Of a stretch of DNA of 64,000 nt, positions 1 to 64,000 are shown piece after piece. A model generated the notes under the pieces. That model worked only from the letters and a program-made list of their open reading frames with translations, was not told the DNA's origin and searched no databases. Position 1 is the stretch's first letter, and each line of letters opens with the position of its first letter. Source of the DNA: an uncultured Arthrobacter sp. (GTDB taxonomy: Bacteria; Actinomycetota; Actinomycetes; Actinomycetales; Micrococcaceae); assembly GCF_902805515.1 (NCBI RefSeq), contig NZ_CADCTE010000001.1:1-64000 (forward strand), in the 5' to 3' direction. The position numbers and the translations under genes are program-made.

Positions 1-1
1 A

Positions 2-544
2 AACCACACAGGCCTCACGGACCTGCCGCTGACGCCGTTCGGTGAGGACCAGGCGCTTGAGGCAAAGCGGCACCTCGCCGGCATCGACTTCGACCTGGTG
101 ATGAGCTCGCCGCTCCAGCGTGCCGTCCGGACCGCCGAGCTGGCTGGATTCCCCAACCCCGAGATCGTTCCGCACGCCCACGAATGGGATTACGGGGACA
201 ATGAGGGCCGCAACAGCGCCCAGGTGCGCCGGGAAAACCCCGACTACCTGATCTGGAAGGACGGCGCCCCCAACGGGGAGAGTCTCGAGCAGGTTGCGGC
301 ACGGGCCGACCGCATCATCTCGCGCGTCCAGGCCGGCTGCCACACCCCGGCGGACCAGGACCCCGATGCTCCGCCGGTCCAGAACGCCCTGCTGGTCGCA
401 CACGGACACTTCCTCCGCGTTGTGGCTGCCCGCTGGCTTGAGTTTGCTCCGGTGGAGGGGCGGCGGTTCGTCCTCGGTACGGCGGCTGTCTGCTCCCTGG
501 GCTGGGACAAGCACACGCCGGCCATTGTTCAGTGGAATCTCTAG
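2..544 (+). CDS. Histidine phosphatase (phosphoglycerate mutase-like), 3' part
   Basis: The gene enters from outside the window, so its start and the RHG catalytic motif are missing. The visible frame opens with NHTGLTDLPLTPFGEDQA, which normally follows the RHG motif in this superfamily. It then has the SSPLQRAVRTAELAG segment that carries a phosphate-binding Arg, and ends with VAHGHFLRV, which holds the second catalytic His. The family hydrolyses small phosphate esters; the substrate cannot be read from the sequence. In actinobacteria a phosphoglycerate mutase-like gene often lies close to mshA, as it does here. Family call is firm, substrate unknown. Confidence 0.88.
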   Translation, partial: NHTGLTDLPLTPFGEDQALEAKRHLAGIDFDLVMSSPLQRAVRTAELAGFPNPEIVPHAHEWDYGDNEGRNSAQVRRENPDYLIWKDGAPNGESLEQVAARADRIISRVQAGCHTPADQDPDAPPVQNALLVAHGHFLRVVAARWLEFAPVEGRRFVLGTAAVCSLGWDKHTPAIVQWNL

Positions 545-584
545 GGCGAAATAAACCGAGAAATTTTTGAATTAATTAGTTCGA

Positions 585-664
585 CCCCTATGCCAACGCC
601 TCAGCATGGGGTAGATTGACTGTCGAGCCACTGGTCCTCCAGAACATTCCCCAGAGAGGACCAG
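585..664 (+). other. Two stem-loops in the leader before a short peptide
   Basis: Two inverted repeats stand in the gene-poor stretch after the phosphatase. The first pairs CCCC-ATGC (585-593, one bulged T) with GCAT-GGGG (604-611). The second is a perfect 9-bp stem, CTGGTCCTC (631-639) with GAGGACCAG (656-664). Neither is followed by a T-run, so they look more like structured leader RNA than simple terminators. A TTGACT box at 616-621 could be a -35 element, but no good -10 follows at the usual distance. I do not recognise a named RNA family. Confidence 0.35.
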
Positions 665-709
665 GGCCTACGGTTCTATTAGTTATCTTTCGGACAGGAG
701 GTAGGGATT

Positions 710-778
710 GTGAATAACATGTCGAGCGGCCTTCTGACCCGCGGACCCAATCCGGCCTTCGTCATCCGCGGCCACTAG
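710..778 (+). CDS. Short leader-like peptide, 22 aa
   Basis: A GTG start at 710 is preceded by a very strong ribosome binding site (AGGAGG at 697-702, spacer 7 nt) and opens a frame of 22 codons ending in TAG at 776-778. The peptide is rich in Gly, Pro, Asn and Arg and has no run of one regulatory amino acid, so a classical attenuator is not obvious. The ribosome binding site is stronger than that of most genes around it, which argues that it is translated. It could be a leader peptide for the 921 frame or an independent small protein. No homologue recognised. Confidence 0.45.
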   Translation: MNNMSSGLLTRGPNPAFVIRGH

Positions 779-920
779 CGGCCTCCTGCGCCTGCACGGC
801 GCCTTCCGGGGCATCCCGAACCACCTAAACGGCGGTCTTTCTCCCGCTGCTCCTCCCCGGTATTGCCGCGCCGCGGATTATTAATTCTTTCCTCTTAATT
901 CCCCTTGCCGAAGGATAACC

Positions 921-1238
921 GTGTCAAAGTCCCAATCCCTTTATGGCCAATTACCCTCGAATGTAGAAATACCCAACGCTGGACAATTCATCATGTCCGG
1001 ATCATTCACCGTCCTTCCCGCTGTGCCATCCGACGCGGTCAGCCGCACCTCCCTGGGTGGCGGACAGGACGCCACGGCCATGCCGGGCTTCCATCGGAAG
1101 CGGAAGGTGAAGCGTACGCTGAGGGCGCTCCGGCGGAATTTCGCCCGCTGGCAGCAGATCCAGGGCCCCGAAGCGGGATCCGCACGCGAAAGTGCGGACC
1201 GCCTCCTCCTGCCCCAGCACTTCCTGAACATCCGGTGA
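921..1238 (+). CDS. Hypothetical protein, 105 aa
   Basis: This GTG frame is preceded by GAAGG (910-914) at a suitable distance and by an AT-rich stretch (877-900) that may hold a promoter. The product begins MSKSQSLYGQLPS and has a basic central part (HRKRKVKRTLRALRR) that could form an amphipathic helix. No signal peptide, membrane segment or known domain is seen. It is separated from mshA by about 100 bp. Composition is unlike the neighbouring enzymes (less biased third positions at the N-terminal end), so it may be a fast-evolving small protein or a chance frame. Function unknown. Confidence 0.4.
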   Translation: MSKSQSLYGQLPSNVEIPNAGQFIMSGSFTVLPAVPSDAVSRTSLGGGQDATAMPGFHRKRKVKRTLRALRRNFARWQQIQGPEAGSARESADRLLLPQHFLNIR

Positions 1239-1334
1239 GCACCGGCCTCCCGGCCGGAGGAATGTGGAGGCGCCCCGCGGCGTTGTATCGTTCAAGACGC
1301 TAGTCGCAAGCGGACCATGGGGAGAGGAGGAACG

Positions 1335-2582
1335 ATGCCCCCCGTGAGACGTGTGGCGATGTTGTCCCTCCATACCTCCCCCCTCGAACAGCCGGGAGCC
1401 GGTGACGCCGGCGGCATGAACGTCTACGTGCGTTCCGTGGCGCTGGAGTTGGCGAGGGTGGGTGTCGAAGTCGACATCTTCACCCGAAGGACGGGCGAGG
1501 AGCGGCCCTCCTGGGAAGAGATGGCGGACGGCGTCCGGGTGCATCACCTGGCCGCCGGCCCGCCACACCGCATTCCGAAGGAAGCCCTTCCCCAGCTGAC
1601 CGGAACCTTCACAGCGGCCCTGGCCGACGTCGCCGGCGCCCTGGCCGGCGGCGGCGTCGACGTGCTTCACTCCCACTACTGGGTGTCCGGAACGGTGGGC
1701 CTGACCGTCGCCCGCAAGCTGAGACTGCCCCTCGTCCACTCGATGCACACCATGGCGAAGGTCAAGAACCTGAGGATGAAGAACCTTGGCACGGCGGAAC
1801 CGCCGGTCCGGGTCAGTGGTGAGCAGGCCGTCGTCTCCGGAGCCGCGCGCCTGATCGCGAACACCTCGACGGAGGCCTCGGAGCTTGAATCCCTCTACGG
1901 GGCGCACGCCGAGAGGATCGACGTGGTGGCCCCCGGCGTCGATCTCGAAACCTTCAATCCCGGCTCGCGTGAGGTCTCCCGGTCCCTGCTGCAGTTCCCC
2001 CAGCGTTCCTTCCATGTCGTGTTCGCGGGACGAATCCAGAAGCTTAAGGGACCGCAGGTGCTTGTGGCCGCCGTGCGCGAACTCGTGGAGCGCCGTCCCG
2101 ACATCCCCCTGACCGTCAGCATCCTCGGCTCCCGCAGCGGCTCCGACGCCCTGAAGCTGCAGCCGCTGATCGATGACGCCGGGCTCCACGACATAGTGCG
2201 GCTGTATCCGCCGGTCAAGGCCGCCCAGCTCGCCCACTGGTTCCGTGCGGCCGACGTCGTCGTCATGCCCTCCTTCAGCGAATCCTTCGGACTTGTGGCG
2301 CTCGAGGCGCAGGCCTGCGGCACACCGGTCCTCGCCGCCAATGTGGGCGGGCTGCCCCAGGCCGTGAGCGACGGCCGAACGGGCCTGCTCGTTGAGGGCC
2401 ACTCCGCCGGGGGGTGGTCGGCCGCCCTTGAAAAGCTGTTCGACGACACCGCCTACCGGGAGGCGCTCGGGCGCGGTGCCGCCGTGCATGCGCTTGCCTT
2501 TGGCTGGCAGCGCACCGCCCTGCTGACGGCCCAGAGCTACCGCACCGCCGTGGAGCGATTCTCCTCCGTTGCGGCGCGGTGA
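1335..2582 (+). CDS. mshA: D-inositol-3-phosphate glycosyltransferase MshA
   Basis: GT4-family glycosyltransferase of 415 aa that catalyses the first committed step of mycothiol synthesis: transfer of N-acetylglucosamine from UDP-GlcNAc to 1L-myo-inositol 1-phosphate. The N-terminal glycine-rich motif GAGDAGGMNVYV (about residues 21-32) is diagnostic of MshA, and the C-terminal nucleotide-sugar domain carries SFSESFGLVALEAQACGTPV around residue 315. I chose ATG 1335 because GGAGAGGAGG ends 4 nt before it; the in-frame ATG at 1317 lacks such a site. The inositol-phosphate synthase gene that makes its acceptor lies 2.7 kb downstream on the other strand. Confidence 0.95.
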   Translation: MPPVRRVAMLSLHTSPLEQPGAGDAGGMNVYVRSVALELARVGVEVDIFTRRTGEERPSWEEMADGVRVHHLAAGPPHRIPKEALPQLTGTFTAALADVAGALAGGGVDVLHSHYWVSGTVGLTVARKLRLPLVHSMHTMAKVKNLRMKNLGTAEPPVRVSGEQAVVSGAARLIANTSTEASELESLYGAHAERIDVVAPGVDLETFNPGSREVSRSLLQFPQRSFHVVFAGRIQKLKGPQVLVAAVRELVERRPDIPLTVSILGSRSGSDALKLQPLIDDAGLHDIVRLYPPVKAAQLAHWFRAADVVVMPSFSESFGLVALEAQACGTPVLAANVGGLPQAVSDGRTGLLVEGHSAGGWSAALEKLFDDTAYREALGRGAAVHALAFGWQRTALLTAQSYRTAVERFSSVAAR

Positions 2583-2593
2583 TCCGGCCGCCC

Positions 2594-2599
2594 TAGGAT
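2594..2599 (+). promoter_or_regulatory. -10 box TAGGAT, probable leaderless start
   Basis: TAGGAT ends 6 nt before the GTG start at 2606, the spacing expected when transcription begins at the start codon. No ribosome binding site is present between the box and the start. Confidence 0.55.
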
Positions 2600-2605
2600 A
2601 GGACC

Positions 2606-3388
2606 GTGAACCGCGACGAACTTGCCAGCTACCTTGATTCCGTCCGCATCACCGGGGAGGTGGCCACCCCGCGGGAGAACAACCTCGACCACATGCGCCG
2701 ATTCCTCGACGGGAATGAGCACCTCGAGTTCGGCGTGCGCACCACGCACCCCTGGACCTTCGACGAGGTCTTCACCCTGATGCATGAGAAGGTCGGCACC
2801 AGCGCCGACCCGTCCCACACCACCGGCCAGGACACCATCGACGCCGCCAAGTGCGTGGCCGCACTCGACCGATTCGCCGATCGGCTGGGCCGCTCGGTCC
2901 GGGCCGGGGAACGCATCCTCTTCGCCACGGGCCATCCCGGTGGTCTCCTTCCGGTCCACGCGGCCCTCGCGTCCGCCGCCGCACAGGCCGGCGCCGAGGT
3001 GATGGAGATCCCGCACGGAATCCGGTTTCGGGAGGGCGACGTCCGCCAGGTCCAGAGGGTCCTGGCCTGGCACCAGCACGGGAACCTGATGCACACCCAC
3101 TACCCGCAGCCGATGCGCCTCGTGCTTGCGTCCCTCGCTGCCGCCGGCAGGCCGGGGCCCGAGCTGGTGGTCGCCGACCACGGCTGGGCGGGAGAAGCCG
3201 CGGCCGCCGGCGTGCCGGCACTCGGATTCGCCGACTGCAACGACCCCGGCCTCTTTGTTTCCGAAGCCGAAGGCCAGCTCGAGGTGGCCGTCCCCCTCGA
3301 CGACAACGTGCCGCCCGTCCTGTATGTGCCACTAACGGAATATGTATTGGAGCGGGCAGGGCTTGCCGGAGCGCCGGCACTGCGCTGA
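2606..3388 (+). CDS. Conserved actinobacterial protein, possible phosphatase family
   Basis: A 260-aa soluble protein without signal peptide or membrane segment. Features that look conserved are GHPGGLLPVHAALASAAAQAG near residue 110, LMHTHYPQPM near residue 155, VADHGWAGEAA near 190 and FADCNDPGLF near 206. The several His and Asp residues suggest a metal or phosphate site. I associate this layout with an actinobacterial family annotated as phosphatase, but this is recalled rather than proven by a motif. It sits between mshA and fhs, all on the same strand, with its own leaderless promoter. Confidence 0.6.
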   Translation: MNRDELASYLDSVRITGEVATPRENNLDHMRRFLDGNEHLEFGVRTTHPWTFDEVFTLMHEKVGTSADPSHTTGQDTIDAAKCVAALDRFADRLGRSVRAGERILFATGHPGGLLPVHAALASAAAQAGAEVMEIPHGIRFREGDVRQVQRVLAWHQHGNLMHTHYPQPMRLVLASLAAAGRPGPELVVADHGWAGEAAAAGVPALGFADCNDPGLFVSEAEGQLEVAVPLDDNVPPVLYVPLTEYVLERAGLAGAPALR

Positions 3389-3394
3389 TAGGTT
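3389..3394 (+). promoter_or_regulatory. -10 box TAGGTT, probable leaderless start of fhs
   Basis: TAGGTT overlaps the stop region of the previous gene and ends 6 nt before the ATG of fhs at 3401. No Shine-Dalgarno sequence lies in between. Confidence 0.55.
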
Positions 3395-3400
3395 GGCCCC

Positions 3401-5068
3401 ATGAGCGACCTTGAGATTGCGCGCCGCGCGGCGATCCGACCCATCGAGGAAATTGCCGATGCGGCGGGGGTCCCGCGGGATGCCCTGGAGCCCTACGGCC
3501 GGTACAAGGCGAAGATCGATCCCACCCGCCTCGCGGACCGCCCCGGGCGCCCCGGGCGGGTTGTGCTGGTGAGCGCCATGAGCCCAACCCCCGCCGGCGA
3601 GGGGAAGTCGACCTGCACCGTGGGGCTCGCCGACTCCCTCGCCCGGGCAGGTCAGCACGTGATGATCGCCCTGCGGGAGCCTTCCCTCGGCCCGGTGCTT
3701 GGGATGAAGGGAGGCGCCGCGGGCGGCGGATACTCCCAGGTGCTGCCCATGGACGAGATCAACCTTCACTTCACCGGGGACTTCCACGCCATCACGTCGG
3801 CAAACAACGCGCTCGCGGCGCTCGTGGACAACTCAATCCACCAGGGCAACCCGCTGAACATCGACCCGCGGCGGATTACCTTCCGGAGGGTCCTCGATAT
3901 GAACGACCGGGCCCTGCGCAGCGTCGTGGTGGGCCTCGGCGGTCCGGCGGAGGGCACGCCCCGTCAGGACGGCTTCGACATCACGGCCGCCTCCGAGATC
4001 ATGGCGGTGTTCTGCCTGGCCACCGACCTCGCCGACCTGCGGGAGCGGCTCTCGCGCATCACCTTCGGCTACTCCTACGACCGCAAGCCGCTCACCGTCG
4101 CCCAGTTGGGGGTCGAGGGGGCGCTGACCCTGCTGCTGAAGGACGCCTTCAAGCCGAACCTCGTCCAGACGATCGCTGGAACCCCCGCCCTGGTGCATGG
4201 CGGGCCGTTCGCCAATATCGCCCACGGCTGCAACTCCGTGGTTGCCACCCAGACCGCCCGGCGCCTGGCCGACATCGTCGTCACCGAGGCCGGTTTTGGG
4301 GCCGACCTGGGCGCCGAAAAGTTTCTCGACATCAAGGCCCGCTCGGCCGACGTCGCACCCGACGCCGTCGTGATCGTGGCCACCATCCGGGCACTTAAGA
4401 TGCACGGCGGCGTGGACAAGGCAGACCTGGCTGAACCGAATTCCGCGGCGCTCGAGGCGGGCACCGCCAACCTGCTGCGGCACGTACGCAATGTGGAGAA
4501 GTTCGGATACTCCCCGGTCGTGGCGATCAACCGCTTCGCCACCGACGGCGACGCCGAGCTCGACTGGCTGCTGGGCTGGTGCGCCTCGCAGGGCATCGCC
4601 GCCGCCGTCGCCGACGTGTGGGGCCAGGGCGGCGGCGGACCCGGGGGAGACGACCTGGCCGCGGCCGTCCTGGCCGCCCTCGACCAGCCGGCGGACTTCC
4701 ACCATCTGTACCCGCTGGAGCAGCCGGTGGAAGAAAAAATCCGGACCATTGTGCAGGAGATCTACGGAGCCGACAACGTCGACTTCTCGGTGCCTGCGCT
4801 GCGCCGCCTCGCCGAGATCGAGGCGAACGGCTGGGGGGAACTGCCGGTGTGCATGGCCAAGACCCAATACTCGTTCTCCGATGACGCAACCCGGGTCGGA
4901 GCACCCACCGGATTCACGGTGCACGTCCGGGACCTCATCCCAAGGACCGGCGCCGGATTCATCATCGCCCTCACCGGAGCAATCATGACGATGCCGGGGC
5001 TGCCGAAGGTCCCCGGAGCCCTCGGCATGGACGTCGACGCCGACGGCAACGCGGTCGGGCTCTTCTAG
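3401..5068 (+). CDS. fhs: Formate--tetrahydrofolate ligase
   Basis: A 555-aa cytosolic enzyme making 10-formyl-tetrahydrofolate from formate, ATP and tetrahydrofolate, the entry of formate into one-carbon metabolism. The phosphate-binding loop TPAGEGKST (about residues 64-72) follows SAMS, and the family segments [31 protein letters not shown] and [10 protein letters not shown] are all present. Length is usual for the family and the C-terminus ([16 protein letters not shown]) is complete. One-carbon units also arise from the glycine cleavage genes 6 kb downstream, so the two loci feed the same folate pool. Confidence 0.96.
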
Positions 5069-5167
5069 GCCCCTGCCCGCCGACCGGGCCGATCGGCGGG
5101 CCGCGTCGCCGGAGCTGCCCAGCAATCGGCGGCGCTCGGTGGCCGGAAGCGGGCCGGATGGAAAGCC

Positions 5168-5193
5168 GCCGGCCGTGCCTTAAACGGTCCGGC
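5168..5193. terminator. Hairpin between convergent fhs and ino1
   Basis: GCCGGCCGT (5168-5176) pairs with ACGG-T-CCGGC (5184-5193, one bulge) around a short AT-containing loop. It lies in the 172-bp gap between two convergent genes and could end transcription from both sides, although no clear T-run follows. Confidence 0.4.
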
Positions 5194-5240
5194 CGCCTGC
5201 CTGAACCAGGAAGACGGCCGGAACCTGCCTCGGGCGGAGC

Positions 5241-6326
5241 CTAACGCTCGAGGTCGCCGCGGATGAACGCCTCGACCTTTTCGTGGGCAATGTCATCCGC
5301 GTACTGCTCAGGCGGGGACTTCATGAAGTAGCTCGACGCCGACAGGATCGGACCGCCGACGCCACGGTCGAGGGCGATCTTCGCCGCCCGGATGGCGTCG
5401 ATGATGACACCGGCGGAGTTGGGGGAATCCCACACCTCGAGCTTGTATTCGAGCGACACGGGGGCGTCGCCGAAGTTGCGGCCCTCGAGGCGGACGAACG
5501 CCCACTTCCGGTCATCGAGCCAGGCCACGTAGTCCGAGGGGCCGATGTGCACATCGTCGGCGTGAAGTTCGGCCTTCACGTTCGAGGTGACGGCCTGGGT
5601 CTTTGAAATTTTCTTGGACTCCAGGCGGTCGCGCTCGAGCATGTTCTTGAAGTCCATGTTGCCGCCGACGTTCAGCTGGTACGTGCGGTCCAGGGTCACG
5701 CCGCGGTCTTCGAAGAGCTTCGCCATCACGCGGTGCGTGATGGTTGCGCCGATCTGGCTCTTGATGTCGTCGCCGACGATCGGCACGCCGGCGGCGGTGA
5801 ACTTGTCGGCCCATTCCTTGGTGCCGGCGATGAAGACGGGCAGCGCGTTGACGAAGGCCACGCCGGCGTCGATGGCGCACTGGGCGTAGTACTTCGCGGC
5901 GTGCTCCGAGCCCACCGGCAGGTAGCAGACGAGGACATCGGCCTTGGTGGCCTTGAGCTGGCCCACGATGTCGACCGGTTCCTCGTCGGATTCCACGATG
6001 GTCTCGCGGTAGTACTTGCCCAGGCCGTCGAGCGTGTGGCCGCGCTGGACGATCACGCCGGTCGGGGGGACGTCGGCGATCTTGATGGTGTTGTTCTCGC
6101 TGGCGCCGATCGCTTCGGCGAGATCGTGGCCGACCTTCTTGCCGTCGACGTCGAAGGCCGCGACGAACTGCACGTCGCTGACGTGGTAATCGCCGAACTT
6201 GACGTGCATCAGGCCGGGGACCTTGGCCGACGGATCCGCGTCCCGGTAGTAGTGCACGCCCTGTACAAGGGACGCGGCACAGTTGCCGACGCCGATGATT
6301 GCCACCCGGATGGGGTTAGTTCCCAC
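5241..6326 (-). CDS. ino1: Inositol-1-phosphate synthase (Ino1)
   Basis: A 361-aa NAD-dependent enzyme converting glucose 6-phosphate to 1L-myo-inositol 1-phosphate. The Rossmann motif [11 protein letters not shown] begins near residue 10; the family segments [23 protein letters not shown] and [15 protein letters not shown] follow. GTG at 6326 is preferred because GAGGAG lies 4 nt upstream; a TTG four codons earlier overlaps that site. The product is the direct acceptor of MshA, so mshA and ino1, 2.7 kb apart, would serve the same thiol pathway; inositol for phosphatidylinositol lipids is another use. Confidence 0.95.
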
Positions 6327-6606
6327 AGTTCTCCTCAAAAAGCACGCTGAAGTGTAATAGGCCCGTTCAGCCCCGTAATAGAGGGTCGGGCAGAGAGTGT
6401 CCAGTCTACGTCCATTTGGGCGTATGCCGGTTGGACTCTATCAACCTTGCAGGGTCCCCGTTCACCGCACCCGGTCCGGGCGGGCCGCGGCGGGGTCGAA
6501 GGCCACTGCCGGATCCTGTCCTCGAGGTTCCGGTGCGGGCCCCGTCGATGCCGCGGATGGCTCGGGTAGGCTGGGGCGAGCACGGATTCCCAGCGAAAGA
6601 ACCCAC

Positions 6607-7749
6607 GTGAGCGCAGCTTCATTCCGATACGAAAAACTTGGCCCGGAGGACTTCGACCGGATCGCCGGCGGGCACCCCGACGTGGTTGTTCCGCTTGAGC
6701 AGACCCCGGACTGGGCCGGGTTCGAGACCGCCCTCGGTCGCCGCCCCTACGGGATCTGGGGGTACTACGACGGCGAAACACTCGTTGCCATCGCCAGCTA
6801 CCTCCTCATCCAACGGCGTCTGAGGACTTCCCTTGTGGTGGTCAACGGGCCTGTGTGGTTCGCGGAACGGACGCCGGCCGCCGAACGCACCCTGATGACG
6901 ACTGTCCTTTCGCAGTTCGCGGCCGATCCCGGGGTCGACCCGCTGTATATACGGATGCAGGTATCGACACCACAGCCACCGGCGGAGGGCCCCCTGGAGC
7001 ACGGCTGGTTCGAGCGGGAGATTGTCGTCGATCTCACGCCGGAAGAAAAGGACCTGTTCCGGAGCTTCAAGCCCAACGCCCGCAACAGCATCCGTCGGGC
7101 CCAGAAATCCGGGGTGGAAGTCCGAAGTATTCCCCGCGAGTTATGGAGCGAGACCTTCCGGCAGGAGCTTTTCCCGATCATGAGGGAGACCGCCGAACGC
7201 GATGGATTCGAAAGCTTCGCGTCCGACTACTACGAGACACTCCTGGCCGAACTGGGCGACTACCTCCGCCTGCTCGTCGCCTACCTCGACGGAAAGCCGG
7301 TGAGCTGGCTCATCACCAGCGAGTACCGGGGCTCCGCGGTTTACTACTTCGCCGGCAGCACCCAGCAGGCGCGCAAGATCTTCGCGCCCTACCTCCTGCT
7401 CTGGGAAGCCTTCCGGGAGCTCAAGGCCGCGGGCAACGGCACCTGCGCCCTGACCGGCATCGTCAGCGAGAACTACCCGCAGCTCGCAAACGTCACCACC
7501 TTCAAGCGGAACTTCTCCAAGAACGTCGTCGTGGTGCCCACGACGTATGACCTCCCCGTGAAGCCGCTGCAGTACCGCACCCTCGCTGCGGCCCTCCGCG
7601 CCCGGCGGAGCCTGCCGGGACAGGTACGGGCTGCACGGAAGGCGCTGGCCGCCGCGCGCGGCACCATCGCCGCCAAGGTCAGGCCGGCCACCGCCGCGCC
7701 CGCCCAGCCCGGCACTGTCCAGCCCGCTACTGACGCACGGCCCGCCTGA
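6607..7749 (+). CDS. FemAB/FemX-like aminoacyltransferase
   Basis: A 380-aa protein with two GNAT-like folds. Recognisable parts are LEQTPDWAGFETALG near residue 28, the FKPNARNSIRRAQKSGVEVR segment near 155 that is typical of peptidoglycan-bridge transferases, and the C-terminal ENYPQLANVTTFKRNFSK segment. Such enzymes use aminoacyl-tRNA to add interpeptide bridge residues to lipid-linked peptidoglycan precursors, and Micrococcaceae often have bridged peptidoglycan. The last 45 residues are Ala/Pro-rich and look disordered. Start GTG 6607 matches the conserved N-terminus; the ribosome binding site is weak. A TAGGCT box at 6567-6572 may be its -10. Substrate amino acid unknown. Confidence 0.85.
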   Translation: MSAASFRYEKLGPEDFDRIAGGHPDVVVPLEQTPDWAGFETALGRRPYGIWGYYDGETLVAIASYLLIQRRLRTSLVVVNGPVWFAERTPAAERTLMTTVLSQFAADPGVDPLYIRMQVSTPQPPAEGPLEHGWFEREIVVDLTPEEKDLFRSFKPNARNSIRRAQKSGVEVRSIPRELWSETFRQELFPIMRETAERDGFESFASDYYETLLAELGDYLRLLVAYLDGKPVSWLITSEYRGSAVYYFAGSTQQARKIFAPYLLLWEAFRELKAAGNGTCALTGIVSENYPQLANVTTFKRNFSKNVVVVPTTYDLPVKPLQYRTLAAALRARRSLPGQVRAARKALAAARGTIAAKVRPATAAPAQPGTVQPATDARPA

Positions 7750-7764
7750 GGAAAGTGAGAACCG

Positions 7765-9207
7765 ATGGTTGACGTCGAGGTTGTCGGTTCCGGGCCCAAC
7801 GGGCTGGCAGCGGGCGTGGTGTTGGCCCGGGCGGGTCTGAGCGTACGCGTGCACGAATCGGCGGCGACCATCGGAGGCGGATCGCGCACCCTCCCGCTGA
7901 TGGAGGAGGGGGCGGTCCACGACGTCTGCTCGGCGGTCCACCCCATGGCGCTTGTCTCGGAGTTCTTCACCTCCTTCGAACTTCGCCGCCGCATCGGGTT
8001 CGCCATCCCCGAGGTTTCCTACGCGCACCCGCTCGATTCCGGGCGGGCAGGAATCGCCTATCGCAGCCTGGAGCGGACCGTGGCGGAACTGGGTGTTGAC
8101 GGCCCGGCGTACCGGCGGCTGATGCAGCCCCTCATCGATTCCCGGGACGGCATCCTCGCGCTGACGCTGAATCACCTGCTGCGCGTGCCGAAGAACCCGC
8201 GGGCCGCGGCACGGCTCGCGGCGGCCGTCCTCGACCAGGGCTCGCCGGCCTGGAACCGGCGGTTCCGGGGCGAGGAGGCCCCGGCGATGCTGACCGGGGT
8301 CATGGCGCACCCCGTCGGACCGCTTCCCTCGCTCACGGCCGCCGGAGCCGGCATGGTCCTCGGCCTGCTTGCGCACGCCGGCGGCTGGGCCATCCCCGTC
8401 GGCGGCTCCCAGGCGATTGCCGACGCCATGGCCCGGGACATCGAAGACCACGGCGGCGAGATCCTCACCGGCTCCCGGGTGCGCTCCCTCGCGGAGCTCG
8501 GCGGTGCCCGGGCGGTCCTGCTGGACGTTGCCCCGCCCGCACTGGTGGAGATGGCGCGGGGACGGCTTCCGGGAGGGTACGCGCGGGCGCTGCGCAGGTT
8601 CCGCTTCGGCAACGCCGCCTGCAAGGTCGATTTCCTGCTCTCCGGCCCCGTGCCGTGGACCAATTCCGAGGTGGCCCGGGCCGGCACCGTCCACCTTGGC
8701 GGAACCCGGGCCGAGGTGGCGGCGGCCGAGGCGGACGTCAACGCCGGACGCCACCCGGAGCGCCCCTACGTCCTTGTCTCCCAGCCGTCGCTGTTCGACC
8801 CGACCCGGGCGCCGGCCGGCCGGCACACCCTCTGGACCTACTGCCACGTGCCCCGCGGCTCCACGACGGACATGACCGAGGCCATCACCGCCCAGATCGA
8901 ACGCTTCGCCCCCGGCTTCCGCGACCTGATTGTCGACTCGCACTCCTCGACGGCCGCCCAGCTCGGGGAGTACAACGAAAATTATGTCGGCGGCGACTTC
9001 GGCTCGGGCGCCGTCGACCTCCGCCAGATGATTGCCCGCCCGGTGCTGGCGGCCCACCCGTGGGCGACCCCGCTGAAGGGGGTCTACCTCTGCTCCCAGT
9101 CGGCCCCGCCCGGACCCGGCGTCCACGGCATGGCCGGATTCCACGCCGCGAAGCTTGCCCTGCGGCGCGAGTTCGGGCTGGGAATGCCCGAACTGGGAAT
9201 CGGCTGA
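7765..9207 (+). CDS. FAD-dependent oxidoreductase, phytoene desaturase-like
   Basis: A 480-aa flavoprotein with an N-terminal dinucleotide-binding motif GSGPNGLAAGVVLARAG (about residues 8-24) and a C-terminal FAD segment ending GPGVHGMAGFHAAKLALRREFG. This arrangement is that of the NAD(P)/FAD oxidoreductases related to carotenoid desaturases (CrtI/COG1233). No carotenoid synthesis genes are next to it, so a carotenoid role is not shown. It begins 15 bp after the FemAB-like gene and probably shares its transcript. Substrate unknown. Confidence 0.85.
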   Translation: MVDVEVVGSGPNGLAAGVVLARAGLSVRVHESAATIGGGSRTLPLMEEGAVHDVCSAVHPMALVSEFFTSFELRRRIGFAIPEVSYAHPLDSGRAGIAYRSLERTVAELGVDGPAYRRLMQPLIDSRDGILALTLNHLLRVPKNPRAAARLAAAVLDQGSPAWNRRFRGEEAPAMLTGVMAHPVGPLPSLTAAGAGMVLGLLAHAGGWAIPVGGSQAIADAMARDIEDHGGEILTGSRVRSLAELGGARAVLLDVAPPALVEMARGRLPGGYARALRRFRFGNAACKVDFLLSGPVPWTNSEVARAGTVHLGGTRAEVAAAEADVNAGRHPERPYVLVSQPSLFDPTRAPAGRHTLWTYCHVPRGSTTDMTEAITAQIERFAPGFRDLIVDSHSSTAAQLGEYNENYVGGDFGSGAVDLRQMIARPVLAAHPWATPLKGVYLCSQSAPPGPGVHGMAGFHAAKLALRREFGLGMPELGIG

Positions 9208-9211
9208 AGGC

Positions 9212-10519
9212 TCAGCCGCCCAGCAGCGGCGCGAGTGCCTTCACGAGCTGCTGGCCGCCGAGGACGAGGAAGAGCAGCGCCGTAATGCCCAGGGCGATAT
9301 TCGTCGACGGCTTGTTGGCCCAGCGGGCGGGAATGCGTTTCCCGTTCAGCAGTCCGAGCAGGGTCACCGCGAGGAACGGCATGAACAGCGAACCCAGGAC
9401 GCCGTAGGCGAGGATCAGGCCGATCGGCTGGCCCAGGGCGAACAGGATCATCGGCGGGAAGGTCAGCCACAGCACATAGAACCGGAAGTATTTCCCTCCC
9501 ACCCGGGTGTCGGGATGGCCCGATTCCTTACCGCGCATATTTCCCCAGAAGTCGGCGAACATGAGGGAGACGCCGTTCCATACGCCGAGGATCGAGGAGA
9601 AGGATGCGGCCCAGAAACCGACGAGGAATCCGGTGCCGACGACGTCGCCGTATTCGTCCTTCAGCACTCCGTACAGGTCCAGCAGGCCCTCGTCCCCTGC
9701 GCTGATCGAGACGCCCGCCGAACGCACCACCTCCGCGCCGACGATGAGCATGGCGACGACGAAGATACCGGTCATCACATAGGCCATTGAGTTGTCGATG
9801 CGCATCACCCGCATCCATTTCGGGGTGTACCAGCCTTTTTCCCGCAGCCAGTAGCCGTAGGCGGCCAGGGTGATGGTTCCACCGACGCCGCCGGCGAGGG
9901 CGAGGGTGTAGAGGACCCCGCCGTCCGGAATTCTCGGGAGCAGGCCGGTGAACATCGCCGGAATGTTGGGCAGCGCGATGACGGCCAGTCCCACGACGGT
10001 GATGAACATCAGCCCCACCAGGACGGCGGTGATCTTCTCGAAGGTCGCATACTTGCCGAACCAGACCATCACGAATCCGAGCAGGCCCATGGCAATCGCC
10101 CAGGCCCACAGCGGCAGCACCGGGAAGACGGCGGCCAGGGGCAGCGCCGCCGAGGACATGGCGGTGGCTCCGTACACGAAACCCCAGATCATGATGTAGG
10201 GGCCGAAGTACCACGTGGTCCACCGCCCCAGCGACCGCCACCCCTCAAAGATCGTTCGTCCGGTGGCGAGAGTGAACCGTCCGACGCCCTCCACCAGGAT
10301 GATCTTCAGGACCACGCCGAGCACCACGGCCCACAGCAGGCCGTATCCGAAGCGGGAGCCGGCGACGAGCGTGGCCACCATGTCCGCCGCGCCGACCCCC
10401 GTGGCGGCAACCACGAGTCCTGGCCCGACGAGCTTCCATTTCGCGGGAGCACCGCCGTCGTCGTCGATCCTGTCCTCGTGCTCAGTGGGAGTGGGGGGAG
10501 TGCCGCCGGTAGTCGCCAT
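9212..10519 (-). CDS. Nramp-family divalent metal transporter, divergent type
   Basis: A 435-aa integral membrane protein with about 11 hydrophobic segments and an acidic soluble N-terminus of 30 residues. The first membrane segment has GPGLVVAATGVGAADMVATL where canonical Nramp proteins carry the metal-binding DPGN motif. The Asp and Asn of that motif are therefore not in the usual place, and the helix-6 MPH motif is not obvious either. It belongs to the Nramp superfamily by overall pattern, but the metal could differ from Mn or Fe (Mg or a trivalent metal are possibilities by analogy with related families). It ends 4 bp from the convergent FAD oxidoreductase gene. Confidence 0.82.
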   Translation of the reverse strand: MATTGGTPPTPTEHEDRIDDDGGAPAKWKLVGPGLVVAATGVGAADMVATLVAGSRFGYGLLWAVVLGVVLKIILVEGVGRFTLATGRTIFEGWRSLGRWTTWYFGPYIMIWGFVYGATAMSSAALPLAAVFPVLPLWAWAIAMGLLGFVMVWFGKYATFEKITAVLVGLMFITVVGLAVIALPNIPAMFTGLLPRIPDGGVLYTLALAGGVGGTITLAAYGYWLREKGWYTPKWMRVMRIDNSMAYVMTGIFVVAMLIVGAEVVRSAGVSISAGDEGLLDLYGVLKDEYGDVVGTGFLVGFWAASFSSILGVWNGVSLMFADFWGNMRGKESGHPDTRVGGKYFRFYVLWLTFPPMILFALGQPIGLILAYGVLGSLFMPFLAVTLLGLLNGKRIPARWANKPSTNIALGITALLFLVLGGQQLVKALAPLLGG

Positions 10520-10670
10520 CGACCAGGGGTCCTAACTGTTGATACCTTGTGCGGATGAGACCGCCCGAGGCGGGTCCGCCGGTCGTGTGCATTCTGTCAC
10601 AGGCCCGGTGTTGGACCCGGGATGCCCGGCGTGCCCGCCGCGGTCCGGGACACCGCCCTAGGAGGCACCG

Positions 10671-11111
10671 ATGGACACTCAGACAGCAGGCGACCCCTAC
10701 CGCCTGGAACGCTTCGTCACCGCCCAGGACGTGGGCGGCACCTACCCGCGGGCCCTCCGCGAAATCCGGGCCGGGCGCAAGCAGAGCCACTGGATGTGGT
10801 TCGTCTTTCCCCAGATCCAGGGCCTCGGGAGCAGCGCGACGGCCCGCGAGTTTGCCATCTCCTCCCTCGCCGAGGCGCAGGCCTATCTCGCCCACCCCGT
10901 GCTCGGGCCCCGGCTGCTCGAATGCGCCGCCGCGGCCGCCGCGCTGCCGGGGCAGAGCGCGGAAGCCGTCTTCGGCGGCATCGACGCCCGGAAACTGCAT
11001 TCGAGCGCGACCCTCTTCCACCGGACCGCCCCCGGCGAGCCGGTGTTTTCCGACCTCCTCGCAAAGTACTTCGACCTCCAGCCCGACACCGCCACCGACG
11101 AACGCCTCTAA
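10671..11111 (+). CDS. DUF1810 family protein
   Basis: A 146-aa soluble protein. The family hallmarks are DPYRLERFVTAQ at the start, the ALREIRAGRKQSHWMWFVFPQIQGLG segment near residues 30-55 with its conserved Trp, Phe and Pro, and FGGIDARKLHSSATLF near residue 105. Biochemical function of DUF1810 proteins is unknown to me. ATG 10671 has GGAGG 5-6 nt upstream. It is divergent from the Nramp-like gene over a 150-bp gap and lies ahead of the glycine riboswitch, apparently as a separate unit. Confidence 0.85.
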   Translation: MDTQTAGDPYRLERFVTAQDVGGTYPRALREIRAGRKQSHWMWFVFPQIQGLGSSATAREFAISSLAEAQAYLAHPVLGPRLLECAAAAAALPGQSAEAVFGGIDARKLHSSATLFHRTAPGEPVFSDLLAKYFDLQPDTATDERL

Positions 11112-11182
11112 ACAGTGATCCTGGGCAGCGCCGCCGGCCGGCGGGCGCCTTTGCCCGGCCGGGGTTGCCAAGGTAAGATCGA

Positions 11183-11198
11183 TGTGGTTTCGACCACA
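11183..11198 (+). promoter_or_regulatory. 16-bp perfect palindrome upstream of the glycine riboswitch
   Basis: TGTGGTTTCGACCACA is a perfect inverted repeat with 6-bp arms and a TTCG centre, placed 22-37 bp before the first riboswitch aptamer. It may be a protein-binding operator in the gcv promoter or a small leader hairpin. No regulator is encoded next to it. Confidence 0.35.
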
Positions 11199-11219
11199 AT
11201 TTCATATGCCTTTGACCTG

Positions 11220-11420
11220 CAGCGGGAGAGTCCTGCCGCGAATATCCACTCGGCAGGCGCCGTAGGAGCAAATCCTCCCCAGGAATCTCTCAGGCCCAGT
11301 ACCGCTGCGGTTAGGCAACTCTGGAAAGCAGCGCACCGGCCCCGAGGGCAGGCAGCGCTCACCGAAGGTGCAAGCAGGCACGGAGCCCTGCGGAAACTCT
11401 CAGGTCCAAGACACAGAGCG
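11220..11420 (+). ncRNA. Tandem glycine riboswitch controlling gcvP-gcvT-sdaA
   Basis: Two glycine aptamers are visible in series. The first (about 11220-11310) has CGGGAGAG, then GGCGCCGTAGGAGCAA and AATCTCTCAGGCCC. The second (about 11315-11420) has AACTCTGGAAAGC, then CACCGAAGGTGCAAGC and AAACTCTCAGGTCC. Both show the conserved aptamer cores, with a short linker as in two-aptamer cooperative switches. It sits 54 bp before the gcvP start. By family behaviour, glycine binding turns on the downstream cleavage genes. Confidence 0.93.
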
Positions 11421-11473
11421 GGGAGGAACTCGAAAAGGGACGCGCTTCCAGCGCTTGAACGTACGGAGTTTCC

Positions 11474-14335
11474 ATGACCGCCCATGCCGACCTGGCTTCC
11501 ACCTTCGCCGACCGCCACATCGGTCCGCGCACCTCCGACGCCGCGCAGATGCTGTCGGTCCTCGGATACCCCAGCATCGACAAGCTCGTCGACGTCGCCG
11601 TTCCGGCAAGCATCCGGTCCGCCAAGGCCCTTGATCTTCCTGCTGCGCTCAGCGAACCCGAGGTGCTGGCGCAGCTGCGCCGGATCGCCGGCCGCAACCG
11701 GACCGCTGTGCAGATGATCGGCCAGGGCTACTTCGACACCGTCACTCCTCCGGTGATCCGCCGCAATGTCCTCGAATCCCCCGCCTGGTACACCGCCTAC
11801 ACGCCCTACCAGCCGGAAATCTCCCAGGGCCGCCTCGAGGCCCTCCTCAACTTCCAGACCATGGTCCAGGACCTCACCGCCCTGGACATCGCCAACGCGT
11901 CGCTGCTCGATGAAGCCTCGGCCGTCGCCGAGGCCGTGCTGCTGATGCGCCGCTCGGGCAAGAACAAGTCAGGCCGCACCGTCCTCGACGCCGACTGCCT
12001 CCCGCAGACCATCGCCGTGGTCCGCGGCCGCGCCGAGGCGCTCGGCTTCGAGGTCGAGATCGCCGACCTCGCCCAGGGCCTGCCCGACGGCGACATCAAC
12101 GGCGTCGTCCTCCAGCAGCCCGGTGCCTCCGGTGCCCTGCGCGACTCCACCGCGGTCATCGCCGCCGCCAAGGAGCGCGGGGTCCTCGTCACGGTCGCCG
12201 CCGACCTGCTGGCCCTGACCCTGATCACCGCCCCGGGCGAGCAGGGCGCCGACATCGCGGTCGGCTCCGCCCAGCGCCTTGGCGTTCCGCTGTTCTTCGG
12301 CGGACCGCACGCCGCCTACATGGCGGTGCGCAAGGGCCTCGAGCGCATGCTGCCCGGCCGCCTGGTCGGGGTGTCCAAGGACGCCGACGGCGCCCCCGCC
12401 TACCGGCTGGCCCTCCAGACCCGCGAGCAGCACATCCGCCGCGAAAAGGCGACGTCGAACATCTGCACCGCCCAGGCGCTGCTGGCCATCACCGCCAGCA
12501 TGTACGGGGTCTACCACGGCCCCGAGGGCCTGAAGGCGATCGCCGAGCAGACCCACCGACGTGCCGTCGACCTCGCCGGCCGGCTGACCGCCACCGGAGT
12601 GAAGATCGTCCACGACACCTTCTTCGACACCCTGCTGGTCAGCGTGCCCGGCCGGGCCGCTGAACTCGCGGACCGCGCCGAGGAGCTCGGCTACAACCTG
12701 CGCCGCGTCGACGCGGACCACCTCGGCATTTCCTGCGATGAGACCACCACCGAGGACCACATCGCCGCCGTCGCCGGCGTGTTCGGCGCCGGCAGCGACG
12801 CCGGTTCCGGGGCAGCGGACACCCGGACCCGGATCCCGGCCGGACTGCGCCGCACCTCGGCCTACATGACCCACCCGGTGTTCTCGCTGCACCGTTCGGA
12901 AACGGCGATGCTGCGCTACCTGCGCCGCCTCTCCGACCGCGACCTGGCCCTCGACCGGACCATGATCCCGCTGGGCTCGTGCACCATGAAGCTCAACGCC
13001 ACGGTGGAGATGGAAGCGATCTCCTGGCCCGAGTTTGCCTCGATCCACCCGTTTGCGCCCGCCGCGCAGACCGAGGGATGGCGCGAACTCATCACCGATC
13101 TCGAGGAGCGCCTGGCCGAGATCACCGGTTACGCCAAGGTGTCCCTGCAGCCCAACGCCGGCTCGCAGGGTGAGCTCGCGGGCCTGCTCGCCATCCGCGG
13201 CTACCACCGCTCACGCGGCGACGAGAACCGCACGGTGTGCCTGATCCCCTCCTCGGCGCACGGCACCAACGCCGCCTCCGCCGTCCTCGCCGGTATGAAA
13301 GTGGTTGTCGTGGCCACGGCCGCCAACGGCAATATCGACCACGACGACCTCAAGGCGAAGATCGAGCAGCACGCCGAGAACCTCTCCGCGATCATGATCA
13401 CCTACCCCTCGACCCACGGTGTGTTCGAGGAGGATGTCCGCTGGGTCTGCGAGCAGGTGCACGCGGCCGGCGGACAGGTCTACATCGACGGCGCGAACCT
13501 TAACGCCCTCGTGGGGCTGGCCAAGCCGGGTGAGTTCGGCGGTGACGTCTCGCACCTGAACCTGCACAAGACGTTCTGCATCCCGCACGGCGGCGGCGGC
13601 CCCGGCGTCGGGCCGGTCGCCGTGGCTGAGCACCTCATCGACTTCCTGCCCGGGGACGCGAACCGGGACATCACCACCGACGAGGCCGCCGGCGGCGCCC
13701 CCGTGTCGGCGTCGATGTACGGCTCGGCCGGAGTCCTTCCCATCTCCTGGGCGTACGTGGCCCTGATGGGCGCGGAGGGCCTGACCAGCGCCACCGCGCA
13801 CGCCCTGCTCGCCGCGAACTACATCGCCGCACGCCTCGACGGGCACTTCCCCGTGCTGTACACCGGCGCCCAGGGGCTGGTGGCGCACGAGTGCATCCTG
13901 GACCTGCGCCCGCTCACCGCGAAGACCGGGGTCACCGCCGAGGACGTCGCCAAGCGGCTCATCGACTACGGCTTCCACGCGCCCACGCTGTCCTTCCCGG
14001 TCGCGGGAACGCTGATGGTGGAGCCCACCGAGTCGGAAAACCTCGCCGAGCTCGACCGGTTCATCGACGCCATGATCGCCATCAAGGGCGAGATCGACCG
14101 GGTTGCCGACGGCGAGTGGACCGTCGAGGAAAGCCCGCTGCGCCAGGCCCCGCACACCGCCACCACGCTCATCGGAGACGACTGGAGGCAGTCCTACCCG
14201 CGCGAGCTCGCCGCGTACCCGCTGCGCTCCCTGCGGCACGACAAGTACTTCCCGCCCGTGCGGCGCATCGACGGCGCCCACGGTGACCGCAACCTGGTGT
14301 GCTCCTGCCCTCCCATCGAAGCCTTCGAGGACTAA
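11474..14335 (+). CDS. gcvP: Glycine dehydrogenase (aminomethyl-transferring), P protein
   Basis: A 953-aa single-chain P protein that decarboxylates glycine with pyridoxal phosphate and passes the aminomethyl group to lipoyl-GcvH. The N-terminal half begins with [10 protein letters not shown] and the C-terminal half carries the PLP lysine in [20 protein letters not shown] near residue 700. Length is normal for the fused type (alpha and beta parts joined). It is the first gene after the tandem glycine riboswitch and is followed 5 bp later by gcvT. No gcvH is found in the window, so the lipoyl carrier must be encoded elsewhere. Confidence 0.97.
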
Positions 14336-14340
14336 ACCCA

Positions 14341-15447
14341 ATGCCCAAGCAGACCCCGCTCTACACCCGGCACGAAGCCCTCGGTGCCTCCTTCACCGAT
14401 TTCGGTGGCTGGCAGATGCCGCTGAAGTACGGCAGCGAGCTCGAAGAACACCACACGGTCCGCCGAGCCGCCGGCCTGTTCGACCTCTCCCACATGGGTG
14501 AGGTCCTGGTCACCGGACCCCAGGCGGCCGAGTTCCTCAACTACGCGCTCGTGGGCAACCTGGCGGTGATGCCGGTGGGGAAGGCGAAGTACTCCCTCAT
14601 CTGCAACGCCGACGGCGGCGTGATCGATGACCTCATCACCTACCGCCTGGCTGAGGACCGCTTCCTCGTGGTGCCCAACGCCTCCAACGCCGACACCGTC
14701 GCTTCGGAGCTGCGCGACCGCGCCGCCGACTTCGACGCCGTGGTGGAGGACCAGTCGGAGTCCACCGCCCTGGTGGCCGTCCAGGGGCCCAACGCAGAGG
14801 CGATCCTGCTGGCAATGGCGGCCCCTGGCGACGCCGAGGCCATCACCTCGCTGCGCTACTACGCCGCCGTCGAGGTCGAACTGGTCGGGGTGCCGGTCCT
14901 GCTGGCCCGCACCGGGTACACCGGTGAGGACGGATTCGAGCTGTTTGTCGGCAACTCCTTCGCGGTGCGCGTCTGGGACGCGGCCCTTGAGGCGGGTGCG
15001 GGCCACGGCCTGATCCCGTGCGGCCTTGCCTCCCGGGACTCCCTCCGCCTCGAGGCCGGCATGCCGCTCTACGGAAACGAGCTAGGCCTCTCAACCAACC
15101 CCTTCGAGGCCGGTCTCGGTCCGGTGGTGAGCCTCAAGAAGACCGAGGACTTCGTGGGCCGCTCCGTCCTGGAGCCGCTGAAGGCCGCCGGGCCGGCACG
15201 CCGCCTGGTCGGGCTGCGCGGCACCGGCCGGCGCTCCGCGCGCGCCGGGTACGACGTCGTCATTGACGGCGCGGCCGTGGGCACGGTGACGTCGGGGCTG
15301 CCCAGCCCCACCCTCGGCTACCCGGTGGCGCTGGCCTACGTCGACTCGGCCCTCGCGGAGCCCGGCACCGAAGTCCAGGTCGACCTCCGTGGCCGCCCTG
15401 AGCCCTTCACCGTCGTGGAGACACCGTTCTACAAGCGCGCCAAGTGA
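14341..15447 (+). CDS. gcvT: Aminomethyltransferase, T protein of glycine cleavage
   Basis: A 368-aa protein that releases ammonia from the aminomethyl-lipoyl carrier and forms 5,10-methylene-tetrahydrofolate. Visible family parts are TPLYTRHEALGASFTDFGGWQMP at the start, LFDLSHMGEVLV near residue 50, RTGYTGEDGFELF near 195 and the glycine-rich SPTLGYPVALAYVD near the end. ATG 14341 follows the gcvP stop by 5 bp, so the two are co-transcribed under the riboswitch. Its folate product links to fhs. Confidence 0.96.
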   Translation: MPKQTPLYTRHEALGASFTDFGGWQMPLKYGSELEEHHTVRRAAGLFDLSHMGEVLVTGPQAAEFLNYALVGNLAVMPVGKAKYSLICNADGGVIDDLITYRLAEDRFLVVPNASNADTVASELRDRAADFDAVVEDQSESTALVAVQGPNAEAILLAMAAPGDAEAITSLRYYAAVEVELVGVPVLLARTGYTGEDGFELFVGNSFAVRVWDAALEAGAGHGLIPCGLASRDSLRLEAGMPLYGNELGLSTNPFEAGLGPVVSLKKTEDFVGRSVLEPLKAAGPARRLVGLRGTGRRSARAGYDVVIDGAAVGTVTSGLPSPTLGYPVALAYVDSALAEPGTEVQVDLRGRPEPFTVVETPFYKRAK

Positions 15448-15484
15448 CGCCGATCGACGGCTCCATCGCACCAGGGGGACTTCA

Positions 15485-16858
15485 GTGACCATCAGCGCAT
15501 TCGACCTGTTCAAGATCGGCATCGGCCCGTCCAGTTCACACACCGGCGGGCCGATGACGGCCGCCTACCTGTACACGGAACTGCTGCGGGGAGAGGACCT
15601 GCTCGAGCGGGTCGACCGCCTCCAGGTCGAGCTCTTCGGATCGCTCGGCGTCACCGGGCACGGTCACGGCACGGTGAAGGCGATCCTGCTTGGTCTTGAG
15701 GGCAGCCAGCCCCATCTCGTCGATCCGGCCACCGCCGATGAACGGGTGGGACGCATCGGCGAGCTGAAGTCGCTGCGCCTTGCCGGAGAACGTACCATCG
15801 GCTTCGATCCCGACCGGGACCTCATCCTGCACCGGCGTCAGCGGCTTGAATATCACACCAACGGAATGCGCTTCCAGGCCTGGGACGCCGAGGGAACCCT
15901 GCTTCGGGCGCGCGACTACTTCTCGGTGGGAGGCGGATTCGTCCTCGACGAGAACCAGATCGGCGTCGAGACGCAGCCCGGACCCGAGGTCGTCGTGCCC
16001 TTCCCGTTCAATACAGCCGACCAGCTGCTTGAACTATGCCGCAAGCACGATATGTCGTTTTCCGAGATCGTGCTCGCCAATGAGAAGGCCTTCCGGAGCG
16101 AGGAGGAGGTCCGGGCGGGCCTGCTGCAGATCTGGGAGGTCATGCAGGACACCATCCGCCGGGGAACCAGCACCGGCGGCGTCCTGCCCGGAGGGCTTGC
16201 CGTACGGCGGCGGGCCGCCCGCCAGCTGGAACTCCTCGAGAAGGCCAACGACCCCGAGGACCGGCTCGGAACCATGGAATGGGTGACCCTGTTCGCTCTG
16301 GCGGTCAATGAGGAGAACGCGGCCGGCGGCCGTGTGGTCACCGCGCCCACCAACGGCGCCGCCGGCATCATCCCGGCCGTCCTCAAGTACTACGTCGACT
16401 TCGTTCCCGGCGCCAGCGACGACGGCGTCGTACGCTTCCTGCTGGCCGCCACCGCCGTCGGGGCCCTGTTCAAGAAAAACGCGTCCATTTCCGGTGCGGA
16501 GGTGGGATGCCAGGGCGAGGTCGGCTCCGCCTGCGCCATGGCGGCCGGCGCCCTGGCCGAGGTGCTCGGGGGCACTCCGGAGCAGGTGGAAAACGCCGCG
16601 GAGATCGGGATCGAGCACAACCTCGGTCTGACCTGTGATCCGGTCGGCGGGCTGGTGCAGATCCCCTGCATCGAACGCAACGCGGTCGGCGCGATCAAGG
16701 CCATCACCGCCGCGCGGATGGCGGTCCGCGGCGATGGGCAGCACCACGTCTCGCTCGATATCGCCATCAAGACGATGCGCGACACCGGGGCGGACATGAT
16801 GGACAAATACAAGGAGACGGCCCGGGGCGGGCTCGCCCTGAATGTGGTGGAGTGCTGA
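15485..16858 (+). CDS. sdaA: L-serine ammonia-lyase, iron-sulfur type, single chain
   Basis: A 457-aa enzyme deaminating L-serine to pyruvate with a 4Fe-4S cluster. The N-terminal domain starts SAFDLFKIGIGPSSSHTGGPM, and the catalytic domain has Cys residues in VGCQGEVGSACAMAAGALAE near residues 339-350 and in GLTCDPVGGLVQIPC near 380-394, the expected cluster ligands. GTG 15485 follows a GGGGGAC stretch. It is 37 bp after gcvT and so probably in the riboswitch-controlled operon: glycine plus a one-carbon unit gives serine (glyA elsewhere), and SdaA drains it to pyruvate. Confidence 0.95.
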   Translation: MTISAFDLFKIGIGPSSSHTGGPMTAAYLYTELLRGEDLLERVDRLQVELFGSLGVTGHGHGTVKAILLGLEGSQPHLVDPATADERVGRIGELKSLRLAGERTIGFDPDRDLILHRRQRLEYHTNGMRFQAWDAEGTLLRARDYFSVGGGFVLDENQIGVETQPGPEVVVPFPFNTADQLLELCRKHDMSFSEIVLANEKAFRSEEEVRAGLLQIWEVMQDTIRRGTSTGGVLPGGLAVRRRAARQLELLEKANDPEDRLGTMEWVTLFALAVNEENAAGGRVVTAPTNGAAGIIPAVLKYYVDFVPGASDDGVVRFLLAATAVGALFKKNASISGAEVGCQGEVGSACAMAAGALAEVLGGTPEQVENAAEIGIEHNLGLTCDPVGGLVQIPCIERNAVGAIKAITAARMAVRGDGQHHVSLDIAIKTMRDTGADMMDKYKETARGGLALNVVEC

Positions 16859-16875
16859 GCGGGAAGGTTCCGCTC
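16857..16875 (+). terminator. Hairpin overlapping the sdaA stop codon
   Basis: GAGCGG (16857-16862) pairs with CCGCTC (16870-16875) around a 7-nt loop. It overlaps the TGA of sdaA and lies between convergent genes. No T-run follows, so termination strength is uncertain. Confidence 0.35.
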
Positions 16876-16892
16876 GGCCGCCCCCAAGATGC

Positions 16893-16934
16893 TAGACGGC
16901 AGGGACTAGACGGCAGGGACTGGACGGCAGGGAC
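16893..16934. repeat. Three tandem 14-bp repeats
   Basis: The unit TAGACGGCAGGGAC occurs at 16893-16906 and 16907-16920, and again with one change at 16921-16934. Two shorter degenerate copies (TAGACGGCGGTC, TGGACGGCGGCC) continue into the last codons of the neighbouring MarR gene. The array looks like replication-slippage expansion of a gene end. Confidence 0.75.
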
Positions 16935-17389
16935 TAGACGGCGGTCTGGACGGCGGCCTGGACCGATTTGCTCCGCTGCGGGGCGAGTTCGATCACGATG
17001 TCGCGCAGGAGTCCGCGCAGCTCCTCGGACTCAAGGCCCTCGCCGGTCATGAGGGACCGCTCGATGTCCTGCGCCTGGGCGAGGGCCATCAGCCCGGCTT
17101 CGGTGATGGTGATGCGCTGGCTGCGGCGGTCGCGGGTGTCTCGGATGCGGGAGATGAAGCCCTGCCGCTCGAGCTTCTCAAGGGTCTTGCCGATGGTCTG
17201 GGCCTGGACATGCACGGCCAGGGCGAGCCGCGCTCCGGTCATGGTGCCCTCACGGGACAGGACGCCCAGGGTGGTGTAGCCAGCGTGGGTGATGCCGATA
17301 TCGAGGAGTCGCTCGTTCCACGCATGGTCCACCAGCCGGGCGGCGGTGGTGAGGAGGCGGCTTGTTGACCACTCGTTCAGGTTCGGCAT
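16934..17389 (-). CDS. MarR-family regulator (paralogue of the 33.3 kb gene)
   Basis: A 151-aa winged-helix regulator. The HTH region runs TMTGARLALAVHVQAQTIGKTLEKLERQGFI and the wing is RIRDTRDRRSQRITITEAG. It is closely similar over its whole length to the MarR protein at 33302-33721, including the shared N-terminus LNEWSTSRLLTTAAR. The C-terminus is extended by a basic/Ala-Val tail that runs into the 14-bp repeats. An AAG-N4-CTT element lies 94 bp upstream, like those in the 33-40 kb stress island, so autoregulation and a shared regulon are likely. It is convergent with sdaA. Confidence 0.9.
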   Translation of the reverse strand: MPNLNEWSTSRLLTTAARLVDHAWNERLLDIGITHAGYTTLGVLSREGTMTGARLALAVHVQAQTIGKTLEKLERQGFISRIRDTRDRRSQRITITEAGLMALAQAQDIERSLMTGEGLESEELRGLLRDIVIELAPQRSKSVQAAVQTAV

Positions 17390-17482
17390 GACGGTACTTC
17401 TTCCAGACGCTAGTTGATCCCTGTCTCTCCACTATGAACCTAAATCTTCAAGTTTTCCCTGTGATCCGCCCAAAGCTTTAAG

Positions 17483-17494
17483 CAAGGGTGCTTA
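17483..17494. promoter_or_regulatory. Candidate MarR operator upstream of the first MarR gene
   Basis: CAAGGGTGCTTA shares the core AAG-N4-CTTA with six palindromes in the stress island. It is part of a larger inverted repeat, TAAGCA-AGGG-TGCTTA (17479-17494), and overlaps the stop codon of the alpha/beta hydrolase. It is the weakest match of the set. Confidence 0.45.
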
Positions 17495-18301
17495 GGAAGC
17501 GGGATGCCTGGGCCTGAATTTCCCCCGACCATCGTCGAGCCCGCGCCGGTGATGTGTGAGGAAGGTCTCGATGGCTCCACGTACCTGATCAGGAGCGGTG
17601 TGCTGGACGACGTGGGGCTTACCTGCAATCTGCACAAGCGACCCAAGGCGCGCGGCCGCGGCGAGTTCCCGGCACCAGGGCTCCCGTGCCACGGGATCCC
17701 GTGAGCCGCGCATCACCAGGACGGGACATTCAACGGCCCGGACCGCCTCCTCCAAGGCGTATGCCATCATGGGTCGCAGCTCCTGCAGGTACCAGCGCGG
17801 GCCGGTCCGCAGGTAGTCGGTGAAGACCATGAGGTTTACTGCCGGTGGTTCTCGAAGGGTGTCGAGCGCAAGGTCCGCCGCCTGCCGCCAGACCGAGCGG
17901 CGCCTCTTGTCCACCACCGGGCCGATCAGCACGATCCCGGCAACCCGCTCGGGGTCCTGAAGTGCGGCCGCGGTGACGATCTGCGCTCCCATGGAATGGC
18001 CGATCAGCACGCAGTTGGCTACCCCAGCCCCGGCCAGGGCGTCCAGCAGGACGGCGGCATGGTCCTCCACGGAGAGCGCGGGGCCGGGGGACGGGTTGGG
18101 CCCGAAGCCCGGCAGGTCCACGGCATAGGTGTCGGCCGTCGCTGTGAGTTCGGCATGCAGGCGGTCAAGGTAGCGGTGCGACATTCCGATGCCGTGGATC
18201 AGGATAAACGGCGGTTCTGTGCTGCCCGTGGGCCCGGGGGAAAAGTGGATGCGGAGGATGTGCCCGCGCAGGCGGACAGTCGAGACAGTGCGGGAGACCA
18301 T
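17492..18301 (-). CDS. Alpha/beta hydrolase
   Basis: A 269-aa hydrolase. The oxyanion segment is ILIHGIGMS near residue 32, the nucleophile elbow is GHSMG near residue 105, an acid candidate is in VMRGSRDPVA near 215, and the catalytic His is probably in AGKPHVVQ near 244. ATG 18301 is chosen because a TACACT -10 box lies 6 nt upstream; a TTG 11 codons earlier is possible but overlaps that box. Substrate unknown. It is divergent from the response regulator gene and followed by a MarR gene on the same strand. Confidence 0.86.
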   Translation of the reverse strand: MVSRTVSTVRLRGHILRIHFSPGPTGSTEPPFILIHGIGMSHRYLDRLHAELTATADTYAVDLPGFGPNPSPGPALSVEDHAAVLLDALAGAGVANCVLIGHSMGAQIVTAAALQDPERVAGIVLIGPVVDKRRRSVWRQAADLALDTLREPPAVNLMVFTDYLRTGPRWYLQELRPMMAYALEEAVRAVECPVLVMRGSRDPVAREPWCRELAAAARLGSLVQIAGKPHVVQHTAPDQVRGAIETFLTHHRRGLDDGRGKFRPRHPAS

Positions 18302-18307
18302 TTGGCG

Positions 18308-18313
18308 AGTGTA
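18308..18313 (-). promoter_or_regulatory. -10 box TACACT, probable leaderless start of the hydrolase
   Basis: Read on the minus strand, TACACT ends 6 nt before the ATG at 18301. No Shine-Dalgarno sequence stands between. Confidence 0.5.
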
Positions 18314-18394
18314 GCCCGGCCTTCCATCCGCCAAAGTTCAAGGAATCCTCAAGTTTGGACAGCGGTTCCCCGGATTTTCTGGCAAGGTATTGCT

Positions 18395-19120
18395 ATGCCC
18401 GATATCCATGAACCACGCACCGCCCTCATCGTCGAGGACGACGAGGACATCCGGGAGCTGCTGGGCACGGCACTGCGGTTGAAGGGATTTTCGATCCTCG
18501 AGGCGGCGACCGGGCACGAGGGCCTGGCGAAGGTGCGCGAGCATCAGCCCGACCTGATCACCCTGGATTTGAACCTCCCCGACCTCGACGGGGTCGAGGT
18601 CTGCCGCCAGTCAAGGGCGATGAGTGATGCCTATATCGTGATGGTGACCGCGCGCCAGGACGAGATCGACCGGCTGCTGGGCCTGGAGACCGGCGCCGAC
18701 GATTTCATCGGCAAACCGTTCAGCCCGCGCGAGTTCACGGCCCGCGTCTCGGCCATGTTCCGCCGGCCGCGCACAGGCCCCGGCGTGGCCGGCAACGGCA
18801 GCTCCCCATTGCTGCGCCACGACGGACTGCTGATGGATGTCGAGGGTCGCACCGTGAGCCTCGACGGCGAGGAGCTGGCCCTGACGAGGATCGAGTTCGA
18901 CCTCCTCGAGGCCCTGCTCGACGGCGCGTCGCGGGTGTGGTCCCGCGAGGCACTCCTCGACCGGGTCTGGGGGGACGGCTGGGCGCTCGACCACCACCTC
19001 GTGGAGGTGCACATCCGGAACCTCCGCCGGAAGCTCAGCGACGACACCAGCAATCCGCGGTTCATCCGCACGGTCCGGGGCGTCGGGTACCGGTTGATTC
19101 CGCTGACACCGGTGCGCTGA
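18395..19120 (+). CDS. Response regulator, OmpR/PhoB type
   Basis: A 241-aa two-component regulator. The receiver domain has the acidic pocket VEDDED near residues 13-18, the phospho-acceptor Asp in LDLNLPDLDG near residue 56, and Lys in IGKPFSPREF near 108. The C-terminal winged helix has VWSREALLDRVWGDG and the typical end RFIRTVRGVGYRL. No histidine kinase gene is next to it, so its partner lies elsewhere. It is divergent from the alpha/beta hydrolase over about 90 bp and convergent with the GDPD gene, whose stop is 22 bp away. Confidence 0.93.
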   Translation: MPDIHEPRTALIVEDDEDIRELLGTALRLKGFSILEAATGHEGLAKVREHQPDLITLDLNLPDLDGVEVCRQSRAMSDAYIVMVTARQDEIDRLLGLETGADDFIGKPFSPREFTARVSAMFRRPRTGPGVAGNGSSPLLRHDGLLMDVEGRTVSLDGEELALTRIEFDLLEALLDGASRVWSREALLDRVWGDGWALDHHLVEVHIRNLRRKLSDDTSNPRFIRTVRGVGYRLIPLTPVR

Positions 19121-19141
19121 GGCCGCCGCGGCCGACCAGCT

Positions 19142-21028
19142 CTACAGCAGGCTGAGCTCGTCGAGGGCATCACGCAGCCCCGGCGCGCTTCCCCGCTCGT
19201 CATCGATGCTTTTCCGTTCGCTTTGAACGACATCGGGCCGGTCGGTGATGATTCCGTCGACCGGCACCCGCAGGAACGTCCGGATCGCATCGGGGTCGTT
19301 CACCGTCCACACCCACAGCTCCTTGCCGCGGCCGCGCGCGAGGGCGGCGAGTTCCTCGGTGAAGAAGGACTGCTCCACCACGAGGAAATCGCCCGGCTCC
19401 CCCTCCAGGGTGCCGACATTGGCGGCCACGGTGTAGCCCACCCGAAGCGCGGGCCGCTTCTCCTCGATCTCCCGGACCACCTCGCTGCTCAGGGAATGGT
19501 AGATGTGATGACCGGTCGCGCCGATCGAATCGAGCTCCGCCAGGAGCCGGTCCACCACCTGGGGCGATTCGTGCCCGTGCAGCTTGAGTTCGATCAGGAG
19601 CTTCACGCCGAGCTCCTCGGCCCGGAGGACGTAGTCAATGAGGGAAACCATCGAATCGCTGTACCCGCCGACACTCACGTCGATCGCCTCGGCCTCGGCG
19701 AGGGTCAGCTCGTAGGTGTTCACGTTGAGCCCCGAGACGATCCACAGGTTGACGTCGTGGCTGAGGATAAAGCGCCCGTCCCGGGTCTCCTGGGCGTCGA
19801 TCTCGACGAAATCCGGGCGCACCCGCGCCGCCGCCTCGAGGGCGCCGATCGTGTTTTCCACGCCTCCGCCGACGAACCCGCGGTGGGCGATGATCTTGGT
19901 GGACCCGGAGTCCGCGGGCACGCTTCCGGCCGCCGGGAGGATCGACGCCGACTGGACGGCCGTGGCTCCCATCACCGTCAGGCCGAGGACCACGAGGGCC
20001 GCCTGCCGCCGCCTGGAGCGGCCCCGCCGGTGGGGTTCCGGGGGCGCCGGGGCAGGCGGCGGTGCCCCGTCGGGAAGGCCAGTGCGCCGGTGGCTGTAGG
20101 CGGCGGTCAGGGCGTGGAGGATCACGACGAGCGCGAAACTCAGCACCACCGCGGAGCCGACATTGGCGATGCCGTAGCCGGCGGCCGCCACGGCGGGGGC
20201 GATGGGCGGGGCGAAGCGGTCCGCAAGGGCGGCGCCGAACACCACCGCCTCGGTCAGCAGGGTCGAGAGCGCACCGGCGCCGGCGGCGACGATTCCGATG
20301 ACGGCGGCAATCCGCCAGGACTGGCGTCGGGTCGCCGCCAGGCTGCCGGCCACGGCGCGGCCCGGAGACTTTCCTTCGATCACCAGCAGCGGGAAGGTGA
20401 AGATCAGGCGGAGATTCACGTACAGGAGTACGGCGAGGACCGTGCCGTACAGGGCGGCGCTCACCGGCGCCTTGAGCATCTCGCCGCTGACGAACAGCGG
20501 CACGGCGATGCCCCGGGTGACCGTGGAGAACAGGCCGAATCCGCCCAGGGGCATGACCAGCAGGACATAGACGATCAGCAGGGGGGACTGGTAGTGGACC
20601 ACCGCCCGGATGGCCCGGGCCACGTCCTCGATCACCGGCCGCAGCTGCAGGGGCAGGGCGCACTGCTGGCGGTGGACCAGCACGATCAGGGTGACAAGCT
20701 GCACGCTCACCACCGCGAGGGCCGCGACCACCAGCAGGATCATCAGCAGCAGCGCCACGGGGTGCGCCAGCACCATCCCGAGGTTCTGGTCACTGATGCG
20801 GGGCAGGCCCGATGCGGCCAGGACGAGGCGGAAGAGTGCCGACAGGGCCGGGAGCGCCAGCAGGATGGTGGCGCCGTTGAGGACCAGGGAGGCGAGCTGA
20901 AGGGGGAGGAACCCCCTGAGCGCCTCGGTCAGGGCCTTGCGCAGGGATGTCCGCAGGGGAAAGGGCGCCGATGGCACGCGGGTTTCGGGCGCGCCGGTTG
21001 AGCGCCCGATCCGCTTGGCCATGTACAT
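19142..21028 (-). CDS. Membrane-anchored glycerophosphodiester phosphodiesterase
   Basis: A 628-aa protein with two parts. The first 350 residues form about six to eight membrane segments of the type found before GDPD domains in Gram-positive bacteria. After a Pro-rich linker and one more hydrophobic segment comes the GDPD domain (about residues 375-610): IIAHRGF with the catalytic His, VENTIGALEAA, FVEIDAQETRDGRFILSHD and LLIELK. It would hydrolyse glycerophosphodiesters from phospholipids or teichoic-acid-type polymers outside the membrane. It is convergent with the response regulator gene. Confidence 0.9.
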   Translation of the reverse strand: MYMAKRIGRSTGAPETRVPSAPFPLRTSLRKALTEALRGFLPLQLASLVLNGATILLALPALSALFRLVLAASGLPRISDQNLGMVLAHPVALLLMILLVVAALAVVSVQLVTLIVLVHRQQCALPLQLRPVIEDVARAIRAVVHYQSPLLIVYVLLVMPLGGFGLFSTVTRGIAVPLFVSGEMLKAPVSAALYGTVLAVLLYVNLRLIFTFPLLVIEGKSPGRAVAGSLAATRRQSWRIAAVIGIVAAGAGALSTLLTEAVVFGAALADRFAPPIAPAVAAAGYGIANVGSAVVLSFALVVILHALTAAYSHRRTGLPDGAPPPAPAPPEPHRRGRSRRRQAALVVLGLTVMGATAVQSASILPAAGSVPADSGSTKIIAHRGFVGGGVENTIGALEAAARVRPDFVEIDAQETRDGRFILSHDVNLWIVSGLNVNTYELTLAEAEAIDVSVGGYSDSMVSLIDYVLRAEELGVKLLIELKLHGHESPQVVDRLLAELDSIGATGHHIYHSLSSEVVREIEEKRPALRVGYTVAANVGTLEGEPGDFLVVEQSFFTEELAALARGRGKELWVWTVNDPDAIRTFLRVPVDGIITDRPDVVQSERKSIDDERGSAPGLRDALDELSLL

Positions 21029-21138
21029 CTCGCGTATCCCTTCGGGTCTCCGGAGCCCCGGAGCGCGCGTCGGTGGGCCGCCAGCGGAGCATTTACCGAA
21101 CCACTCTAGGCCCAGCGGGCCGCCGCGGGGACCGCCGC

Positions 21139-21144
21139 TAAGCT
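21139..21144 (+). promoter_or_regulatory. -10 box TAAGCT, probable leaderless start of the ABC-F gene
   Basis: TAAGCT stands about 6 nt before the GTG start at 21151 (position read to within one base). No ribosome binding site follows it. Confidence 0.5.
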
Positions 21145-21150
21145 TTAGGG

Positions 21151-22833
21151 GTGGCTCACCTTGACGTTTCCAACATTGATTATTTCCTCTCCGACGGACG
21201 GCAGCTGCTCAATGCGGTCTCCTTCCGGGTCGGGGAAGGCCACAAGACCGCCCTGATCGGGCCCAACGGCACGGGCAAGACAACGCTGCTGCGGATCATC
21301 GCCGGAGACCTGACCGCCGATGAAGGGGCGGTCACCCGCTCGGGCGCCCTGGGCATCATGCGCCAGTTCGTGGGGCAGGTGCGTGATGACACCACCGTCC
21401 GCGACCTCCTGGTCTCCGCCGCGCCGCCGGCCCTCGCGCGGGCGGCGAAGGCCGTCGATGACGCCGAGCTGGCCATGATGGAAACCGATGACGAACCCAC
21501 CCAGATGCGCTACGCCCAGGCGATCGCCGACTGGGGGGACGGCGGCGGGTATGAACTGGAGACCACCTGGGACGAGGTGACCATGGCGGCCCTCGGCATT
21601 CCGTTCGACCGCGCCCAGCACCGGGCGGCATCCACCCTCTCCGGAGGTGAACAAAAACGCCTGGTCCTCGAGGCGCTCTTCTCCGGGCCGGACGAACTGC
21701 TCCTGCTCGATGAGCCGGACAACTACCTCGATGTGCCAGGCAAGCGCTGGCTCGAGACGAAACTGGCCGAGTCGCGCAAGTCGGTGCTCTTCGTCAGCCA
21801 CGACCGGGAGCTGCTGGCCAACGCCGCCACCCGCATCGTCACCCTTGAGCCCGGCGTCCTCGGGGCGTCCGCCTGGACCCACGGCGGAGGATTCGAAACC
21901 TACCTCAAGGCCCGGCAGGACCGGAACGCCCGGTTCGAGGAGCTGCGGCGCCGGTGGGATGAGGAGCACCTGAAGCTCAAGGAACTCGTGAACATGTACA
22001 AGAACAAGGCCGCGTTCCGCTCCGATATGGCCAACCGTTACCACGCGGCGCAGACGCGGCTGGCGAAATTCCTTGAGGCGGGCCCGCCGGAGGCCCTCCC
22101 CATGGAACAGAACGTGTCGATGCGGCTGCGCGGAGGACGGACGGCGAAGCGGGCGGTGGTGGCCTCGAAACTGGAACTGACGGGCCTGATGAAGCCGTTC
22201 AGCACCGAGATCTGGTTCGGCGACCGGGTCGGCGTCCTGGGCTCCAACGGGTCCGGCAAGTCCCACTTCCTGCGGCTGCTCGCAGGCGGGGGGACCGACC
22301 CGGACAAGGAACACCAGCCGGTGTCCGACGTCGACATCGCAGAAGTGCCGCACGAGGGGACGGTCAAGCTCGGGGCGCGCATCCGTCCGGGATTTTTCGC
22401 CCAGACCCATTCGCGTCCGGACCTGCTGGGCCGGACCCTCCTCGATATCCTGCACCGCGGCGATGAGCACCGCTCGGGCCTGGGACGGGAGGCGGCTTCG
22501 GCCGTTCTCGACCGGTACGGCCTGGCGGGACAGGCCGAACAGCGGTACGACTCGCTCTCCGGCGGGCAGCAGGCGCGGCTGCAGATCCTGCTGCTCGAAC
22601 TCTCCGGCGCCACCCTGCTGCTGCTCGACGAGCCGACCGACAACCTCGACCTGCACTCGGCCGAAGCGCTCGAACACGCCATCGACGCCTTCGAGGGAAC
22701 CGTCCTCGCCGTCACCCACGACCGGTGGTTCGCCCGCAGCTTTGACCGGTTCCTCGTCTTCGGCTCCGATGGGAAGGTCTATGAAAGCAAGGAACCCGTC
22801 TGGGATGAGGGGCGGGTCGCCCGGGCCCGCTGA
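21151..22833 (+). CDS. ABC-F family ATPase
   Basis: A 560-aa protein with two ATP-binding cassettes and no membrane segment, the ABC-F layout. First cassette: GPNGTGKTT near residue 34 and LSGGEQKR near 163. Second cassette: GSNGSGKS near 367 and LSGGQQAR near 469. The linker between them (about 250-310) is helical and charged, as in ribosome-binding members. ABC-F proteins act on ribosomes in translation control or antibiotic protection; which applies here cannot be told. It is followed 113 bp later by an MFS gene with its own leaderless promoter. Confidence 0.93.
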   Translation: MAHLDVSNIDYFLSDGRQLLNAVSFRVGEGHKTALIGPNGTGKTTLLRIIAGDLTADEGAVTRSGALGIMRQFVGQVRDDTTVRDLLVSAAPPALARAAKAVDDAELAMMETDDEPTQMRYAQAIADWGDGGGYELETTWDEVTMAALGIPFDRAQHRAASTLSGGEQKRLVLEALFSGPDELLLLDEPDNYLDVPGKRWLETKLAESRKSVLFVSHDRELLANAATRIVTLEPGVLGASAWTHGGGFETYLKARQDRNARFEELRRRWDEEHLKLKELVNMYKNKAAFRSDMANRYHAAQTRLAKFLEAGPPEALPMEQNVSMRLRGGRTAKRAVVASKLELTGLMKPFSTEIWFGDRVGVLGSNGSGKSHFLRLLAGGGTDPDKEHQPVSDVDIAEVPHEGTVKLGARIRPGFFAQTHSRPDLLGRTLLDILHRGDEHRSGLGREAASAVLDRYGLAGQAEQRYDSLSGGQQARLQILLLELSGATLLLLDEPTDNLDLHSAEALEHAIDAFEGTVLAVTHDRWFARSFDRFLVFGSDGKVYESKEPVWDEGRVARAR

Positions 22834-22934
22834 GCCGGGCACCGGACGCCGGCGGCCGGTTCGTCCCTGCCGGCGGGTTTCGTCCGGGCCGGGACGGAGG
22901 GCGGACCGGTTTGAAAGCCACCGAAGGACGCGGC

Positions 22935-22940
22935 TACGGT
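22935..22940 (+). promoter_or_regulatory. -10 box TACGGT, probable leaderless start of the MFS gene
   Basis: TACGGT ends exactly 6 nt before GTG 22947 and decides this start over a TTG at 22911. Confidence 0.45.
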
Positions 22941-22946
22941 GGCAGG

Positions 22947-24149
22947 GTGAACCCCAACCTGAAGTCCGCCGTCTGGGCCACCTTCGCCATCTTCGGGCTC
23001 AACGGCCTTGTCTTCGCGAGCTGGGCCGCCCGGATCCCCGCTGCTTCGGCAGCGCTTGAGCTCAGCTCGGGCCAGATGGGTGCGCTGCTGCTGGTTGGGG
23101 CGGTGGGTTCGGTGCTGTCCCTGCCCCTTGCCGGTTTGATCTCGGCACGCGTCGGCACGGCGAACACCGTGCGGATCGGAGGAGCTGCAGCGGCGCTCGC
23201 CGCGGTCACCGTCGCCGCCGGCCTGCAGTTCCAGTCGGTGCCGCTGACCGGGGCGGGACTGTTCCTCTTCGGTTCGGGCGTGGCGCTCTGGGACGTCGCC
23301 CAGAACATCGAGGGCGCCGACGTCGAACGCCGGCTGCGGCGCACCATCATGCCGCGCTTCCACGCCGCCTTCAGCGGCGGCGCGTTCCTCGGGGCGCTGC
23401 TGGGCGCCGGCCTTGCCGCCGTCGACGTCGACCTGCCGGCGCACCTGGTGGCCGTTGCGGTCCTGTCCCTCGCCGTGTCTCTGTGGATGCCCCGGTATTT
23501 CCTGCCCGTGGCTGCGCCCGGGCACACCGCGCAGGTGCCGGTGGCGGGCGGCAGGTTCTCCGCCTGGCGTGAGCCGCGCACGCTGCTGATCGGACTCGTG
23601 GTGCTGGGTGCAGCGCTGACGGAGGGCGCCGCCAACGACTGGGTGGCCAAGGCCACCGTTGACGGGCTGGGCAGCAGTGAAAGCGTCGGGGCCCTCATGT
23701 TCGCCGTCTTCGTCGCCGCAATGACCCTCGTCCGCTTCGTCGGCGGGGGATACATCGACCGCCACGGGCGGGTCCGGGTGCTTCAGGCGAGCCTGGGAAC
23801 CTCCCTCGCGGGCCTCCTCCTGTTCGTGCTCGCCCCCAATGTCCTCCTGGCGGGGGTGGGGGCCGTGCTGTGGGGTGCCGGGGCCGCACTGGGCTTCCCC
23901 ATGGGCATGTCCGCGGCCGCCGATGACCCGCGCCACGCCGCGCTGCGGGTCTCCGTCGTCTCGACGATCGGCTACACGGCCTTCCTCGCGGGCCCGCCCC
24001 TGCTGGGCTTCCTCGGTGACCTCGTGGGGATCCGCACCGCCCTGCTCGCCGTCGGCGCCGCAGTGCTCGCGTCGTTCCTCGTCGCCCCCGCCGCCCGCGA
24101 ACGGGCCAGCGAAGAGCACACGGCAATTTTGGATAAGGACAGAACCTGA
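22947..24149 (+). CDS. MFS transporter
   Basis: A 400-aa membrane protein with about 12 hydrophobic segments. The N-terminus reads NPNLKSAVWATFAIFGLNGLVFASWAARIP, typical of the group of MFS proteins related to YbjJ. The loop between segments 2 and 3 has ARVGTANTVRIGG, a variant of the family A motif; a second copy, GGGYIDRHGRVRVLQA, appears in the second half. Substrate unknown, probably an exporter. Start GTG 22947 is supported by the leaderless promoter. It lies between ABC-F and ABC-exporter genes on the same strand. Confidence 0.85.
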   Translation: MNPNLKSAVWATFAIFGLNGLVFASWAARIPAASAALELSSGQMGALLLVGAVGSVLSLPLAGLISARVGTANTVRIGGAAAALAAVTVAAGLQFQSVPLTGAGLFLFGSGVALWDVAQNIEGADVERRLRRTIMPRFHAAFSGGAFLGALLGAGLAAVDVDLPAHLVAVAVLSLAVSLWMPRYFLPVAAPGHTAQVPVAGGRFSAWREPRTLLIGLVVLGAALTEGAANDWVAKATVDGLGSSESVGALMFAVFVAAMTLVRFVGGGYIDRHGRVRVLQASLGTSLAGLLLFVLAPNVLLAGVGAVLWGAGAALGFPMGMSAAADDPRHAALRVSVVSTIGYTAFLAGPPLLGFLGDLVGIRTALLAVGAAVLASFLVAPAARERASEEHTAILDKDRT

Positions 24150-24182
24150 CCTGATTGGTGCGGGGTCGTGGGAGTGCGCGCC

Positions 24183-24188
24183 TAAGCT
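24183..24188 (+). promoter_or_regulatory. -10 box TAAGCT, probable leaderless start of the ABC ATPase
   Basis: TAAGCT ends 7 nt before ATG 24196, with no ribosome binding site in between. Confidence 0.5.
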
Positions 24189-24195
24189 TTTCCGC

Positions 24196-25188
24196 ATGAC
24201 AATGATTGAGGCCTCCGGTCTGAAGAAGACCTACCGCTCAAAGAGCGGCCCGGTCCATGCCCTTGCCGGGATGGACCTATCCGTGCCCCGCGGAACGGTG
24301 AAGGCGCTGCTCGGCCCGAACGGCGCCGGGAAGACCACAGTGGTCAAGGTGCTGACCACGCTGATCCGGCCCACCGAGGGCACCGCCCTCGTCGACGGAA
24401 TCGACGTCCTCTCGAACCCGAAAGCGGCCCGCCGCATCATCGGGGTCTCGGGCCAGTATGCGGCCGTCGACGAGAACCTCACCGGCTTCGAGAACCTTGA
24501 AATGGTGGGCCGGCTCTACCACCTGAGCGCCCGCGAGGCCAAGCGCAGGGCCCAGGACCTGATCGAACAGTTCGAACTCACCGAGGCGGGCAACCGGCCG
24601 GTAAAGGGTTTCTCGGGCGGCATGCGCCGCCGGATCGACCTCGCCGGGGCACTGGTGATCAACCCCAAGGTGCTCTTCCTCGACGAACCCACCACGGGAC
24701 TCGATCCGCGCAGCCGCCTCTCGCTCTGGGGGATTATCAAGAACCTGGTCAGCGACGGCACCACGCTGCTGCTGACCACGCAGTACCTCGAGGAGGCGGA
24801 CCAGCTCTCCGACGACATCGCCGTGATCGACGGCGGGCGTGTCATCGCCGAGGGAACGGCAGATGAACTCAAGGCGCAGATCGGCGGCCACCGGGTGGTG
24901 GTCACCCTGGTGAACCCGGCCGACGCCGGAGCGGCGCGGGAAATCCTCGGCCGCCACGGTGACGGGGAGGCCACCGTCGGAACCGACGGCCGCACGGTCG
25001 AGGTGGGCGTGATCAACGGGCCGCGGGCCCTGCAGTACGTCCTCGGCGACCTGGGGCAGGCAGGGGTCGAACTCCACGACGCCGGCATGCGGCGCCCCAG
25101 CCTCGATGATGTCTTCCTCAAGCTCACGGGCCGGCACGCCGAGAACACCGATGAGAACGCCCCTGCTGAGAAGGAGAACGCGAAATGA
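24196..25188 (+). CDS. ABC exporter ATPase, DrrA-like
   Basis: A 330-aa ATP-binding subunit. Walker A is GPNGAGKTT near residue 40, the signature FSGGMRRRID near 139, and Walker B LFLDEPTTGLD near 160. The C-terminal 100 residues carry the MRRPSLDDVFLKLTG segment that is typical of the daunorubicin-resistance (DrrA) group. It would power the membrane protein encoded next, whose ATG overlaps its TGA. Export of a drug-like or lipid substrate is the family role; the actual substrate is unknown. An alternative ATG lies two codons downstream. Confidence 0.92.
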   Translation: MTMIEASGLKKTYRSKSGPVHALAGMDLSVPRGTVKALLGPNGAGKTTVVKVLTTLIRPTEGTALVDGIDVLSNPKAARRIIGVSGQYAAVDENLTGFENLEMVGRLYHLSAREAKRRAQDLIEQFELTEAGNRPVKGFSGGMRRRIDLAGALVINPKVLFLDEPTTGLDPRSRLSLWGIIKNLVSDGTTLLLTTQYLEEADQLSDDIAVIDGGRVIAEGTADELKAQIGGHRVVVTLVNPADAGAAREILGRHGDGEATVGTDGRTVEVGVINGPRALQYVLGDLGQAGVELHDAGMRRPSLDDVFLKLTGRHAENTDENAPAEKENAK

Positions 25189-26033
25189 GCGTCCTGGCCC
25201 CCGAAAACCGGCAGGCCCGGCCCGCGCCCGAGCCCGGTGCCGCCTCGATGTGGCTGTCCGACGGATGGACGGTCACCAAGCGCAACCTGACCAAGCTCAA
25301 GCGGTCCCCGGACATGCTTGTGTTCGCCGTGCTGCAGCCGATCATGTTCGTGCTGCTGTTCAGCCAGATCTACGGCGGCTCCATCCAGGTCCAGGGCACC
25401 GACTACACCCAGTACCTCATGGCCGGGATCTTCGCCCAGACCGTGATCTTCGGCTCGACCTTCTCCGGCTCGGCGATGGCCCAGGACCTCAAGGACGGCA
25501 TCATCGACCGGTTCCGGACCCTGCCGATGAGCTCTTCGGCGGTTCTGGTCGGACGCACGAACAGCGACCTGGTGCTCAACGGCATCTCCATGCTCATCAT
25601 GATGGCGACCGGGTTCGTCGTCGGCTGGCGGGTGAACGCCCCCTTCAGCAGTTTCCTTGCCGGCATCGGGCTGCTGCTGCTGTTCTCCTATGCCTTCAGC
25701 TGGGTCATGGCACTGCTGGGCATGAGCGTGAAGTCACCGGAGGTCATCAACAACGCCTCCTTCATGATCCTGTTTCCGCTCACGTTCATCTCCAACGCCT
25801 TCGTCCAGAGCCAGACCCTTCCGGCGCCGCTCGAGGCGTTCGCGAACTGGAACCCGGTCTCCGCGCTGGTCCAGGCGGCACGGGAGCTCTTTGGGAATGT
25901 CGGTTCGGTGCCCACCCCGGATGCCTGGCCCATGCAGAACGCCGTGCCGACGGTCCTGATCGGCGCGATCCTGATGCTGCTGATCTTCGTTCCGCTGTGC
26001 ATCCGCAAGTTCGCCTCGATCAGCTCCCGCTGA
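25185..26033 (+). CDS. ABC-2 type permease, DrrB-like
   Basis: A 282-aa membrane subunit with about six hydrophobic segments after a 35-residue cytosolic N-terminus. The pattern RNLTKLKRSPDMLVFAVLQPIMFVLLF is typical of the DrrB group, as is FPLTFISNAFV in the middle of the second half. It overlaps the ATPase gene by 4 bp (ATGA), so the two are translationally coupled and form one exporter. A strong hairpin terminator follows 14 bp after the stop. Confidence 0.92.
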   Translation: MSVLAPENRQARPAPEPGAASMWLSDGWTVTKRNLTKLKRSPDMLVFAVLQPIMFVLLFSQIYGGSIQVQGTDYTQYLMAGIFAQTVIFGSTFSGSAMAQDLKDGIIDRFRTLPMSSSAVLVGRTNSDLVLNGISMLIMMATGFVVGWRVNAPFSSFLAGIGLLLLFSYAFSWVMALLGMSVKSPEVINNASFMILFPLTFISNAFVQSQTLPAPLEAFANWNPVSALVQAARELFGNVGSVPTPDAWPMQNAVPTVLIGAILMLLIFVPLCIRKFASISSR

Positions 26034-26046
26034 ACGCTGTCTCCAC

Positions 26047-26083
26047 ACCCGGTCAGGCGGGTTTCATCCGCCTGACCGGGTGC
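26047..26083 (+). terminator. Strong hairpin terminator after the DrrAB-like pair
   Basis: A 15-bp perfect stem (26047-26061 with 26069-26083) encloses a 7-nt loop. It separates the first exporter from the second. Confidence 0.75.
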
Positions 26084-26166
26084 GGGCGGTTTCTCCCCCT
26101 AGAGTGGCAACCGGGGGGCCTTGTCCGACCGCGCCTTCCTTACCCGGCAATCCAGAGGACGTTCCC

Positions 26167-27120
26167 ATGATCGAGGCCCAGGGCCTGTTCAAACGCTACG
26201 GCGACAAGACGGCCGTCAACGGCATCTCCTTCACCGTCCACCCCGGCAAGGTCACAGGGTTCCTAGGGCCGAACGGCGCCGGGAAATCGACGACGATGCG
26301 CATGATCGTCGGACTCGACACGCCGAGCGCCGGCTCCGTGAGCGTGAACGGCCGCCGGTACGCCGAGCACCGGGCACCGCTGCGGGAGGTGGGCGCGCTG
26401 CTTGAGGCGAAGGCCTTCCACACCAAGCGCAGCGCCTACAACCACCTGCGGGCCATGGCCGCCACCCACGGGATTCCGAACAGCAGGGTGCACGAGGTCA
26501 TCGAGATGACCGGGCTCGGGCCGGTCGCCAAGAAGCGGGTCGGCGGATTTTCGATGGGGATGGGCCAGCGCCTGGGGATTGCCGTGGCGATGCTCGGCGA
26601 CCCGCAGACCGTCATCCTGGACGAACCCGTCAACGGGCTCGACCCCGAGGGCGTCCAGTGGATCCGGCACCTCGCCCGCGGCCTCGCCGCCGAGGGGCGG
26701 ACCGTCTTTCTCTCTTCCCACCTCATGTCCGAAATGGCGATGACGGCGGACCACCTGATCGTGATCGGTCGCGGCCGGATCATCGCCGATGCCCCGGTCT
26801 CCGAGATCATCGCCGGCCGCGGACAGCTTCGCACCCGCGTCCGCACCGACCGGCCCTCGGAGCTGCTGGCGGCGCTCGGCGGGGACGGCACGACCTCGAC
26901 CCTCCTTGAGCCCGACCTGCTCGAAATCACGGGTCCCGATCCGCGCCGGATCGCCGAGGCGGCCCTGCGCCAGCAGGTGCTCGTATACGAACTGACCCCC
27001 CTGCAGGCCTCCCTCGAGGAGGCGTACATGGAACTCACCGCCTCCGAAGTCGAATACTCCTCGCACGACCTGCCCCTCGGCGCACGGGCCCAGGATGTCC
27101 CCGAAGGAAGCCGATCATGA
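26167..27120 (+). CDS. ABC transporter ATPase, BcrA-like
   Basis: A 317-aa ATP-binding subunit. Walker A is GPNGAGKST near residue 34 and Walker B VILDEPVNGLDPEG near 150. The signature is FSMGMGQRLGIA rather than LSGGQ, a change known in the BcrA/bacitracin-type exporters. The C-terminal 90 residues include SLEEAYMELT. Its gene overlaps the next permease gene by 4 bp. A TAGAGT box at 26100 could be the -10, giving a leader of about 60 nt. Substrate unknown. Confidence 0.9.
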   Translation: MIEAQGLFKRYGDKTAVNGISFTVHPGKVTGFLGPNGAGKSTTMRMIVGLDTPSAGSVSVNGRRYAEHRAPLREVGALLEAKAFHTKRSAYNHLRAMAATHGIPNSRVHEVIEMTGLGPVAKKRVGGFSMGMGQRLGIAVAMLGDPQTVILDEPVNGLDPEGVQWIRHLARGLAAEGRTVFLSSHLMSEMAMTADHLIVIGRGRIIADAPVSEIIAGRGQLRTRVRTDRPSELLAALGGDGTTSTLLEPDLLEITGPDPRRIAEAALRQQVLVYELTPLQASLEEAYMELTASEVEYSSHDLPLGARAQDVPEGSRS

Positions 27121-28001
27121 GCACCTCGACGTCAACCCCCGCCGCTCCGGCCGGGGCCCGCCGTTCCGACGGACCCCGGCTTAGCTTCGCGCGCGTGCTG
27201 AGGTCCGAATGGATCAAGGTCACCACGGTGCCCTCGACCGTGATCCTGCTCGCGAGCACCCTCGTGGTGATGGTCGGCCTGGCCGCCCTGGCCTCCTGGT
27301 CCCTCCAGACGGGCCAGGCCCAGCTTGACTCCGGCGGACCACCGCCGCAGATGGGTCCTCCGGGGGATCCCCTGCCGGACTTCGGCGACCTCGCCCGCGG
27401 CACTCCCTCCTCGGGAATCATTTTCGGGCAGCTCCTCATCGCCTCCCTCGCCGTGGTGCTGATCGCCTCCGAGTGGGCCACCGGGATGATCCGGTCGACA
27501 ATGGTGGCCGTGCCGAAGCGGGTGCCGGCCCTGCTGGCGAAGAACGTTATCGTCGCCGCCGTCTCATTCCTGATCGGAGCCGCCGCCGCGCTCCTGTCCT
27601 ATGTTGTTGCCCAGCCCATCCTGGCCGTCGAGGACCTCGATTTCGCCCTCACCGATGACAAGATCGTGGCGAGCATCGTCAACACCGGCACCTATCTTGC
27701 CCTGATCGCGGTGATCTCCATGGGGATCGGCACGCTGTTGCGCAATACCGCAGGGGGAGTCGTGACGGCCGTCGGGCTCTTTTTCGTCCTTCCCGTAATC
27801 GTGGTGAACCTGATCTCCGGGCTGGCCGACTGGATCCCCGACGCCGCACGCTTCCTGCCGACCAACGCCGGGGAACAGCTCGTCGCCGTCGTCGCCGAAG
27901 AAGGGGCCCTGACCCAGCTCGAAGGCGGCCTCGTGATGGCGGCCTGGGCCGTCGTCCTGCTCATTGCCTCACTGCTGGTGACCCGCAGGCGCGACATCTG
28001 A
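27117..28001 (+). CDS. ABC-2 permease subunit
   Basis: A 294-aa membrane protein with about six hydrophobic segments. After a basic N-terminus it has VLRSEWIKVTTVPSTVILL, the usual entry of ABC-2 permeases of this group, and the ASEWATGMIRSTMVAVPKR motif near residue 120. It overlaps the ATPase gene by 4 bp and would be its membrane partner. A hairpin terminator follows at 28031. Confidence 0.9.
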   Translation: MSTSTSTPAAPAGARRSDGPRLSFARVLRSEWIKVTTVPSTVILLASTLVVMVGLAALASWSLQTGQAQLDSGGPPPQMGPPGDPLPDFGDLARGTPSSGIIFGQLLIASLAVVLIASEWATGMIRSTMVAVPKRVPALLAKNVIVAAVSFLIGAAAALLSYVVAQPILAVEDLDFALTDDKIVASIVNTGTYLALIAVISMGIGTLLRNTAGGVVTAVGLFFVLPVIVVNLISGLADWIPDAARFLPTNAGEQLVAVVAEEGALTQLEGGLVMAAWAVVLLIASLLVTRRRDI

Positions 28002-28030
28002 CGCAGCCGCTGCCGACCGGTTTCCGCCCG

Positions 28031-28059
28031 GTCCGGAGCCCGTTCTGCGGGCTCCGGAC
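28031..28059 (+). terminator. Hairpin terminator after the second ABC exporter
   Basis: GTCCGGAGCCCG (28031-28042) pairs perfectly with CGGGCTCCGGAC (28048-28059) around a 5-nt loop. It lies between the permease gene and the M18 peptidase gene. Confidence 0.75.
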
Positions 28060-28095
28060 AGCGGAACCCGGCCGTTCTCTGATGTAATCGAAGGC

Positions 28096-29388
28096 ATGTC
28101 CGACGCACTGACCCACATCAATGACCTCGGCGCGTATGTCAGCGCCTCCCCCTCAAGCTTCCATGCCGCGGCCGAGGGCGGCCGGCGTCTCCAGGCAGCC
28201 GGTTTTGTCCGCCTGCTCGAGGAGGAGGTCTTCCCCGCGGAGCCGGGCAGCTACTTCGTGATCCGAGATGGAGCGCTGATCGCCTGGGTCCTCCCCGCGG
28301 ACGCGGGCGCGACCACCGGCTTCTCCATCCTCGGCGCCCACACGGACTCGCCCTCGTTCAAGCTCAAGCCGAAGCCGACCACCGGCCGGTACGGGTGGCT
28401 TCAGGCCGGCGTCGAGGTCTACGGCGGACCCCTGCTGAACTCCTGGCTGGACCGCGAACTCACGCTCGCCGGGCGCATCGTCACTCTCGACGGCCGGGAG
28501 CACCTCGTCGACACCGGGCCCCTGCTGCGCTTTCCGCAGCTGGCGATCCACCTGGACCGGGCCGTCAACGACGGACTCGCCCTGGACAAGCAGCAGCACA
28601 TGTTCCCCGTGTGGGGCCTCGGGGACCCGCGGGAGGCGGACCTGCTCGGACTTGCCGCGTCGACGGCGGGGATCGACCCGGCCGACATCGGTGGCTTTGA
28701 CCTCGTGGCCGCCGACACGCAGGCGCCCCGGGTCTTCGGTGCCGAGGCGGCCTTCTTTGCGTCGGGCCGGCTGGATAACCTCACCTCCGTGCACGCCGGG
28801 CTCGCCGGCCTGCTCGAGGCGGCCACCGGGGAGGAAGAGGGACGCCCCATCGCCGTGCTCGCCGCCTTCGACCACGAGGAGGTGGGAAGCGCCTCCCGTT
28901 CCGGGGCGAGCGGGCCCTTCCTTGAAGACATCCTGCTGCGCATCTCCGGTGCGCTGGGTGCGAACCTCGAGGACCGGATGCGCGCCCTGGCCGCCTCCTT
29001 CTGCATCTCCGCCGACGCCGGCCACGCCGTCCACCCGAACTACGCCGAACGGCACGACCCGGCCAACCACCCCGTGCTCAACGGAGGCCCGCTGCTGAAG
29101 ATCAACGCCAACCAGCGGTACACCACCGACGCCCACGGCGCCGCGCACTGGGCGGTCCTCTGCGGCGAGGCCGGAGTGCCGTACCAGGAGTTCGTGTCGA
29201 ACAACTCCGTTCCGTGCGGCTCAACCATCGGGCCGCTCACCGCCACCCGCCTCGGCATCCGCACCGTCGACGTCGGCACGCCCCTGCTGTCGATGCACTC
29301 GGCACGCGAGATGTGCGGGGTCGAGGACCCGGAACGCCTGGCGCGCGTGCTCTCCCGGTTCTTCGTCCGTCCCGCGGCTCAGTCCTGA
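28096..29388 (+). CDS. M18-family aminopeptidase
   Basis: A 430-aa zinc aminopeptidase. Metal-binding and catalytic stretches are GAHTDSPSFKLKP (first His and Asp) near residue 85, DHEEVGS near residue 263, and SADAGHAVHPNYAERHDP near 310. NNSVPCGSTIGP and VGTPLLSMHSAREMCG near the C-terminus are also characteristic. It removes N-terminal, often acidic, residues from peptides in the cytosol. Length is normal. A weak TGTAAT box precedes the ATG by 7 nt. It stands alone before the ribosomal block. Confidence 0.94.
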   Translation: MSDALTHINDLGAYVSASPSSFHAAAEGGRRLQAAGFVRLLEEEVFPAEPGSYFVIRDGALIAWVLPADAGATTGFSILGAHTDSPSFKLKPKPTTGRYGWLQAGVEVYGGPLLNSWLDRELTLAGRIVTLDGREHLVDTGPLLRFPQLAIHLDRAVNDGLALDKQQHMFPVWGLGDPREADLLGLAASTAGIDPADIGGFDLVAADTQAPRVFGAEAAFFASGRLDNLTSVHAGLAGLLEAATGEEEGRPIAVLAAFDHEEVGSASRSGASGPFLEDILLRISGALGANLEDRMRALAASFCISADAGHAVHPNYAERHDPANHPVLNGGPLLKINANQRYTTDAHGAAHWAVLCGEAGVPYQEFVSNNSVPCGSTIGPLTATRLGIRTVDVGTPLLSMHSAREMCGVEDPERLARVLSRFFVRPAAQS

Positions 29389-29561
29389 CCGGAGCCCCGA
29401 GGGGCGCCGTTCCGTGCAGGGCCAGCTATCCGGTAGTATTGGCAGGTCTGTGCTGATTCCGGCGGCCGGGAAATCCCGTCCGCAGCGGCCAGGCCAACGC
29501 TAAAGAACCTCCTGTTACGGAAAGGCCGTGACCGTTTAGCCCAAAGGAGGTGGGTTCACAC

Positions 29562-29867
29562 ATGCGTGCATATGAATTGATGGTAATCATCGACCCCGAT
29601 GTCGAGGAACGTACCGTCGAACCAACACTTGAGAAGTTCCTGAATGTCGTCCGCAACGGCGGCGGCACCGTGGACAAGGTGGATATCTGGGGACGCCGGC
29701 GCCTTGCCTACGAAATCCAGAAGAAGGCCGAAGGCATCTACGCCGTCGTCAACTTCACCGCTACCCCCGCCGTGGCAGCCGAACTTGACCGCCAGCTTGG
29801 TCTGAACGAGACCATCATGCGCACCAAGATCATCCGCCCCGAGGAGCAGAAGGTAACGGCCGAGTAG
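29562..29867 (+). CDS. rpsF: 30S ribosomal protein S6
   Basis: A 101-aa protein that binds S18 on the 30S platform. [21 protein letters not shown] at the start and the [22 protein letters not shown] centre are standard S6. ATG 29562 is preferred over an upstream ATG at 29550, since AAAGGAGG (29543-29550) gives a good spacing to 29562 only. It opens the rpsF-ssb-rpsR-rplI block. The 170-nt leader has a possible -10 TAGTAT near 29431; GTGACC (about 29528) can pair with GGTTCAC (about 29553), which would cover the ribosome binding site. Confidence 0.97.
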
Positions 29868-29927
29868 TTCGGCACCCTTTCTACTGAACCTATCCCGCCC
29901 CGGCGGGACGTGACCCAAGGAGGCACC

Positions 29928-30482
29928 ATGGCAGGCGAAACCACAATCACGGTCGTAGGAAATCTCACCAACGACCCCGAGCTTCGTTTCACGCCGTCCG
30001 GCTCGGCGGTGGCGAACTTCACCATCGCATCGACGCCGCGGACCTTCGACCGCCAGTCCAACGAATGGAAGGACGGCGAAACGCTGTTCCTCCGTGCGTC
30101 GGTCTGGCGCGAGGCTGCCGAGAACGTTGCGGAGACCCTCACCAAGGGAACCCGCGTGGTCGCCCAGGGCCGCCTCAAGTCACGGTCGTACGAAACCAAA
30201 GAGGGCGAAAAGCGCACCGTCATGGAGCTTGAGGTGGACGAAATCGGTCCCTCCCTGCGCTATGCGTCGGCGAAGATCAGCCGTACCCAGCGCTCAGGCG
30301 GTGGCGGCGGAGGATTCGGCGGCAACAGCGGGGGCGGCTTCGGCGGGAATTCCGGTACCAACTCCAACTGGGGCGGCGGCCAGCAGGCCCAGCAGCCCGC
30401 GGACGACCCGTGGGGCGCACCCGCAGGCGGCGGCTCCCAGGGCTGGGGCAACGGCCCGGATTCCTCCGAACCTCCCTTCTAG
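29928..30482 (+). CDS. ssb: Single-stranded DNA-binding protein
   Basis: A 184-aa SSB. The OB fold (residues 1-115) has [24 protein letters not shown] and [23 protein letters not shown] Gly/Asn/Gln-rich linker follows, and the acidic tip DSSEPPF, which recruits partner proteins, is intact. ATG 29928 has AGGAGG 5 nt upstream. It lies between rpsF and rpsR as in most actinobacteria and serves replication, recombination and repair. Confidence 0.97.
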
Positions 30483-30551
30483 GCTCTCCCGAAGTCGGGG
30501 CCCGCTCCGTCCCGGAGCCCCTGACTCAAGATTTACCCCGCACATCCCATC

Positions 30552-30570
30552 CCGCAGAACAGTTCTGCGG
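30552..30570 (+). other. Perfect 19-bp palindrome before rpsR
   Basis: CCGCAGAAC-A-GTTCTGCGG has 9-bp arms and lies 27 bp before the rpsR start. Its right part (TTCTGCGGGCTCC) resembles the terminator at 28031-28059. It may attenuate or process the rpsF-rplI message. Confidence 0.4.
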
Positions 30571-30596
30571 GCTCCAATAGATCAAGGAGCACCACG

Positions 30597-30836
30597 ATGG
30601 CTAAGGCTGAACTCCGTAAGCCCAAACCAAAGTCCAACCCCCTGAAGGCCGCTGACGTCACCGTCATCGACTACAAGGACGTAGCCCTGCTGCGTAAGTT
30701 CATTTCCGACCGCGGAAAGATCCGCGCGCGCCGTGTCACCGGTGTCACCGTCCAGGAGCAGCGCAAGATCGCCCAGGCAATCAAGAACGCCCGCGAAGTT
30801 GCACTCCTGCCCTACTCCGGCGCCGGCCGCGGCTAA
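30597..30836 (+). CDS. rpsR: 30S ribosomal protein S18
   Basis: A 79-aa protein, S6 partner on the small subunit. It has [53 protein letters not shown], the conserved S18 body (shown only to identify the fold by its KIRARR and LLPY elements). It has no CxxC zinc motif, so it is of the zinc-free type. AAGGAG lies 8-9 nt before the ATG. Confidence 0.96.
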
Positions 30837-30853
30837 GGGAAAGGAACCTTTTA

Positions 30854-31303
30854 ATGGCAAAGCTCATTCTGACCCAGGAAGTAACCGGCCTCGGTGCCGC
30901 AGGGGATGTCGTCGAGGTGAAGAACGGTTACGCACGTAACTTCCTTCTGCCCCGCGGCTTCGCCCTGACGTGGACCAAGGGCGGCGAGAAGCAGGTCGAG
31001 TCGATCAAGGCCGCGCGTTCTGCCCGCGAGCACGCCTCACTTGAGGATGCCCAGAAGCAGGCTGCCGCCCTCTCGGCCAAGCCGGTCAAGCTCACGGTCA
31101 AGGCGGGCGACTCCGGCCGCCTGTTCGGCACCGTCAAGGCCGACGACGTCGCGAAGGCAGTTGAGGCCGCAGGCCTCGGCAGCATCGACAAGCGCAAGGT
31201 TGAACTGCCGGCCCACATCAAGTCGGTCGGCTCCTACCAGGCGAATGTCCGTCTCCACGAGGACGTAGCCGCCGTGATCGATCTGGACGTCGTCGCGGGC
31301 TAG
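30854..31303 (+). CDS. rplI: 50S ribosomal protein L9
   Basis: A 149-aa protein with the two-domain L9 form. The N-terminal RNA-binding domain is [19 protein letters not shown] followed by [15 protein letters not shown], then a long helix, then the C-terminal domain ending [20 protein letters not shown]. It is 17 bp after rpsR, with AAGGAACC before its ATG, and is followed by a strong terminator. Confidence 0.97.
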
Positions 31304-31326
31304 TTCCGCCTGTCCAGCAGTACACC

Positions 31327-31358
31327 CAAGGGACTCCCGCCACGGCGGGGGTCCCTTG
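31327..31358 (+). terminator. Terminator after rplI
   Basis: CAAGGGACTCCCGCC (31327-31341) pairs with GGCGGGGGTCCCTTG (31344-31358) with one G-T pair and a 2-nt gap; the top of the stem probably opens into the loop. It ends the rpsF-rplI operon. Confidence 0.85.
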
Positions 31359-31578
31359 TGGTTAACCGCCGGTTGCGCTCTCCACCGGTGCGTCCGCGCG
31401 TCCCGGAGGTATGCGTACTCCGGAATCGATGGTCCCGCCGCAGGAGGGCCCTCCATCCAGCCCCGGCTATTGATCCTCATCACAGCCCCGGGCAACCGCA
31501 CAGGGCCCTAGAGGTGCCATGCAGGAACCCGGAAGGTGCCTTTGGCGACCTCCCAAGCGGGGATGTCAACATGCAACC

Positions 31579-31749
31579 TGTGGATGAAGGTTCCGGGGAA
31601 ATTAGTTTTCCTCCACAGGCACTGGATAAAGTCTGCCCACGTCAGAGGCGGTTTGGTGGGAAAAATAGTTTGTTGTCCACAGGCTTTTCCACATCCTGTG
31701 CACAAGACACGCCGCGGAGTCCACAGGTAATCCACAGGGCCTGTGGGGA
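31579..31749. promoter_or_regulatory. Cluster of DnaA-box-like sites before dnaB
   Basis: The 608-bp gap between rplI and dnaB holds no convincing gene but at least seven 9-mers close to the DnaA box TTRTCCACA: 31579-31587 (minus, TCATCCACA), 31609-31617 (TCCTCCACA), 31673-31681 (TTGTCCACA, perfect), 31685-31693 (TTTTCCACA), 31697-31705 (minus, TTGTGCACA), 31717-31725 (GAGTCCACA) and 31728-31736 (TAATCCACA); a poorer one ends at 31749. Five lie within 64 bp. DnaA binding would couple dnaB transcription to replication state, or titrate DnaA. It lies about 160 bp before the dnaB start. Confidence 0.65.
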
Positions 31750-31911
31750 GCGCGCTTGGTGCCGTGCCCGGCGGCGGCTAGCGTTGCGGAGGATCCCTCA
31801 CGAATGGGAGTGCCGGGTGATACATCTTCAGTAACCGACCCCGGCCCAGCCGGTCAGCCAGGGGGCTGGCAGGCTGTCGAGGGGAGAGCTTAACGGAAGA
31901 AGGCGGCGCCC

Positions 31912-33288
31912 GTGTCCTTGGCACATGCAGACTCATCACAGGACACCCGGTCGCCGGAATTCGCCCGGACCCCTCCCCAGGACCTGGTGGCCGAGCAGTC
32001 GGTGCTTGGCGGCATGATGCTCTCCAAGGACGCCATCGCAGACTGCGTCGAGGTGCTCCGCGGCATCGACTTCTACCGGCCCGCCCACGAGAGCATCTAC
32101 GAGGCGATTATCGACCTCTACGGCCGGGGCGAGCCGGCGGATGCCGTGACCGTCTCTGACGAGCTCACTAAGCGCGGCGAGATCTCCCGCATCGGCGGGC
32201 CCGCCTACCTTCACACCCTCATCCAGTCGGTTCCCACGGCCGCCAACGCCGGGTTCTACGCCGAGATCGTGCGGGAGCGGGCGGTCCTGCGCCGCCTCGT
32301 CGATGCCGGTACCAAAATCGTCCAGCTCGGCTACTCCAATGACGGAGAGGTCGACGACATCGTCAACGCAGCCCAGGCGGAAGTGTACGCCGTGGCTGAG
32401 CGGCGGACGGCCGAGGACTACGTCGCCCTCAAGGACATCATCGAGGGCACCGTCGACGAGATCGAATCCGCCGGGCACCGCGGGGAGGGCATGACGGGTG
32501 TGCCCACCGGCTTCTATGAACTCGACGAACTCACCCAGGGCCTCCACGGCGGCCAGATGATCGTCGTCGCTGCGCGTCCGGCTATGGGTAAGTCGACCTT
32601 CGCGCTCGACTGGGCGCGCTCGGCGGCCATCAAGCACAACCTGACAACGGTCTTCTTCTCCCTCGAAATGGGGCGCAATGAGATCGCGATGCGCCTGCTC
32701 TCCGCGGAGGCGACCATCGGCCTCCAGGACCTGCGCAAGGGAACCATCAAGGACGAACAGTGGGGCAAGATCGCCACCACCATGGGCCGCATGAACGACG
32801 CGCCGCTGTTCATCGACGACAGCCCCAATATGTCCCTGATGGAAATCCGCGCGAAGTGCCGGCGCCTGAAGCAGCGGCACGACCTCAAGCTCGTGGTCCT
32901 CGACTACCTCCAGCTGATGTCCTCGGGGAAGCGGGTCGAATCACGCCAGCAGGAGGTCTCGGAGTTCTCCCGTGCGCTCAAACTGCTGGCCAAGGAGCTC
33001 AATGTCCCGGTGGTGGCCCTGTCCCAGCTGAACCGTGGCTCGGAGCAGCGGACTGACAAACGCCCCCAGGTCTCGGACCTTCGCGAATCCGGCTCGATCG
33101 AGCAGGACGCCGACATGGTGATCCTGCTTCACCGCGACGACGTGTACGACAAGGAATCGCCCCGGGCCGGCGAGGCCGACGTCATTGTGGCCAAGCACCG
33201 TAATGGCCCCACGAAGACGATTGTGGTCGGCTTCCAGGGCCATTACTCGCGCTTCAACAATATGGCGGCGGACGGCGGAGGTTTCTAG
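31912..33288 (+). CDS. dnaB: Replicative DNA helicase DnaB
   Basis: A 458-aa hexameric helicase that unwinds DNA at the fork. The N-terminal domain begins PQDLVAEQSVLGGMMLSKDAI, and the RecA-like domain has Walker A in ARPAMGKSTFALDW near residue 223, Walker B VVLDYLQLMSS near 330 and the arginine-finger segment LSQLNRGSEQRTDKRP near 370. There is no intein, though many actinobacterial dnaB genes have one. GTG 31912 has a weak upstream site (GAAGAAGG). The DnaA-box-like cluster lies in its upstream region. Confidence 0.97.
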   Translation: MSLAHADSSQDTRSPEFARTPPQDLVAEQSVLGGMMLSKDAIADCVEVLRGIDFYRPAHESIYEAIIDLYGRGEPADAVTVSDELTKRGEISRIGGPAYLHTLIQSVPTAANAGFYAEIVRERAVLRRLVDAGTKIVQLGYSNDGEVDDIVNAAQAEVYAVAERRTAEDYVALKDIIEGTVDEIESAGHRGEGMTGVPTGFYELDELTQGLHGGQMIVVAARPAMGKSTFALDWARSAAIKHNLTTVFFSLEMGRNEIAMRLLSAEATIGLQDLRKGTIKDEQWGKIATTMGRMNDAPLFIDDSPNMSLMEIRAKCRRLKQRHDLKLVVLDYLQLMSSGKRVESRQQEVSEFSRALKLLAKELNVPVVALSQLNRGSEQRTDKRPQVSDLRESGSIEQDADMVILLHRDDVYDKESPRAGEADVIVAKHRNGPTKTIVVGFQGHYSRFNNMAADGGGF

Positions 33289-33301
33289 GCTCCGCGCCTG
33301 C

Positions 33302-33721
33302 CTACTTGTGCGGTCCCAGCTCGTTGATGACGGTCTGGAGCCGGTTTCGCAGATCCTGTGAGGCAAGTCCGTCCTCGGGCATCAACTCGTGCTCGATATT
33401 CTGGGCCTTCTCCAGCGCCTTGAGGCCCGCCGACGTGATCGTGATGCGCTGGCTGCGCCGGTCCGCGGTATTCCTTAACCGGGTCACCAGTCCGCGCTTC
33501 TCCAGGCGGTCAAGGGTCCGCCCGATCGTCTGCGCCTGGACGTGGACCAGCTGCGCCAGCCGAACGCCGGTCATGGTGCCTTCCCTGGCCAGCACCCCGA
33601 GGGTCGTCAGGCCAGCGTGGGTGATCCCAATGCTCAGCAGCTTTTCGTTCCAGGAGTGTTCCACGATCCGGGCGGCGGTGGTCAGGAGGCGGCTGGTCGA
33701 CCATTCGTTCAGCTCCGGCAT
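33302..33721 (-). CDS. MarR-family regulator of the stress island
   Basis: A 139-aa winged-helix protein starting PELNEWSTSRLLTTAARIVEH. The HTH is TMTGVRLAQLVHVQAQTIGRTLDRLEKRGLV and the wing RLRNTADRRSQRITITSAG. It is a close paralogue of the MarR protein at 16934-17389. Start ATG 33721 was chosen by alignment with that paralogue; an ATG-like frame six codons upstream adds a non-conserved stretch. A GAAGCATACTTA element lies 72 bp upstream, matching palindromes before the next genes on the right. It is convergent with dnaB, 13 bp away. Confidence 0.92.
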   Translation of the reverse strand: MPELNEWSTSRLLTTAARIVEHSWNEKLLSIGITHAGLTTLGVLAREGTMTGVRLAQLVHVQAQTIGRTLDRLEKRGLVTRLRNTADRRSQRITITSAGLKALEKAQNIEHELMPEDGLASQDLRNRLQTVINELGPHK

Positions 33722-33792
33722 GAGGGAGTGTCCTTCCACTAGGTGGTTGCGGTCGTCCTACCCACCACTCTAAACAAATGTTGAGTGAATAG

Positions 33793-33804
33793 GAAGCATA
33801 CTTA
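33793..33804. promoter_or_regulatory. Candidate MarR operator, autoregulatory
   Basis: GAAGCATACTTA fits the island consensus NAAGYRYRCTTA and lies 72 bp before the MarR start at 33721. Confidence 0.55.
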
Positions 33805-33868
33805 TTATCTCTGCCCCTGATTGGTTCAGCCCGGCGGCCGAGCGGGAACGTCAAGGGGCAGCGCGAAC

Positions 33869-33904
33869 GGGAAAGGCCCGGAGCGTGCTGCTCCGAGCCT
33901 TCCC
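33869..33904. terminator. Hairpin terminator after the PRC-barrel gene
   Basis: GGGAAAGGCCCGGAGC pairs with GCTCCGAGCCTTCCC around a short loop, with two mismatched or wobble positions. It lies just downstream (minus direction) of the PRC-barrel gene stop at 33923. Confidence 0.7.
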
Positions 33905-33922
33905 ATCCGGCTGCCTGCCCGG

Positions 33923-34843
33923 TTAGATCCGGCCGTCGCGACGGTCCGAATCGTTCAGTCCGTTCCTGCCATCGCCGTCCACGTCGATCTGCTCCTTGCG
34001 GACCTCCTCGTTGACCGTGTGGTCTTCGGTCACCGTCTCCTTGTCGAGGCGCACGCGCTCGACGGGTACGGCATCCTTCTGGATGACCGGCTGCTCTTCG
34101 TGGAGGATCACTTCGTGCTCCTCCTCGCTGATCGCGGGCCCGTCCATTGCCGCTCCAACATTGGCGTCGGTGATGGGCTCACGCTCGATGCGCACTTCCT
34201 CGCGGCTCACGGGGACCGTCTTGGTGACGTTCTCCGTGACCACGTACTTGCGCAGCCGGGCCCGGCCGGCCTCGCGGCGTTCGGTACCTACACGCAGCTG
34301 CTCCTCGGAGAGGGTCATCGCGTCGTCGGTGGTCGGGCCGGAGGTGTCGTGGCCGACGGTGTCGCGGCGGCCGGTCTCGACGTAATCCGTGTCGCGTCGG
34401 TCGCTGTCGACGTAGTCCGTGTCGCGTCGGTCGGTGTCGACGTAATCGGTGTCGCGTCGGTTGGTATCCGTCATGCCCGTCGCCATGCCGGCGGTTCCGG
34501 TGGTGTCGGTGTATCCGCCGCCGGTGCCGCCAAGCTCATAGTGGCGGTAGAGGCGGTCCTCCTCCTCCGGGCTGAGGTTGCCGTCGGACTCGATGCGCGG
34601 TGCGTCCTTGACCTGCGCCTTGGTGTAGGGGACGCGCACATCGTGTCCCTCGACGTCGGCGCCCTGCAGCGGGACGAAGGACTCCGAGGTGCCGAACAGG
34701 CCCGTCTTCGCGGTGACCCAGCTCGGCTCACCGGTCTGGTCGTCAAGGTAGATCTGTCCGATTGACCCGATCTTGTCGCCGTCGGAGCCGATGACGTTGC
34801 CGCCGCGGCTGAGAATCGTGTCGATGTTTTCCTGGGTAATCAT
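33923..34843 (-). CDS. PRC-barrel and DUF2382 (YsnF/AvaK-type) stress protein
   Basis: A 306-aa soluble protein. The PRC-barrel domain covers about residues 15-80 (NVIGSDGDKIGSIGQIYLDD, SFVPLQGADVEG). A Gly/Thr/Asp-rich linker holds three near-identical 10-residue units of the type RRDTDYVDSD (about 125-155). The C-terminal DUF2382 domain (about 180-290) has LRVGTERREAGRARLRKYV, VPVSREEVRIEREPI and EEEHEVILHEEQPVI. This layout is common in general-stress proteins of actinobacteria; the biochemical role is unknown. GGAGAACGAC before ATG 34843 supports the start. Two candidate MarR operators lie 115-150 bp upstream. Confidence 0.88.
   Translation of the reverse strand: MITQENIDTILSRGGNVIGSDGDKIGSIGQIYLDDQTGEPSWVTAKTGLFGTSESFVPLQGADVEGHDVRVPYTKAQVKDAPRIESDGNLSPEEEDRLYRHYELGGTGGGYTDTTGTAGMATGMTDTNRRDTDYVDTDRRDTDYVDSDRRDTDYVETGRRDTVGHDTSGPTTDDAMTLSEEQLRVGTERREAGRARLRKYVVTENVTKTVPVSREEVRIEREPITDANVGAAMDGPAISEEEHEVILHEEQPVIQKDAVPVERVRLDKETVTEDHTVNEEVRKEQIDVDGDGRNGLNDSDRRDGRI
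34381..34470. repeat. Three tandem 30-bp repeats inside the PRC-barrel gene
   Basis: Units begin at 34381, 34411 and 34441 with CGTARTCSGTGTCGCGTCGG and differ by only a few bases. They stay in frame and encode the repeated linker of the protein. High nucleotide identity suggests recent expansion. Confidence 0.8.
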
Positions 34844-34957
34844 GTCGTTCTCCTTTTGCTGTAGCTCGTGGAAGAGGTCCTGATTTTTTCCTGGCTCTGA
34901 GGTCAGCGGTGATGGGATTTTCGAACTCTCCCCCCAAGGGACCACCGGCCTCTAGAG

Positions 34958-34992
34958 TAAGCACACTTAGTAGTTAATTGAAAGCGTGCTTA
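34958..34992. promoter_or_regulatory. Two candidate MarR operators
   Basis: TAAGCACACTTA (34958-34969) and AAAGCGTGCTTA (34981-34992) are palindromic and their centres are 23 bp apart, about two helical turns. They lie in an AT-rich patch upstream of the PRC-barrel gene (minus) and 340 bp before the 35333 gene (plus). The rest of the gap 34993-35332 shows no gene or clear RNA that I can support. Confidence 0.6.
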
Positions 34993-35332
34993 GCTTTTAT
35001 TCAAAGAAAGTTCGACGCGGACGCACCGGCGAGCGCCGGTGCCGGTACGGCGTGGCTTCGCAAATCCGGGGCGTTCTCCGTAGAATCGAGGAAAGGTCCA
35101 GCCAAAGGCCACGGAGGATCCCCCGCGGGAGATTCCCGGACCTTCCCGCTGCCTTATTGGCCTGGAAAGGATTCCGGGCTCCTTGGTGGGGCGTCCGAAG
35201 CGATGCGTTGACGCCCCCGTCTCTTTCGGGTTGTCTTGCACTCTGCTTCCGGCGGACCTTCTTCTGTGCTCTCGCTGCTCCTGCCATGCTCAGCTCCAGC
35301 GCCCGCCCGGGCGAAAAACCGAAAGGCCCGCT

Positions 35333-35668
35333 ATGCCCGACTTGGACGACGAGCGCATCAAGCGCATCATGGTCGCAGCAGCCGACCTGGAAAACGCCGA
35401 ATTTGAACGCGACCGGCTCGCGCTGGTGTGCCAAGAGGCCGTCGAGCGCGCGCTTGAAGCGGGGGTGAGCCCTGAGGACGCGGCTGCGGCCGCCGGCATT
35501 GCCGAGCGCGACGTGGAGCGCCTCGTGGATGCACCGCAGGCCGACGAGGTCGTGCCGCTCCTGACAGCCGAGCCCCTACCGCCCGTAGTGGCGCCCGTAT
35601 CGCCCGCAGTGGCACCCGTACCGCCCGTGCCGGTGGCTGAGAGTGGAATGGCCGCCGCCGAGGGGTAA
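35333..35668 (+). CDS. Hypothetical protein, 111 aa, helical with Pro-Val tail
   Basis: The product has an N-terminal helical part (residues 1-70: DDERIKRIMVAAADLENAEFERDRLALVCQ...) that ends in VSPEDAAAAAGIAERDVERLVD, a stretch like a helix-turn-helix. It is followed by a low-complexity tail of Pro, Val and Ala built on a PPV/APV repeat. No known family recognised. Start ATG 35333 fits the change from non-coding to coding base pattern; a GAAAGG lies 6-7 nt upstream. It precedes the isochorismatase-like gene by 95 bp and may be co-transcribed with it. Confidence 0.6.
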   Translation: MPDLDDERIKRIMVAAADLENAEFERDRLALVCQEAVERALEAGVSPEDAAAAAGIAERDVERLVDAPQADEVVPLLTAEPLPPVVAPVSPAVAPVPPVPVAESGMAAAEG

Positions 35669-35763
35669 TCCCGAGGTTGGGTGGTACGTGCAGGACCGCG
35701 GGAGCGCTCCGCACGCCCTGAACCCAGCCCGCGGAGGGTAAGTGAACGACCGAGGAGACAGCC

Positions 35764-36324
35764 GTGAAACAAGCATTGCTGATCATCGACATGCAGAACG
35801 CCTACTTCGAGGACGGAACGCTCGAACGGCACCGCCCGGCGCTGACCCGCGAATGCAACCGCCTGGCCCGCCACGCCGCGGAGGCGGGCTCCGAGGTGCT
35901 GGTGGTCGTCACCGAGCACCAGCGTGACCGGTCAACCTGGACCCTGAGTATGCTCGAGGACGAGCAGGGCTTTCTCTTCACCGGCAGCCGGCAGGCGCAG
36001 CTCGTCGAGGGGCTGGAGGTCGACGGATTCGGGCGGGTGGTGAAGACCCGTGACAGCGCCTTCTTCGGCACCGACCTGGCCGGCAGGCTGCGGACCCTTG
36101 GGGTGGAGGGGCTGGTGCTGGCCGGCGTATCGACACACAACTGCATCGCGCACACCGCAGCCGACGCCTTCGCTTCCAACTTTCGAGTGGCCTTCGCCGA
36201 GGATGCCATCGCCAGCACCAATGAGGACTACGCCTCCTCCATGCTCACGATCCTCTCGGACGAGTACCGCCAGCCGGTGCTCTCCGGAGAGCCGCTCCTG
36301 CAGGCGCTCAAGTCCTCGTCCTAA
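35764..36324 (+). CDS. Isochorismatase-family cysteine hydrolase
   Basis: A 186-aa cytosolic hydrolase. The catalytic triad of the family is visible: Asp in LLIIDMQNAYFE near residue 9, Lys in VVKTRDSAFFGT near residue 98, and Cys in AGVSTHNCIAHTAADAF near residue 126. Members cleave C-N or C-O bonds (nicotinamide, N-carbamoyl compounds, isochorismate); the substrate here cannot be told. GTG 35764 has GAGGAG 8-9 nt upstream. A perfect bidirectional terminator follows. The gene may belong to the MarR-linked stress island. Confidence 0.9.
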   Translation: MKQALLIIDMQNAYFEDGTLERHRPALTRECNRLARHAAEAGSEVLVVVTEHQRDRSTWTLSMLEDEQGFLFTGSRQAQLVEGLEVDGFGRVVKTRDSAFFGTDLAGRLRTLGVEGLVLAGVSTHNCIAHTAADAFASNFRVAFAEDAIASTNEDYASSMLTILSDEYRQPVLSGEPLLQALKSSS

Positions 36325-36341
36325 CCTCAAGTCCTCGTCCT
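36307..36341. repeat. Direct repeat of 16 bp across a stop codon
   Basis: CTCAAGTCCTCGTCCT occurs at 36307-36322 and again at 36326-36341, 3 bp apart, spanning the TAA of the hydrolase gene. It looks like a local duplication of the gene end. Confidence 0.7.
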
Positions 36342-36379
36342 GGTCGCGGCGGCGCAGGGGATGGATGACCATGGGGGAG

Positions 36380-36420
36380 ACGTGAAAGGGGAGGGCGCTC
36401 GGCGCCCTCCCCTTTCACGT
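36380..36420. terminator. Perfect 19-bp bidirectional terminator
   Basis: The arm 36380-36398 (ACGTGAAAGGGGAGGGCGC) is perfectly complementary to 36402-36420 with a 3-nt loop; AAA on one side and TTT on the other lie within the stem. It separates the convergent hydrolase and DUF3618-type genes. Confidence 0.9.
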
Positions 36421-36449
36421 AGGTGCAGTCTGTTCCCGCACCGGGGTGA

Positions 36450-37163
36450 TTAGAACCCGCGGGGGGTGGAGCTCGTGCTGCTGGAGCTGCTCGAGTCCTG
36501 GACCTGGCTCTTGGCGTCCTGAGCCTTGTCCTTGACGTCGGAGGCGGCCTGCTGGCCCTCCTGCTTGACGTTCTGTGCGGACTGGGCCGCGGTCTCCTTG
36601 ACGGATTCCATTGCCTCCTGGGCCGGCTCCTTTAGGCCTTCGACAACCTGCTTCGCCTGATCGGCGACACCACTGGCGAGCGGGGCGGCCTGCTCCTTCA
36701 GGTTGGAGGCAGCCTCCTTTTCCTTTTGGCTTGCCGGGATCAGCGAGGCGGTCAGCAGACCTGCGCCGAAGGCGATGAGCCCGGCGGCGAGCGGGTTGCC
36801 CGCGGTCTTGTTGGTGATCTGCCGCGGCGCGTCCTGCACGGCGTGACCGGCCTGCTGGGCGGCCGACTTCGCCGAGCCGGTGGTCGAGCCGGTCTTGTCG
36901 GAGACGCCGGACTTCAGGTCGTCTGCCTTGCCCATCACGTTCGACTTGACGTCGTCTGCCTTGCCCATCACGTTCGACTTGACGTCGTCTGCTTTGCCCA
37001 TCACTGAATCCTTGACGTTGCTGAAGGTGTTCTTCACCTTCTCGGTCTGGCGGTGCGCGATGTTGGACGGGTTGACCTTATCGGCCACTGCGTCAACGTC
37101 GGTACCAAGTTCACGGCGGGTGCGCTCGATGTCGGCGCGGATTTCTTCTGGCGTCTGGCTCAT
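36450..37163 (-). CDS. DUF3618-type protein with LEA-like helices
   Basis: A 237-aa protein. The N-terminal DUF3618 segment is TPEEIRADIERTRRELGTDVDAVADKVNP. Then come two and a half 11-residue repeats (KADDVKSNVMG), a Ser/Thr-rich stretch, one hydrophobic segment (NPLAAGLIAFGAGLLTASLI, about residues 124-143) and a long Lys/Ala/Glu/Gln-rich region with 11-residue periodicity like LEA or apolipoprotein helices, ending in a Ser run. It is the third gene of a minus-strand operon, overlapping its upstream neighbour by 4 bp. Role likely at the membrane under stress; not demonstrated. Confidence 0.85.
   Translation of the reverse strand: MSQTPEEIRADIERTRRELGTDVDAVADKVNPSNIAHRQTEKVKNTFSNVKDSVMGKADDVKSNVMGKADDVKSNVMGKADDLKSGVSDKTGSTTGSAKSAAQQAGHAVQDAPRQITNKTAGNPLAAGLIAFGAGLLTASLIPASQKEKEAASNLKEQAAPLASGVADQAKQVVEGLKEPAQEAMESVKETAAQSAQNVKQEGQQAASDVKDKAQDAKSQVQDSSSSSSTSSTPRGF
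36918..37004. repeat. 33-bp in-frame tandem repeats in the DUF3618-type gene
   Basis: Two identical 33-bp units (36918-36950, 36951-36983) starting GTCGTCTGCCTTGCCCATCA are followed by a partial third. They encode the KADDVKSNVMG repeats and are identical at DNA level, pointing to recent duplication. Confidence 0.85.
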
Positions 37164-37612
37164 GGGGTCTGCTCACCTGGTTTCAGTGTTGGCGGAATTT
37201 CCTTGACGGTTTCGGCCGTGGTCGGCAGGCCGCGGATCTGTTTCATTTCCTTCTTGCCCATCGCCGCGAGAATCGCGGCGATGATGCCCCAGATAACCGC
37301 GACGATGACCGCGGCCCATCCGATCGGCATGATGACATCCAGTCCCCACATCAGAGCGAGGGACAGGAACAGGAGCACGAAGTGTCCTCCGACGGCGGCA
37401 CCGGCAAACATTCCGGCGCCCTTGCCTGCATTTTTGCCGGACTCGGTCAGCTCTGCCTTGGCGAGGGCAACTTCCTGGCGCATCAGCGTCGAGAGGTTGC
37501 GGGTCACGTCCGAGAGCAGCTCGCCCACCGAGTTGTTGGCGGCCCGCTGTTCAGCCTCCGAGGGAGGCGGCGGAGCGGCGGAGTGGGCTCCGCCGGTGTA
37601 TGCGTCGCTCAT
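37160..37612 (-). CDS. Holin-X-like (DUF1469) membrane protein
   Basis: A 150-aa protein of the putative actinobacterial holin-X superfamily. The cytosolic part has NNSVGELLSDVTRNLSTLMRQEVALAKAELTESG (about 27-60), a typical entry, and two membrane segments follow (about 68-90 and 96-117). Despite the name, chromosomal members in stress operons are not linked to phage lysis. Its start overlaps the stop of the first operon gene (TAATG), and its end overlaps the next start, so all three are translationally coupled. Confidence 0.88.
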   Translation of the reverse strand: MSDAYTGGAHSAAPPPPSEAEQRAANNSVGELLSDVTRNLSTLMRQEVALAKAELTESGKNAGKGAGMFAGAAVGGHFVLLFLSLALMWGLDVIMPIGWAAVIVAVIWGIIAAILAAMGKKEMKQIRGLPTTAETVKEIPPTLKPGEQTP

Positions 37613-38397
37613 TAGCGCAGATCCCTTTCATCAGGAAGCGTGCCCACGGGCGGGGTTCCCGGGGGAATGGTCGGGTAGTCGGAGGCCGGGTCGACGAAGG
37701 CCGGTGAGGACTCGGCGACGTGGGTGCCCCGTGACGTCTGCGGGATAGAGGCCGTGGTGCCGGTGTAGGCGGGGGTACCCGTGTAGGAAGGGGCGCCGTA
37801 GCCGTAATCGCTGCCCGGCGTCGTGTTCAGGCGATCCTGGCCCGACTTGGCGTCGGCCTGGGCTCCGGCCAGTCCACGGGTCAGGCGGCCTACGACGAGG
37901 CCCGCTCCTGCCGCAATCGCGAGGAAGGCTCCCGGACGGCGGCGGGCAAAGCCCTTGACGTCCTCGAGGATGTCGGTGGCGTCACGGTTCTCAAGCCAGC
38001 CGGCGACGGAGTTGGTCCGCTGGGATGCCTGCTGAACCAGGTTGGACACCATCTTGTTGTCGGACTTGTCCGCCATCGAGCGGAGCTCGTCGCTGATCGA
38101 ACGCAGGCCCTCGGTCGCCTTCTGCTGCTGCGCACCGGCCTGGTTCTTGAGGTCCGATCCGAGTCCGCTGACGAGGCCCTTGGCCTGGGTGCCGGCTTCG
38201 GCGGCGACGTTCTTGGCTTCCGAGGCGGCGGTCTGCGCTACGTGCTGTGCGGCGCCCGCGCCTTCCTTGCCGACCTCCTTGGCCTGGCCCTTGGCGACCG
38301 AGGTCGTCGACTCGCCTGCCTGGGTGCTGCCGCTCTCGTAGTTCGAGCCGGTGGTTGACGGAACCAGTGGATCCTGCGGCCAATTCTGCGTAGTCAT
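37612..38397 (-). CDS. Helical membrane-associated stress protein, first gene of operon
   Basis: A 261-aa protein. Residues 30-115 form Ala/Lys/Glu/Gln-rich helices (GQAKEVGKEGAGAAQHVAQT, EAGTQAKGLVSGLGSD) like LEA or nutrient-deprivation proteins. A segment LENRDATDILEDVKGFARRRPGAFLAIAAGAGLVVGRL (one membrane helix near 160-175) resembles DUF3618/DUF883-type membrane anchors. The C-terminal 70 residues are Pro/Thr/Gly/Tyr-rich and look disordered. ATG 38397; a perfect TAAGCATGCTTA palindrome lies about 100 bp upstream. Function unknown. Confidence 0.8.
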   Translation of the reverse strand: MTTQNWPQDPLVPSTTGSNYESGSTQAGESTTSVAKGQAKEVGKEGAGAAQHVAQTAASEAKNVAAEAGTQAKGLVSGLGSDLKNQAGAQQQKATEGLRSISDELRSMADKSDNKMVSNLVQQASQRTNSVAGWLENRDATDILEDVKGFARRRPGAFLAIAAGAGLVVGRLTRGLAGAQADAKSGQDRLNTTPGSDYGYGAPSYTGTPAYTGTTASIPQTSRGTHVAESSPAFVDPASDYPTIPPGTPPVGTLPDERDLR

Positions 38398-38494
38398 GTT
38401 AGTTCCTTACGTTGATATTGCCGGTGAAACGGATGCTCCATCGTGTAAGCGATGCGTTCGTCCGGCGGCGTCCGCCTGACTTACTTCCTAAAGC

Positions 38495-38506
38495 TAAGCA
38501 TGCTTA
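38495..38506. promoter_or_regulatory. Candidate MarR operator (perfect palindrome) for the minus operon
   Basis: TAAGCATGCTTA is a perfect 12-bp palindrome, 98 bp before the start at 38397, in an AT-rich stretch of the 282-bp divergent gap. Confidence 0.6.
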
Positions 38507-38550
38507 CTTTAATCGCGCAAGCCACTCGGGGCATTCCTGCAAGTTTTAAA

Positions 38551-38562
38551 TAAGTACGCTTA
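38551..38562. promoter_or_regulatory. Candidate MarR operator for the manganese catalase
   Basis: TAAGTACGCTTA lies 56 bp from the palindrome at 38495 and about 118 bp before the GTG of the catalase gene. The two sites would serve the two divergent promoters. Confidence 0.58.
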
Positions 38563-38679
38563 CTATCTTCCGGAAATGCTAATCAAAGGTCTAGCGTCGA
38601 AGCAAGAGGTCCGGCGGATGCCCTGCCTTCGAGGGCGGGGTGCCGCAAGGCCGGACCGGAACGGGGAAGGTGTCCACCA

Positions 38680-39561
38680 GTGTTTCTTCACAAGCAGGAA
38701 CTGCAGTACAAGGCCTCTCCGGATGCGCCCGACGCCGTCTATGCGCGGAAGCTGCAGGAGGTTCTCGGCGGCCAGTACGGCGAAATCACAGTAGCCCTCC
38801 AGTACAGCTTTCAGGCTTGGAACGCCCATGTTCCTGGGAAGTACAGGGACCTCCTCTTCGGGATCGGGGCCGAGGAGTTCGGCCATGTCGAAATGCTCGC
38901 GACCATGATCGCCCAGCTGCTGGAAAAGGCCCCGCTTGGCATTACGGAGGACGCCGTCCAGTCCGATCCGGCCGTGGCGGCCGTCCTGGGCGGTACGGAC
39001 ATGCAGCACGCCATTGTCGCCGGTGCGGGCGCCCGGGCAGTGGACAGCATGGGGAACCCCTGGCAGGGAAGCTACATCACCGCCAGCGGAAACCTGCTGG
39101 CCGACTTCACGGCCAATGCCAACGCGGAAATGCAGGGCCGCCTCCAGGTGGCACGGCTCTATCACATGACGGATGACCACGGGGTGCGGGACATGCTCTC
39201 CTTCCTGCTGGCCCGGGACACCATGCACCAGAACCAGTGGATGGCGGCGGCTCGGGAACTGCAGGAGTCGAAGATGGAAGAACTGCCCGTACCAAGCAAC
39301 TTCCCCCTGAAGAAGGAAGCCCGGGAGGTCTCCTACCAGTACCTCAACTTCTCCGATGGCAAAGCCGCGGCCGAGGGGAGCTGGGCGTCCGGCCCGACTC
39401 CGGACGGGAAGGGCGAGTTCAGCTATCACGAGGGACCCACGACGCGGGCTCCGATGCCGTCGGCGACCCACCCGGACTCACGTTTCTACGGCACCACAGA
39501 AATACCCAATGTCGTGGAAAAGGCTGCGGGAACACTGCAGGACAAACTGAACCGCGAATAA
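38680..39561 (+). CDS. Manganese catalase
   Basis: A 293-aa ferritin-fold protein that breaks down hydrogen peroxide with a di-manganese centre. The N-terminus MFLHKQELQYKASPD is typical. Metal ligands are expected in GGQYGEITVALQYSFQAW (Glu near residue 35), GAEEFGHVEMLATM (Glu and His near 66-70) and LLARDTMHQNQW (His near 182). The C-terminal 60 residues hold the usual flexible tail. GTG 38680 is the only start that keeps the conserved N-terminus. It is 36 bp ahead of the DUF4383 gene and probably MarR-controlled. Confidence 0.93.
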   Translation: MFLHKQELQYKASPDAPDAVYARKLQEVLGGQYGEITVALQYSFQAWNAHVPGKYRDLLFGIGAEEFGHVEMLATMIAQLLEKAPLGITEDAVQSDPAVAAVLGGTDMQHAIVAGAGARAVDSMGNPWQGSYITASGNLLADFTANANAEMQGRLQVARLYHMTDDHGVRDMLSFLLARDTMHQNQWMAAARELQESKMEELPVPSNFPLKKEAREVSYQYLNFSDGKAAAEGSWASGPTPDGKGEFSYHEGPTTRAPMPSATHPDSRFYGTTEIPNVVEKAAGTLQDKLNRE

Positions 39562-39597
39562 GACTCTGTCCATATCAACCCATGAAAGGGAGAAGCA

Positions 39598-40065
39598 ATG
39601 ACATCGAACAATAGGGTGGCCACGGGGAAGACCACCGTGCAGAAAGCGGCTCAGGCGGTCGGGGCGGTATTCGTCCTGGTCGGAATCCTCGGCTTCATCC
39701 CGGGCATCACCACCAACTACGCGTCCCTGGCATTCGCCGGGCACCAGTCCGGGGCACTGCTCCTCGGCCTGTTCCAGGTCTCGATCCTCCACAACATCGT
39801 GCACCTGCTCTACGGGATCGCCGGCCTTGCCATGGCCAAAACAGCCTCGGGGGCGAAGAACTACCTGCTGTGGGGCGGGGTCATCTACCTCGTCCTCTGG
39901 CTGTACGGCCTGTTCATCGACAAGGCCTCGGCGGCCAACTTCGTGCCGCTGAACACCGCCGACGACTGGCTGCACTTCGTCCTGGGCGTCGGCATGATCG
40001 CCCTCGCCCTGCTGCTTGGCCGCGGCGCGAGCCGCACGACGACCCGGTCCGCAACCCGCCGGTAA
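39598..40065 (+). CDS. DUF4383 membrane protein
   Basis: A 155-aa protein with four membrane segments (about 18-38, 56-80, 88-108, 122-142). The family elements LGFIPGITTNY and LFQVSILHNIVHLLYGIAGLAMA are clear. The His residues near the second helix and again at WLHFVLG could bind metal or haem, which is speculation. Function unknown; such genes are often near catalases and stress genes. GGGAGAAGC before ATG 39598 serves as ribosome binding site. It follows the catalase closely and is ended by a strong hairpin. Confidence 0.88.
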   Translation: MTSNNRVATGKTTVQKAAQAVGAVFVLVGILGFIPGITTNYASLAFAGHQSGALLLGLFQVSILHNIVHLLYGIAGLAMAKTASGAKNYLLWGGVIYLVLWLYGLFIDKASAANFVPLNTADDWLHFVLGVGMIALALLLGRGASRTTTRSATRR

Positions 40066-40111
40066 CCTCCTATCCGCCGTCGGCCACCGCTGGGGGTGGT
40101 CGGCGGCCCTG

Positions 40112-40150
40112 CTGCCGGGGCGTCCACCTACAGGGTGGGTGCCCCGGCAG
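40112..40150 (+). terminator. Terminator after the catalase-DUF4383 operon
   Basis: CTGCCGGGGC (40112-40121) pairs with GCCCCGGCAG (40141-40150), and CCACC with GGTGG extends the stem inside. It lies 47 bp after the DUF4383 stop. Confidence 0.8.
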
Positions 40151-40191
40151 TTCCCTGTCCGGGAAGGAACCGGCAACCGCCGAAGGAAAAC

Positions 40192-40203
40192 GAAGTATGC
40201 TTA
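40192..40203. promoter_or_regulatory. Candidate MarR operator before the diiron-CDGSH pair
   Basis: GAAGTATGCTTA fits the island consensus and lies 69 bp before ATG 40272, a distance similar to that of the MarR gene itself. Confidence 0.57.
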
Positions 40204-40271
40204 GCGTTCAGTTGTGACCCCGGCTCTCCGGCCTGAATCAGAAAGCCGGCCCGAAAGAGAAAGAGTGTCCG

Positions 40272-41303
40272 ATGAAGCAGCCCACGGCGCGCGGAAATGT
40301 CAGCGCACTTCTCCTGGAGATCACCACCGGCGAGCCGCCCGCCGCGGCTAAGGCTCAGGACCTGGAGGATGCGGTGCGGAACGCGCTCGCCCGCACCGCC
40401 GACATCGTCGTCGACGATGACCTCCAGTTGGCCCTCTTCTGCCTGTACGAGCTTCACTACTCCGGCCTCGACGGTGCCGCCGAGGGCTGGGAGTGGGACC
40501 CTGGCCTGATCCGGGTCCGCCAGCTGATCGAGGCCGTCTTCGAGGAGCGGCTGCGAACCGCCGTGGTGGTTGACGCGGCTCCGGAGCCCACCAGCGAGGC
40601 CGTGGCGGCTGAACTTTTCCGGATGACCGGAGAGGACACCGGCCCGAGCATGTCGCGCTTCGTCGCGAGGGAGGCAAATGCGGAGCAGCTGCGGGAGTTC
40701 CTGATCCAGAAGTCGATCTACCAGCTCAAGGAGGCGGACCCGCACACCTGGGCCATTCCCCGCCTGACCGGGCGCGCGAAGGCCGCCCTCGTTGAAATCC
40801 AGGCGGACGAGTACGGCGGAGGACATCCGGACCGGATGCATTCGGCGCTCTTCGCGCGCACCATGCGTGCCGTCGGCCTCGATGACACCTACGGGGCCTA
40901 CATTGACGCGGCTCCTGCCATCACGCTCGCCTCGACGAACATGATGTCGCTGTTCGGGCTGAACCGGCGCCTGCGCGGCGCCATCGTGGGACACCTGACC
41001 GCGTATGAGATGACCTCCTCCCAGCCCAACCGGCTCTACGCCCGCGGGTTCGCCCGCCACGGCTACGGGGAGGACGCCACCGGATACTTCGAGGAGCACG
41101 TCGAGGCCGACGCCGTCCACGAGCAGATCGCCGGGCGGGACCTTGCCGGGGGCCTGGTCGAGGCCGATCCCCGGCTCCTGGGAGACGTACTCTTCGGAGC
41201 GGCGGCTGCCCTGCTCGTGGACTCCTGGATGACCCGGCACATTATGGATGCCTGGGCCGAGGGCCGCTCCTCGCTGCAGCCGGACCGGTCGTTCGCCGCA
41301 TGA
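40272..41303 (+). CDS. Haem-oxygenase-like diiron enzyme (iron-containing redox enzyme family)
   Basis: A 343-aa all-helical soluble protein. Probable metal-ligand segments are LFCLYELHYSG near residue 58, VEIQADEYGGGHPDRMHSALF near residues 176-196 (Glu and His) and YFEEHVEADAVHEQIAG near 275-291 (His, Asp, His), followed by LLVDSWMTRHIMDAW. This pattern is that of the haem-oxygenase-like diiron oxidase/oxygenase (HDO) group, which oxidises small organic molecules with O2. The next gene, a CDGSH Fe-S protein, overlaps by 4 bp and may donate electrons. Substrate unknown. Confidence 0.82.
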   Translation: MKQPTARGNVSALLLEITTGEPPAAAKAQDLEDAVRNALARTADIVVDDDLQLALFCLYELHYSGLDGAAEGWEWDPGLIRVRQLIEAVFEERLRTAVVVDAAPEPTSEAVAAELFRMTGEDTGPSMSRFVAREANAEQLREFLIQKSIYQLKEADPHTWAIPRLTGRAKAALVEIQADEYGGGHPDRMHSALFARTMRAVGLDDTYGAYIDAAPAITLASTNMMSLFGLNRRLRGAIVGHLTAYEMTSSQPNRLYARGFARHGYGEDATGYFEEHVEADAVHEQIAGRDLAGGLVEADPRLLGDVLFGAAAALLVDSWMTRHIMDAWAEGRSSLQPDRSFAA

Positions 41304-41551
41304 GCCCCGCCGATCCGGCCCCGCGCGCCGGGGACGCCCGCAGCGGCACTCCGGCTGCCTCGATCGTCGCCTGCCCCGACGGTCCGCTGCTGGTCCGCGG
41401 CGAATTCGAGGTGGTCACCCCCGACGGCGAGGCGCTGCCGCGGACCCGGCGCACCGTGGCGCTGTGCCGGTGCGGGGCCTCGGTCCTCAAGCCCTATTGT
41501 GACGGGTCCCACAAGCTGATCGGATTCAAGACCGAGCCTCCCGCGCCATAG
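41300..41551 (+). CDS. CDGSH iron-sulfur domain protein
   Basis: An 83-aa protein. The 2Fe-2S motif is [16 protein letters not shown] (about residues 56-71), with three Cys and one His as ligands. About 45 residues precede it, including [21 protein letters not shown], similar to the N-terminal part of other bacterial CDGSH proteins. Its ATG overlaps the stop of the HDO gene (ATGA), so both are made together and a redox partnership is likely. The cluster type is known for proton-coupled electron transfer and cluster release. Confidence 0.93.
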
Positions 41552-41630
41552 CTGCGCCGGTGCTGGCTCCGCGTTTATGCTCGAGCCGGGGCCCAATCCG
41601 GTCCCGGGCGCGAAGGGTGGCGGTGATCGA

Positions 41631-42380
41631 ATGGATCTGAACAGCGACGTAGGGGAATCCTTCGGCAACTGGACCTTCGGCGACGACGCCGCGGTGATCC
41701 GGTCGGTCTCCAGCGTCAACGTTGCCTGCGGCTTCCACGCCGGCGACCCCACCGGCATCCGGTCGACCTGTGCGGCCGCGGCGGCCGCGGGCGTGACGGT
41801 GGGCGCCCACCCGGGATACCGCGACCTGGCCGGCTTCGGGCGCCGGTTCCTGGACGTCGCGCCCGCAGAGCTCGCGGACGACCTCATTTACCAGATCGGC
41901 GCGCTCCAGGCGCTGGCCCGCGCGGCCGGCACCAGGGTTTCCTACGTCAAACCCCACGGCGCGCTCTACAACACCATCGTCCACCACCAAGGCCACGCGC
42001 GGGCGGTCGTGGATGCGGTGCGCGGGGTGGATGAAACCCTGCCGCTGCTGGTCCTCCCGCACTCGGAAATCGAACGCGCCGCCCGCGCGTCGGGCCTCCG
42101 GACCGTCGTTGAGGCCTTCGCCGACCGTGCCTATACCCCGGAAGGAACGCTCGTCGACCGGCGCGAGGAGGGCGCCGTGCTGCACGATACCGGCGAGGTC
42201 GTCGAGCACGTCCTGCGGATCGCCACCGAAGGGAGGATCCGGGCGGTGGACGGATCCTCGGTGGACATCGCCGCCGAAAGCATCTGCGTCCACGGCGACA
42301 CCCCGGGGGCGGTGCGGATGGCCGCCGCCGTGCGCGACGCCCTCACCGGCGCGGGAGTGGCCATCGCTGGATTCGCCTGA
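41631..42380 (+). CDS. pxpA: 5-oxoprolinase subunit A
   Basis: A 249-aa protein of the LamB/YcsF family. [14 protein letters not shown] at the start, [13 protein letters not shown] near residue 27, [16 protein letters not shown] near 60 and [10 protein letters not shown] near 105 are diagnostic. With PxpB and PxpC it cleaves 5-oxoproline (pyroglutamate) to glutamate using ATP. ATG 41631 fits the conserved N-terminus. The next gene encodes PxpB and PxpC in one chain and starts 1 bp after this stop. The 80-bp gap before it shows no MarR-type site. Confidence 0.94.
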
Positions 42381-42381
42381 C

Positions 42382-44031
42382 ATGGACCCGGGTGTTCCGA
42401 TCCGCGCCGTGGGTGACCGCGCCGTCCTCGTCGAGCTTCCCGGCCTGCCCGAGGTGCTCAGCCTGCAGGCGCAGCTGGAAGCGGAGCCGTCCGAAGGCCA
42501 GCTCGACGTCGTGGCCGCCGCACAGACCGTCCTGGTCACCGCCGGGTCTCCGCGGCAGGCCGCCGGGATCGCCCGGCGGATCCGCTCCCTGGACTTCTCG
42601 GTTCGGCCCCGCGCCGAGGAGGCCCACATCGACATTGAGGTGGTGTACGACGGCGCCGACCTCGCGGAGGTGGCCCGGCACGCCGGGCTCAGTGAATCCG
42701 GAGTTATTGAGGCCCACACCTCGCAGGACTGGACCGCCGCCTTCGGGGGCTTCGCGCCGGGATTCGCCTACCTGACCGGCGGCGACCGGCGGCTGGAGGT
42801 GCCGCGCCGGGCGTCACCGCGGACGTCGGTTCCGGCCGGCTCGGTGGCCCTCGCGGGAGGCTACTCGGCCATCTATCCGCGCGAATCCCCCGGCGGCTGG
42901 CAGCTGATCGGGCGTACGGACGCCGTGCTGTGGGACCTCGGCCGGGACGTGCCGGCCCTCATCCGGCCGGGCCACCGGGTGCGTTTCACCGCCGTCCGGG
43001 AGTCGGTCAGCACGTCGGCGCGGCCCGGCGCTGCGTCCGGCGGTCCCGCGACCCAGCCCGCCCGGCGGCGCCGTGGAGCGCCCCATGACGTTTCCGTTCC
43101 TGCCTCCGGCCCCGGGGCGTTCGTCGTGGAGACGGGGCTGTCCAGCGTGCTCGAAGATCTTGGGCGTCCCGGATACGCGGCCCTCGGCGTGGCGGGTTCC
43201 GGTGCGCTCGACCGGGGGTCCTGCCGCCAGGCCAACCGGCTGGTCGGCAACCCGTCCGGCGCCGCCGTCGTCGAATCGCTCTTCGGTGGCCTGGTCCTCG
43301 AGTCCCGGTCGGAACTGGTGCTGGCGGTGACCGGGGCGCCGGCACCCTTGGCGGTGACCTCGCCCGGGGGGACCCGGCGGAGCGTTGACACCTGCGCTCC
43401 CTTCCTGCTGCGGGCCGGGGAAAGGCTTGCGGTCGGGGCGCCCGCCGAGGGGCTGCGCACCTATACCGCGGTCCGGGGTGGCTGGGAGGCGGCTCCGGTC
43501 CTGGGGAGCCGGTCAACCGACGTCCTCTCCGGCCTCGGCCCCGAGCCCCTGGCCCGCGGCGGGTTCCTCCGCGCGGGCACCGACCCCGGCAGCGCGGTGG
43601 GAAACCCCGAGCTGCCCTCGGCTGTGTCCCGGCCGGCGGTGCTGCGGATCGTGCCGGGGCCCCGGGCCGACTGGTTCGCCGACGGGGAACCCGCCCGCCT
43701 GTGCGCGGCGCGGTGGACCGTCACACCGCAGTCGAACCGGGTCGGCCTACGCCTCGACGGCCCGGCGCTGCGGCGGGTGGAATCCGGAGAACTGCCCAGT
43801 GAGGGCGTCGTGCGGGGAGCCCTTCAGGTGCCGCCGTCGGGCCTTCCGGTGCTGTTCCTCGCCGACCATCCCGTGACCGGGGGATACCCGGTGATCGGCG
43901 TGGTGATTTCCGAAGACCTCGACCGGGCGGCGCAGCTGCCGCCCGGAGCGGAGGTCCGGTTCGAGGCGTCCCCCGGGCACTCGCCCTTCCCGGCCGGTCC
44001 CCGGGTCAGCCCCCTGCCACCGACTGGATGA
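42382..44031 (+). CDS. pxpBC: 5-oxoprolinase subunits B and C fused
   Basis: A 549-aa fusion. Residues 1-205 are PxpB (KipI): PIRAVGDRAVLVELPG at the start and FGGFAPGFAYLTGGDRRLEVPRR near 120. After a Pro/Arg/Ala-rich linker of about 35 residues, residues 245-540 are PxpC (KipA): FVVETGLSSVLEDLGRPGYAALGVAGSGALD, and LFLADHPVTGGYPVIGVV near the end. Fused B-C forms are known. Together with PxpA it completes 5-oxoproline cleavage. Its last 26 bp overlap the convergent ThiS-like gene. Confidence 0.93.
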   Translation: MDPGVPIRAVGDRAVLVELPGLPEVLSLQAQLEAEPSEGQLDVVAAAQTVLVTAGSPRQAAGIARRIRSLDFSVRPRAEEAHIDIEVVYDGADLAEVARHAGLSESGVIEAHTSQDWTAAFGGFAPGFAYLTGGDRRLEVPRRASPRTSVPAGSVALAGGYSAIYPRESPGGWQLIGRTDAVLWDLGRDVPALIRPGHRVRFTAVRESVSTSARPGAASGGPATQPARRRRGAPHDVSVPASGPGAFVVETGLSSVLEDLGRPGYAALGVAGSGALDRGSCRQANRLVGNPSGAAVVESLFGGLVLESRSELVLAVTGAPAPLAVTSPGGTRRSVDTCAPFLLRAGERLAVGAPAEGLRTYTAVRGGWEAAPVLGSRSTDVLSGLGPEPLARGGFLRAGTDPGSAVGNPELPSAVSRPAVLRIVPGPRADWFADGEPARLCAARWTVTPQSNRVGLRLDGPALRRVESGELPSEGVVRGALQVPPSGLPVLFLADHPVTGGYPVIGVVISEDLDRAAQLPPGAEVRFEASPGHSPFPAGPRVSPLPPTG

Positions 44032-44293
44032 CCATCACGGTGTCGCCGGGCTCCACGGGCGTGTCAAGGAGCTCCAGCCGGCGCACGTCCTCGCCTCCGA
44101 CATAGATATTCACGTAACGCCGCAGCGCGCCGGTCTCATCGCGGATCCGCCGCTCAAGCAGCGGCCTCCCTTCGGACAACCGGTCGAGGAGGCCTCCGAC
44201 GGTCATCGGTGCGTCCGCCGGCAGCACCACCTCGCTGCGCCCCTCGACCAGCGGGCGCAGGAGGGTCGGAATCAGGACGCTGACGGAATCCAC
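44006..44293 (-). CDS. MoaD/ThiS-family small protein
   Basis: A 95-aa ubiquitin-fold protein. The start is GTG 44293 (VDSVSVLIPTLLRPLVEG); the middle has TVGGLLDRLSEGRPLLERRI and YVNIYVGGEDVR; the end is DTVMVIQSVAGG, whose GG tail is the usual site for adenylation and sulfur loading. No E1-like activating enzyme lies beside it. It follows the BNR-repeat gene with a gap of about 10 bp, a pairing I recall in other actinobacteria. Role unknown: sulfur carrier, or protein modifier. It overlaps the 3' end of pxpBC by 26 bp. Confidence 0.82.
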   Translation of the reverse strand: MDSVSVLIPTLLRPLVEGRSEVVLPADAPMTVGGLLDRLSEGRPLLERRIRDETGALRRYVNIYVGGEDVRRLELLDTPVEPGDTVMVIQSVAGG

Positions 44294-44303
44294 GGCGGAA
44301 CGC

Positions 44304-45398
44304 TCAATCCGCGACGACGGCGGCGCGCACCGTGAGGACGTCGGGAAGGTGGGAGGCGACCTCCACGAAGGATTCACCCTCGTCGGCGCTCGCATACACG
44401 CTGCCACCGCGGGTGCCGAAGTACACGCCGACGGGGTCGGCGGCGTCGACGGCGGCCGCATCACGCAGCACGGCGTTGTACTCCCGGGTGGGCAGGCCGC
44501 GGTGCAGCCGGGACCACGACCCGCCGCCGTCGTCGGTGCGGTGCACCGCGAGTTCGCCGTCCGGCGGGATCCGCTCGCCGTCGGCCTTCAGCGGAATGAC
44601 CCACGCGGTGCCTGGCCGGCGCGGATGGGAGAGCATGACGAAGCCGAAGTCCGACGGCAGCCCCTCGGCGATTGAAGTCCAGGTGTCGCCGGCGTCAGGT
44701 GTGGCGTAGACGCCGTGGTGGTTCTGCGCATACAGGTGCCGCGGGTTTCCGGCGTCGCGGGCGATCTTATGCACGCACTGCCCGAACTCCGGCTGCGGAT
44801 CGGGCAGGAAGTAGGCGGAGATGCCGCGGTTGCGCGGCTCCCACGAGGTTCCGCCGTCCACCGAGCGGTAGACCCCGCCGGTGCTCATGGCGACGTGGAT
44901 CGAGTCATCGGCCGGGCTGGGGAGGACGGTGTGGGCCGCGGCCCCGCCGTACCCCGCGCCCCACTCACTGCGGTGCGGGTGGTCCCAGAGGCCGCGGTTG
45001 AGTTCGAAGTGCTCCCCGCCGTCGGTGGATTTCCAGACGGAGATCGGCTCGCACCCGGCCCACACCACACCCGGCCGGCCTTCGGAGTCCGGCTGGATCT
45101 GCCAGATCCGCTCAAGGGCGGCGCCGTCGTCCGAATCGAAACCGATGCTTCCGCGTTCCGGCTCGGTCCAGGTGGCGCCCAGGTCGTCGGAGTGGACGAC
45201 CGACGGCCCCCAGTGCTCCGACCGCGTGCCCACCAGGATGCGGGTGCGCCCGCCCCGCGTGTCGATGCCGACGCCGGGGACCTCCTGCATGAGGAACAGC
45301 GGATCGGACAGGGTCCAGGACCGGCGGTTCCGGCTGGTGGCCAGCCAGAGTCCCTTCTTGGTGCCGATGGCCAGCACCGTGGTCGCCTGGTCGTTCAT
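44304..45398 (-). CDS. BNR/sialidase-like beta-propeller protein
   Basis: A 364-aa protein with repeated Asp-box motifs (S/T-x-D-x-G-x-T/S-W): HSDDLGATWTEP, KSTDGGEHF, RSVDGGTSWEPR, ATPDAGDTWTS, RTDDGGGSWSR and ASADEGESFVE, giving a beta propeller. It begins TTVLAIGTKKGLWLATSRNR and has no signal peptide, so it is probably cytosolic and not a secreted sialidase. ATG 45398 fits the family N-terminus. It is followed by the ThiS/MoaD-like gene, likely in one transcript. Function unknown. Confidence 0.88.
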   Translation of the reverse strand: MNDQATTVLAIGTKKGLWLATSRNRRSWTLSDPLFLMQEVPGVGIDTRGGRTRILVGTRSEHWGPSVVHSDDLGATWTEPERGSIGFDSDDGAALERIWQIQPDSEGRPGVVWAGCEPISVWKSTDGGEHFELNRGLWDHPHRSEWGAGYGGAAAHTVLPSPADDSIHVAMSTGGVYRSVDGGTSWEPRNRGISAYFLPDPQPEFGQCVHKIARDAGNPRHLYAQNHHGVYATPDAGDTWTSIAEGLPSDFGFVMLSHPRRPGTAWVIPLKADGERIPPDGELAVHRTDDGGGSWSRLHRGLPTREYNAVLRDAAAVDAADPVGVYFGTRGGSVYASADEGESFVEVASHLPDVLTVRAAVVAD

Positions 45399-45540
45399 AG
45401 CTGCCCCCAAATGGCTGCGTGAGCGGGATGTCGCAGGAACATTGGAAGAATGGCATACGCCACCGGATCTGTATAGGGTCGTCGGGCCCGCCGCGGTACC
45501 CGCCACGGCGGCGGCGGCATCCCGGGCCGGAACCGCTCAC

Positions 45541-45546
45541 TAGACT
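45541..45546 (+). promoter_or_regulatory. -10 box TAGACT, probable leaderless start
   Basis: TAGACT ends 6 nt before ATG 45553, with no ribosome binding site in between. Confidence 0.55.
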
Positions 45547-45552
45547 TCCCTC

Positions 45553-46458
45553 ATGGCCATCTTCATCGACCCGCCCCGGTGGCCGGCCCACGGTACCGAG
45601 TTCTCCCACCTCATCTCCAATGACTCGCTGGCAGAACTTCACGCCTTCGCGGCGGATGCCGGAGTGCCGGAGCGGGCCTTCGACGAGGACCACTACGATG
45701 TGCCGGCCCGCCGCTACGCCGATCTCGTGCGCCGGGGCGCGGTGGAGGTGAGCGGAGGGGACCTGACGCGGATCCTCGTCGCCAGCGGACTCCGGATACC
45801 GGCCCGCCGCCGCGCCAAACGCCTGAGGTCGGTGCTGGCCGGCCGGTGGGAGGCCCTCCTGCCCGGAACCGCGGACCTGGGGGCGGGCCTGGTGGAGCGG
45901 TGGAGTGAGCCGCACCGCGCCTACCACGATCTCCGCCACCTGCTCGCGGTGCTCGAGGCGCTGGACACCCTGCTGGAGCCCGACGACGCCGGGCTGCGCC
46001 GGCCGGTGCTGCTGGCGGCGTGGTTCCACGACGCCGTGTACGCCGGGCAGGCCGGACAGGACGAGGATGCTTCGGCCGCGCTCGCCGCGGACCTGCTGCG
46101 CAGGGTGCTGCCTCCCGCCGAAGTCTCCGAGGTGGAGCGGCTGGTGCTGCTGACCCGCACCCATGCACCGGCCGCCGGCGACCGGGCGGGGGCCCTGCTC
46201 TGCGACGCGGACCTGGCGGTGCTCGGCGGCAGCGGGGGAGACTACGACGCGTACGCCGCGGCGGTGCGCAAGGAGTACGCCCACGTCCCGGACGACGCGT
46301 TCACCGCCGGGCGGGCCGATATCCTCCGCCAGCTGCTGGCACTCGACACGCTCTTCTCCACCCAGAAGGGCGCGGCGCTCTGGGACGGGAGGGCCCGGGA
46401 GAATCTGCAGGCCGAACTGGCCCGGCTGGAGTCGCCGGGATCCCCCACGGCCGGTTAG
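45553..46458 (+). CDS. DUF4031 and HD-domain fusion protein
   Basis: A 301-aa protein. Residues 1-80 are a DUF4031 domain: MAIFIDPPRWPAHGTEFSHLISN and FDEDHYDVPARRYADLV. Residues 95-290 form an HD-type hydrolase domain with RAYHDLRHLLAVLEAL and LAAWFHDAVYAG, giving the His and His-Asp metal ligands, plus LLCDADLAVLG near 220 for the last Asp. HD proteins hydrolyse nucleotides or other phosphoesters. Both domains also exist apart, so the fusion suggests a joint pathway; substrate unknown. It overlaps the convergent small membrane gene by 4 bp. Confidence 0.85.
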   Translation: MAIFIDPPRWPAHGTEFSHLISNDSLAELHAFAADAGVPERAFDEDHYDVPARRYADLVRRGAVEVSGGDLTRILVASGLRIPARRRAKRLRSVLAGRWEALLPGTADLGAGLVERWSEPHRAYHDLRHLLAVLEALDTLLEPDDAGLRRPVLLAAWFHDAVYAGQAGQDEDASAALAADLLRRVLPPAEVSEVERLVLLTRTHAPAAGDRAGALLCDADLAVLGGSGGDYDAYAAAVRKEYAHVPDDAFTAGRADILRQLLALDTLFSTQKGAALWDGRARENLQAELARLESPGSPTAG

Positions 46459-46814
46459 CGTCCGGTCGGGCCGGCTCCGCCGTCGCCGTCGCGTGGGCGC
46501 AGCGGATGCTCACGCCAGTCCGGGGTTTCCGGCCGGCTGCCGTAGCCGGGACGGAAAAGTGGCTCATCGGGGTCCTCCACGGGACCCCTCGGCGGGGCCC
46601 CACGCCGGTGGGTGAGCCAGTAACCCCAGGCGAGCAGGGCCGCTGCAGCAAGGACCATCGCCATGCCGACCGCAAGGTTAAGCCCCGCCGTCGGGGCAAC
46701 CGGTTCGCCCGTGGCCGCGGAGGTGGCAAATTCGGAGACGCCCTGCGGGACGAAGAGGGTGCTCGTAAGCAGCAGTGCCGCGCCGGAAACGTATTGTTTC
46801 ACGCCGATTCTCAT
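46455..46814 (-). CDS. Small membrane protein, hypothetical
   Basis: A 119-aa protein with two hydrophobic segments (about residues 5-25 and 42-65) and a Pro/Arg/Asp-rich C-terminal tail of 50 residues that is probably cytosolic. The first segment could be an uncleaved signal. ATG 46814 is preferred: GGGGAAGATC stands upstream, and the longer frame adds a non-membrane stretch with no conserved look. No family recognised. Overlap of 4 bp with the DUF4031-HD gene at the stops. Confidence 0.65.
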   Translation of the reverse strand: MRIGVKQYVSGAALLLTSTLFVPQGVSEFATSAATGEPVAPTAGLNLAVGMAMVLAAAALLAWGYWLTHRRGAPPRGPVEDPDEPLFRPGYGSRPETPDWREHPLRPRDGDGGAGPTGR

Positions 46815-47019
46815 GATCTTCCCCTGGGTGTCGTGCCCGTGCTCCGTTGTTCCATCAAGCCTAGGTGATGCGGGGACGGCCGGCAGGCAGGAACGGCTCA
46901 ATGCAACCCCGGCCACCGGGAGTCACCGGGCGGCGCGGCACCTCCCGACCGGTCCTGGAGTCCGTCATCTAGGGAAGTTCTGCTTCCTAAAATCTCCGCG
47001 GTCCTCTACAGTTCTTCGT

Positions 47020-47038
47020 AAATGAATGCTATTCATTT
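47020..47038. promoter_or_regulatory. Inverted repeat in the putrescine oxidase promoter
   Basis: AAATGAAT (47020-47027) and ATTCATTT (47031-47038) are perfectly complementary around 3 nt. The element lies 36 bp before the oxidase start in an AT-rich patch and looks like an operator. The rest of the gap 46815-47019 shows nothing I can name. Confidence 0.5.
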
Positions 47039-47073
47039 TGTGATCTAAGTCATTTCAACTCTGGAGAATTCCC

Positions 47074-48468
47074 ATGCGGACCATCACAAGCGACGTCGTC
47101 GTTATCGGCGCCGGCCCCTCGGGGCTCACAGCAGCGCGCCAGCTGCGCCGGGCCGGCCATACCGTGACGGTCCTGGAAGCCCGCGACCGGGTCGGTGGGC
47201 GGACCCACACAGATGTCATCGAGAGTGCAACGCTCGAAGTCGGGGGCCAGTGGGTGTCACCCGACCAGACGGCCCTGCTGGGGCTGCTCGGAGAACTTGG
47301 CATGGAGACCTACTCCCGGTACCGCGAGGGAGAATCGGTCTACATTGGCGCGGACGGAACGCCTGTGCGCTACACCGGCGAGATGTTTCCGGTTTCCGCC
47401 GGCACGCAGGCCGAAATGGCGCGTCTCATCGATGTCCTTGACGGGCTCGTCGGCCAGATGGACGTCAAGGCACCCTGGGAGCACCCGCAGGCCCGTGAGC
47501 TCGACACCATCTCGTTCCATCACTGGCTGCGCCAACAGTCGGACGACGAGGAGGCCTGCAACAACATTGGCCTGTTCATCGCCGGAGGCATGCTCACCAA
47601 GCCCGCCCACGCCTTCTCCGCGCTCCAGGCGGTCCTCATGGCGGCATCGGCCGGATCCTTTTCGCACCTCGTGGACGAGGACTTCATCCTCGACAAGCGG
47701 GTGGTGGGCGGCATGCAGTCGGTCTCCGAACGGATGGCCGCCGAGCTCGGAGAGGCCGTCCTCCTCAACAATCCCGTGCGCACCCTGCGCTGGTCGGAGC
47801 ATCCGGATGGAAGAACCGAGGTGACCGCCGAGGCGGACAACGCCACCGTGCGGGCCCGTTACGCCGTGGTCGCGGTGCCACCGAACCTGTATTCGCGGAT
47901 CTCCTACGTGCCGGCTCTCCCACGCCGGCAGCACCAGATGCACCAGCATCAGTCCCTCGGACTCGTCATCAAGGTGCACGCCGTCTACATGACTCCCTTC
48001 TGGCGCGACAACGGCCTGTCGGGCACCGGATTCAGCGCAGGATCCATCGTGCAGGAGGTCTACGACAACACCAATCACGGCGACAGCCGCGGAACACTCG
48101 TCGGATTCGTGTCGGACGAGAAAGCCGACGCCATGTTCGACCTCGAGCCCACCGAACGCCGGCAGCGGATCCTCGAATCGATCGCAGGCTTCCTCGGGCC
48201 CCAGGCACTTCACCCCGAGGTGTACTACGAATCGGACTGGGCATCGGAGGAATGGACCCGCGGTGCCTATGCCTCCAGCTACGACCTCGGCGGCCTGCAC
48301 CGGTACGGGCGCCACCAGCTCACCCCGGTCGGACCCATCCACTGGTCCTGCTCGGACCTTGCGGCGGAGGGGTACCAGCACGTGGACGGAGCGATCCGCA
48401 TGGGCCAGCTCACCGCCACCCAGATCATCGCGGCCCTTGCCGCCCAAAGCGCTGCAACCATCCACTAG
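47074..48468 (+). CDS. puo: Putrescine oxidase (flavin monoamine oxidase)
   Basis: A 464-aa flavoprotein that oxidises putrescine to 4-aminobutanal with release of ammonia and hydrogen peroxide. The FAD motif is [20 protein letters not shown] (about residues 9-28), followed by [14 protein letters not shown]. The C-terminal FAD segment ends [20 protein letters not shown]. The start and overall sequence resemble the putrescine oxidases of Kocuria and Rhodococcus, so the substrate call is fair but not certain. GGAG lies 8 nt before the ATG. The permease gene after it could supply the amine. Confidence 0.87.
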
Positions 48469-48565
48469 TCAGCGCACGGCGGCCGCCTCCGGCCCATCAG
48501 CCCGGGAGGACAGCCGTCGACAACCCATCGAAATGCACAACTGACAGGTAAATCGAGGAGTTCTT

Positions 48566-49957
48566 GTGGAAGGAATGAATTCCCGTGGATCCAGCGCCGC
48601 AGCGGCGCCGGAACGGGAGCAGGCCCTGCGCCGGGTGATGGGAACCCCCGCGCTGGTTATTTTCGGGCTGGCCTATATGGTCCCGCTCACGGTCTTCACG
48701 ACCTACGGTCTTGTCACGACCCTCACCGAGGGCCACCTGCCGGCGGCATACGTCGTCACCCTCGCGGCCATGATGTTCACGGCCCTCAGTTATGCCTTCC
48801 TCGTCCGGGTCATACCTTCGGCCGGATCTGCCTACAGCTTTACCCAGCGCATTTTCGGGGGCCACGTAGGTTTCGTGACCGGGTGGACGCTGATGCTCGA
48901 CTATCTCCTCCTTCCACTTATCAACTACCTCCTGATCGGCCTGTACCTGAACGCCCAGTTCCCCTCAATACCGATGTGGGTGTTCACCGTGGCAGCGATC
49001 GCCCTGGTCACCGTGCTTAATATCGTCGGAATCTCCGTCGTGCGGAATGCGAACCTGGTCCTCGTCGGCATGCAGATCGTCTTCGTTGCGGTGTTCATCG
49101 TGCTGACAGCCGGCAGCATCTCGACGGGCCAGTCACTTGTGGCGCCGTTCTTCTCCCCTGACCTGCGGCTTGGCCTAATCCTGAGCGGTTCGGCGATCCT
49201 CTGCCTTTCCTTCCTTGGCTTCGATGCGGTTTCCACAATGTCCGAGGAAGCGAAGGACCCGCGGCGCACGGTGCCGCGCGCCGTCCTGCTGACCACGCTG
49301 ATCGGCGGAGCGATGTTCATTCTGATCTCCTGGGTGGCCCACCTTGCGTTCCCGGACTGGCAGGAGTTCACCGACCCCGATGCGGCCGCCGTTGAGATCA
49401 TGAACAGTCTTGGCGGCAACGCCATGGCTGCCTTCTTCCTGGCCGCCTACATCGCCGGATGCGTCGGATCCGCCATGGCGTCGCAGGCAAGCGTTTCACG
49501 CATCATGTTCGCGATGGGGCGGGACGGTGTGATTCCCAGGTCCGTCTTCGGCCGGGTCAGCGAGCGCTTCCGCTCTCCGGTCGGGGCGATCCTCGTTGTG
49601 TCGGCCGTCTCCCTGCTGGCACTTGTCCTTGATCTTGGAACAGTGGCATCGGTCATCAGCTTCGGTGCCCTGTTTGCCTTCTCGCTGGTGAACCTTGGAG
49701 CCATCAAGCACTTCCTCGTCGACCACGGCCGGAGGAGCGGACGCGACCTGCTCAAGTACGGGCTGGTCCCTGCCATCGGGTTCCTCCTCACAGTGTGGCT
49801 GTGGTTCAGCCTTTCGGCATCGGCCTTCGCCGTGGGATCGATCTGGCTGGTGATCGGGGTCGCCTATCTCGTCGTCCTGACACGCGGTTTCCGACGCCCG
49901 CCACCTCAGGTCGACCTCGACGAGAAAACAGTCAGCCCGGCCACGAGCAGTGCCTGA
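48566..49957 (+). CDS. APC-family amino acid/polyamine permease
   Basis: A 463-aa membrane protein with about 12 hydrophobic segments. The first ones (ALVIFGLAYMVPLTVFTTYG) and the SFLGFDAVSTMSEEAKDPRRTVPRAV segment near residue 215 are typical of the APC superfamily. A Ser/Ala-rich N-terminus precedes the membrane part. GTG 48566 has GAGGAG 5 nt upstream. Located between putrescine oxidase and an amidohydrolase gene, it may import putrescine or a related amine; this rests on context only. Confidence 0.9.
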   Translation: MEGMNSRGSSAAAAPEREQALRRVMGTPALVIFGLAYMVPLTVFTTYGLVTTLTEGHLPAAYVVTLAAMMFTALSYAFLVRVIPSAGSAYSFTQRIFGGHVGFVTGWTLMLDYLLLPLINYLLIGLYLNAQFPSIPMWVFTVAAIALVTVLNIVGISVVRNANLVLVGMQIVFVAVFIVLTAGSISTGQSLVAPFFSPDLRLGLILSGSAILCLSFLGFDAVSTMSEEAKDPRRTVPRAVLLTTLIGGAMFILISWVAHLAFPDWQEFTDPDAAAVEIMNSLGGNAMAAFFLAAYIAGCVGSAMASQASVSRIMFAMGRDGVIPRSVFGRVSERFRSPVGAILVVSAVSLLALVLDLGTVASVISFGALFAFSLVNLGAIKHFLVDHGRRSGRDLLKYGLVPAIGFLLTVWLWFSLSASAFAVGSIWLVIGVAYLVVLTRGFRRPPPQVDLDEKTVSPATSSA

Positions 49958-49988
49958 GCGCTGCGTCCACGATGAAGGAGTGGATCCA

Positions 49989-51635
49989 ATGAAAGCCGAC
50001 CTGATTGTCCTGGCCAGGACGGTCCACACGCTGGACGGCGGCATGCGGCCGGTCGAGGCGGTGGCCGTCCGGGACGGTATCATCACGGCGGTCGGCAGCC
50101 GGGAGGACATGGACGGATGGAGGTCCGCTGACACCGAAGTGGTCGATTTCGGTGCCGGAACCCTCACCCCGGGGCTTGTTGACGGACACCTCCATCCGGT
50201 GATGGCGCTGGACACCGTCCGGGGCTGCGACCTGTCCGGCGTGCAGACCATCGAGCAGCTGCGGGAAGCGCTGCACCGTGAGGCAGCCGCCCAAGGGCCG
50301 GGGGAGTGGGTGTTCGCCTGGGGGTTGGACCCCACGGTTTTCGGACCGGTGCCGCTGCACCGGAAGGTGATCGACGACGTCCTTGGCGGCCGCCCCTGCC
50401 TGGTGAGGGTCTTCGACGCCCACTCGGCTCTGGCCAGCAGCCGTGCGTTGGCCGCAGCGGGAATCGACGGCCCGCTGACGGCCGACGCGGACCCGGGCAT
50501 CGTGCGTGACGACACGGGCGCCCCCACCGGGCTCCTGCTTGAGTGGGATGCGATCAGCGCTGTCACCTCCGCTCTTCCCGAAGACAACTTTGCGACGCGC
50601 AGGATGCGGCTCAAGGAATTCCTTCGGGCCCTGTCCCGGGCCGGACTGACGGCCGGGCACGTCATGGACCTGAATAAGGACTCGCTTGAACTCCTGGCAG
50701 CGCTCGAACGGGACGGTGAACTGCCGCTTCGTCTCTACTGCGCCCCATGGTGCATGCCGGGAAGCACCGAAGCCGATCTGGGTGCGATCGCCGATCTCGT
50801 GCAGCTCAGCGGCCGGCGGTGGTCCGTCAACGCGGTCAAGTTCTTCATCGACGGCACCATCGACAACGGCACGGCGTGGCTCTCCTATCCCGACGTCAAC
50901 GGAGAATCAGCCGCGCCGTTCTGGCCGGATCCGGCCGACTACACCAAGGCCGTGCACTATTTCGCGTCCAGGGGCATCCGGACGGCGACCCATGCGATCG
51001 GCGACGCCGGCATCACCCGTGCCCTGGACACCATCGCGTCGATTGCGTCCTCGGCGCCTGCCGTCATCCACCGCATCGAGCACATCGAAACGGCCTCCGA
51101 TGAGGTAATCCGGCGTTTCGCCGCCGCGGGGGTGGCGGCGAGCATGCAGCCCACCCACTGCACCCACTACACGCGGGCCGACCACAGCGACAACTGGTCG
51201 ACGCGGCTGGGTGACGAGCGGGCCGACCAGGCGTGGCGCTGCCGGGACCTGCGAGAGGTTGGGGGGACCCTCGTGCTTGGCTCTGATTGGCCCATCGCAC
51301 CGTTCGAGCCCCTGCCGATCCTGGCCGACGCCCAACTGCGGCGACGGCACGACCGTCCCCTCGAGGCGGCGGTTGGGCCGGCCCAGGCCCTTACACCCCT
51401 CCAGGCGCTCGAAGGCTACACAACCCATGCCGCCCGTGCCGCGGGGCTCTCCGAGATCACCGGATCCATCACCGTGGGCAAACGCGCGGACTTCACCGCG
51501 TTCGAATGCGATCCCCTGGCGACGCCCCCGGAAACGCTCGCAGCCAGCAGAGTCCTTGGCACCGTCGTCGGCGGTGTCGTGCAGTTCACCGACGGACTCG
51601 AGCTCGCCGCACCAACAATAGGAGGAGCACCATGA
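49989..51635 (+). CDS. Amidohydrolase, YtcJ type
   Basis: A 548-aa metal-dependent hydrolase. The start DLIVLARTVHTLDGGMRPVEAVAVRDG and the first metal motif LVDGHLHPV near residue 66 are typical. Further parts are NAVKFFIDGTIDNGTAWL near 280, TATHAIGDAGI (His) near 335, HRIEH near 362 and LVLGSDWPIAPF (Asp) near 430. Substrate is probably an N-acyl amine or amide; not known. It begins 31 bp after the permease gene and its TGA overlaps the ATG of the next small gene. Confidence 0.9.
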   Translation: MKADLIVLARTVHTLDGGMRPVEAVAVRDGIITAVGSREDMDGWRSADTEVVDFGAGTLTPGLVDGHLHPVMALDTVRGCDLSGVQTIEQLREALHREAAAQGPGEWVFAWGLDPTVFGPVPLHRKVIDDVLGGRPCLVRVFDAHSALASSRALAAAGIDGPLTADADPGIVRDDTGAPTGLLLEWDAISAVTSALPEDNFATRRMRLKEFLRALSRAGLTAGHVMDLNKDSLELLAALERDGELPLRLYCAPWCMPGSTEADLGAIADLVQLSGRRWSVNAVKFFIDGTIDNGTAWLSYPDVNGESAAPFWPDPADYTKAVHYFASRGIRTATHAIGDAGITRALDTIASIASSAPAVIHRIEHIETASDEVIRRFAAAGVAASMQPTHCTHYTRADHSDNWSTRLGDERADQAWRCRDLREVGGTLVLGSDWPIAPFEPLPILADAQLRRRHDRPLEAAVGPAQALTPLQALEGYTTHAARAAGLSEITGSITVGKRADFTAFECDPLATPPETLAASRVLGTVVGGVVQFTDGLELAAPTIGGAP

Positions 51636-51805
51636 CCCGCCATCAATCCACACGCCGTCACCTCTCCGCAGTCCGCCACACCGAGGCCCGGACCCTTCCG
51701 GTGGGCAGCCAGGGCGAAACCGCCTCGGAGCGCGGCCAGGGCACACGGGATGCACTGCAGTGCGCACCCGGCTGCGCGTTTTGCACCGGGCCGGAAACGG
51801 ACTGA
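51632..51805 (+). CDS. Small Cys-rich peptide, 57 aa
   Basis: ATG 51632 overlaps the amidohydrolase stop (ATGA) and has a perfect AGGAGG six nt upstream, so translation is well supported. The first 40 residues are polar and rich in Arg, His, Thr and Gly; the end is QCAPGCAFCTGPETD with a C-x3-C-x2-C pattern. There is no signal peptide or membrane segment. It could bind a metal or Fe-S cluster, be a precursor peptide, or help one of the operon enzymes. No family recognised; too short for a radical-SAM enzyme despite the Cys spacing. Confidence 0.65.
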   Translation: MTRHQSTRRHLSAVRHTEARTLPVGSQGETASERGQGTRDALQCAPGCAFCTGPETD

Positions 51806-51905
51806 CCCCTGACCCGACCGACCCGGTGAAGACAATGCTGGAGTGGGGGCGATCCGGTCAGGCAGGTGCGCTCAGTGGGTGCGGCCGGCTGCGGAGGCGG
51901 GCCGC

Positions 51906-52724
51906 TCAGAGGACCTTTGAGAGGAACTGGCGGGTCCGGTCGTGCCTCGGATTGGAAAATACCTGATCGGGCGCTCCACTTTCGATGATGGTGCCTGCGT
52001 CCATCACCACAACGCGGTCCGCGACTTCCCGGGTGAAGCCCATCTCGTGACTGACGACGATCATCGTCATGCCCGCTTCGGCAAGGTCTTTCATCACCGT
52101 GAGGACCTCGCCCACCATCTCCGGGTCCAGCGCGCTGGTGGGTTCATCGAACAGCATGAGGGCGGGGCGCATGGCAAGGGCCCTGGCGATGGCTACCCGC
52201 TGCTGCTGACCCCCGGAGAGCGAACGCGTTCGTGCATCCGCCTTGTCCGAGAGACCTACGCGGGCGAGCAGTTCCCGGGCGTATTCATTGACCTTCGACT
52301 TCGGCTGATGCCTCACCTCCACGGCGGCGAGGGAAATGTTCTCAAGCACGCTCATGTGTGGAAAGAGGTTGAAGTGCTGGAAGACAAAGCCGATGTCGGC
52401 CCGCTGGCGGGCGAGGTCGCGGGCGGAACGTTCAACGACCTTGCCGTGCTTATTCACGCGCTGGCCGATGAGTTCACCGTTGACGCGGATCTCGCCCGAG
52501 TCGATGGACTCGAGCCGGTTGATCGTGCGGAGCATCGTTGTTTTGCCGGCGCCGGAGGGGCCCACCATGACGACGACCTCCCCCCGCGCCACGGTCAGGT
52601 TGACGTCCGACAGGATGCGTTTGTCGCCAAACGATTTGCATACATCGACGGCCTGGACAATGTTGTCGTGCGGGTCGGAGGGCGGAGTCGATGCTGAGGT
52701 CGAGGCGGCGTGCTGCGTAGTCAT
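51906..52724 (-). CDS. Polar amino acid ABC transporter, ATPase
   Basis: A 272-aa ATPase of the GlnQ/HisP group. Walker A is [18 protein letters not shown] near residue 56, the signature [19 protein letters not shown] near 167 and Walker [20 protein letters not shown] near 188. The N-terminal 25 residues are Ser/Thr/Gln-rich and extra. ATG 52724 has GGAG 5 nt upstream; a GTG two codons earlier is an alternative. It is the last gene of a minus-strand operon with permease and binding protein genes. Confidence 0.93.
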
Positions 52725-52734
52725 TTTCACTCCG

Positions 52735-53544
52735 TTAGGCGGCGTCGGCGGGCTGCAGTGCGAGGGCGGGGGCCGGGGTTGCCTGCTTGCGGCTTCGGAT
52801 GCCGAACAGGCGCTTGAACACCGGTTCCGCGCGCGGCAGGCCGGCCCTGACGTTCAGTGTGTTCTCGATCGCTGTCTGGATGAAGGTCCACACCGTCGTC
52901 AGGAGAAGGTAGTAGAGCGCGACCACGATGTAGATCTCGAATACCTTGAACGTCGCGGCGCTCATGGTGCTCCCGACCTGGAACATCTCGCTGACACCAA
53001 TGATCGACAGGATCGACGTACTCTTCATCAGGCCGTTGAACGAATTGCCCAACGGCGGCACCATGATCCGGATGGCCTGCGGAACGATGATCTTGCGCAT
53101 CGAATGCATGGGTGTCATGCCAAGCGACAGCGCCGCCTCGTTCTGGCCGCGGTCCACGGATTCAAGGCCGGATCTGACGATTTCCGAGATGTAGGCGCTC
53201 TCATTGAGCATCAGCCCAATGATCGCGGCCTGCACCGCGCCCTTGATGAGACTGCCGAGGACATCCGTATCCTCGAACCGGAAAATGTTCGCGGCGGCGA
53301 AACCGGTATAGATGATCACGAGCTGAACCAGCAACGGCGTGCCACGGATGACCCAGATGTAGAGGCTCGCAAAGAGCTGGAACGGCAGGAACCGGCTGCG
53401 CCCCATGAGTGCGATGACCAGTCCGAGAAGAAGGGCGAGAGCCATCGCAACGACCGAAATGATAACCGTGAGCGCGAGGCCGTTGAGGAACTGAGGGCTC
53501 GGCGAGAGAAGGCTCTCCCAGAAGTAAGGCCAGTCGAATTTCAT
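52735..53544 (-). CDS. Polar amino acid ABC transporter, permease
   Basis: A 269-aa membrane subunit of the HisMQ type with about five membrane segments. [23 protein letters not shown] near residue 60 and the [32 protein letters not shown] loop near 135, which docks the ATPase, are diagnostic. A single permease gene is present, so it may act as a homodimer. It lies 17 bp after the binding protein gene in transcript order. Confidence 0.93.
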
Positions 53545-53561
53545 GTGGTTGCTCCAGTTAT

Positions 53562-54428
53562 TTATTCGGCGTTTGCAATGTCCTGGGCCTCAAATCCCCA
53601 CTCCTTCAGGATTTCGGCATAACGGCCGTTTTCGACGATCGTGCCGAACGCGTCCTCAAGGGCTTCATGCAGTTCGGCGTTCTCCTTGAGCGTCGCTGCT
53701 CCGATCTGGACCTGGCCCACGGGGTCGCCCACGACCTGGAAGTCACCATCGGACTGCTTCTCGTAGTACTTCATCAGCTCGTAGGTGTCCACGAACGCAT
53801 CCGCCTGTCCGGCAACCACCTGCTGGAGGGCGTCCGCACTTCGGTCGAGAAGCGAGATTTCCACGGGTTCCATGCCGGCGCTCTCGCATTCTGCGGATTT
53901 CTCCTCCAGCAGACCTGCGCCCGTGGCGCCCGTGATGGCGGCGGCCCGGACTCCGCACAGGGTGTCGTCAAAACCCGTCACGCCGGCGGGATTCTCCTTG
54001 GAGACCGAAACGCCGGAGCCCGAGAGCAGGTAGGGGACGAAGTCGGCAATCTCCTCCCGCTCCGGTTTGATGTACAGGGTCGACATGATCACATCGCACT
54101 GCTTGGCCTGGAGGGCGGGAATCAGGCCGGCGAAAGCGTATTCGGGGAAAGCCGTCTCGAGGCCCATCTCCTCGGCCATGCTCTTCGCGATGTCGACCTC
54201 GGCACCGACCGGTGTACCGTCAGCCTCCGCAAAAATGTTGGGCGGGGTGCTGAAATTAGCACAGGAGGTGAGGACGCCGTCCTTCACAAGCGGAAGGTTC
54301 GCCGACCCGGAGCCCTGGCCTTCCGCGGATTCGGCCTGACCGCCCCCGCAGCCGGTGAGGGCCAGCGCTAGAACGGCACTGCCGGCATAGGCGAGACGCT
54401 GCAAGGGGGAGGAAAACGTGCGAATCAT
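53562..54428 (-). CDS. Amino acid ABC transporter, substrate-binding lipoprotein
   Basis: A 288-aa exported lipoprotein. The signal peptide ends in the lipobox LALTGC, followed by a Gly/Glu/Ser linker. The mature part is a family 3 solute-binding domain: TSCANFSTPPNIFAEADGTPVGAEVDIAKSMAEEMGL, then ALQAKQCDVIMSTLYIKPER and KENPAGVTGFDDTLCGVRAA. Ligand unknown; context with gamma-glutamyltransferase suggests an amino acid or gamma-glutamyl product. ATG 54428 has GTGAGG six nt upstream. It is transcribed away from the gntR gene across a palindromic operator. Confidence 0.92.
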   Translation of the reverse strand: MIRTFSSPLQRLAYAGSAVLALALTGCGGGQAESAEGQGSGSANLPLVKDGVLTSCANFSTPPNIFAEADGTPVGAEVDIAKSMAEEMGLETAFPEYAFAGLIPALQAKQCDVIMSTLYIKPEREEIADFVPYLLSGSGVSVSKENPAGVTGFDDTLCGVRAAAITGATGAGLLEEKSAECESAGMEPVEISLLDRSADALQQVVAGQADAFVDTYELMKYYEKQSDGDFQVVGDPVGQVQIGAATLKENAELHEALEDAFGTIVENGRYAEILKEWGFEAQDIANAE

Positions 54429-54441
54429 GATGTGCCTCACA

Positions 54442-54461
54442 TTCTGGACGGTGTTCCAGAA
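54442..54461. promoter_or_regulatory. Inverted repeat just upstream of the binding-protein start
   Basis: TTCTGGA (54442-54448) and TCCAGAA (54455-54461) are perfectly complementary around 6 nt. It lies 14 bp before the binding-protein start, next to the main palindrome, and may be a second operator or an RNA hairpin. Confidence 0.4.
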
Positions 54462-54463
54462 CT

Positions 54464-54490
54464 TTGACAGTTGGTAGGACCAACTGTCAA
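54464..54490. promoter_or_regulatory. FadR-type palindromic operator between divergent operons
   Basis: TTGACAGTTGG (54464-54474) and CCAACTGTCAA (54480-54490) form a perfect 27-bp inverted repeat with a 5-nt centre. Its core TTGGT-AGG-ACCAA matches the operator form known for FadR/VanR-type GntR regulators. The GntR gene starts 56 bp to the right and the ABC importer operon 36 bp to the left, so one protein could control both. Confidence 0.75.
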
Positions 54491-54545
54491 GCTATCTAAA
54501 TCTGATTATGCGAAGGGGCTCGTTGGACCTTCGGGAGGAGCGAAA

Positions 54546-55310
54546 GTGGAATGGTCATCAATGCGGCGGTCGCCCGCCCTGTCGGTCCCTGACCGTCTGG
54601 CGGTCGACCTTGAGCGGCTGATCCTCGAGGGGGAGTTGAAGCCAGGGGACCGTCTGCCAACCGAACAGGAACTGGGGCAGCTTTTTGGGGTTTCCCGCGT
54701 CTCCATCCGTCAGGCGCTCCACCAGCTTGATGCCCGGGGCCTCATCGACCGGAAGCCCGGCCGCGGGACAATCGTGCGCTCGGCTGCCTCGCGCGGCGGT
54801 CAGGCCGGTACCGCGCTGACGACCCTGTTGAATTCCTCGGCCAACGGCACGGCCAACGGCACAACCGAGCTCGCCCGGATCATGGAACTTCGCGCCATTA
54901 TCGAGCCACCGATCGCTGCGCTGGCCGCGGATAGGCTGACCCAGGCGGACACCGAACAGCTCCGTGGTCTGGTCGAGGAGATGGAGCGGGAAACCGACCT
55001 CGAACGGTATGCCGAACTCGATCGGATCTTCCACCAGGCGATCTCCCAGTACACCCATAACCCCCTTTTGGCGCAGCTGACGGAGCTGATCGCCACCGAG
55101 ATCGCCCCCAGCCGGCGCCGCTCCGTTCAGAGCCCGGAGCGGCGGGCCGCATCAAGTCTTGCCCACCGGCGGATCTTCGAGGCCCTGGCGGAGCATGACG
55201 CGCCGCGCGCCGAGACCGAGGCGCGTGCCCATGTCGAGTCGGTGCTCCGTGAGGCACTGCGGGCCGCAGCCGCCACCGAACCACAGCCCATCCTCAAGGA
55301 GCAGGAATGA
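54546..55310 (+). CDS. GntR/FadR-family regulator
   Basis: A 254-aa regulator. The winged helix (about residues 12-80) has RLAVDLERLILEGELKPGDRLPTEQELGQLFGVSRVSIRQALHQLDARGLIDRKPGRGTIV in the standard order, and the C-terminal all-helical FCD domain has LMELRAIIEPPIAALAA-like and DRIFHQAISQYTHNPLL elements with His and Asp metal ligands. GTG 54546 is chosen because GGGAGGAG lies 7 nt upstream. It overlaps ggt by 4 bp and faces a FadR-type palindrome. Its effector may be a substrate of the importer or of the gamma-glutamyltransferase. Confidence 0.92.
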   Translation: MEWSSMRRSPALSVPDRLAVDLERLILEGELKPGDRLPTEQELGQLFGVSRVSIRQALHQLDARGLIDRKPGRGTIVRSAASRGGQAGTALTTLLNSSANGTANGTTELARIMELRAIIEPPIAALAADRLTQADTEQLRGLVEEMERETDLERYAELDRIFHQAISQYTHNPLLAQLTELIATEIAPSRRRSVQSPERRAASSLAHRRIFEALAEHDAPRAETEARAHVESVLREALRAAAATEPQPILKEQE

Positions 55311-56884
55311 CCCAGGCCTCCACGCCACGGCGCCCTCCGGTTGGAGGCGCGGTCTCCACCTCCCACTACCTCGCGACGGAGGCCGGGGCCCAGGCCCTGC
55401 GCGACGGCGGCAATGCGGTCGATGCCGCCATCGCGGCCGCCGCCGTCCTCTGTGTTGTCTACCCGAATAATGTTGCCCTTGGCGGAGACCTCGTCGCCCT
55501 GGTCCGCGACCCGTCGGGCCGGGTCAGCTTCGTGAACGCAACCGGTCGGGCCTCCAGGCAGGAACGGCTGGAGACCCTGAGGCAACGCCACGGGGACGCC
55601 CTTCCCGACCGCGGCATCGACACCGTCACTGTTCCGGGGGGTGTCCGTGGATGGATCACCCTTGCGGGCCTGGGCGGACGACTTGGCTGGGAGGACCTGC
55701 TTTCCCCCGCCCTGAGCTGCGCGCGCGACGGCGTTCCGGTGGCCCGCTCACTGGGACGGGCGATCCGGCTCGAGCGTCAGGCCCTCAATGCGGACCCCGG
55801 GTGCCGCGACGTTTTTCTGCCCGGCGGAACCGCCCTCGTGGAGGGGGATCTGCTGGTTCAGCCGGCACTTGCAGATACCTTCGAACAGTTGATTGCGAAG
55901 GGTCTTGACGACTTTTATGCCGGCGGCGTGGCACGCCAATGGATCGATGGGCTTCGGCGGCGGGGAAGCGCAATTGCCGAAGACGAGGTGTCCGGGTACG
56001 CCCCGACGGTCGAATCTCCCCTCACTGGAAAGGCGGGTGGAACCGAGGTTCTGACCAGTCCTCCCAACACGCAGGGCTTTTCCCTGCTCCGCACGCTGCG
56101 CGCGCTGGAAGACGACAACCTCGGTGACCCCCTCGGTGCCGATGCAGGCAGGCTTGCTGAGATTTTCGCCTCGAATAACGGTGTCCGCGCGCGTTGGCTC
56201 TCCGACCCGGACACCGCACGGCTTTCGGCCGAGGAACTGATCTCCATGGCCGTGAACGACGCGGAGAGTGATGCGAGGGCGGCCACCGGGGACACTGTCG
56301 GGCTGGTGGCCGTCAGCGACGACGGCTGGTCGGTGTCGCTGGTGCAGTCGGTGTTCTGGGCTTTCGGCGCCGCAATCCTTGAACCGTCGACAGGCATCCT
56401 CTTCCAGAACCGCGGAACGTCGTTCTCCCTGGACCCCGACCACCCTGCGGCGTTCGCGGGCGGACGGCGGCCACCCCATACCCTGATGCCTGTGCTGGTG
56501 CTCCAGGACGGCGAGCTCGCCTACGCGCTGGCGACCATGGGCGGCCAGGCGCAGCCGCAGATCCATGCCCAGCTGCTGCTGCGGCTGCTCAACGGCGCGT
56601 CCGCCATTGAGGCGACCAGCGCGCCCCGTTGGGCCGTCGGTGCCCAGGACGACGGAGACACCCCTGCGACGGTGACCGTCGAAGCGGACGCGCCCGCAAG
56701 CGCCCTCAAATCACTCCGCGTCCGCTCCAACAGGCTCAAGGTGGTTCAGCCGCGGGACGAACTCCTGGGGCACTCCAATGTCATCCGCGTCCTGCCCTCG
56801 GGCTTCGACGCGGCCAGCGACCCGAGGTCCGACGGTTCGGCCATCGTCGTCGGTGCCCGACCCGATCTGGATCCGAACCTGTGA
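55307..56884 (+). CDS. Gamma-glutamyltransferase-like protein
   Basis: A 525-aa protein of the GGT family. The start GGAVSTSHYLATEAGAQALRDGGNAVDAAIAAA is diagnostic. The catalytic Thr is expected at the junction of the two subunits, here GDTVGLVAVSDDGWSVSLVQS near residue 332; the usual TTH is replaced by DTV, so only one Thr is available. The C-terminal part has GGRRPPHTLMPVLVLQDGELAYALATMGGQAQPQ. No signal peptide is seen, so it seems cytosolic. It would cleave gamma-glutamyl compounds such as glutathione. It overlaps gntR and the next gene. Confidence 0.88.
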   Translation: MTQASTPRRPPVGGAVSTSHYLATEAGAQALRDGGNAVDAAIAAAAVLCVVYPNNVALGGDLVALVRDPSGRVSFVNATGRASRQERLETLRQRHGDALPDRGIDTVTVPGGVRGWITLAGLGGRLGWEDLLSPALSCARDGVPVARSLGRAIRLERQALNADPGCRDVFLPGGTALVEGDLLVQPALADTFEQLIAKGLDDFYAGGVARQWIDGLRRRGSAIAEDEVSGYAPTVESPLTGKAGGTEVLTSPPNTQGFSLLRTLRALEDDNLGDPLGADAGRLAEIFASNNGVRARWLSDPDTARLSAEELISMAVNDAESDARAATGDTVGLVAVSDDGWSVSLVQSVFWAFGAAILEPSTGILFQNRGTSFSLDPDHPAAFAGGRRPPHTLMPVLVLQDGELAYALATMGGQAQPQIHAQLLLRLLNGASAIEATSAPRWAVGAQDDGDTPATVTVEADAPASALKSLRVRSNRLKVVQPRDELLGHSNVIRVLPSGFDAASDPRSDGSAIVVGARPDLDPNL

Positions 56885-57690
56885 CGCGGCAGGCCGAAAT
56901 CCCTCCCGGTACTGCCGACCCGGCAGGATCGCCGCTGGCACTCATATCGCTCGGTCTGGTCGCCGGCTACCTCTCCGGGCTTTTCGGCGTGGGAGGCGGC
57001 GTCGTTGTCGTTCCTGCCCTGCTTCTGCTGGGAGTCGATCAGCGCATCGCCGTCGGAAGCTCTGTGGCCGCAATTCTCCCCACCTCGATCGTCGGAGCCA
57101 CCGGGTACGCCCTGTCCGGCAACGTCGACTGGATCGCCGGGCTCATGCTCGCGCTCGGCATCGTTGCGGGAGCACAGCTTGGGTCCTACCTGCTGGCGCG
57201 GCTGCCCCGGGACCTGCTTTTCTGGCTGTTCATGGCTTTCATGGTCGTGGTCGTGGTCAGCCTGTGGATCGTCATCCCGGAACGCGACGACGCCATCTCG
57301 CTGACGCCTCTGAGTTCCGTGGCTCTCGCCCTCACGGGTGTGGTCACCGGCATCCTGTCCGCACTGCTTGGAGTCGGAGGCGGCATCATTATCGTGCCCA
57401 TCCTCATCTTTTTCTTCGGAGCGAGCGATCTCGTCGCCAAAGGGACATCGCTGCTGATGATGGTCCCGGGTTCAATTTCTGCCACCCTCGGCAATGTGCG
57501 CCGCAATAATCTGAGCATGCGGCTTGCGGCATATGTCGGTATCAGTGCTTGTCTTGCCTCCCCCCTTGGCCTGTTGACGGCCCACGCCATCTCGCCGCTA
57601 TGGTCCAACGCGGCCTTCTCGGCGCTCATGGCCCTCGTCGCGATCCAGCTTCTCGCCAAGCGGCTTCGGGCCCGGGGCAGCACTGCATGA
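56881..57690 (+). CDS. TauE/SafE-family membrane transporter
   Basis: A 269-aa membrane protein with about eight hydrophobic segments. The two internally repeated motifs of the family, LSGLFGVGGGVVVVPALLLLGV near residue 33 and LSALLGVGGGIIIVPILIFFFG near 163, are clear. Family members export sulfite or organosulfonates. GTG 56881 overlaps the TGA of the GGT gene, so the two are translationally coupled with gntR. With gamma-glutamyl cleavage upstream, disposal of sulfur from a thiol or sulfonate is a possible role. Confidence 0.9.
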   Translation: MTRQAEIPPGTADPAGSPLALISLGLVAGYLSGLFGVGGGVVVVPALLLLGVDQRIAVGSSVAAILPTSIVGATGYALSGNVDWIAGLMLALGIVAGAQLGSYLLARLPRDLLFWLFMAFMVVVVVSLWIVIPERDDAISLTPLSSVALALTGVVTGILSALLGVGGGIIIVPILIFFFGASDLVAKGTSLLMMVPGSISATLGNVRRNNLSMRLAAYVGISACLASPLGLLTAHAISPLWSNAAFSALMALVAIQLLAKRLRARGSTA

Positions 57691-57740
57691 TTCAGTGCAT
57701 GCCGGCCCGGTAATCCACGGCGCACGAGGGAAGGCGGACA

Positions 57741-58439
57741 ATGCGAGCAGCACACGAGGGTCAAGGATCCGCAGCAGGCTCCTCTCCGGTTCCGTCCCGG
57801 ACCGCCCGTCGGCGCCCCGGCCGGCCGGCGGGGACCGTCCTCGATAAAGCCAGCATCACCAGGGCCGCACTCACGGTAATCACCAGCAAGGGCTACGACG
57901 GCCTCACCATGGCGGCCCTGGCGGGGACACTGGGGGTTGCACAGTCGGCCCTCTACAATCACGTGGCCTCCAAACAGGACGTTCTGCTGCTGGTTGAGGA
58001 TCATCTGATCTCGGGAGTGGACGTCTCCCGGTTCGGTTTGGACACCTGGGAGGAAGCCGTCGGGACGTGGGCGTGGAGCTACCGGAACGTCTTCGCGAAC
58101 CACACCCCGCTGATCCCCGTCATCGCCGTACTCCCCGTCACTGGTGCCCCCCGGACCCTGGCGATGTACGAGGCGGTCAGCAAGGGATTCCTGGATGCCG
58201 GTTTTCCGCCGGAGCGCATCGTCTCCGCCATTGTGGCCCTTGAGTCCTTCATCTTCGGCTCCGCCTATGACGCATCGGCCCCGGCGGACATCTTCAATGT
58301 GGGCTCCATGACGGGGTCAACCCCCTCCTTCCGCGCCGTCGTCCGTGCGCAGGATCTGAAGCATGCCGGCCGGCCGGCGGATGCTGCTTTCGGCGCCGGC
58401 CTTGAGGCCCTGATCAATGGGCTGCGGATCCAGCAGTAA
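57741..58439 (+). CDS. TetR-family regulator
   Basis: A 232-aa regulator. After a 30-residue Arg/Pro-rich N-terminus, the HTH reads ITRAALTVITSKGYDGLTMAALAGTLGVAQSALYNHVASKQDVLLLVEDHL (about 38-88), the standard TetR pattern. The C-terminal ligand domain has ALESFIFGSAYDASAPADIF and resembles TetR_C types of actinobacteria. It is 50 bp after the TauE gene and may be in the same transcript; target genes unknown. Convergent with the LLM gene. Confidence 0.9.
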   Translation: MRAAHEGQGSAAGSSPVPSRTARRRPGRPAGTVLDKASITRAALTVITSKGYDGLTMAALAGTLGVAQSALYNHVASKQDVLLLVEDHLISGVDVSRFGLDTWEEAVGTWAWSYRNVFANHTPLIPVIAVLPVTGAPRTLAMYEAVSKGFLDAGFPPERIVSAIVALESFIFGSAYDASAPADIFNVGSMTGSTPSFRAVVRAQDLKHAGRPADAAFGAGLEALINGLRIQQ

Positions 58440-58496
58440 CACGGCTCCGCACTCCTTCCCGGCGGGCGAAGCTCCAGTGGCGCGGCACGCCGGGTC

Positions 58497-59549
58497 TCAG
58501 GAACGGCCCAGCGCTTCCCGGACCCGTGGGGCCACTTCGGTGCCGAAGAGGCGGATGTTCTCAAGCAGGACATCCTTCGGCATCGGCCCCAGCCCGTACT
58601 TGAGGTCGAACCGGTTCACCCCCAGTGCCTTCATACTCCGGACCATCCGCCGCGCCACCGTCTCGGGGGATCCCACATAAAGCGAGCCGACGGCGATCTC
58701 CTTCTCGTAAAATTCCCGCGTGATCGGCGGGAAGCCGCGCTCGTAACGCGCCTCCAGCTGGAAGGTTTCGTACGTCGGCCAGTACTCCTCGATGGCCTGC
58801 TCGTCGGTGGCCGCGACATGACCGGTCGAGTGCAGCCCGATCGGGAGCTCACCGAAGCCCGCCTCGGCGGTCGCCTGCCGGTACAGCTCGCTCAGCTTGG
58901 CAAAACGTGCCGGGTTGCCGCCGATTACGGCAAGCATCAGGGGGAAGCCGTACTGCGCCGCGCGCACCACCGACGCGGGGTTCCCGCCGACTCCGATCCA
59001 GGTAGGCAGGGCACCGGCCGTGGTCCGCGGGAAGACCTCGAGGCCGTCCAAGGCGGGGCGGGTGGTGCCGGACCAGGTGACAGGCTTCTCGGACCGGAGC
59101 CGGGAGAACAGCTCAAGCTTCTCCTCGAACAGGCGGTCATAGTCCTCGAGGTCGAAGCCGAACAGGGGGAAGGATTCCTTGCTGGAGCCGCGGCCGAGAA
59201 TCACCTCGGCCCGACCCTGGGAGACGGCATCGAGGGTCGCATACCGCTGGAAGACGCGGACCGGGTCATCCGAACTCAGGACCGTAACGGCCGAGCCGAG
59301 CCGGATGCGGGAGGTCTGGCCGGCGACGGCCGCCAGGACGATGTCGGGCGCCGAGAGCGGCATCTCCTCAACGTGGTGCTCGCCGAGGCCGAAGAAATCG
59401 AGGCCTGATTTCTCGGCGGCCACACCTTCACAAACCAGGGCGTGGATGCTGCGGGGCTGGCTGAGCAGCTCTCCGTTCCTGTCTGTGGTCACGTCGCCGA
59501 AACTGTCGACGCCGATCACGATCGGGTACTGCTCGAGGATGTCAGCCAT
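58497..59549 (-). CDS. LLM-class flavin-dependent oxidoreductase, first copy
   Basis: A 350-aa luciferase-like monooxygenase. The barrel has FFGLGEHHVEEMPLSAPDIVLAAVAGQT near residue 45, IRLGSAVTVLSSDDPVRVFQRYATLDAVSQGRAEVILGRGSS near 80-120, and PTWIGVGGNPASVVRAAQYG near 180. Such enzymes use FMN (or F420) and an external reductase. Start ATG 59549 has GGAG at good distance. It is divergent from a MarR gene over a region with four operator copies. It is a paralogue of the LLM enzyme at 60966-62033. Substrate unknown. Confidence 0.92.
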   Translation of the reverse strand: MADILEQYPIVIGVDSFGDVTTDRNGELLSQPRSIHALVCEGVAAEKSGLDFFGLGEHHVEEMPLSAPDIVLAAVAGQTSRIRLGSAVTVLSSDDPVRVFQRYATLDAVSQGRAEVILGRGSSKESFPLFGFDLEDYDRLFEEKLELFSRLRSEKPVTWSGTTRPALDGLEVFPRTTAGALPTWIGVGGNPASVVRAAQYGFPLMLAVIGGNPARFAKLSELYRQATAEAGFGELPIGLHSTGHVAATDEQAIEEYWPTYETFQLEARYERGFPPITREFYEKEIAVGSLYVGSPETVARRMVRSMKALGVNRFDLKYGLGPMPKDVLLENIRLFGTEVAPRVREALGRS

Positions 59550-59576
59550 TTCATCTCCAACGCTTTGAGTCTGCAG

Positions 59577-59690
59577 TTGATGTGTCAACTACAGACGAAG
59601 ATAGGACGGACTAGTGGACATGTCAATAAGGCTCCCTTCTCCTCGGCAAGTTGACATATCAACTACCAAGGCTTATTGTGGACATGTCAA
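59577..59690. promoter_or_regulatory. Four copies of a TTGACATGTCAA-like operator
   Basis: In the 161-bp divergent gap between the LLM and MarR genes: TTGATGTGTCAA (59577-59588), TGGACATGTCAA (59615-59626), TTGACATATCAA (59651-59662) and TGGACATGTCAA (59679-59690). The copies are palindromic or nearly so and lie 28-38 bp apart. They probably bind the MarR protein encoded beside them and control both directions. Confidence 0.75.
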
Positions 59691-59710
59691 CAACACCTGG
59701 AGGGAATGTC

Positions 59711-60226
59711 ATGGCTGCCTACAGCGCCGCGAAAGAAAACCGGGGCAACCATCCAGCCCGTCGAAGCCCCACGGGCACCGAGCTCGCCGTCTGGCGCAGA
59801 CTCCTCGATACGACGGCCGAACTCCGGCGCCGCATGGCCACCGTCCTGAGCGCCTCAAACCTGTCAGGCCAGGACTACGAAGTTCTTCTGGCGCTCGTCG
59901 AGGCCGACGGCCGCCAGGTGCGGTCCTCGGAGCTTGCGGGGGCGATCAACTGGGAACGCAGCCGGCTCTCGCACCACGTTGGCCGGATGGAGAAGCGGGA
60001 ACTGGTGCGCCGCGAGGAATGCCTGACGGATAACCGGGGCGCCTTCGTCCGGCTCACCGACGCCGGAGCCGACGCATTCCGGCGGTCCTCCGTGCCGCAG
60101 CTGCAGGCGGTGAAGGAGCACTTCGCCGACGCGCTCACCCCGGCACAGCTTGAGAACCTTGCCGACATCCTCGACTCACTCCAGCGACACTTCCAGTCCG
60201 ATTCCTCCAAGGAGGACCCACGATGA
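59711..60226 (+). CDS. MarR-family regulator of the LLM divergon
   Basis: A 171-aa winged-helix regulator. The HTH is VRSSELAGAINWERSRLSHHVGRMEKRELVRRE (about 74-107) and the wing CLTDNRGAFVRLTDAG. The helix INWERSRLSHHV is common in a MarR subgroup. It is unrelated in detail to the MarR pair at 17 and 33 kb. ATG 59711 has GGAGGGA 5-6 nt upstream. It overlaps the next gene by 4 bp (ATGA) and faces four copies of a TTGACATGTCAA-like palindrome. Confidence 0.92.
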   Translation: MAAYSAAKENRGNHPARRSPTGTELAVWRRLLDTTAELRRRMATVLSASNLSGQDYEVLLALVEADGRQVRSSELAGAINWERSRLSHHVGRMEKRELVRREECLTDNRGAFVRLTDAGADAFRRSSVPQLQAVKEHFADALTPAQLENLADILDSLQRHFQSDSSKEDPR

Positions 60227-60888
60227 CCAGCCCTACTTCAACAATCACCCTGCCGCGGATCGGAATCCTCGGAGCAGGCCATGTCGGCCCGGCCATCGGC
60301 CGGGTTGCCATCGAGGCCGGCTACCCGGTCTCCATCGCCGGGTCCGGCGACCCCGCTAAGATCGCCCTCATCACCCAGATCCTCGTTCCGGGGGCGAAGG
60401 CCGACTGGCCCGCACAGGTGGCGGCCGAGGCCGACATCGTGATCCTGGCGATCCCGCTGCACAAATTCAGCACCTTCGACCCGTCCCTGGTGGCGGGCAA
60501 GGTGGTCGTGGACCTCATGAACTACTGGGCACCCATCGACGGCACGCAGCAGCTGTTCGAGGACCCGCGCTATGGCAGCAGCGAAATCATCCAGCGGCAC
60601 CTCAGCGGATCCCGGGTGGTCAAGTCCTTCAACCACGCCGGGTACCACGAGATCGAGGCGGAACGCCGCCCGGCCGGTTCCCCCGACCGGCTGGCCCTGG
60701 GGGTGGCCGGTGACGACCGGGAGGCGGTGGAGCTGGTCGCCGCCCTGGTGGAGAACATCGGCTACGACGCCGTCCTGCTGGACAGCCTCCACGAGGGTCG
60801 GATCCTCGAACCCGGCGGGCCGGTCTTCGGCGCTTCGCTCACTAAGGAGCAGTTCGCGCAGGTCCTTACCGAGAAGACCGCGGCCTAG
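60223..60888 (+). CDS. Dinucleotide-binding protein, F420/NADP oxidoreductase-like
   Basis: A 221-aa protein with an N-terminal Rossmann motif IGILGAGHVGPAIGRVAIEAGYPVSIAGSGDP and the segment DIVILAIPLHKFSTF, then GKVVVDLMNYW and VVKSFNHAGYHEIE. This is the layout of the NADPH:F420 oxidoreductase-like family, though whether it binds F420 cannot be told. It is co-translated with the MarR gene and precedes the second LLM enzyme by 77 bp. It could supply reduced cofactor to the two LLM enzymes or act on the same substrate. Confidence 0.87.
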   Translation: MTSPTSTITLPRIGILGAGHVGPAIGRVAIEAGYPVSIAGSGDPAKIALITQILVPGAKADWPAQVAAEADIVILAIPLHKFSTFDPSLVAGKVVVDLMNYWAPIDGTQQLFEDPRYGSSEIIQRHLSGSRVVKSFNHAGYHEIEAERRPAGSPDRLALGVAGDDREAVELVAALVENIGYDAVLLDSLHEGRILEPGGPVFGASLTKEQFAQVLTEKTAA

Positions 60889-60965
60889 GCCGCACCGCCG
60901 TCGGCGGTAACCCCGCCAGGGACTCCGCGGGACTGCCCGCACCTCCACCAGATAAAGGAACAACT

Positions 60966-62033
60966 GTGAACGACTCACCAAGCCTGCGGACGGGCTTTCC
61001 CCTGACCTTCGGACTCGACACCTTCGGTGATGTCCATTCCGACGAGAACGGGACCCTCAAGTCGCACGCCCAGACGATCCGCAACATCGTCGAGCAGGGC
61101 GTCCTTGCGGACTCCGTGGGCATTGACTTCTTCGGTATCGGCGAGCATCACACCGACGACTACCCGCTCTCCGCCGGCGACCTGGTCCTCAGCGCCATTG
61201 CAGCGCAGACCAGGAAGATCCATCTCGGCTCGGCCGTGACCGTGCTGAGCTCCGATGATCCCGTCCGCGTCTTCCAGCGGTACTCCACCCTGAATGCGCT
61301 GTCCTCGGGGCGGGCCGAGGTGATCCTGGGCCGCGGTTCGAGCATCGATTCGTTCCCGCTCTTCGGCTACGACCTCAGCGACTATGAAGTGCTCTTCGAG
61401 GAGAAGTCGGAGCTGTTCGCCGAGCTGCTCAGGGGAAAACCCGTCACCTGGACCGGCACAACCCGCGCCGCGCTCAAGGACCAGGACGTCGTCCCGCACC
61501 TCGAGGCTGAGCCGTTTCCCACCTGGATCGGCGTCGGGGGAAGCCCGCAGTCGGTCGTCCGGGCCGCCCGCCACGGGTACAACCTCATTCTCGCCATCAT
61601 CGGCGGGTCGCCCGCCCGTTTCCAGCCGTTCTCCAACCTCTACCTCGAGGCACTCGAGCACTTCGAGCGCCCGGCCCAGCCGATCGGCGTGCATTCCATG
61701 GGCCACGTGGCCGCGACTGACGAGCAGGCCCAGGAGGAGTTCTGGCCCCGGTACCTCGCGGTGATGAAGCACGTGAGCAAGACCCGCGGGTTCGCCATTC
61801 CAACCCGGGAATCGTTCAAGCACGAGATCGGCCCGCACGGTTCCATCTATGTCGGCTCCCCCGAGACGGTGGCCCGCAAGATCGCCGCCAACCTCAGGGT
61901 CCTCCACGCGTCCCGGTTCCAGCTCAAGTTCGGTATGACGGGCCTGGCGCACACCGCGGTGATGAACAACATCGAGCTGTACGGGACCAAGGTGATCCCG
62001 CTGGTCCGCGAGATCCTCGGCAGCGAGTCCTAA
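60966..62033 (+). CDS. LLM-class flavin-dependent oxidoreductase, second copy
   Basis: A 355-aa luciferase-like monooxygenase, a clear paralogue of the enzyme at 58497-59549. Shared stretches are FFGIGEHHTDDYPLSAGDLVLSAIA, LGSAVTVLSSDDPVRVFQRYSTLNALSSGRAEVILGRGSS and TWIGVGGSPQSVVRAARHG. GTG 60966 is preceded by AAAGGAAC. It lies downstream of the MarR and Rossmann-protein genes on the same strand. The pair of enzymes may act on similar substrates or one after the other; substrate unknown. Confidence 0.92.
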   Translation: MNDSPSLRTGFPLTFGLDTFGDVHSDENGTLKSHAQTIRNIVEQGVLADSVGIDFFGIGEHHTDDYPLSAGDLVLSAIAAQTRKIHLGSAVTVLSSDDPVRVFQRYSTLNALSSGRAEVILGRGSSIDSFPLFGYDLSDYEVLFEEKSELFAELLRGKPVTWTGTTRAALKDQDVVPHLEAEPFPTWIGVGGSPQSVVRAARHGYNLILAIIGGSPARFQPFSNLYLEALEHFERPAQPIGVHSMGHVAATDEQAQEEFWPRYLAVMKHVSKTRGFAIPTRESFKHEIGPHGSIYVGSPETVARKIAANLRVLHASRFQLKFGMTGLAHTAVMNNIELYGTKVIPLVREILGSES

Positions 62034-62039
62034 AGCTTC

Positions 62040-62110
62040 GCCACGGCGTCCGCTCCGGGCCCTCCCGCGGTCCTCAATGGCGAGGACCGCGAAGGGCCGG
62101 GGCGCCGTGG
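62040..62110. terminator. Long bidirectional hairpin between convergent genes
   Basis: Three paired blocks nest: CGCCACGGCG with CGCCGTGGCG on the outside, CCGGGCCCT with AGGGCCGG next, and CGCGGTCCTC with GAGGACCGCG inside, around a short loop. It fills most of the gap between the LLM gene and the permease gene. Confidence 0.8.
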
Positions 62111-62137
62111 CGTCGACCGTTGAACCGGTGGCCGGCC

Positions 62138-64000
62138 TCAGTCGGCCGCCAGACCGGCGACAGGGGAGAGCCGAGCGGCCCGGCGGGCCGGGAGCACCGA
62201 GGCGAGGAGCCCGGCAGCGACCGCCACGGCGAGTACCGCCGCGATCTGCCCAACCGGCAGGGACAGTTGAACGGTGGCAAGCTCGCGGAGCGCCGACTGT
62301 GCGCCGAGCACTCCATATCCAATCCCGAGGCCGGTGCCGAGCAGGGCGGCGACGCCGGCGATCAGCACCGCCTCGACGGCGAGCATGCCGCGCAGCTGCC
62401 CCCTCGTGAGGCCGAGCGCGCGGAGCAGGGAGTTCTCGCGGCGCCTCTCAAGCACCGACAGTGAGAGCGTGCTGGCGACGCCGATCAGGGCGATCAGCAC
62501 CGCCACCGCAAGCAGCGCGGTCACGATCAGCAGCATCACATCGATGATCTCGTTGTAGGCGACACGCTCGACGGCCGCTCCGGAGACCTGGTTTTCGGGC
62601 ACCCCGGTCACGGCGGCGAGCTCCGCCCGGATCTCAGACAGGGCCGGGCCGTCCAACCCGTCGTCGAGCTGCAGCCAGAACGTTGTGCCCAGGTAGTCGG
62701 CGAGGGTTCCGCCGGCGGAAGCCTGGCCGGAGCTTTCCCCGGTATCCCCGGTGAATGCTTCCAGGGCGTCCGGCGGGGTTCCGCCCAGCTGCTCCGCCGT
62801 GGCCTTGGTGATCAGCGGCACGAAGAGGGTCGAAGCCGTCGCCGTGACCGGCAGTGTCGCGGGCCCGTTCGCCGTCTCGAGGGTGATTTCGGTCTGCGCC
62901 AGCGTCTGCGGCGCCAGGACCATCCCGTCGGTCAGGACCGTGTCCTGGGAGCGCAGGACAGCGGCCAGCTCCTCCGGATCGGCGGCGTATACGAGCCGTC
63001 CGCCGTCCTCGTCGCTGGACAGCAGCACCGGGGTCAGTTCCACCGCTGACTTGACGCCCTCGACCCCCAGGAGGGCCTGGGCATCGGCAGTGGACGCCGT
63101 GCCGCCCGGAAGGCTGCCCGCCGCCCCGGATACGCCCCCGAGGCCGGAGACCTCGACGTCGACGAGGAAGTTTTCGGCCAGCTCGGCGTTGAACGAGGTC
63201 CGGGCGCTCTGCGCCCCGACGATCATCATCATCACCAGGGTCACGCCCACGATGAGGGCCGAGGACGAGGCGGTGGTCCGCGCCGGGTTCCGGACGGCGT
63301 TGAGGGAGGCGAGCTGTCCGGCCAGTCCGAGGGGCCGGGCCAGCCGTCCGACCGCGGCGACGCAGAAGGGGACGAAGAACGGCGCGAGAAGGATGACGCC
63401 GAGGAATGAGACACCGCCTCCGGCCACGGCCGGAACCAACCCGGCCGAGAAGGCACCCAGCACGAGCAGAGCCCCGCCCGCCACGAGTGCCAGAAGGCCG
63501 AGGGTCAGGCGCACCCTGCCGCTCCTGCTCTTCACATCCACCGGCGCGCCGGGGCGCAGCGCGGCCAGGGGGGCGACGCGGGTGGCGGCGCGCGCCGGGA
63601 CGACGGCGGCGAGCAGGGTCATCAGGATACCCACCACCAGGCCGGCCACCACGGCCGACGGGGGAACAGCGAGGACAGCGACCGAACCGGTGTCGGTCCG
63701 CCGGGCCAGGCCCACGAGAACCGCAAGAACCCCGACGGCGAGGAGCACGCCGAGGACGGAGGCCACCACCCCGACGACGCCGGCCTCGACGAGCACCGAC
63801 CTTCGGATCTGCCGGCGTTCCGCGCCGATGGTGCGCAGCAGGGCCAGCTCCCGGGTGCGCTGGGCCACCAGCACGGAGAAGGTGTTGGAGATGACCAGTC
63901 CGGCGACCAGGACGGAGACGGCGGCGAAGGCAAGCAGGACCGCCGTGAGGATGTCGTCTCCATTCGAGAGGGTCGCGACGACCGCCGTGGTCTGCTCGGC
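62138..64000 (-). CDS. FtsX-type ABC transporter permease, 5' part outside
   Basis: The frame runs off the right end, so the N-terminus is missing; 620 codons are visible. It starts here with an FtsX membrane segment (VLLAFAAVSVLVAGLVISNTFSVLVAQR followed by TRELALLRTIGAERRQIRRSVLVEAG), then further membrane helices, a large extracellular part with MacB-like features (about 62600-63200), and ends with a second FtsX block containing RRRENSLLRALGLTRGQLRGMLAVEA. This is the form of large ABC permeases that pair with a LolD/MacB-type ATPase, which should lie to the right outside the window. Substrate unknown. Confidence 0.9.
   Translation of the reverse strand, partial: AEQTTAVVATLSNGDDILTAVLLAFAAVSVLVAGLVISNTFSVLVAQRTRELALLRTIGAERRQIRRSVLVEAGVVGVVASVLGVLLAVGVLAVLVGLARRTDTGSVAVLAVPPSAVVAGLVVGILMTLLAAVVPARAATRVAPLAALRPGAPVDVKSRSGRVRLTLGLLALVAGGALLVLGAFSAGLVPAVAGGGVSFLGVILLAPFFVPFCVAAVGRLARPLGLAGQLASLNAVRNPARTTASSSALIVGVTLVMMMIVGAQSARTSFNAELAENFLVDVEVSGLGGVSGAAGSLPGGTASTADAQALLGVEGVKSAVELTPVLLSSDEDGGRLVYAADPEELAAVLRSQDTVLTDGMVLAPQTLAQTEITLETANGPATLPVTATASTLFVPLITKATAEQLGGTPPDALEAFTGDTGESSGQASAGGTLADYLGTTFWLQLDDGLDGPALSEIRAELAAVTGVPENQVSGAAVERVAYNEIIDVMLLIVTALLAVAVLIALIGVASTLSLSVLERRRENSLLRALGLTRGQLRGMLAVEAVLIAGVAALLGTGLGIGYGVLGAQSALRELATVQLSLPVGQIAAVLAVAVAAGLLASVLPARRAARLSPVAGLAAD

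Follow-up and report, generated by a model that had tools for sequence, protein, structure and literature searches.

A helix-phased DnaA-box array in the gap upstream of dnaB of an uncultured Arthrobacter and its probable role in control of the helicase gene

Introduction

The gap between rplI and dnaB of an uncultured Arthrobacter sp. holds a dense cluster of DnaA-box-like sites, which raises the question of whether the initiator protein DnaA controls the helicase gene from these sites, is titrated by them as at datA, or uses them as a secondary origin element. These three functions were put forward in a first-pass annotation of the window, which is the whole stretch of DNA analysed here (64,000 nucleotides of contig C1). 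The draft assembly totals 3.74 Mb, split over 207 contigs. Clusters matter because single boxes bind DnaA weakly or not at all in the actinobacteria concerned: the available part of PMC4285127 gives TTGTCCACA for Mycobacterium tuberculosis and Streptomyces coelicolor in a table of high-affinity boxes, and reports that a single box is unbound by M. tuberculosis DnaA and weakly bound by S. coelicolor DnaA.

The box array and its setting

The 608-bp gap from rplI to dnaB includes ten matches to TTRTCCACA at ≤2 mismatches, on both strands of positions 31560-31760, where at least seven in about 160 bp had been claimed; five of the ten have ≤1 mismatch (Table 1). The sole perfect box of this interval is TTGTCCACA, and exactly 64 bp (31673-31736) hold the boxes at 31673, 31685, 31696/31697, 31717 and 31728. 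Both the single perfect box and the packing of five boxes into 64 bp, as first described, were reproduced on recounting. The sites 31696 (+) and 31697 (-) form one near-palindrome, scored once per strand. Two conserved elements inside the array that are not boxes, GTCAG and AAGACACGCCGC, may be sites of another protein.

The gap had been judged to lack a convincing gene, in agreement with its three open reading frames (64-158 aa), none of which matches a Pfam family at E ≤ 1; a hidden gene is rejected on this basis. A known RNA element is likewise rejected, the only Rfam entry in the window being a glycine riboswitch at 11213-11314 (+; 61.9 bits). The strong hairpin that follows rplI is not among the terminators of a terminator scan. 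It is perhaps a transcription end that parts dnaB from the ribosomal operon, and fits a separate dnaB transcript. The start region of dnaB is conserved in alignments. Inteins in dnaB are suggested for many genomes of the class and phylum, where the match breaks near query residues 211-219 and stops near 385 while the open frames are long.

Table 1. Features of the rplI-dnaB region (window coordinates)
Feature	Position	Strand	Basis
rplI, 50S ribosomal protein L9	30854..31303	+	NCBIfam TIGR00158, 129.8 bits, cut-off 58.6
Strong hairpin after rplI	31324..31362	+	Fold -35.4 kcal/mol, z -4.85; without clear T-run
DnaA box TCATCCACA, 1 mismatch	31579..31587	-	Motif scan; recurs in relatives
Weak DnaA box TCCTCCACA, 2 mismatches, 64 bp before perfect box	31609..31617	+	Motif scan
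Weak DnaA-box-like site TTATCCAGT, 2 mismatches	31621..31629	-	Motif scan
Conserved non-box element GTCAG	31641..31645	+	gtCA conserved in family alignment
Perfect DnaA box TTGTCCACA	31673..31681	+	Motif scan
DnaA box TTTTCCACA, 1 mismatch	31685..31693	+	Motif scan
DnaA box TTGTGCACA, 1 mismatch, then AAGACACGCCGC	31697..31705	-	Motif scan, family alignment
Conserved non-box element AAGACACGCCGC, after near-palindromic box	31704-31715		Family alignment
Weak DnaA box GAGTCCACA, 2 mismatches	31717..31725	+	Motif scan
DnaA box TAATCCACA, 1 mismatch, -35 exactly 28 bp on	31728..31736	+	Motif scan, geometry counts
Candidate dnaB promoter TTGGTG - 17 bp - TAGCGT	31756..31784	+	Family alignment
dnaB, replicative DNA helicase, start GTG	31912..33288	+	TIGR00665, 554.1 bits, cut-off 385.25

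Box density against chance and within the genome

Dinucleotide-preserving shuffles of 31560-31760 predict 0.14 sites at ≤1 mismatch and 1.32 at ≤2 mismatches; the observed 5 and 10 were each attained in 0 of 3,000 shuffles. Elsewhere in the window, every 200-bp stretch holds at most two sites at ≤1 mismatch. A chance or compositional artefact might be suspected from the shortness of the consensus and the commonness of sites at ≤2 mismatches (164 across the window). This explanation is contradicted by the shuffles, the remaining genome stretches and the relatives, and is ruled out by the conservation and phase described below, leaving it a negligible probability.

Genome-wide, there are 515 sites at ≤1 mismatch (394 for the reversed motif), and 28 sites are perfect. 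Box density was ranked in a non-random sample of 455.5 kb, composed of the window and 20 stretches from contigs with known sites, the dnaA contig included. Five 200-bp stretches of this sample have at least five boxes at ≤1 mismatch, the remainder having at most two each, and the reversed motif gives no stretch with two sites. The dnaB array (five boxes) is one of these five, together with stretches directly upstream of dnaA (seven boxes), on the opposite side of dnaA (five boxes; the putative oriC), between dehydrogenase and rhomboid genes (six boxes) and in a tandem repeat on contig C66 (five boxes). The first-pass annotation had allowed that the density might prove ordinary for this genome; it stands out in the shuffles and in the 455.5-kb sample alike. 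Direct TCCACA pairs within 36 bp number 20 genome-wide, three of them in the dnaB array, compared to 15 for a reversed control pattern, and a genome-wide search for convergent TCCACA pairs found none in the array.

Arrays of this density are carried by few oriC-proximal stretches, also in the rankings of two relatives. Within 400 kb around dnaA of a same-genus genome (G178), the dnaB array comes first (six boxes, none perfect), and in a Streptomyces-like genome (G023) the dnaB array (four boxes) ranks after two dnaA-side stretches (seven and six) and another cluster (five).

Two of the dense stretches are described here in their own right. The rhomboid-side cluster (G000:C144:68923-69110; L084:2767-2954) has six boxes, four of them perfect, lies between the 3' ends of the dehydrogenase and rhomboid genes, adjoins a cyclophilin gene and is about 14 kb from oriC. 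A survey of 30 class loci, drawn from 74 genomes with a match, finds at least three boxes past the rhomboid 3' end in 12 of 30 and before the rhomboid 5' end in 0 of 30. From gene order, we take this cluster to be a possible counterpart of the M. tuberculosis Rv0010c-Rv0011c DnaA site. The C66 repeat (G000:C66:56990-57062; L085:10991-11062) is made up of five repeats, each about 16 bp long; perfect TTATCCACA is found in four of them and TTATCCCCA in one. Downstream of it lie a phosphoribosyltransferase gene (PF00156) and, judged by eye, a gene resembling hpf.

The dense boxes on both strands, and two short AT tracts beside them (31599-31609 and 31661-31675), would suit a secondary or relic replication origin. 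Against this reading, GC content per 50 bp does not drop below 0.42 in the gap but reaches 0.30 beside dnaA of the same genome, and no lasting GC-skew switch is found near 31.6 kb, where cumulative skew falls before the array, rises slightly at 34-38 kb and falls again. In addition, dnaA has its own clusters on contig C144. With no AT-rich stretch like that of dnaA and no lasting skew switch, the secondary origin is rejected as highly improbable, and this part of the earlier proposal falls.

Conservation among relatives

Judged by motif matches, the array is conserved in many actinobacteria and in a fixed geometry. A 250-bp stretch with at least three boxes is present in the 600 bp that precede the dnaB match at 87 of 118 class loci; these counts are not independent events, as the loci are related by descent. 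At least three boxes are reached at one of the 118 loci in the far control (700-1,500 bp upstream), which is short or empty at the few loci with less than 1,500 bp upstream, and at none of them with the reversed motif. The 118 loci comprise 59 from homology-search loci and 59 that were fetched, 54 being of the own family and 64 other; a duplicate (L168, of L006) was dropped. Seven of 61 family genomes were left out as having no dnaB match at E ≤ 1e-150, and outside the family 64 of 113 class genomes were used and 49 left out. In a set of 80 named loci, which overlaps the first in some genomes, at least three boxes are found in 68 (far control, 0 of 80), including Arthrobacter (10/10), Streptomyces (32/32) and Microbacterium (9/10). 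Thus, the absence from relatives that had been considered in the first description is not borne out in either set. The window DnaB is closest among these 80 to that of Arthrobacter echini (98% identity), the nearest records having possibly been left out.

The array is not universal. Fewer than three boxes are found at 12 of the 80 named loci, including Nesterenkonia (0 boxes, 2/2 loci), Rothia (1), Sediminivirga (0), Brachybacterium (0), Modestobacter (0) and Blastococcus. Within the own family, at least four boxes occur at 48 of 54 loci and 0-1 boxes at five of 54; in genera g121 (2/2 loci), g130 (2/2) and g124 (1/2) the array is gone or unrecognisable. None of the 22 usable loci from other classes reaches three boxes (23 such loci were counted separately, one being too short).

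In an alignment of four genomes of the clade, identical columns make up 54% of 31560-31640 and 61% of 31640-31745. The share is only 36% over the promoter and leader and 16-23% in the poorly aligned part upstream. The array also keeps its place relative to dnaB. At class loci that show rplI and have at least three boxes, the interval from the end of the rplI match to the dnaB match varies from 435 to 1,390 bp, whereas the array lies no more than about 600 bp from dnaB, also where rplI is out of view. Promoter control is favoured because the array is tied to dnaB rather than to rplI.

Helical phase and promoter geometry

Same-strand box distances cluster at 11-12, 21, 32, 43-45, 55-56, 64-66 and 76 bp, with 87 bp in one family. 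The 64-bp step from 31609 to 31673 has its like in the 64-66 bp spacing seen again between stricter boxes of several families. Scoring every spacing only once in each family gives a best-fitting period of 10.9 bp (R 0.595, 134 family-spacing pairs), equalled by 0 of 2,000 uniform random sets; with the own family left out, R is 0.76 at 11.0 bp (81 pairs; 0 of 1,000 random sets). The steps of about 11 bp therefore place the boxes on one face of the helix.

A generic sigma-70 scan reports no promoter in the gap, and the candidate dnaB promoter is taken from the family alignment. The pattern TT[GT]..16-18..TA...T, drawn up after that alignment was seen, follows the last box at 54 of 89 loci, compared to 0.6 expected from random upstream segments. 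A count over 196 distinct loci, which took every promoter-like match with the boxes disregarded, finds a forward box exactly 28 bp before the promoter-like -35 at 81 loci (86 if 27-29 bp is allowed). A reverse box precedes the -35 by exactly 14 bp at 59 loci (62 for 13-15 bp), an arrangement seen in many relatives; the median number of loci per offset is 0. The 27-29-bp class includes seven anonymous families and nine named genera, and the window conforms (box at 31728, -35 at 31756). No forward box lies 27-29 bp before a pattern match at the other 110 of 196 loci.

The same geometry could permit DnaA to repress dnaB from the array, a reading that gains some plausibility from the autoregulation of dnaA by its product in several species, Streptomyces lividans included (according to the accessible part of PMC8203912). 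The boxes, however, are upstream of the -35 and not across it (31728-31736 versus 31756). Furthermore, dnaB is under-expressed in M. tuberculosis with a DnaA mutant that binds less upstream of dnaB (one mutant protein; available sections of PMC7738170). Repression is thus considered unlikely.

Position on the chromosome

In the genome under study, dnaB (C1) and dnaA (C144) are on separate contigs. Among relatives, 35 genomes have a dnaA match and 31 of them allowed the distance between the two genes to be computed, with contigs assumed circular; it is 21.9-94.6 kb in all 31 (65.8 kb in the same-genus G178). Such proximity to the origin, together with the many boxes, is in keeping with a DnaA sink of the type seen in Streptomyces and B. 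subtilis clusters and E. coli datA, for which the location at dnaB would be incidental. DnaA would be bound soon after fork passage and re-initiation restrained, an action compatible with promoter control; clusters near oriC are stated to keep initiation from occurring at the wrong time in B. subtilis and S. coelicolor (PMC4585315 and PMC5742627, as far as their accessible text goes). Position alone cannot tell promoter control from a sink, because all 31 genomes show dnaB near dnaA. Other evidence bears on the choice: a sink requires no fixed distance to a promoter, yet the boxes concentrate 28 and 14 bp before the -35; the array stays with dnaB, not rplI; and only one box is perfect. A sink as the main function is possible, if somewhat doubtful, and the 28-bp box-to-(-35) spacing favours a DnaA-controlled dnaB promoter over both a second origin and a function as a sink alone.

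A proposed role in dnaB expression

The cluster is probably a DnaA-responsive control region of dnaB, with an activating role predicted from the arrangement of its sites. Of the functions first offered, helicase-gene control is the one strengthened here, by conservation, geometry and a mycobacterial counterpart. We infer that DnaA of this species binds the array, activates dnaB and so couples helicase supply to initiator activity. Binding would be cooperative, over the five boxes with ≤1 mismatch and several weaker ones, and DnaA would be aligned on one helix face at intervals of about 11 bp. The boxes closest to the promoter would seat DnaA just upstream of the -35, where it could touch RNA polymerase. 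Activators commonly touch RNA polymerase from such a position. Incidentally, the array may sequester DnaA as well, since the locus is oriC-proximal in relatives and, hence, duplicated early.

A broader proposal, made tentatively and with less assurance than the control of dnaB itself, is that the array represents an ancient module of the Actinomycetes, in which a DnaA filament, in phase with the helix and seated at a set distance from the -35, makes the initiator a direct activator of the helicase gene. In this module one box would precede the -35 by 14 bp and another by 28 bp, with others in steps of about 11 bp, and at each initiation the supply of helicase would be set by initiator activity. 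Should this hold, one protein would both open the origin and determine how much helicase is available for loading there, by a promoter design common to Arthrobacter and Streptomyces. The link between initiation and helicase supply would be testable, with box positions that are defined relative to the -35 (14 and 28 bp upstream).

Comparison with known systems

A DnaA site upstream of dnaB is of a kind already known, and the array belongs to this kind because mycobacterial, Caulobacter and cluster precedents are published. A literature search did not find the box-to-promoter geometry, the 11-bp phase or the class-wide conservation of the dnaB array in print.

The array resembles E. coli datA and the B. 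subtilis clusters as a non-origin cluster of DnaA boxes. It differs in that these clusters, in the accessible portions of PMC4585315 and PMC5742627, are not described as tied to dnaB. The action of datA is IHF-dependent. The S. coelicolor clusters are cited, like datA, for repressing untimely initiation (same portions of PMC4585315 and PMC5742627). The likeness to S. coelicolor is that of oriC-proximal DnaA-box clusters in an actinomycete. These S. coelicolor clusters were reportedly described by Smulczyk-Krawczyszyn in 2006 (said to be J Bacteriol 188:6184), with the names H69, H24 and D78.

In Caulobacter crescentus, dnaB is in the DnaA regulon, its transcription is DnaA-dependent and predicted boxes are found upstream (Hottes 2005, cited in the accessible part of PMC8203912). 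This alphaproteobacterium is likened to Arthrobacter by box location, not arrangement.

The mycobacteria provide a counterpart at the level of gene context within the class, the site being upstream of dnaB. According to the available sections of PMC7738170, M. tuberculosis DnaA pulls down five regions, Rv0057 upstream of dnaB among them, and ChIP-seq of M. smegmatis finds the homologues of the same five regions bound by DnaA. The mycobacterial oriC and rpmH-dnaA sites of that study correspond to the Arthrobacter clusters that flank dnaA. By contrast, DnaA binding is measured in mycobacteria (in vitro for M. tuberculosis, in vivo for M. smegmatis) and inferred for Arthrobacter, while phase and box-to-promoter geometry were not found described for the mycobacterial site in those sections of PMC7738170. 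The Arthrobacter array shares three marks of the mycobacterial type: it is directly upstream of dnaB, has boxes beyond chance and is conserved in relatives.
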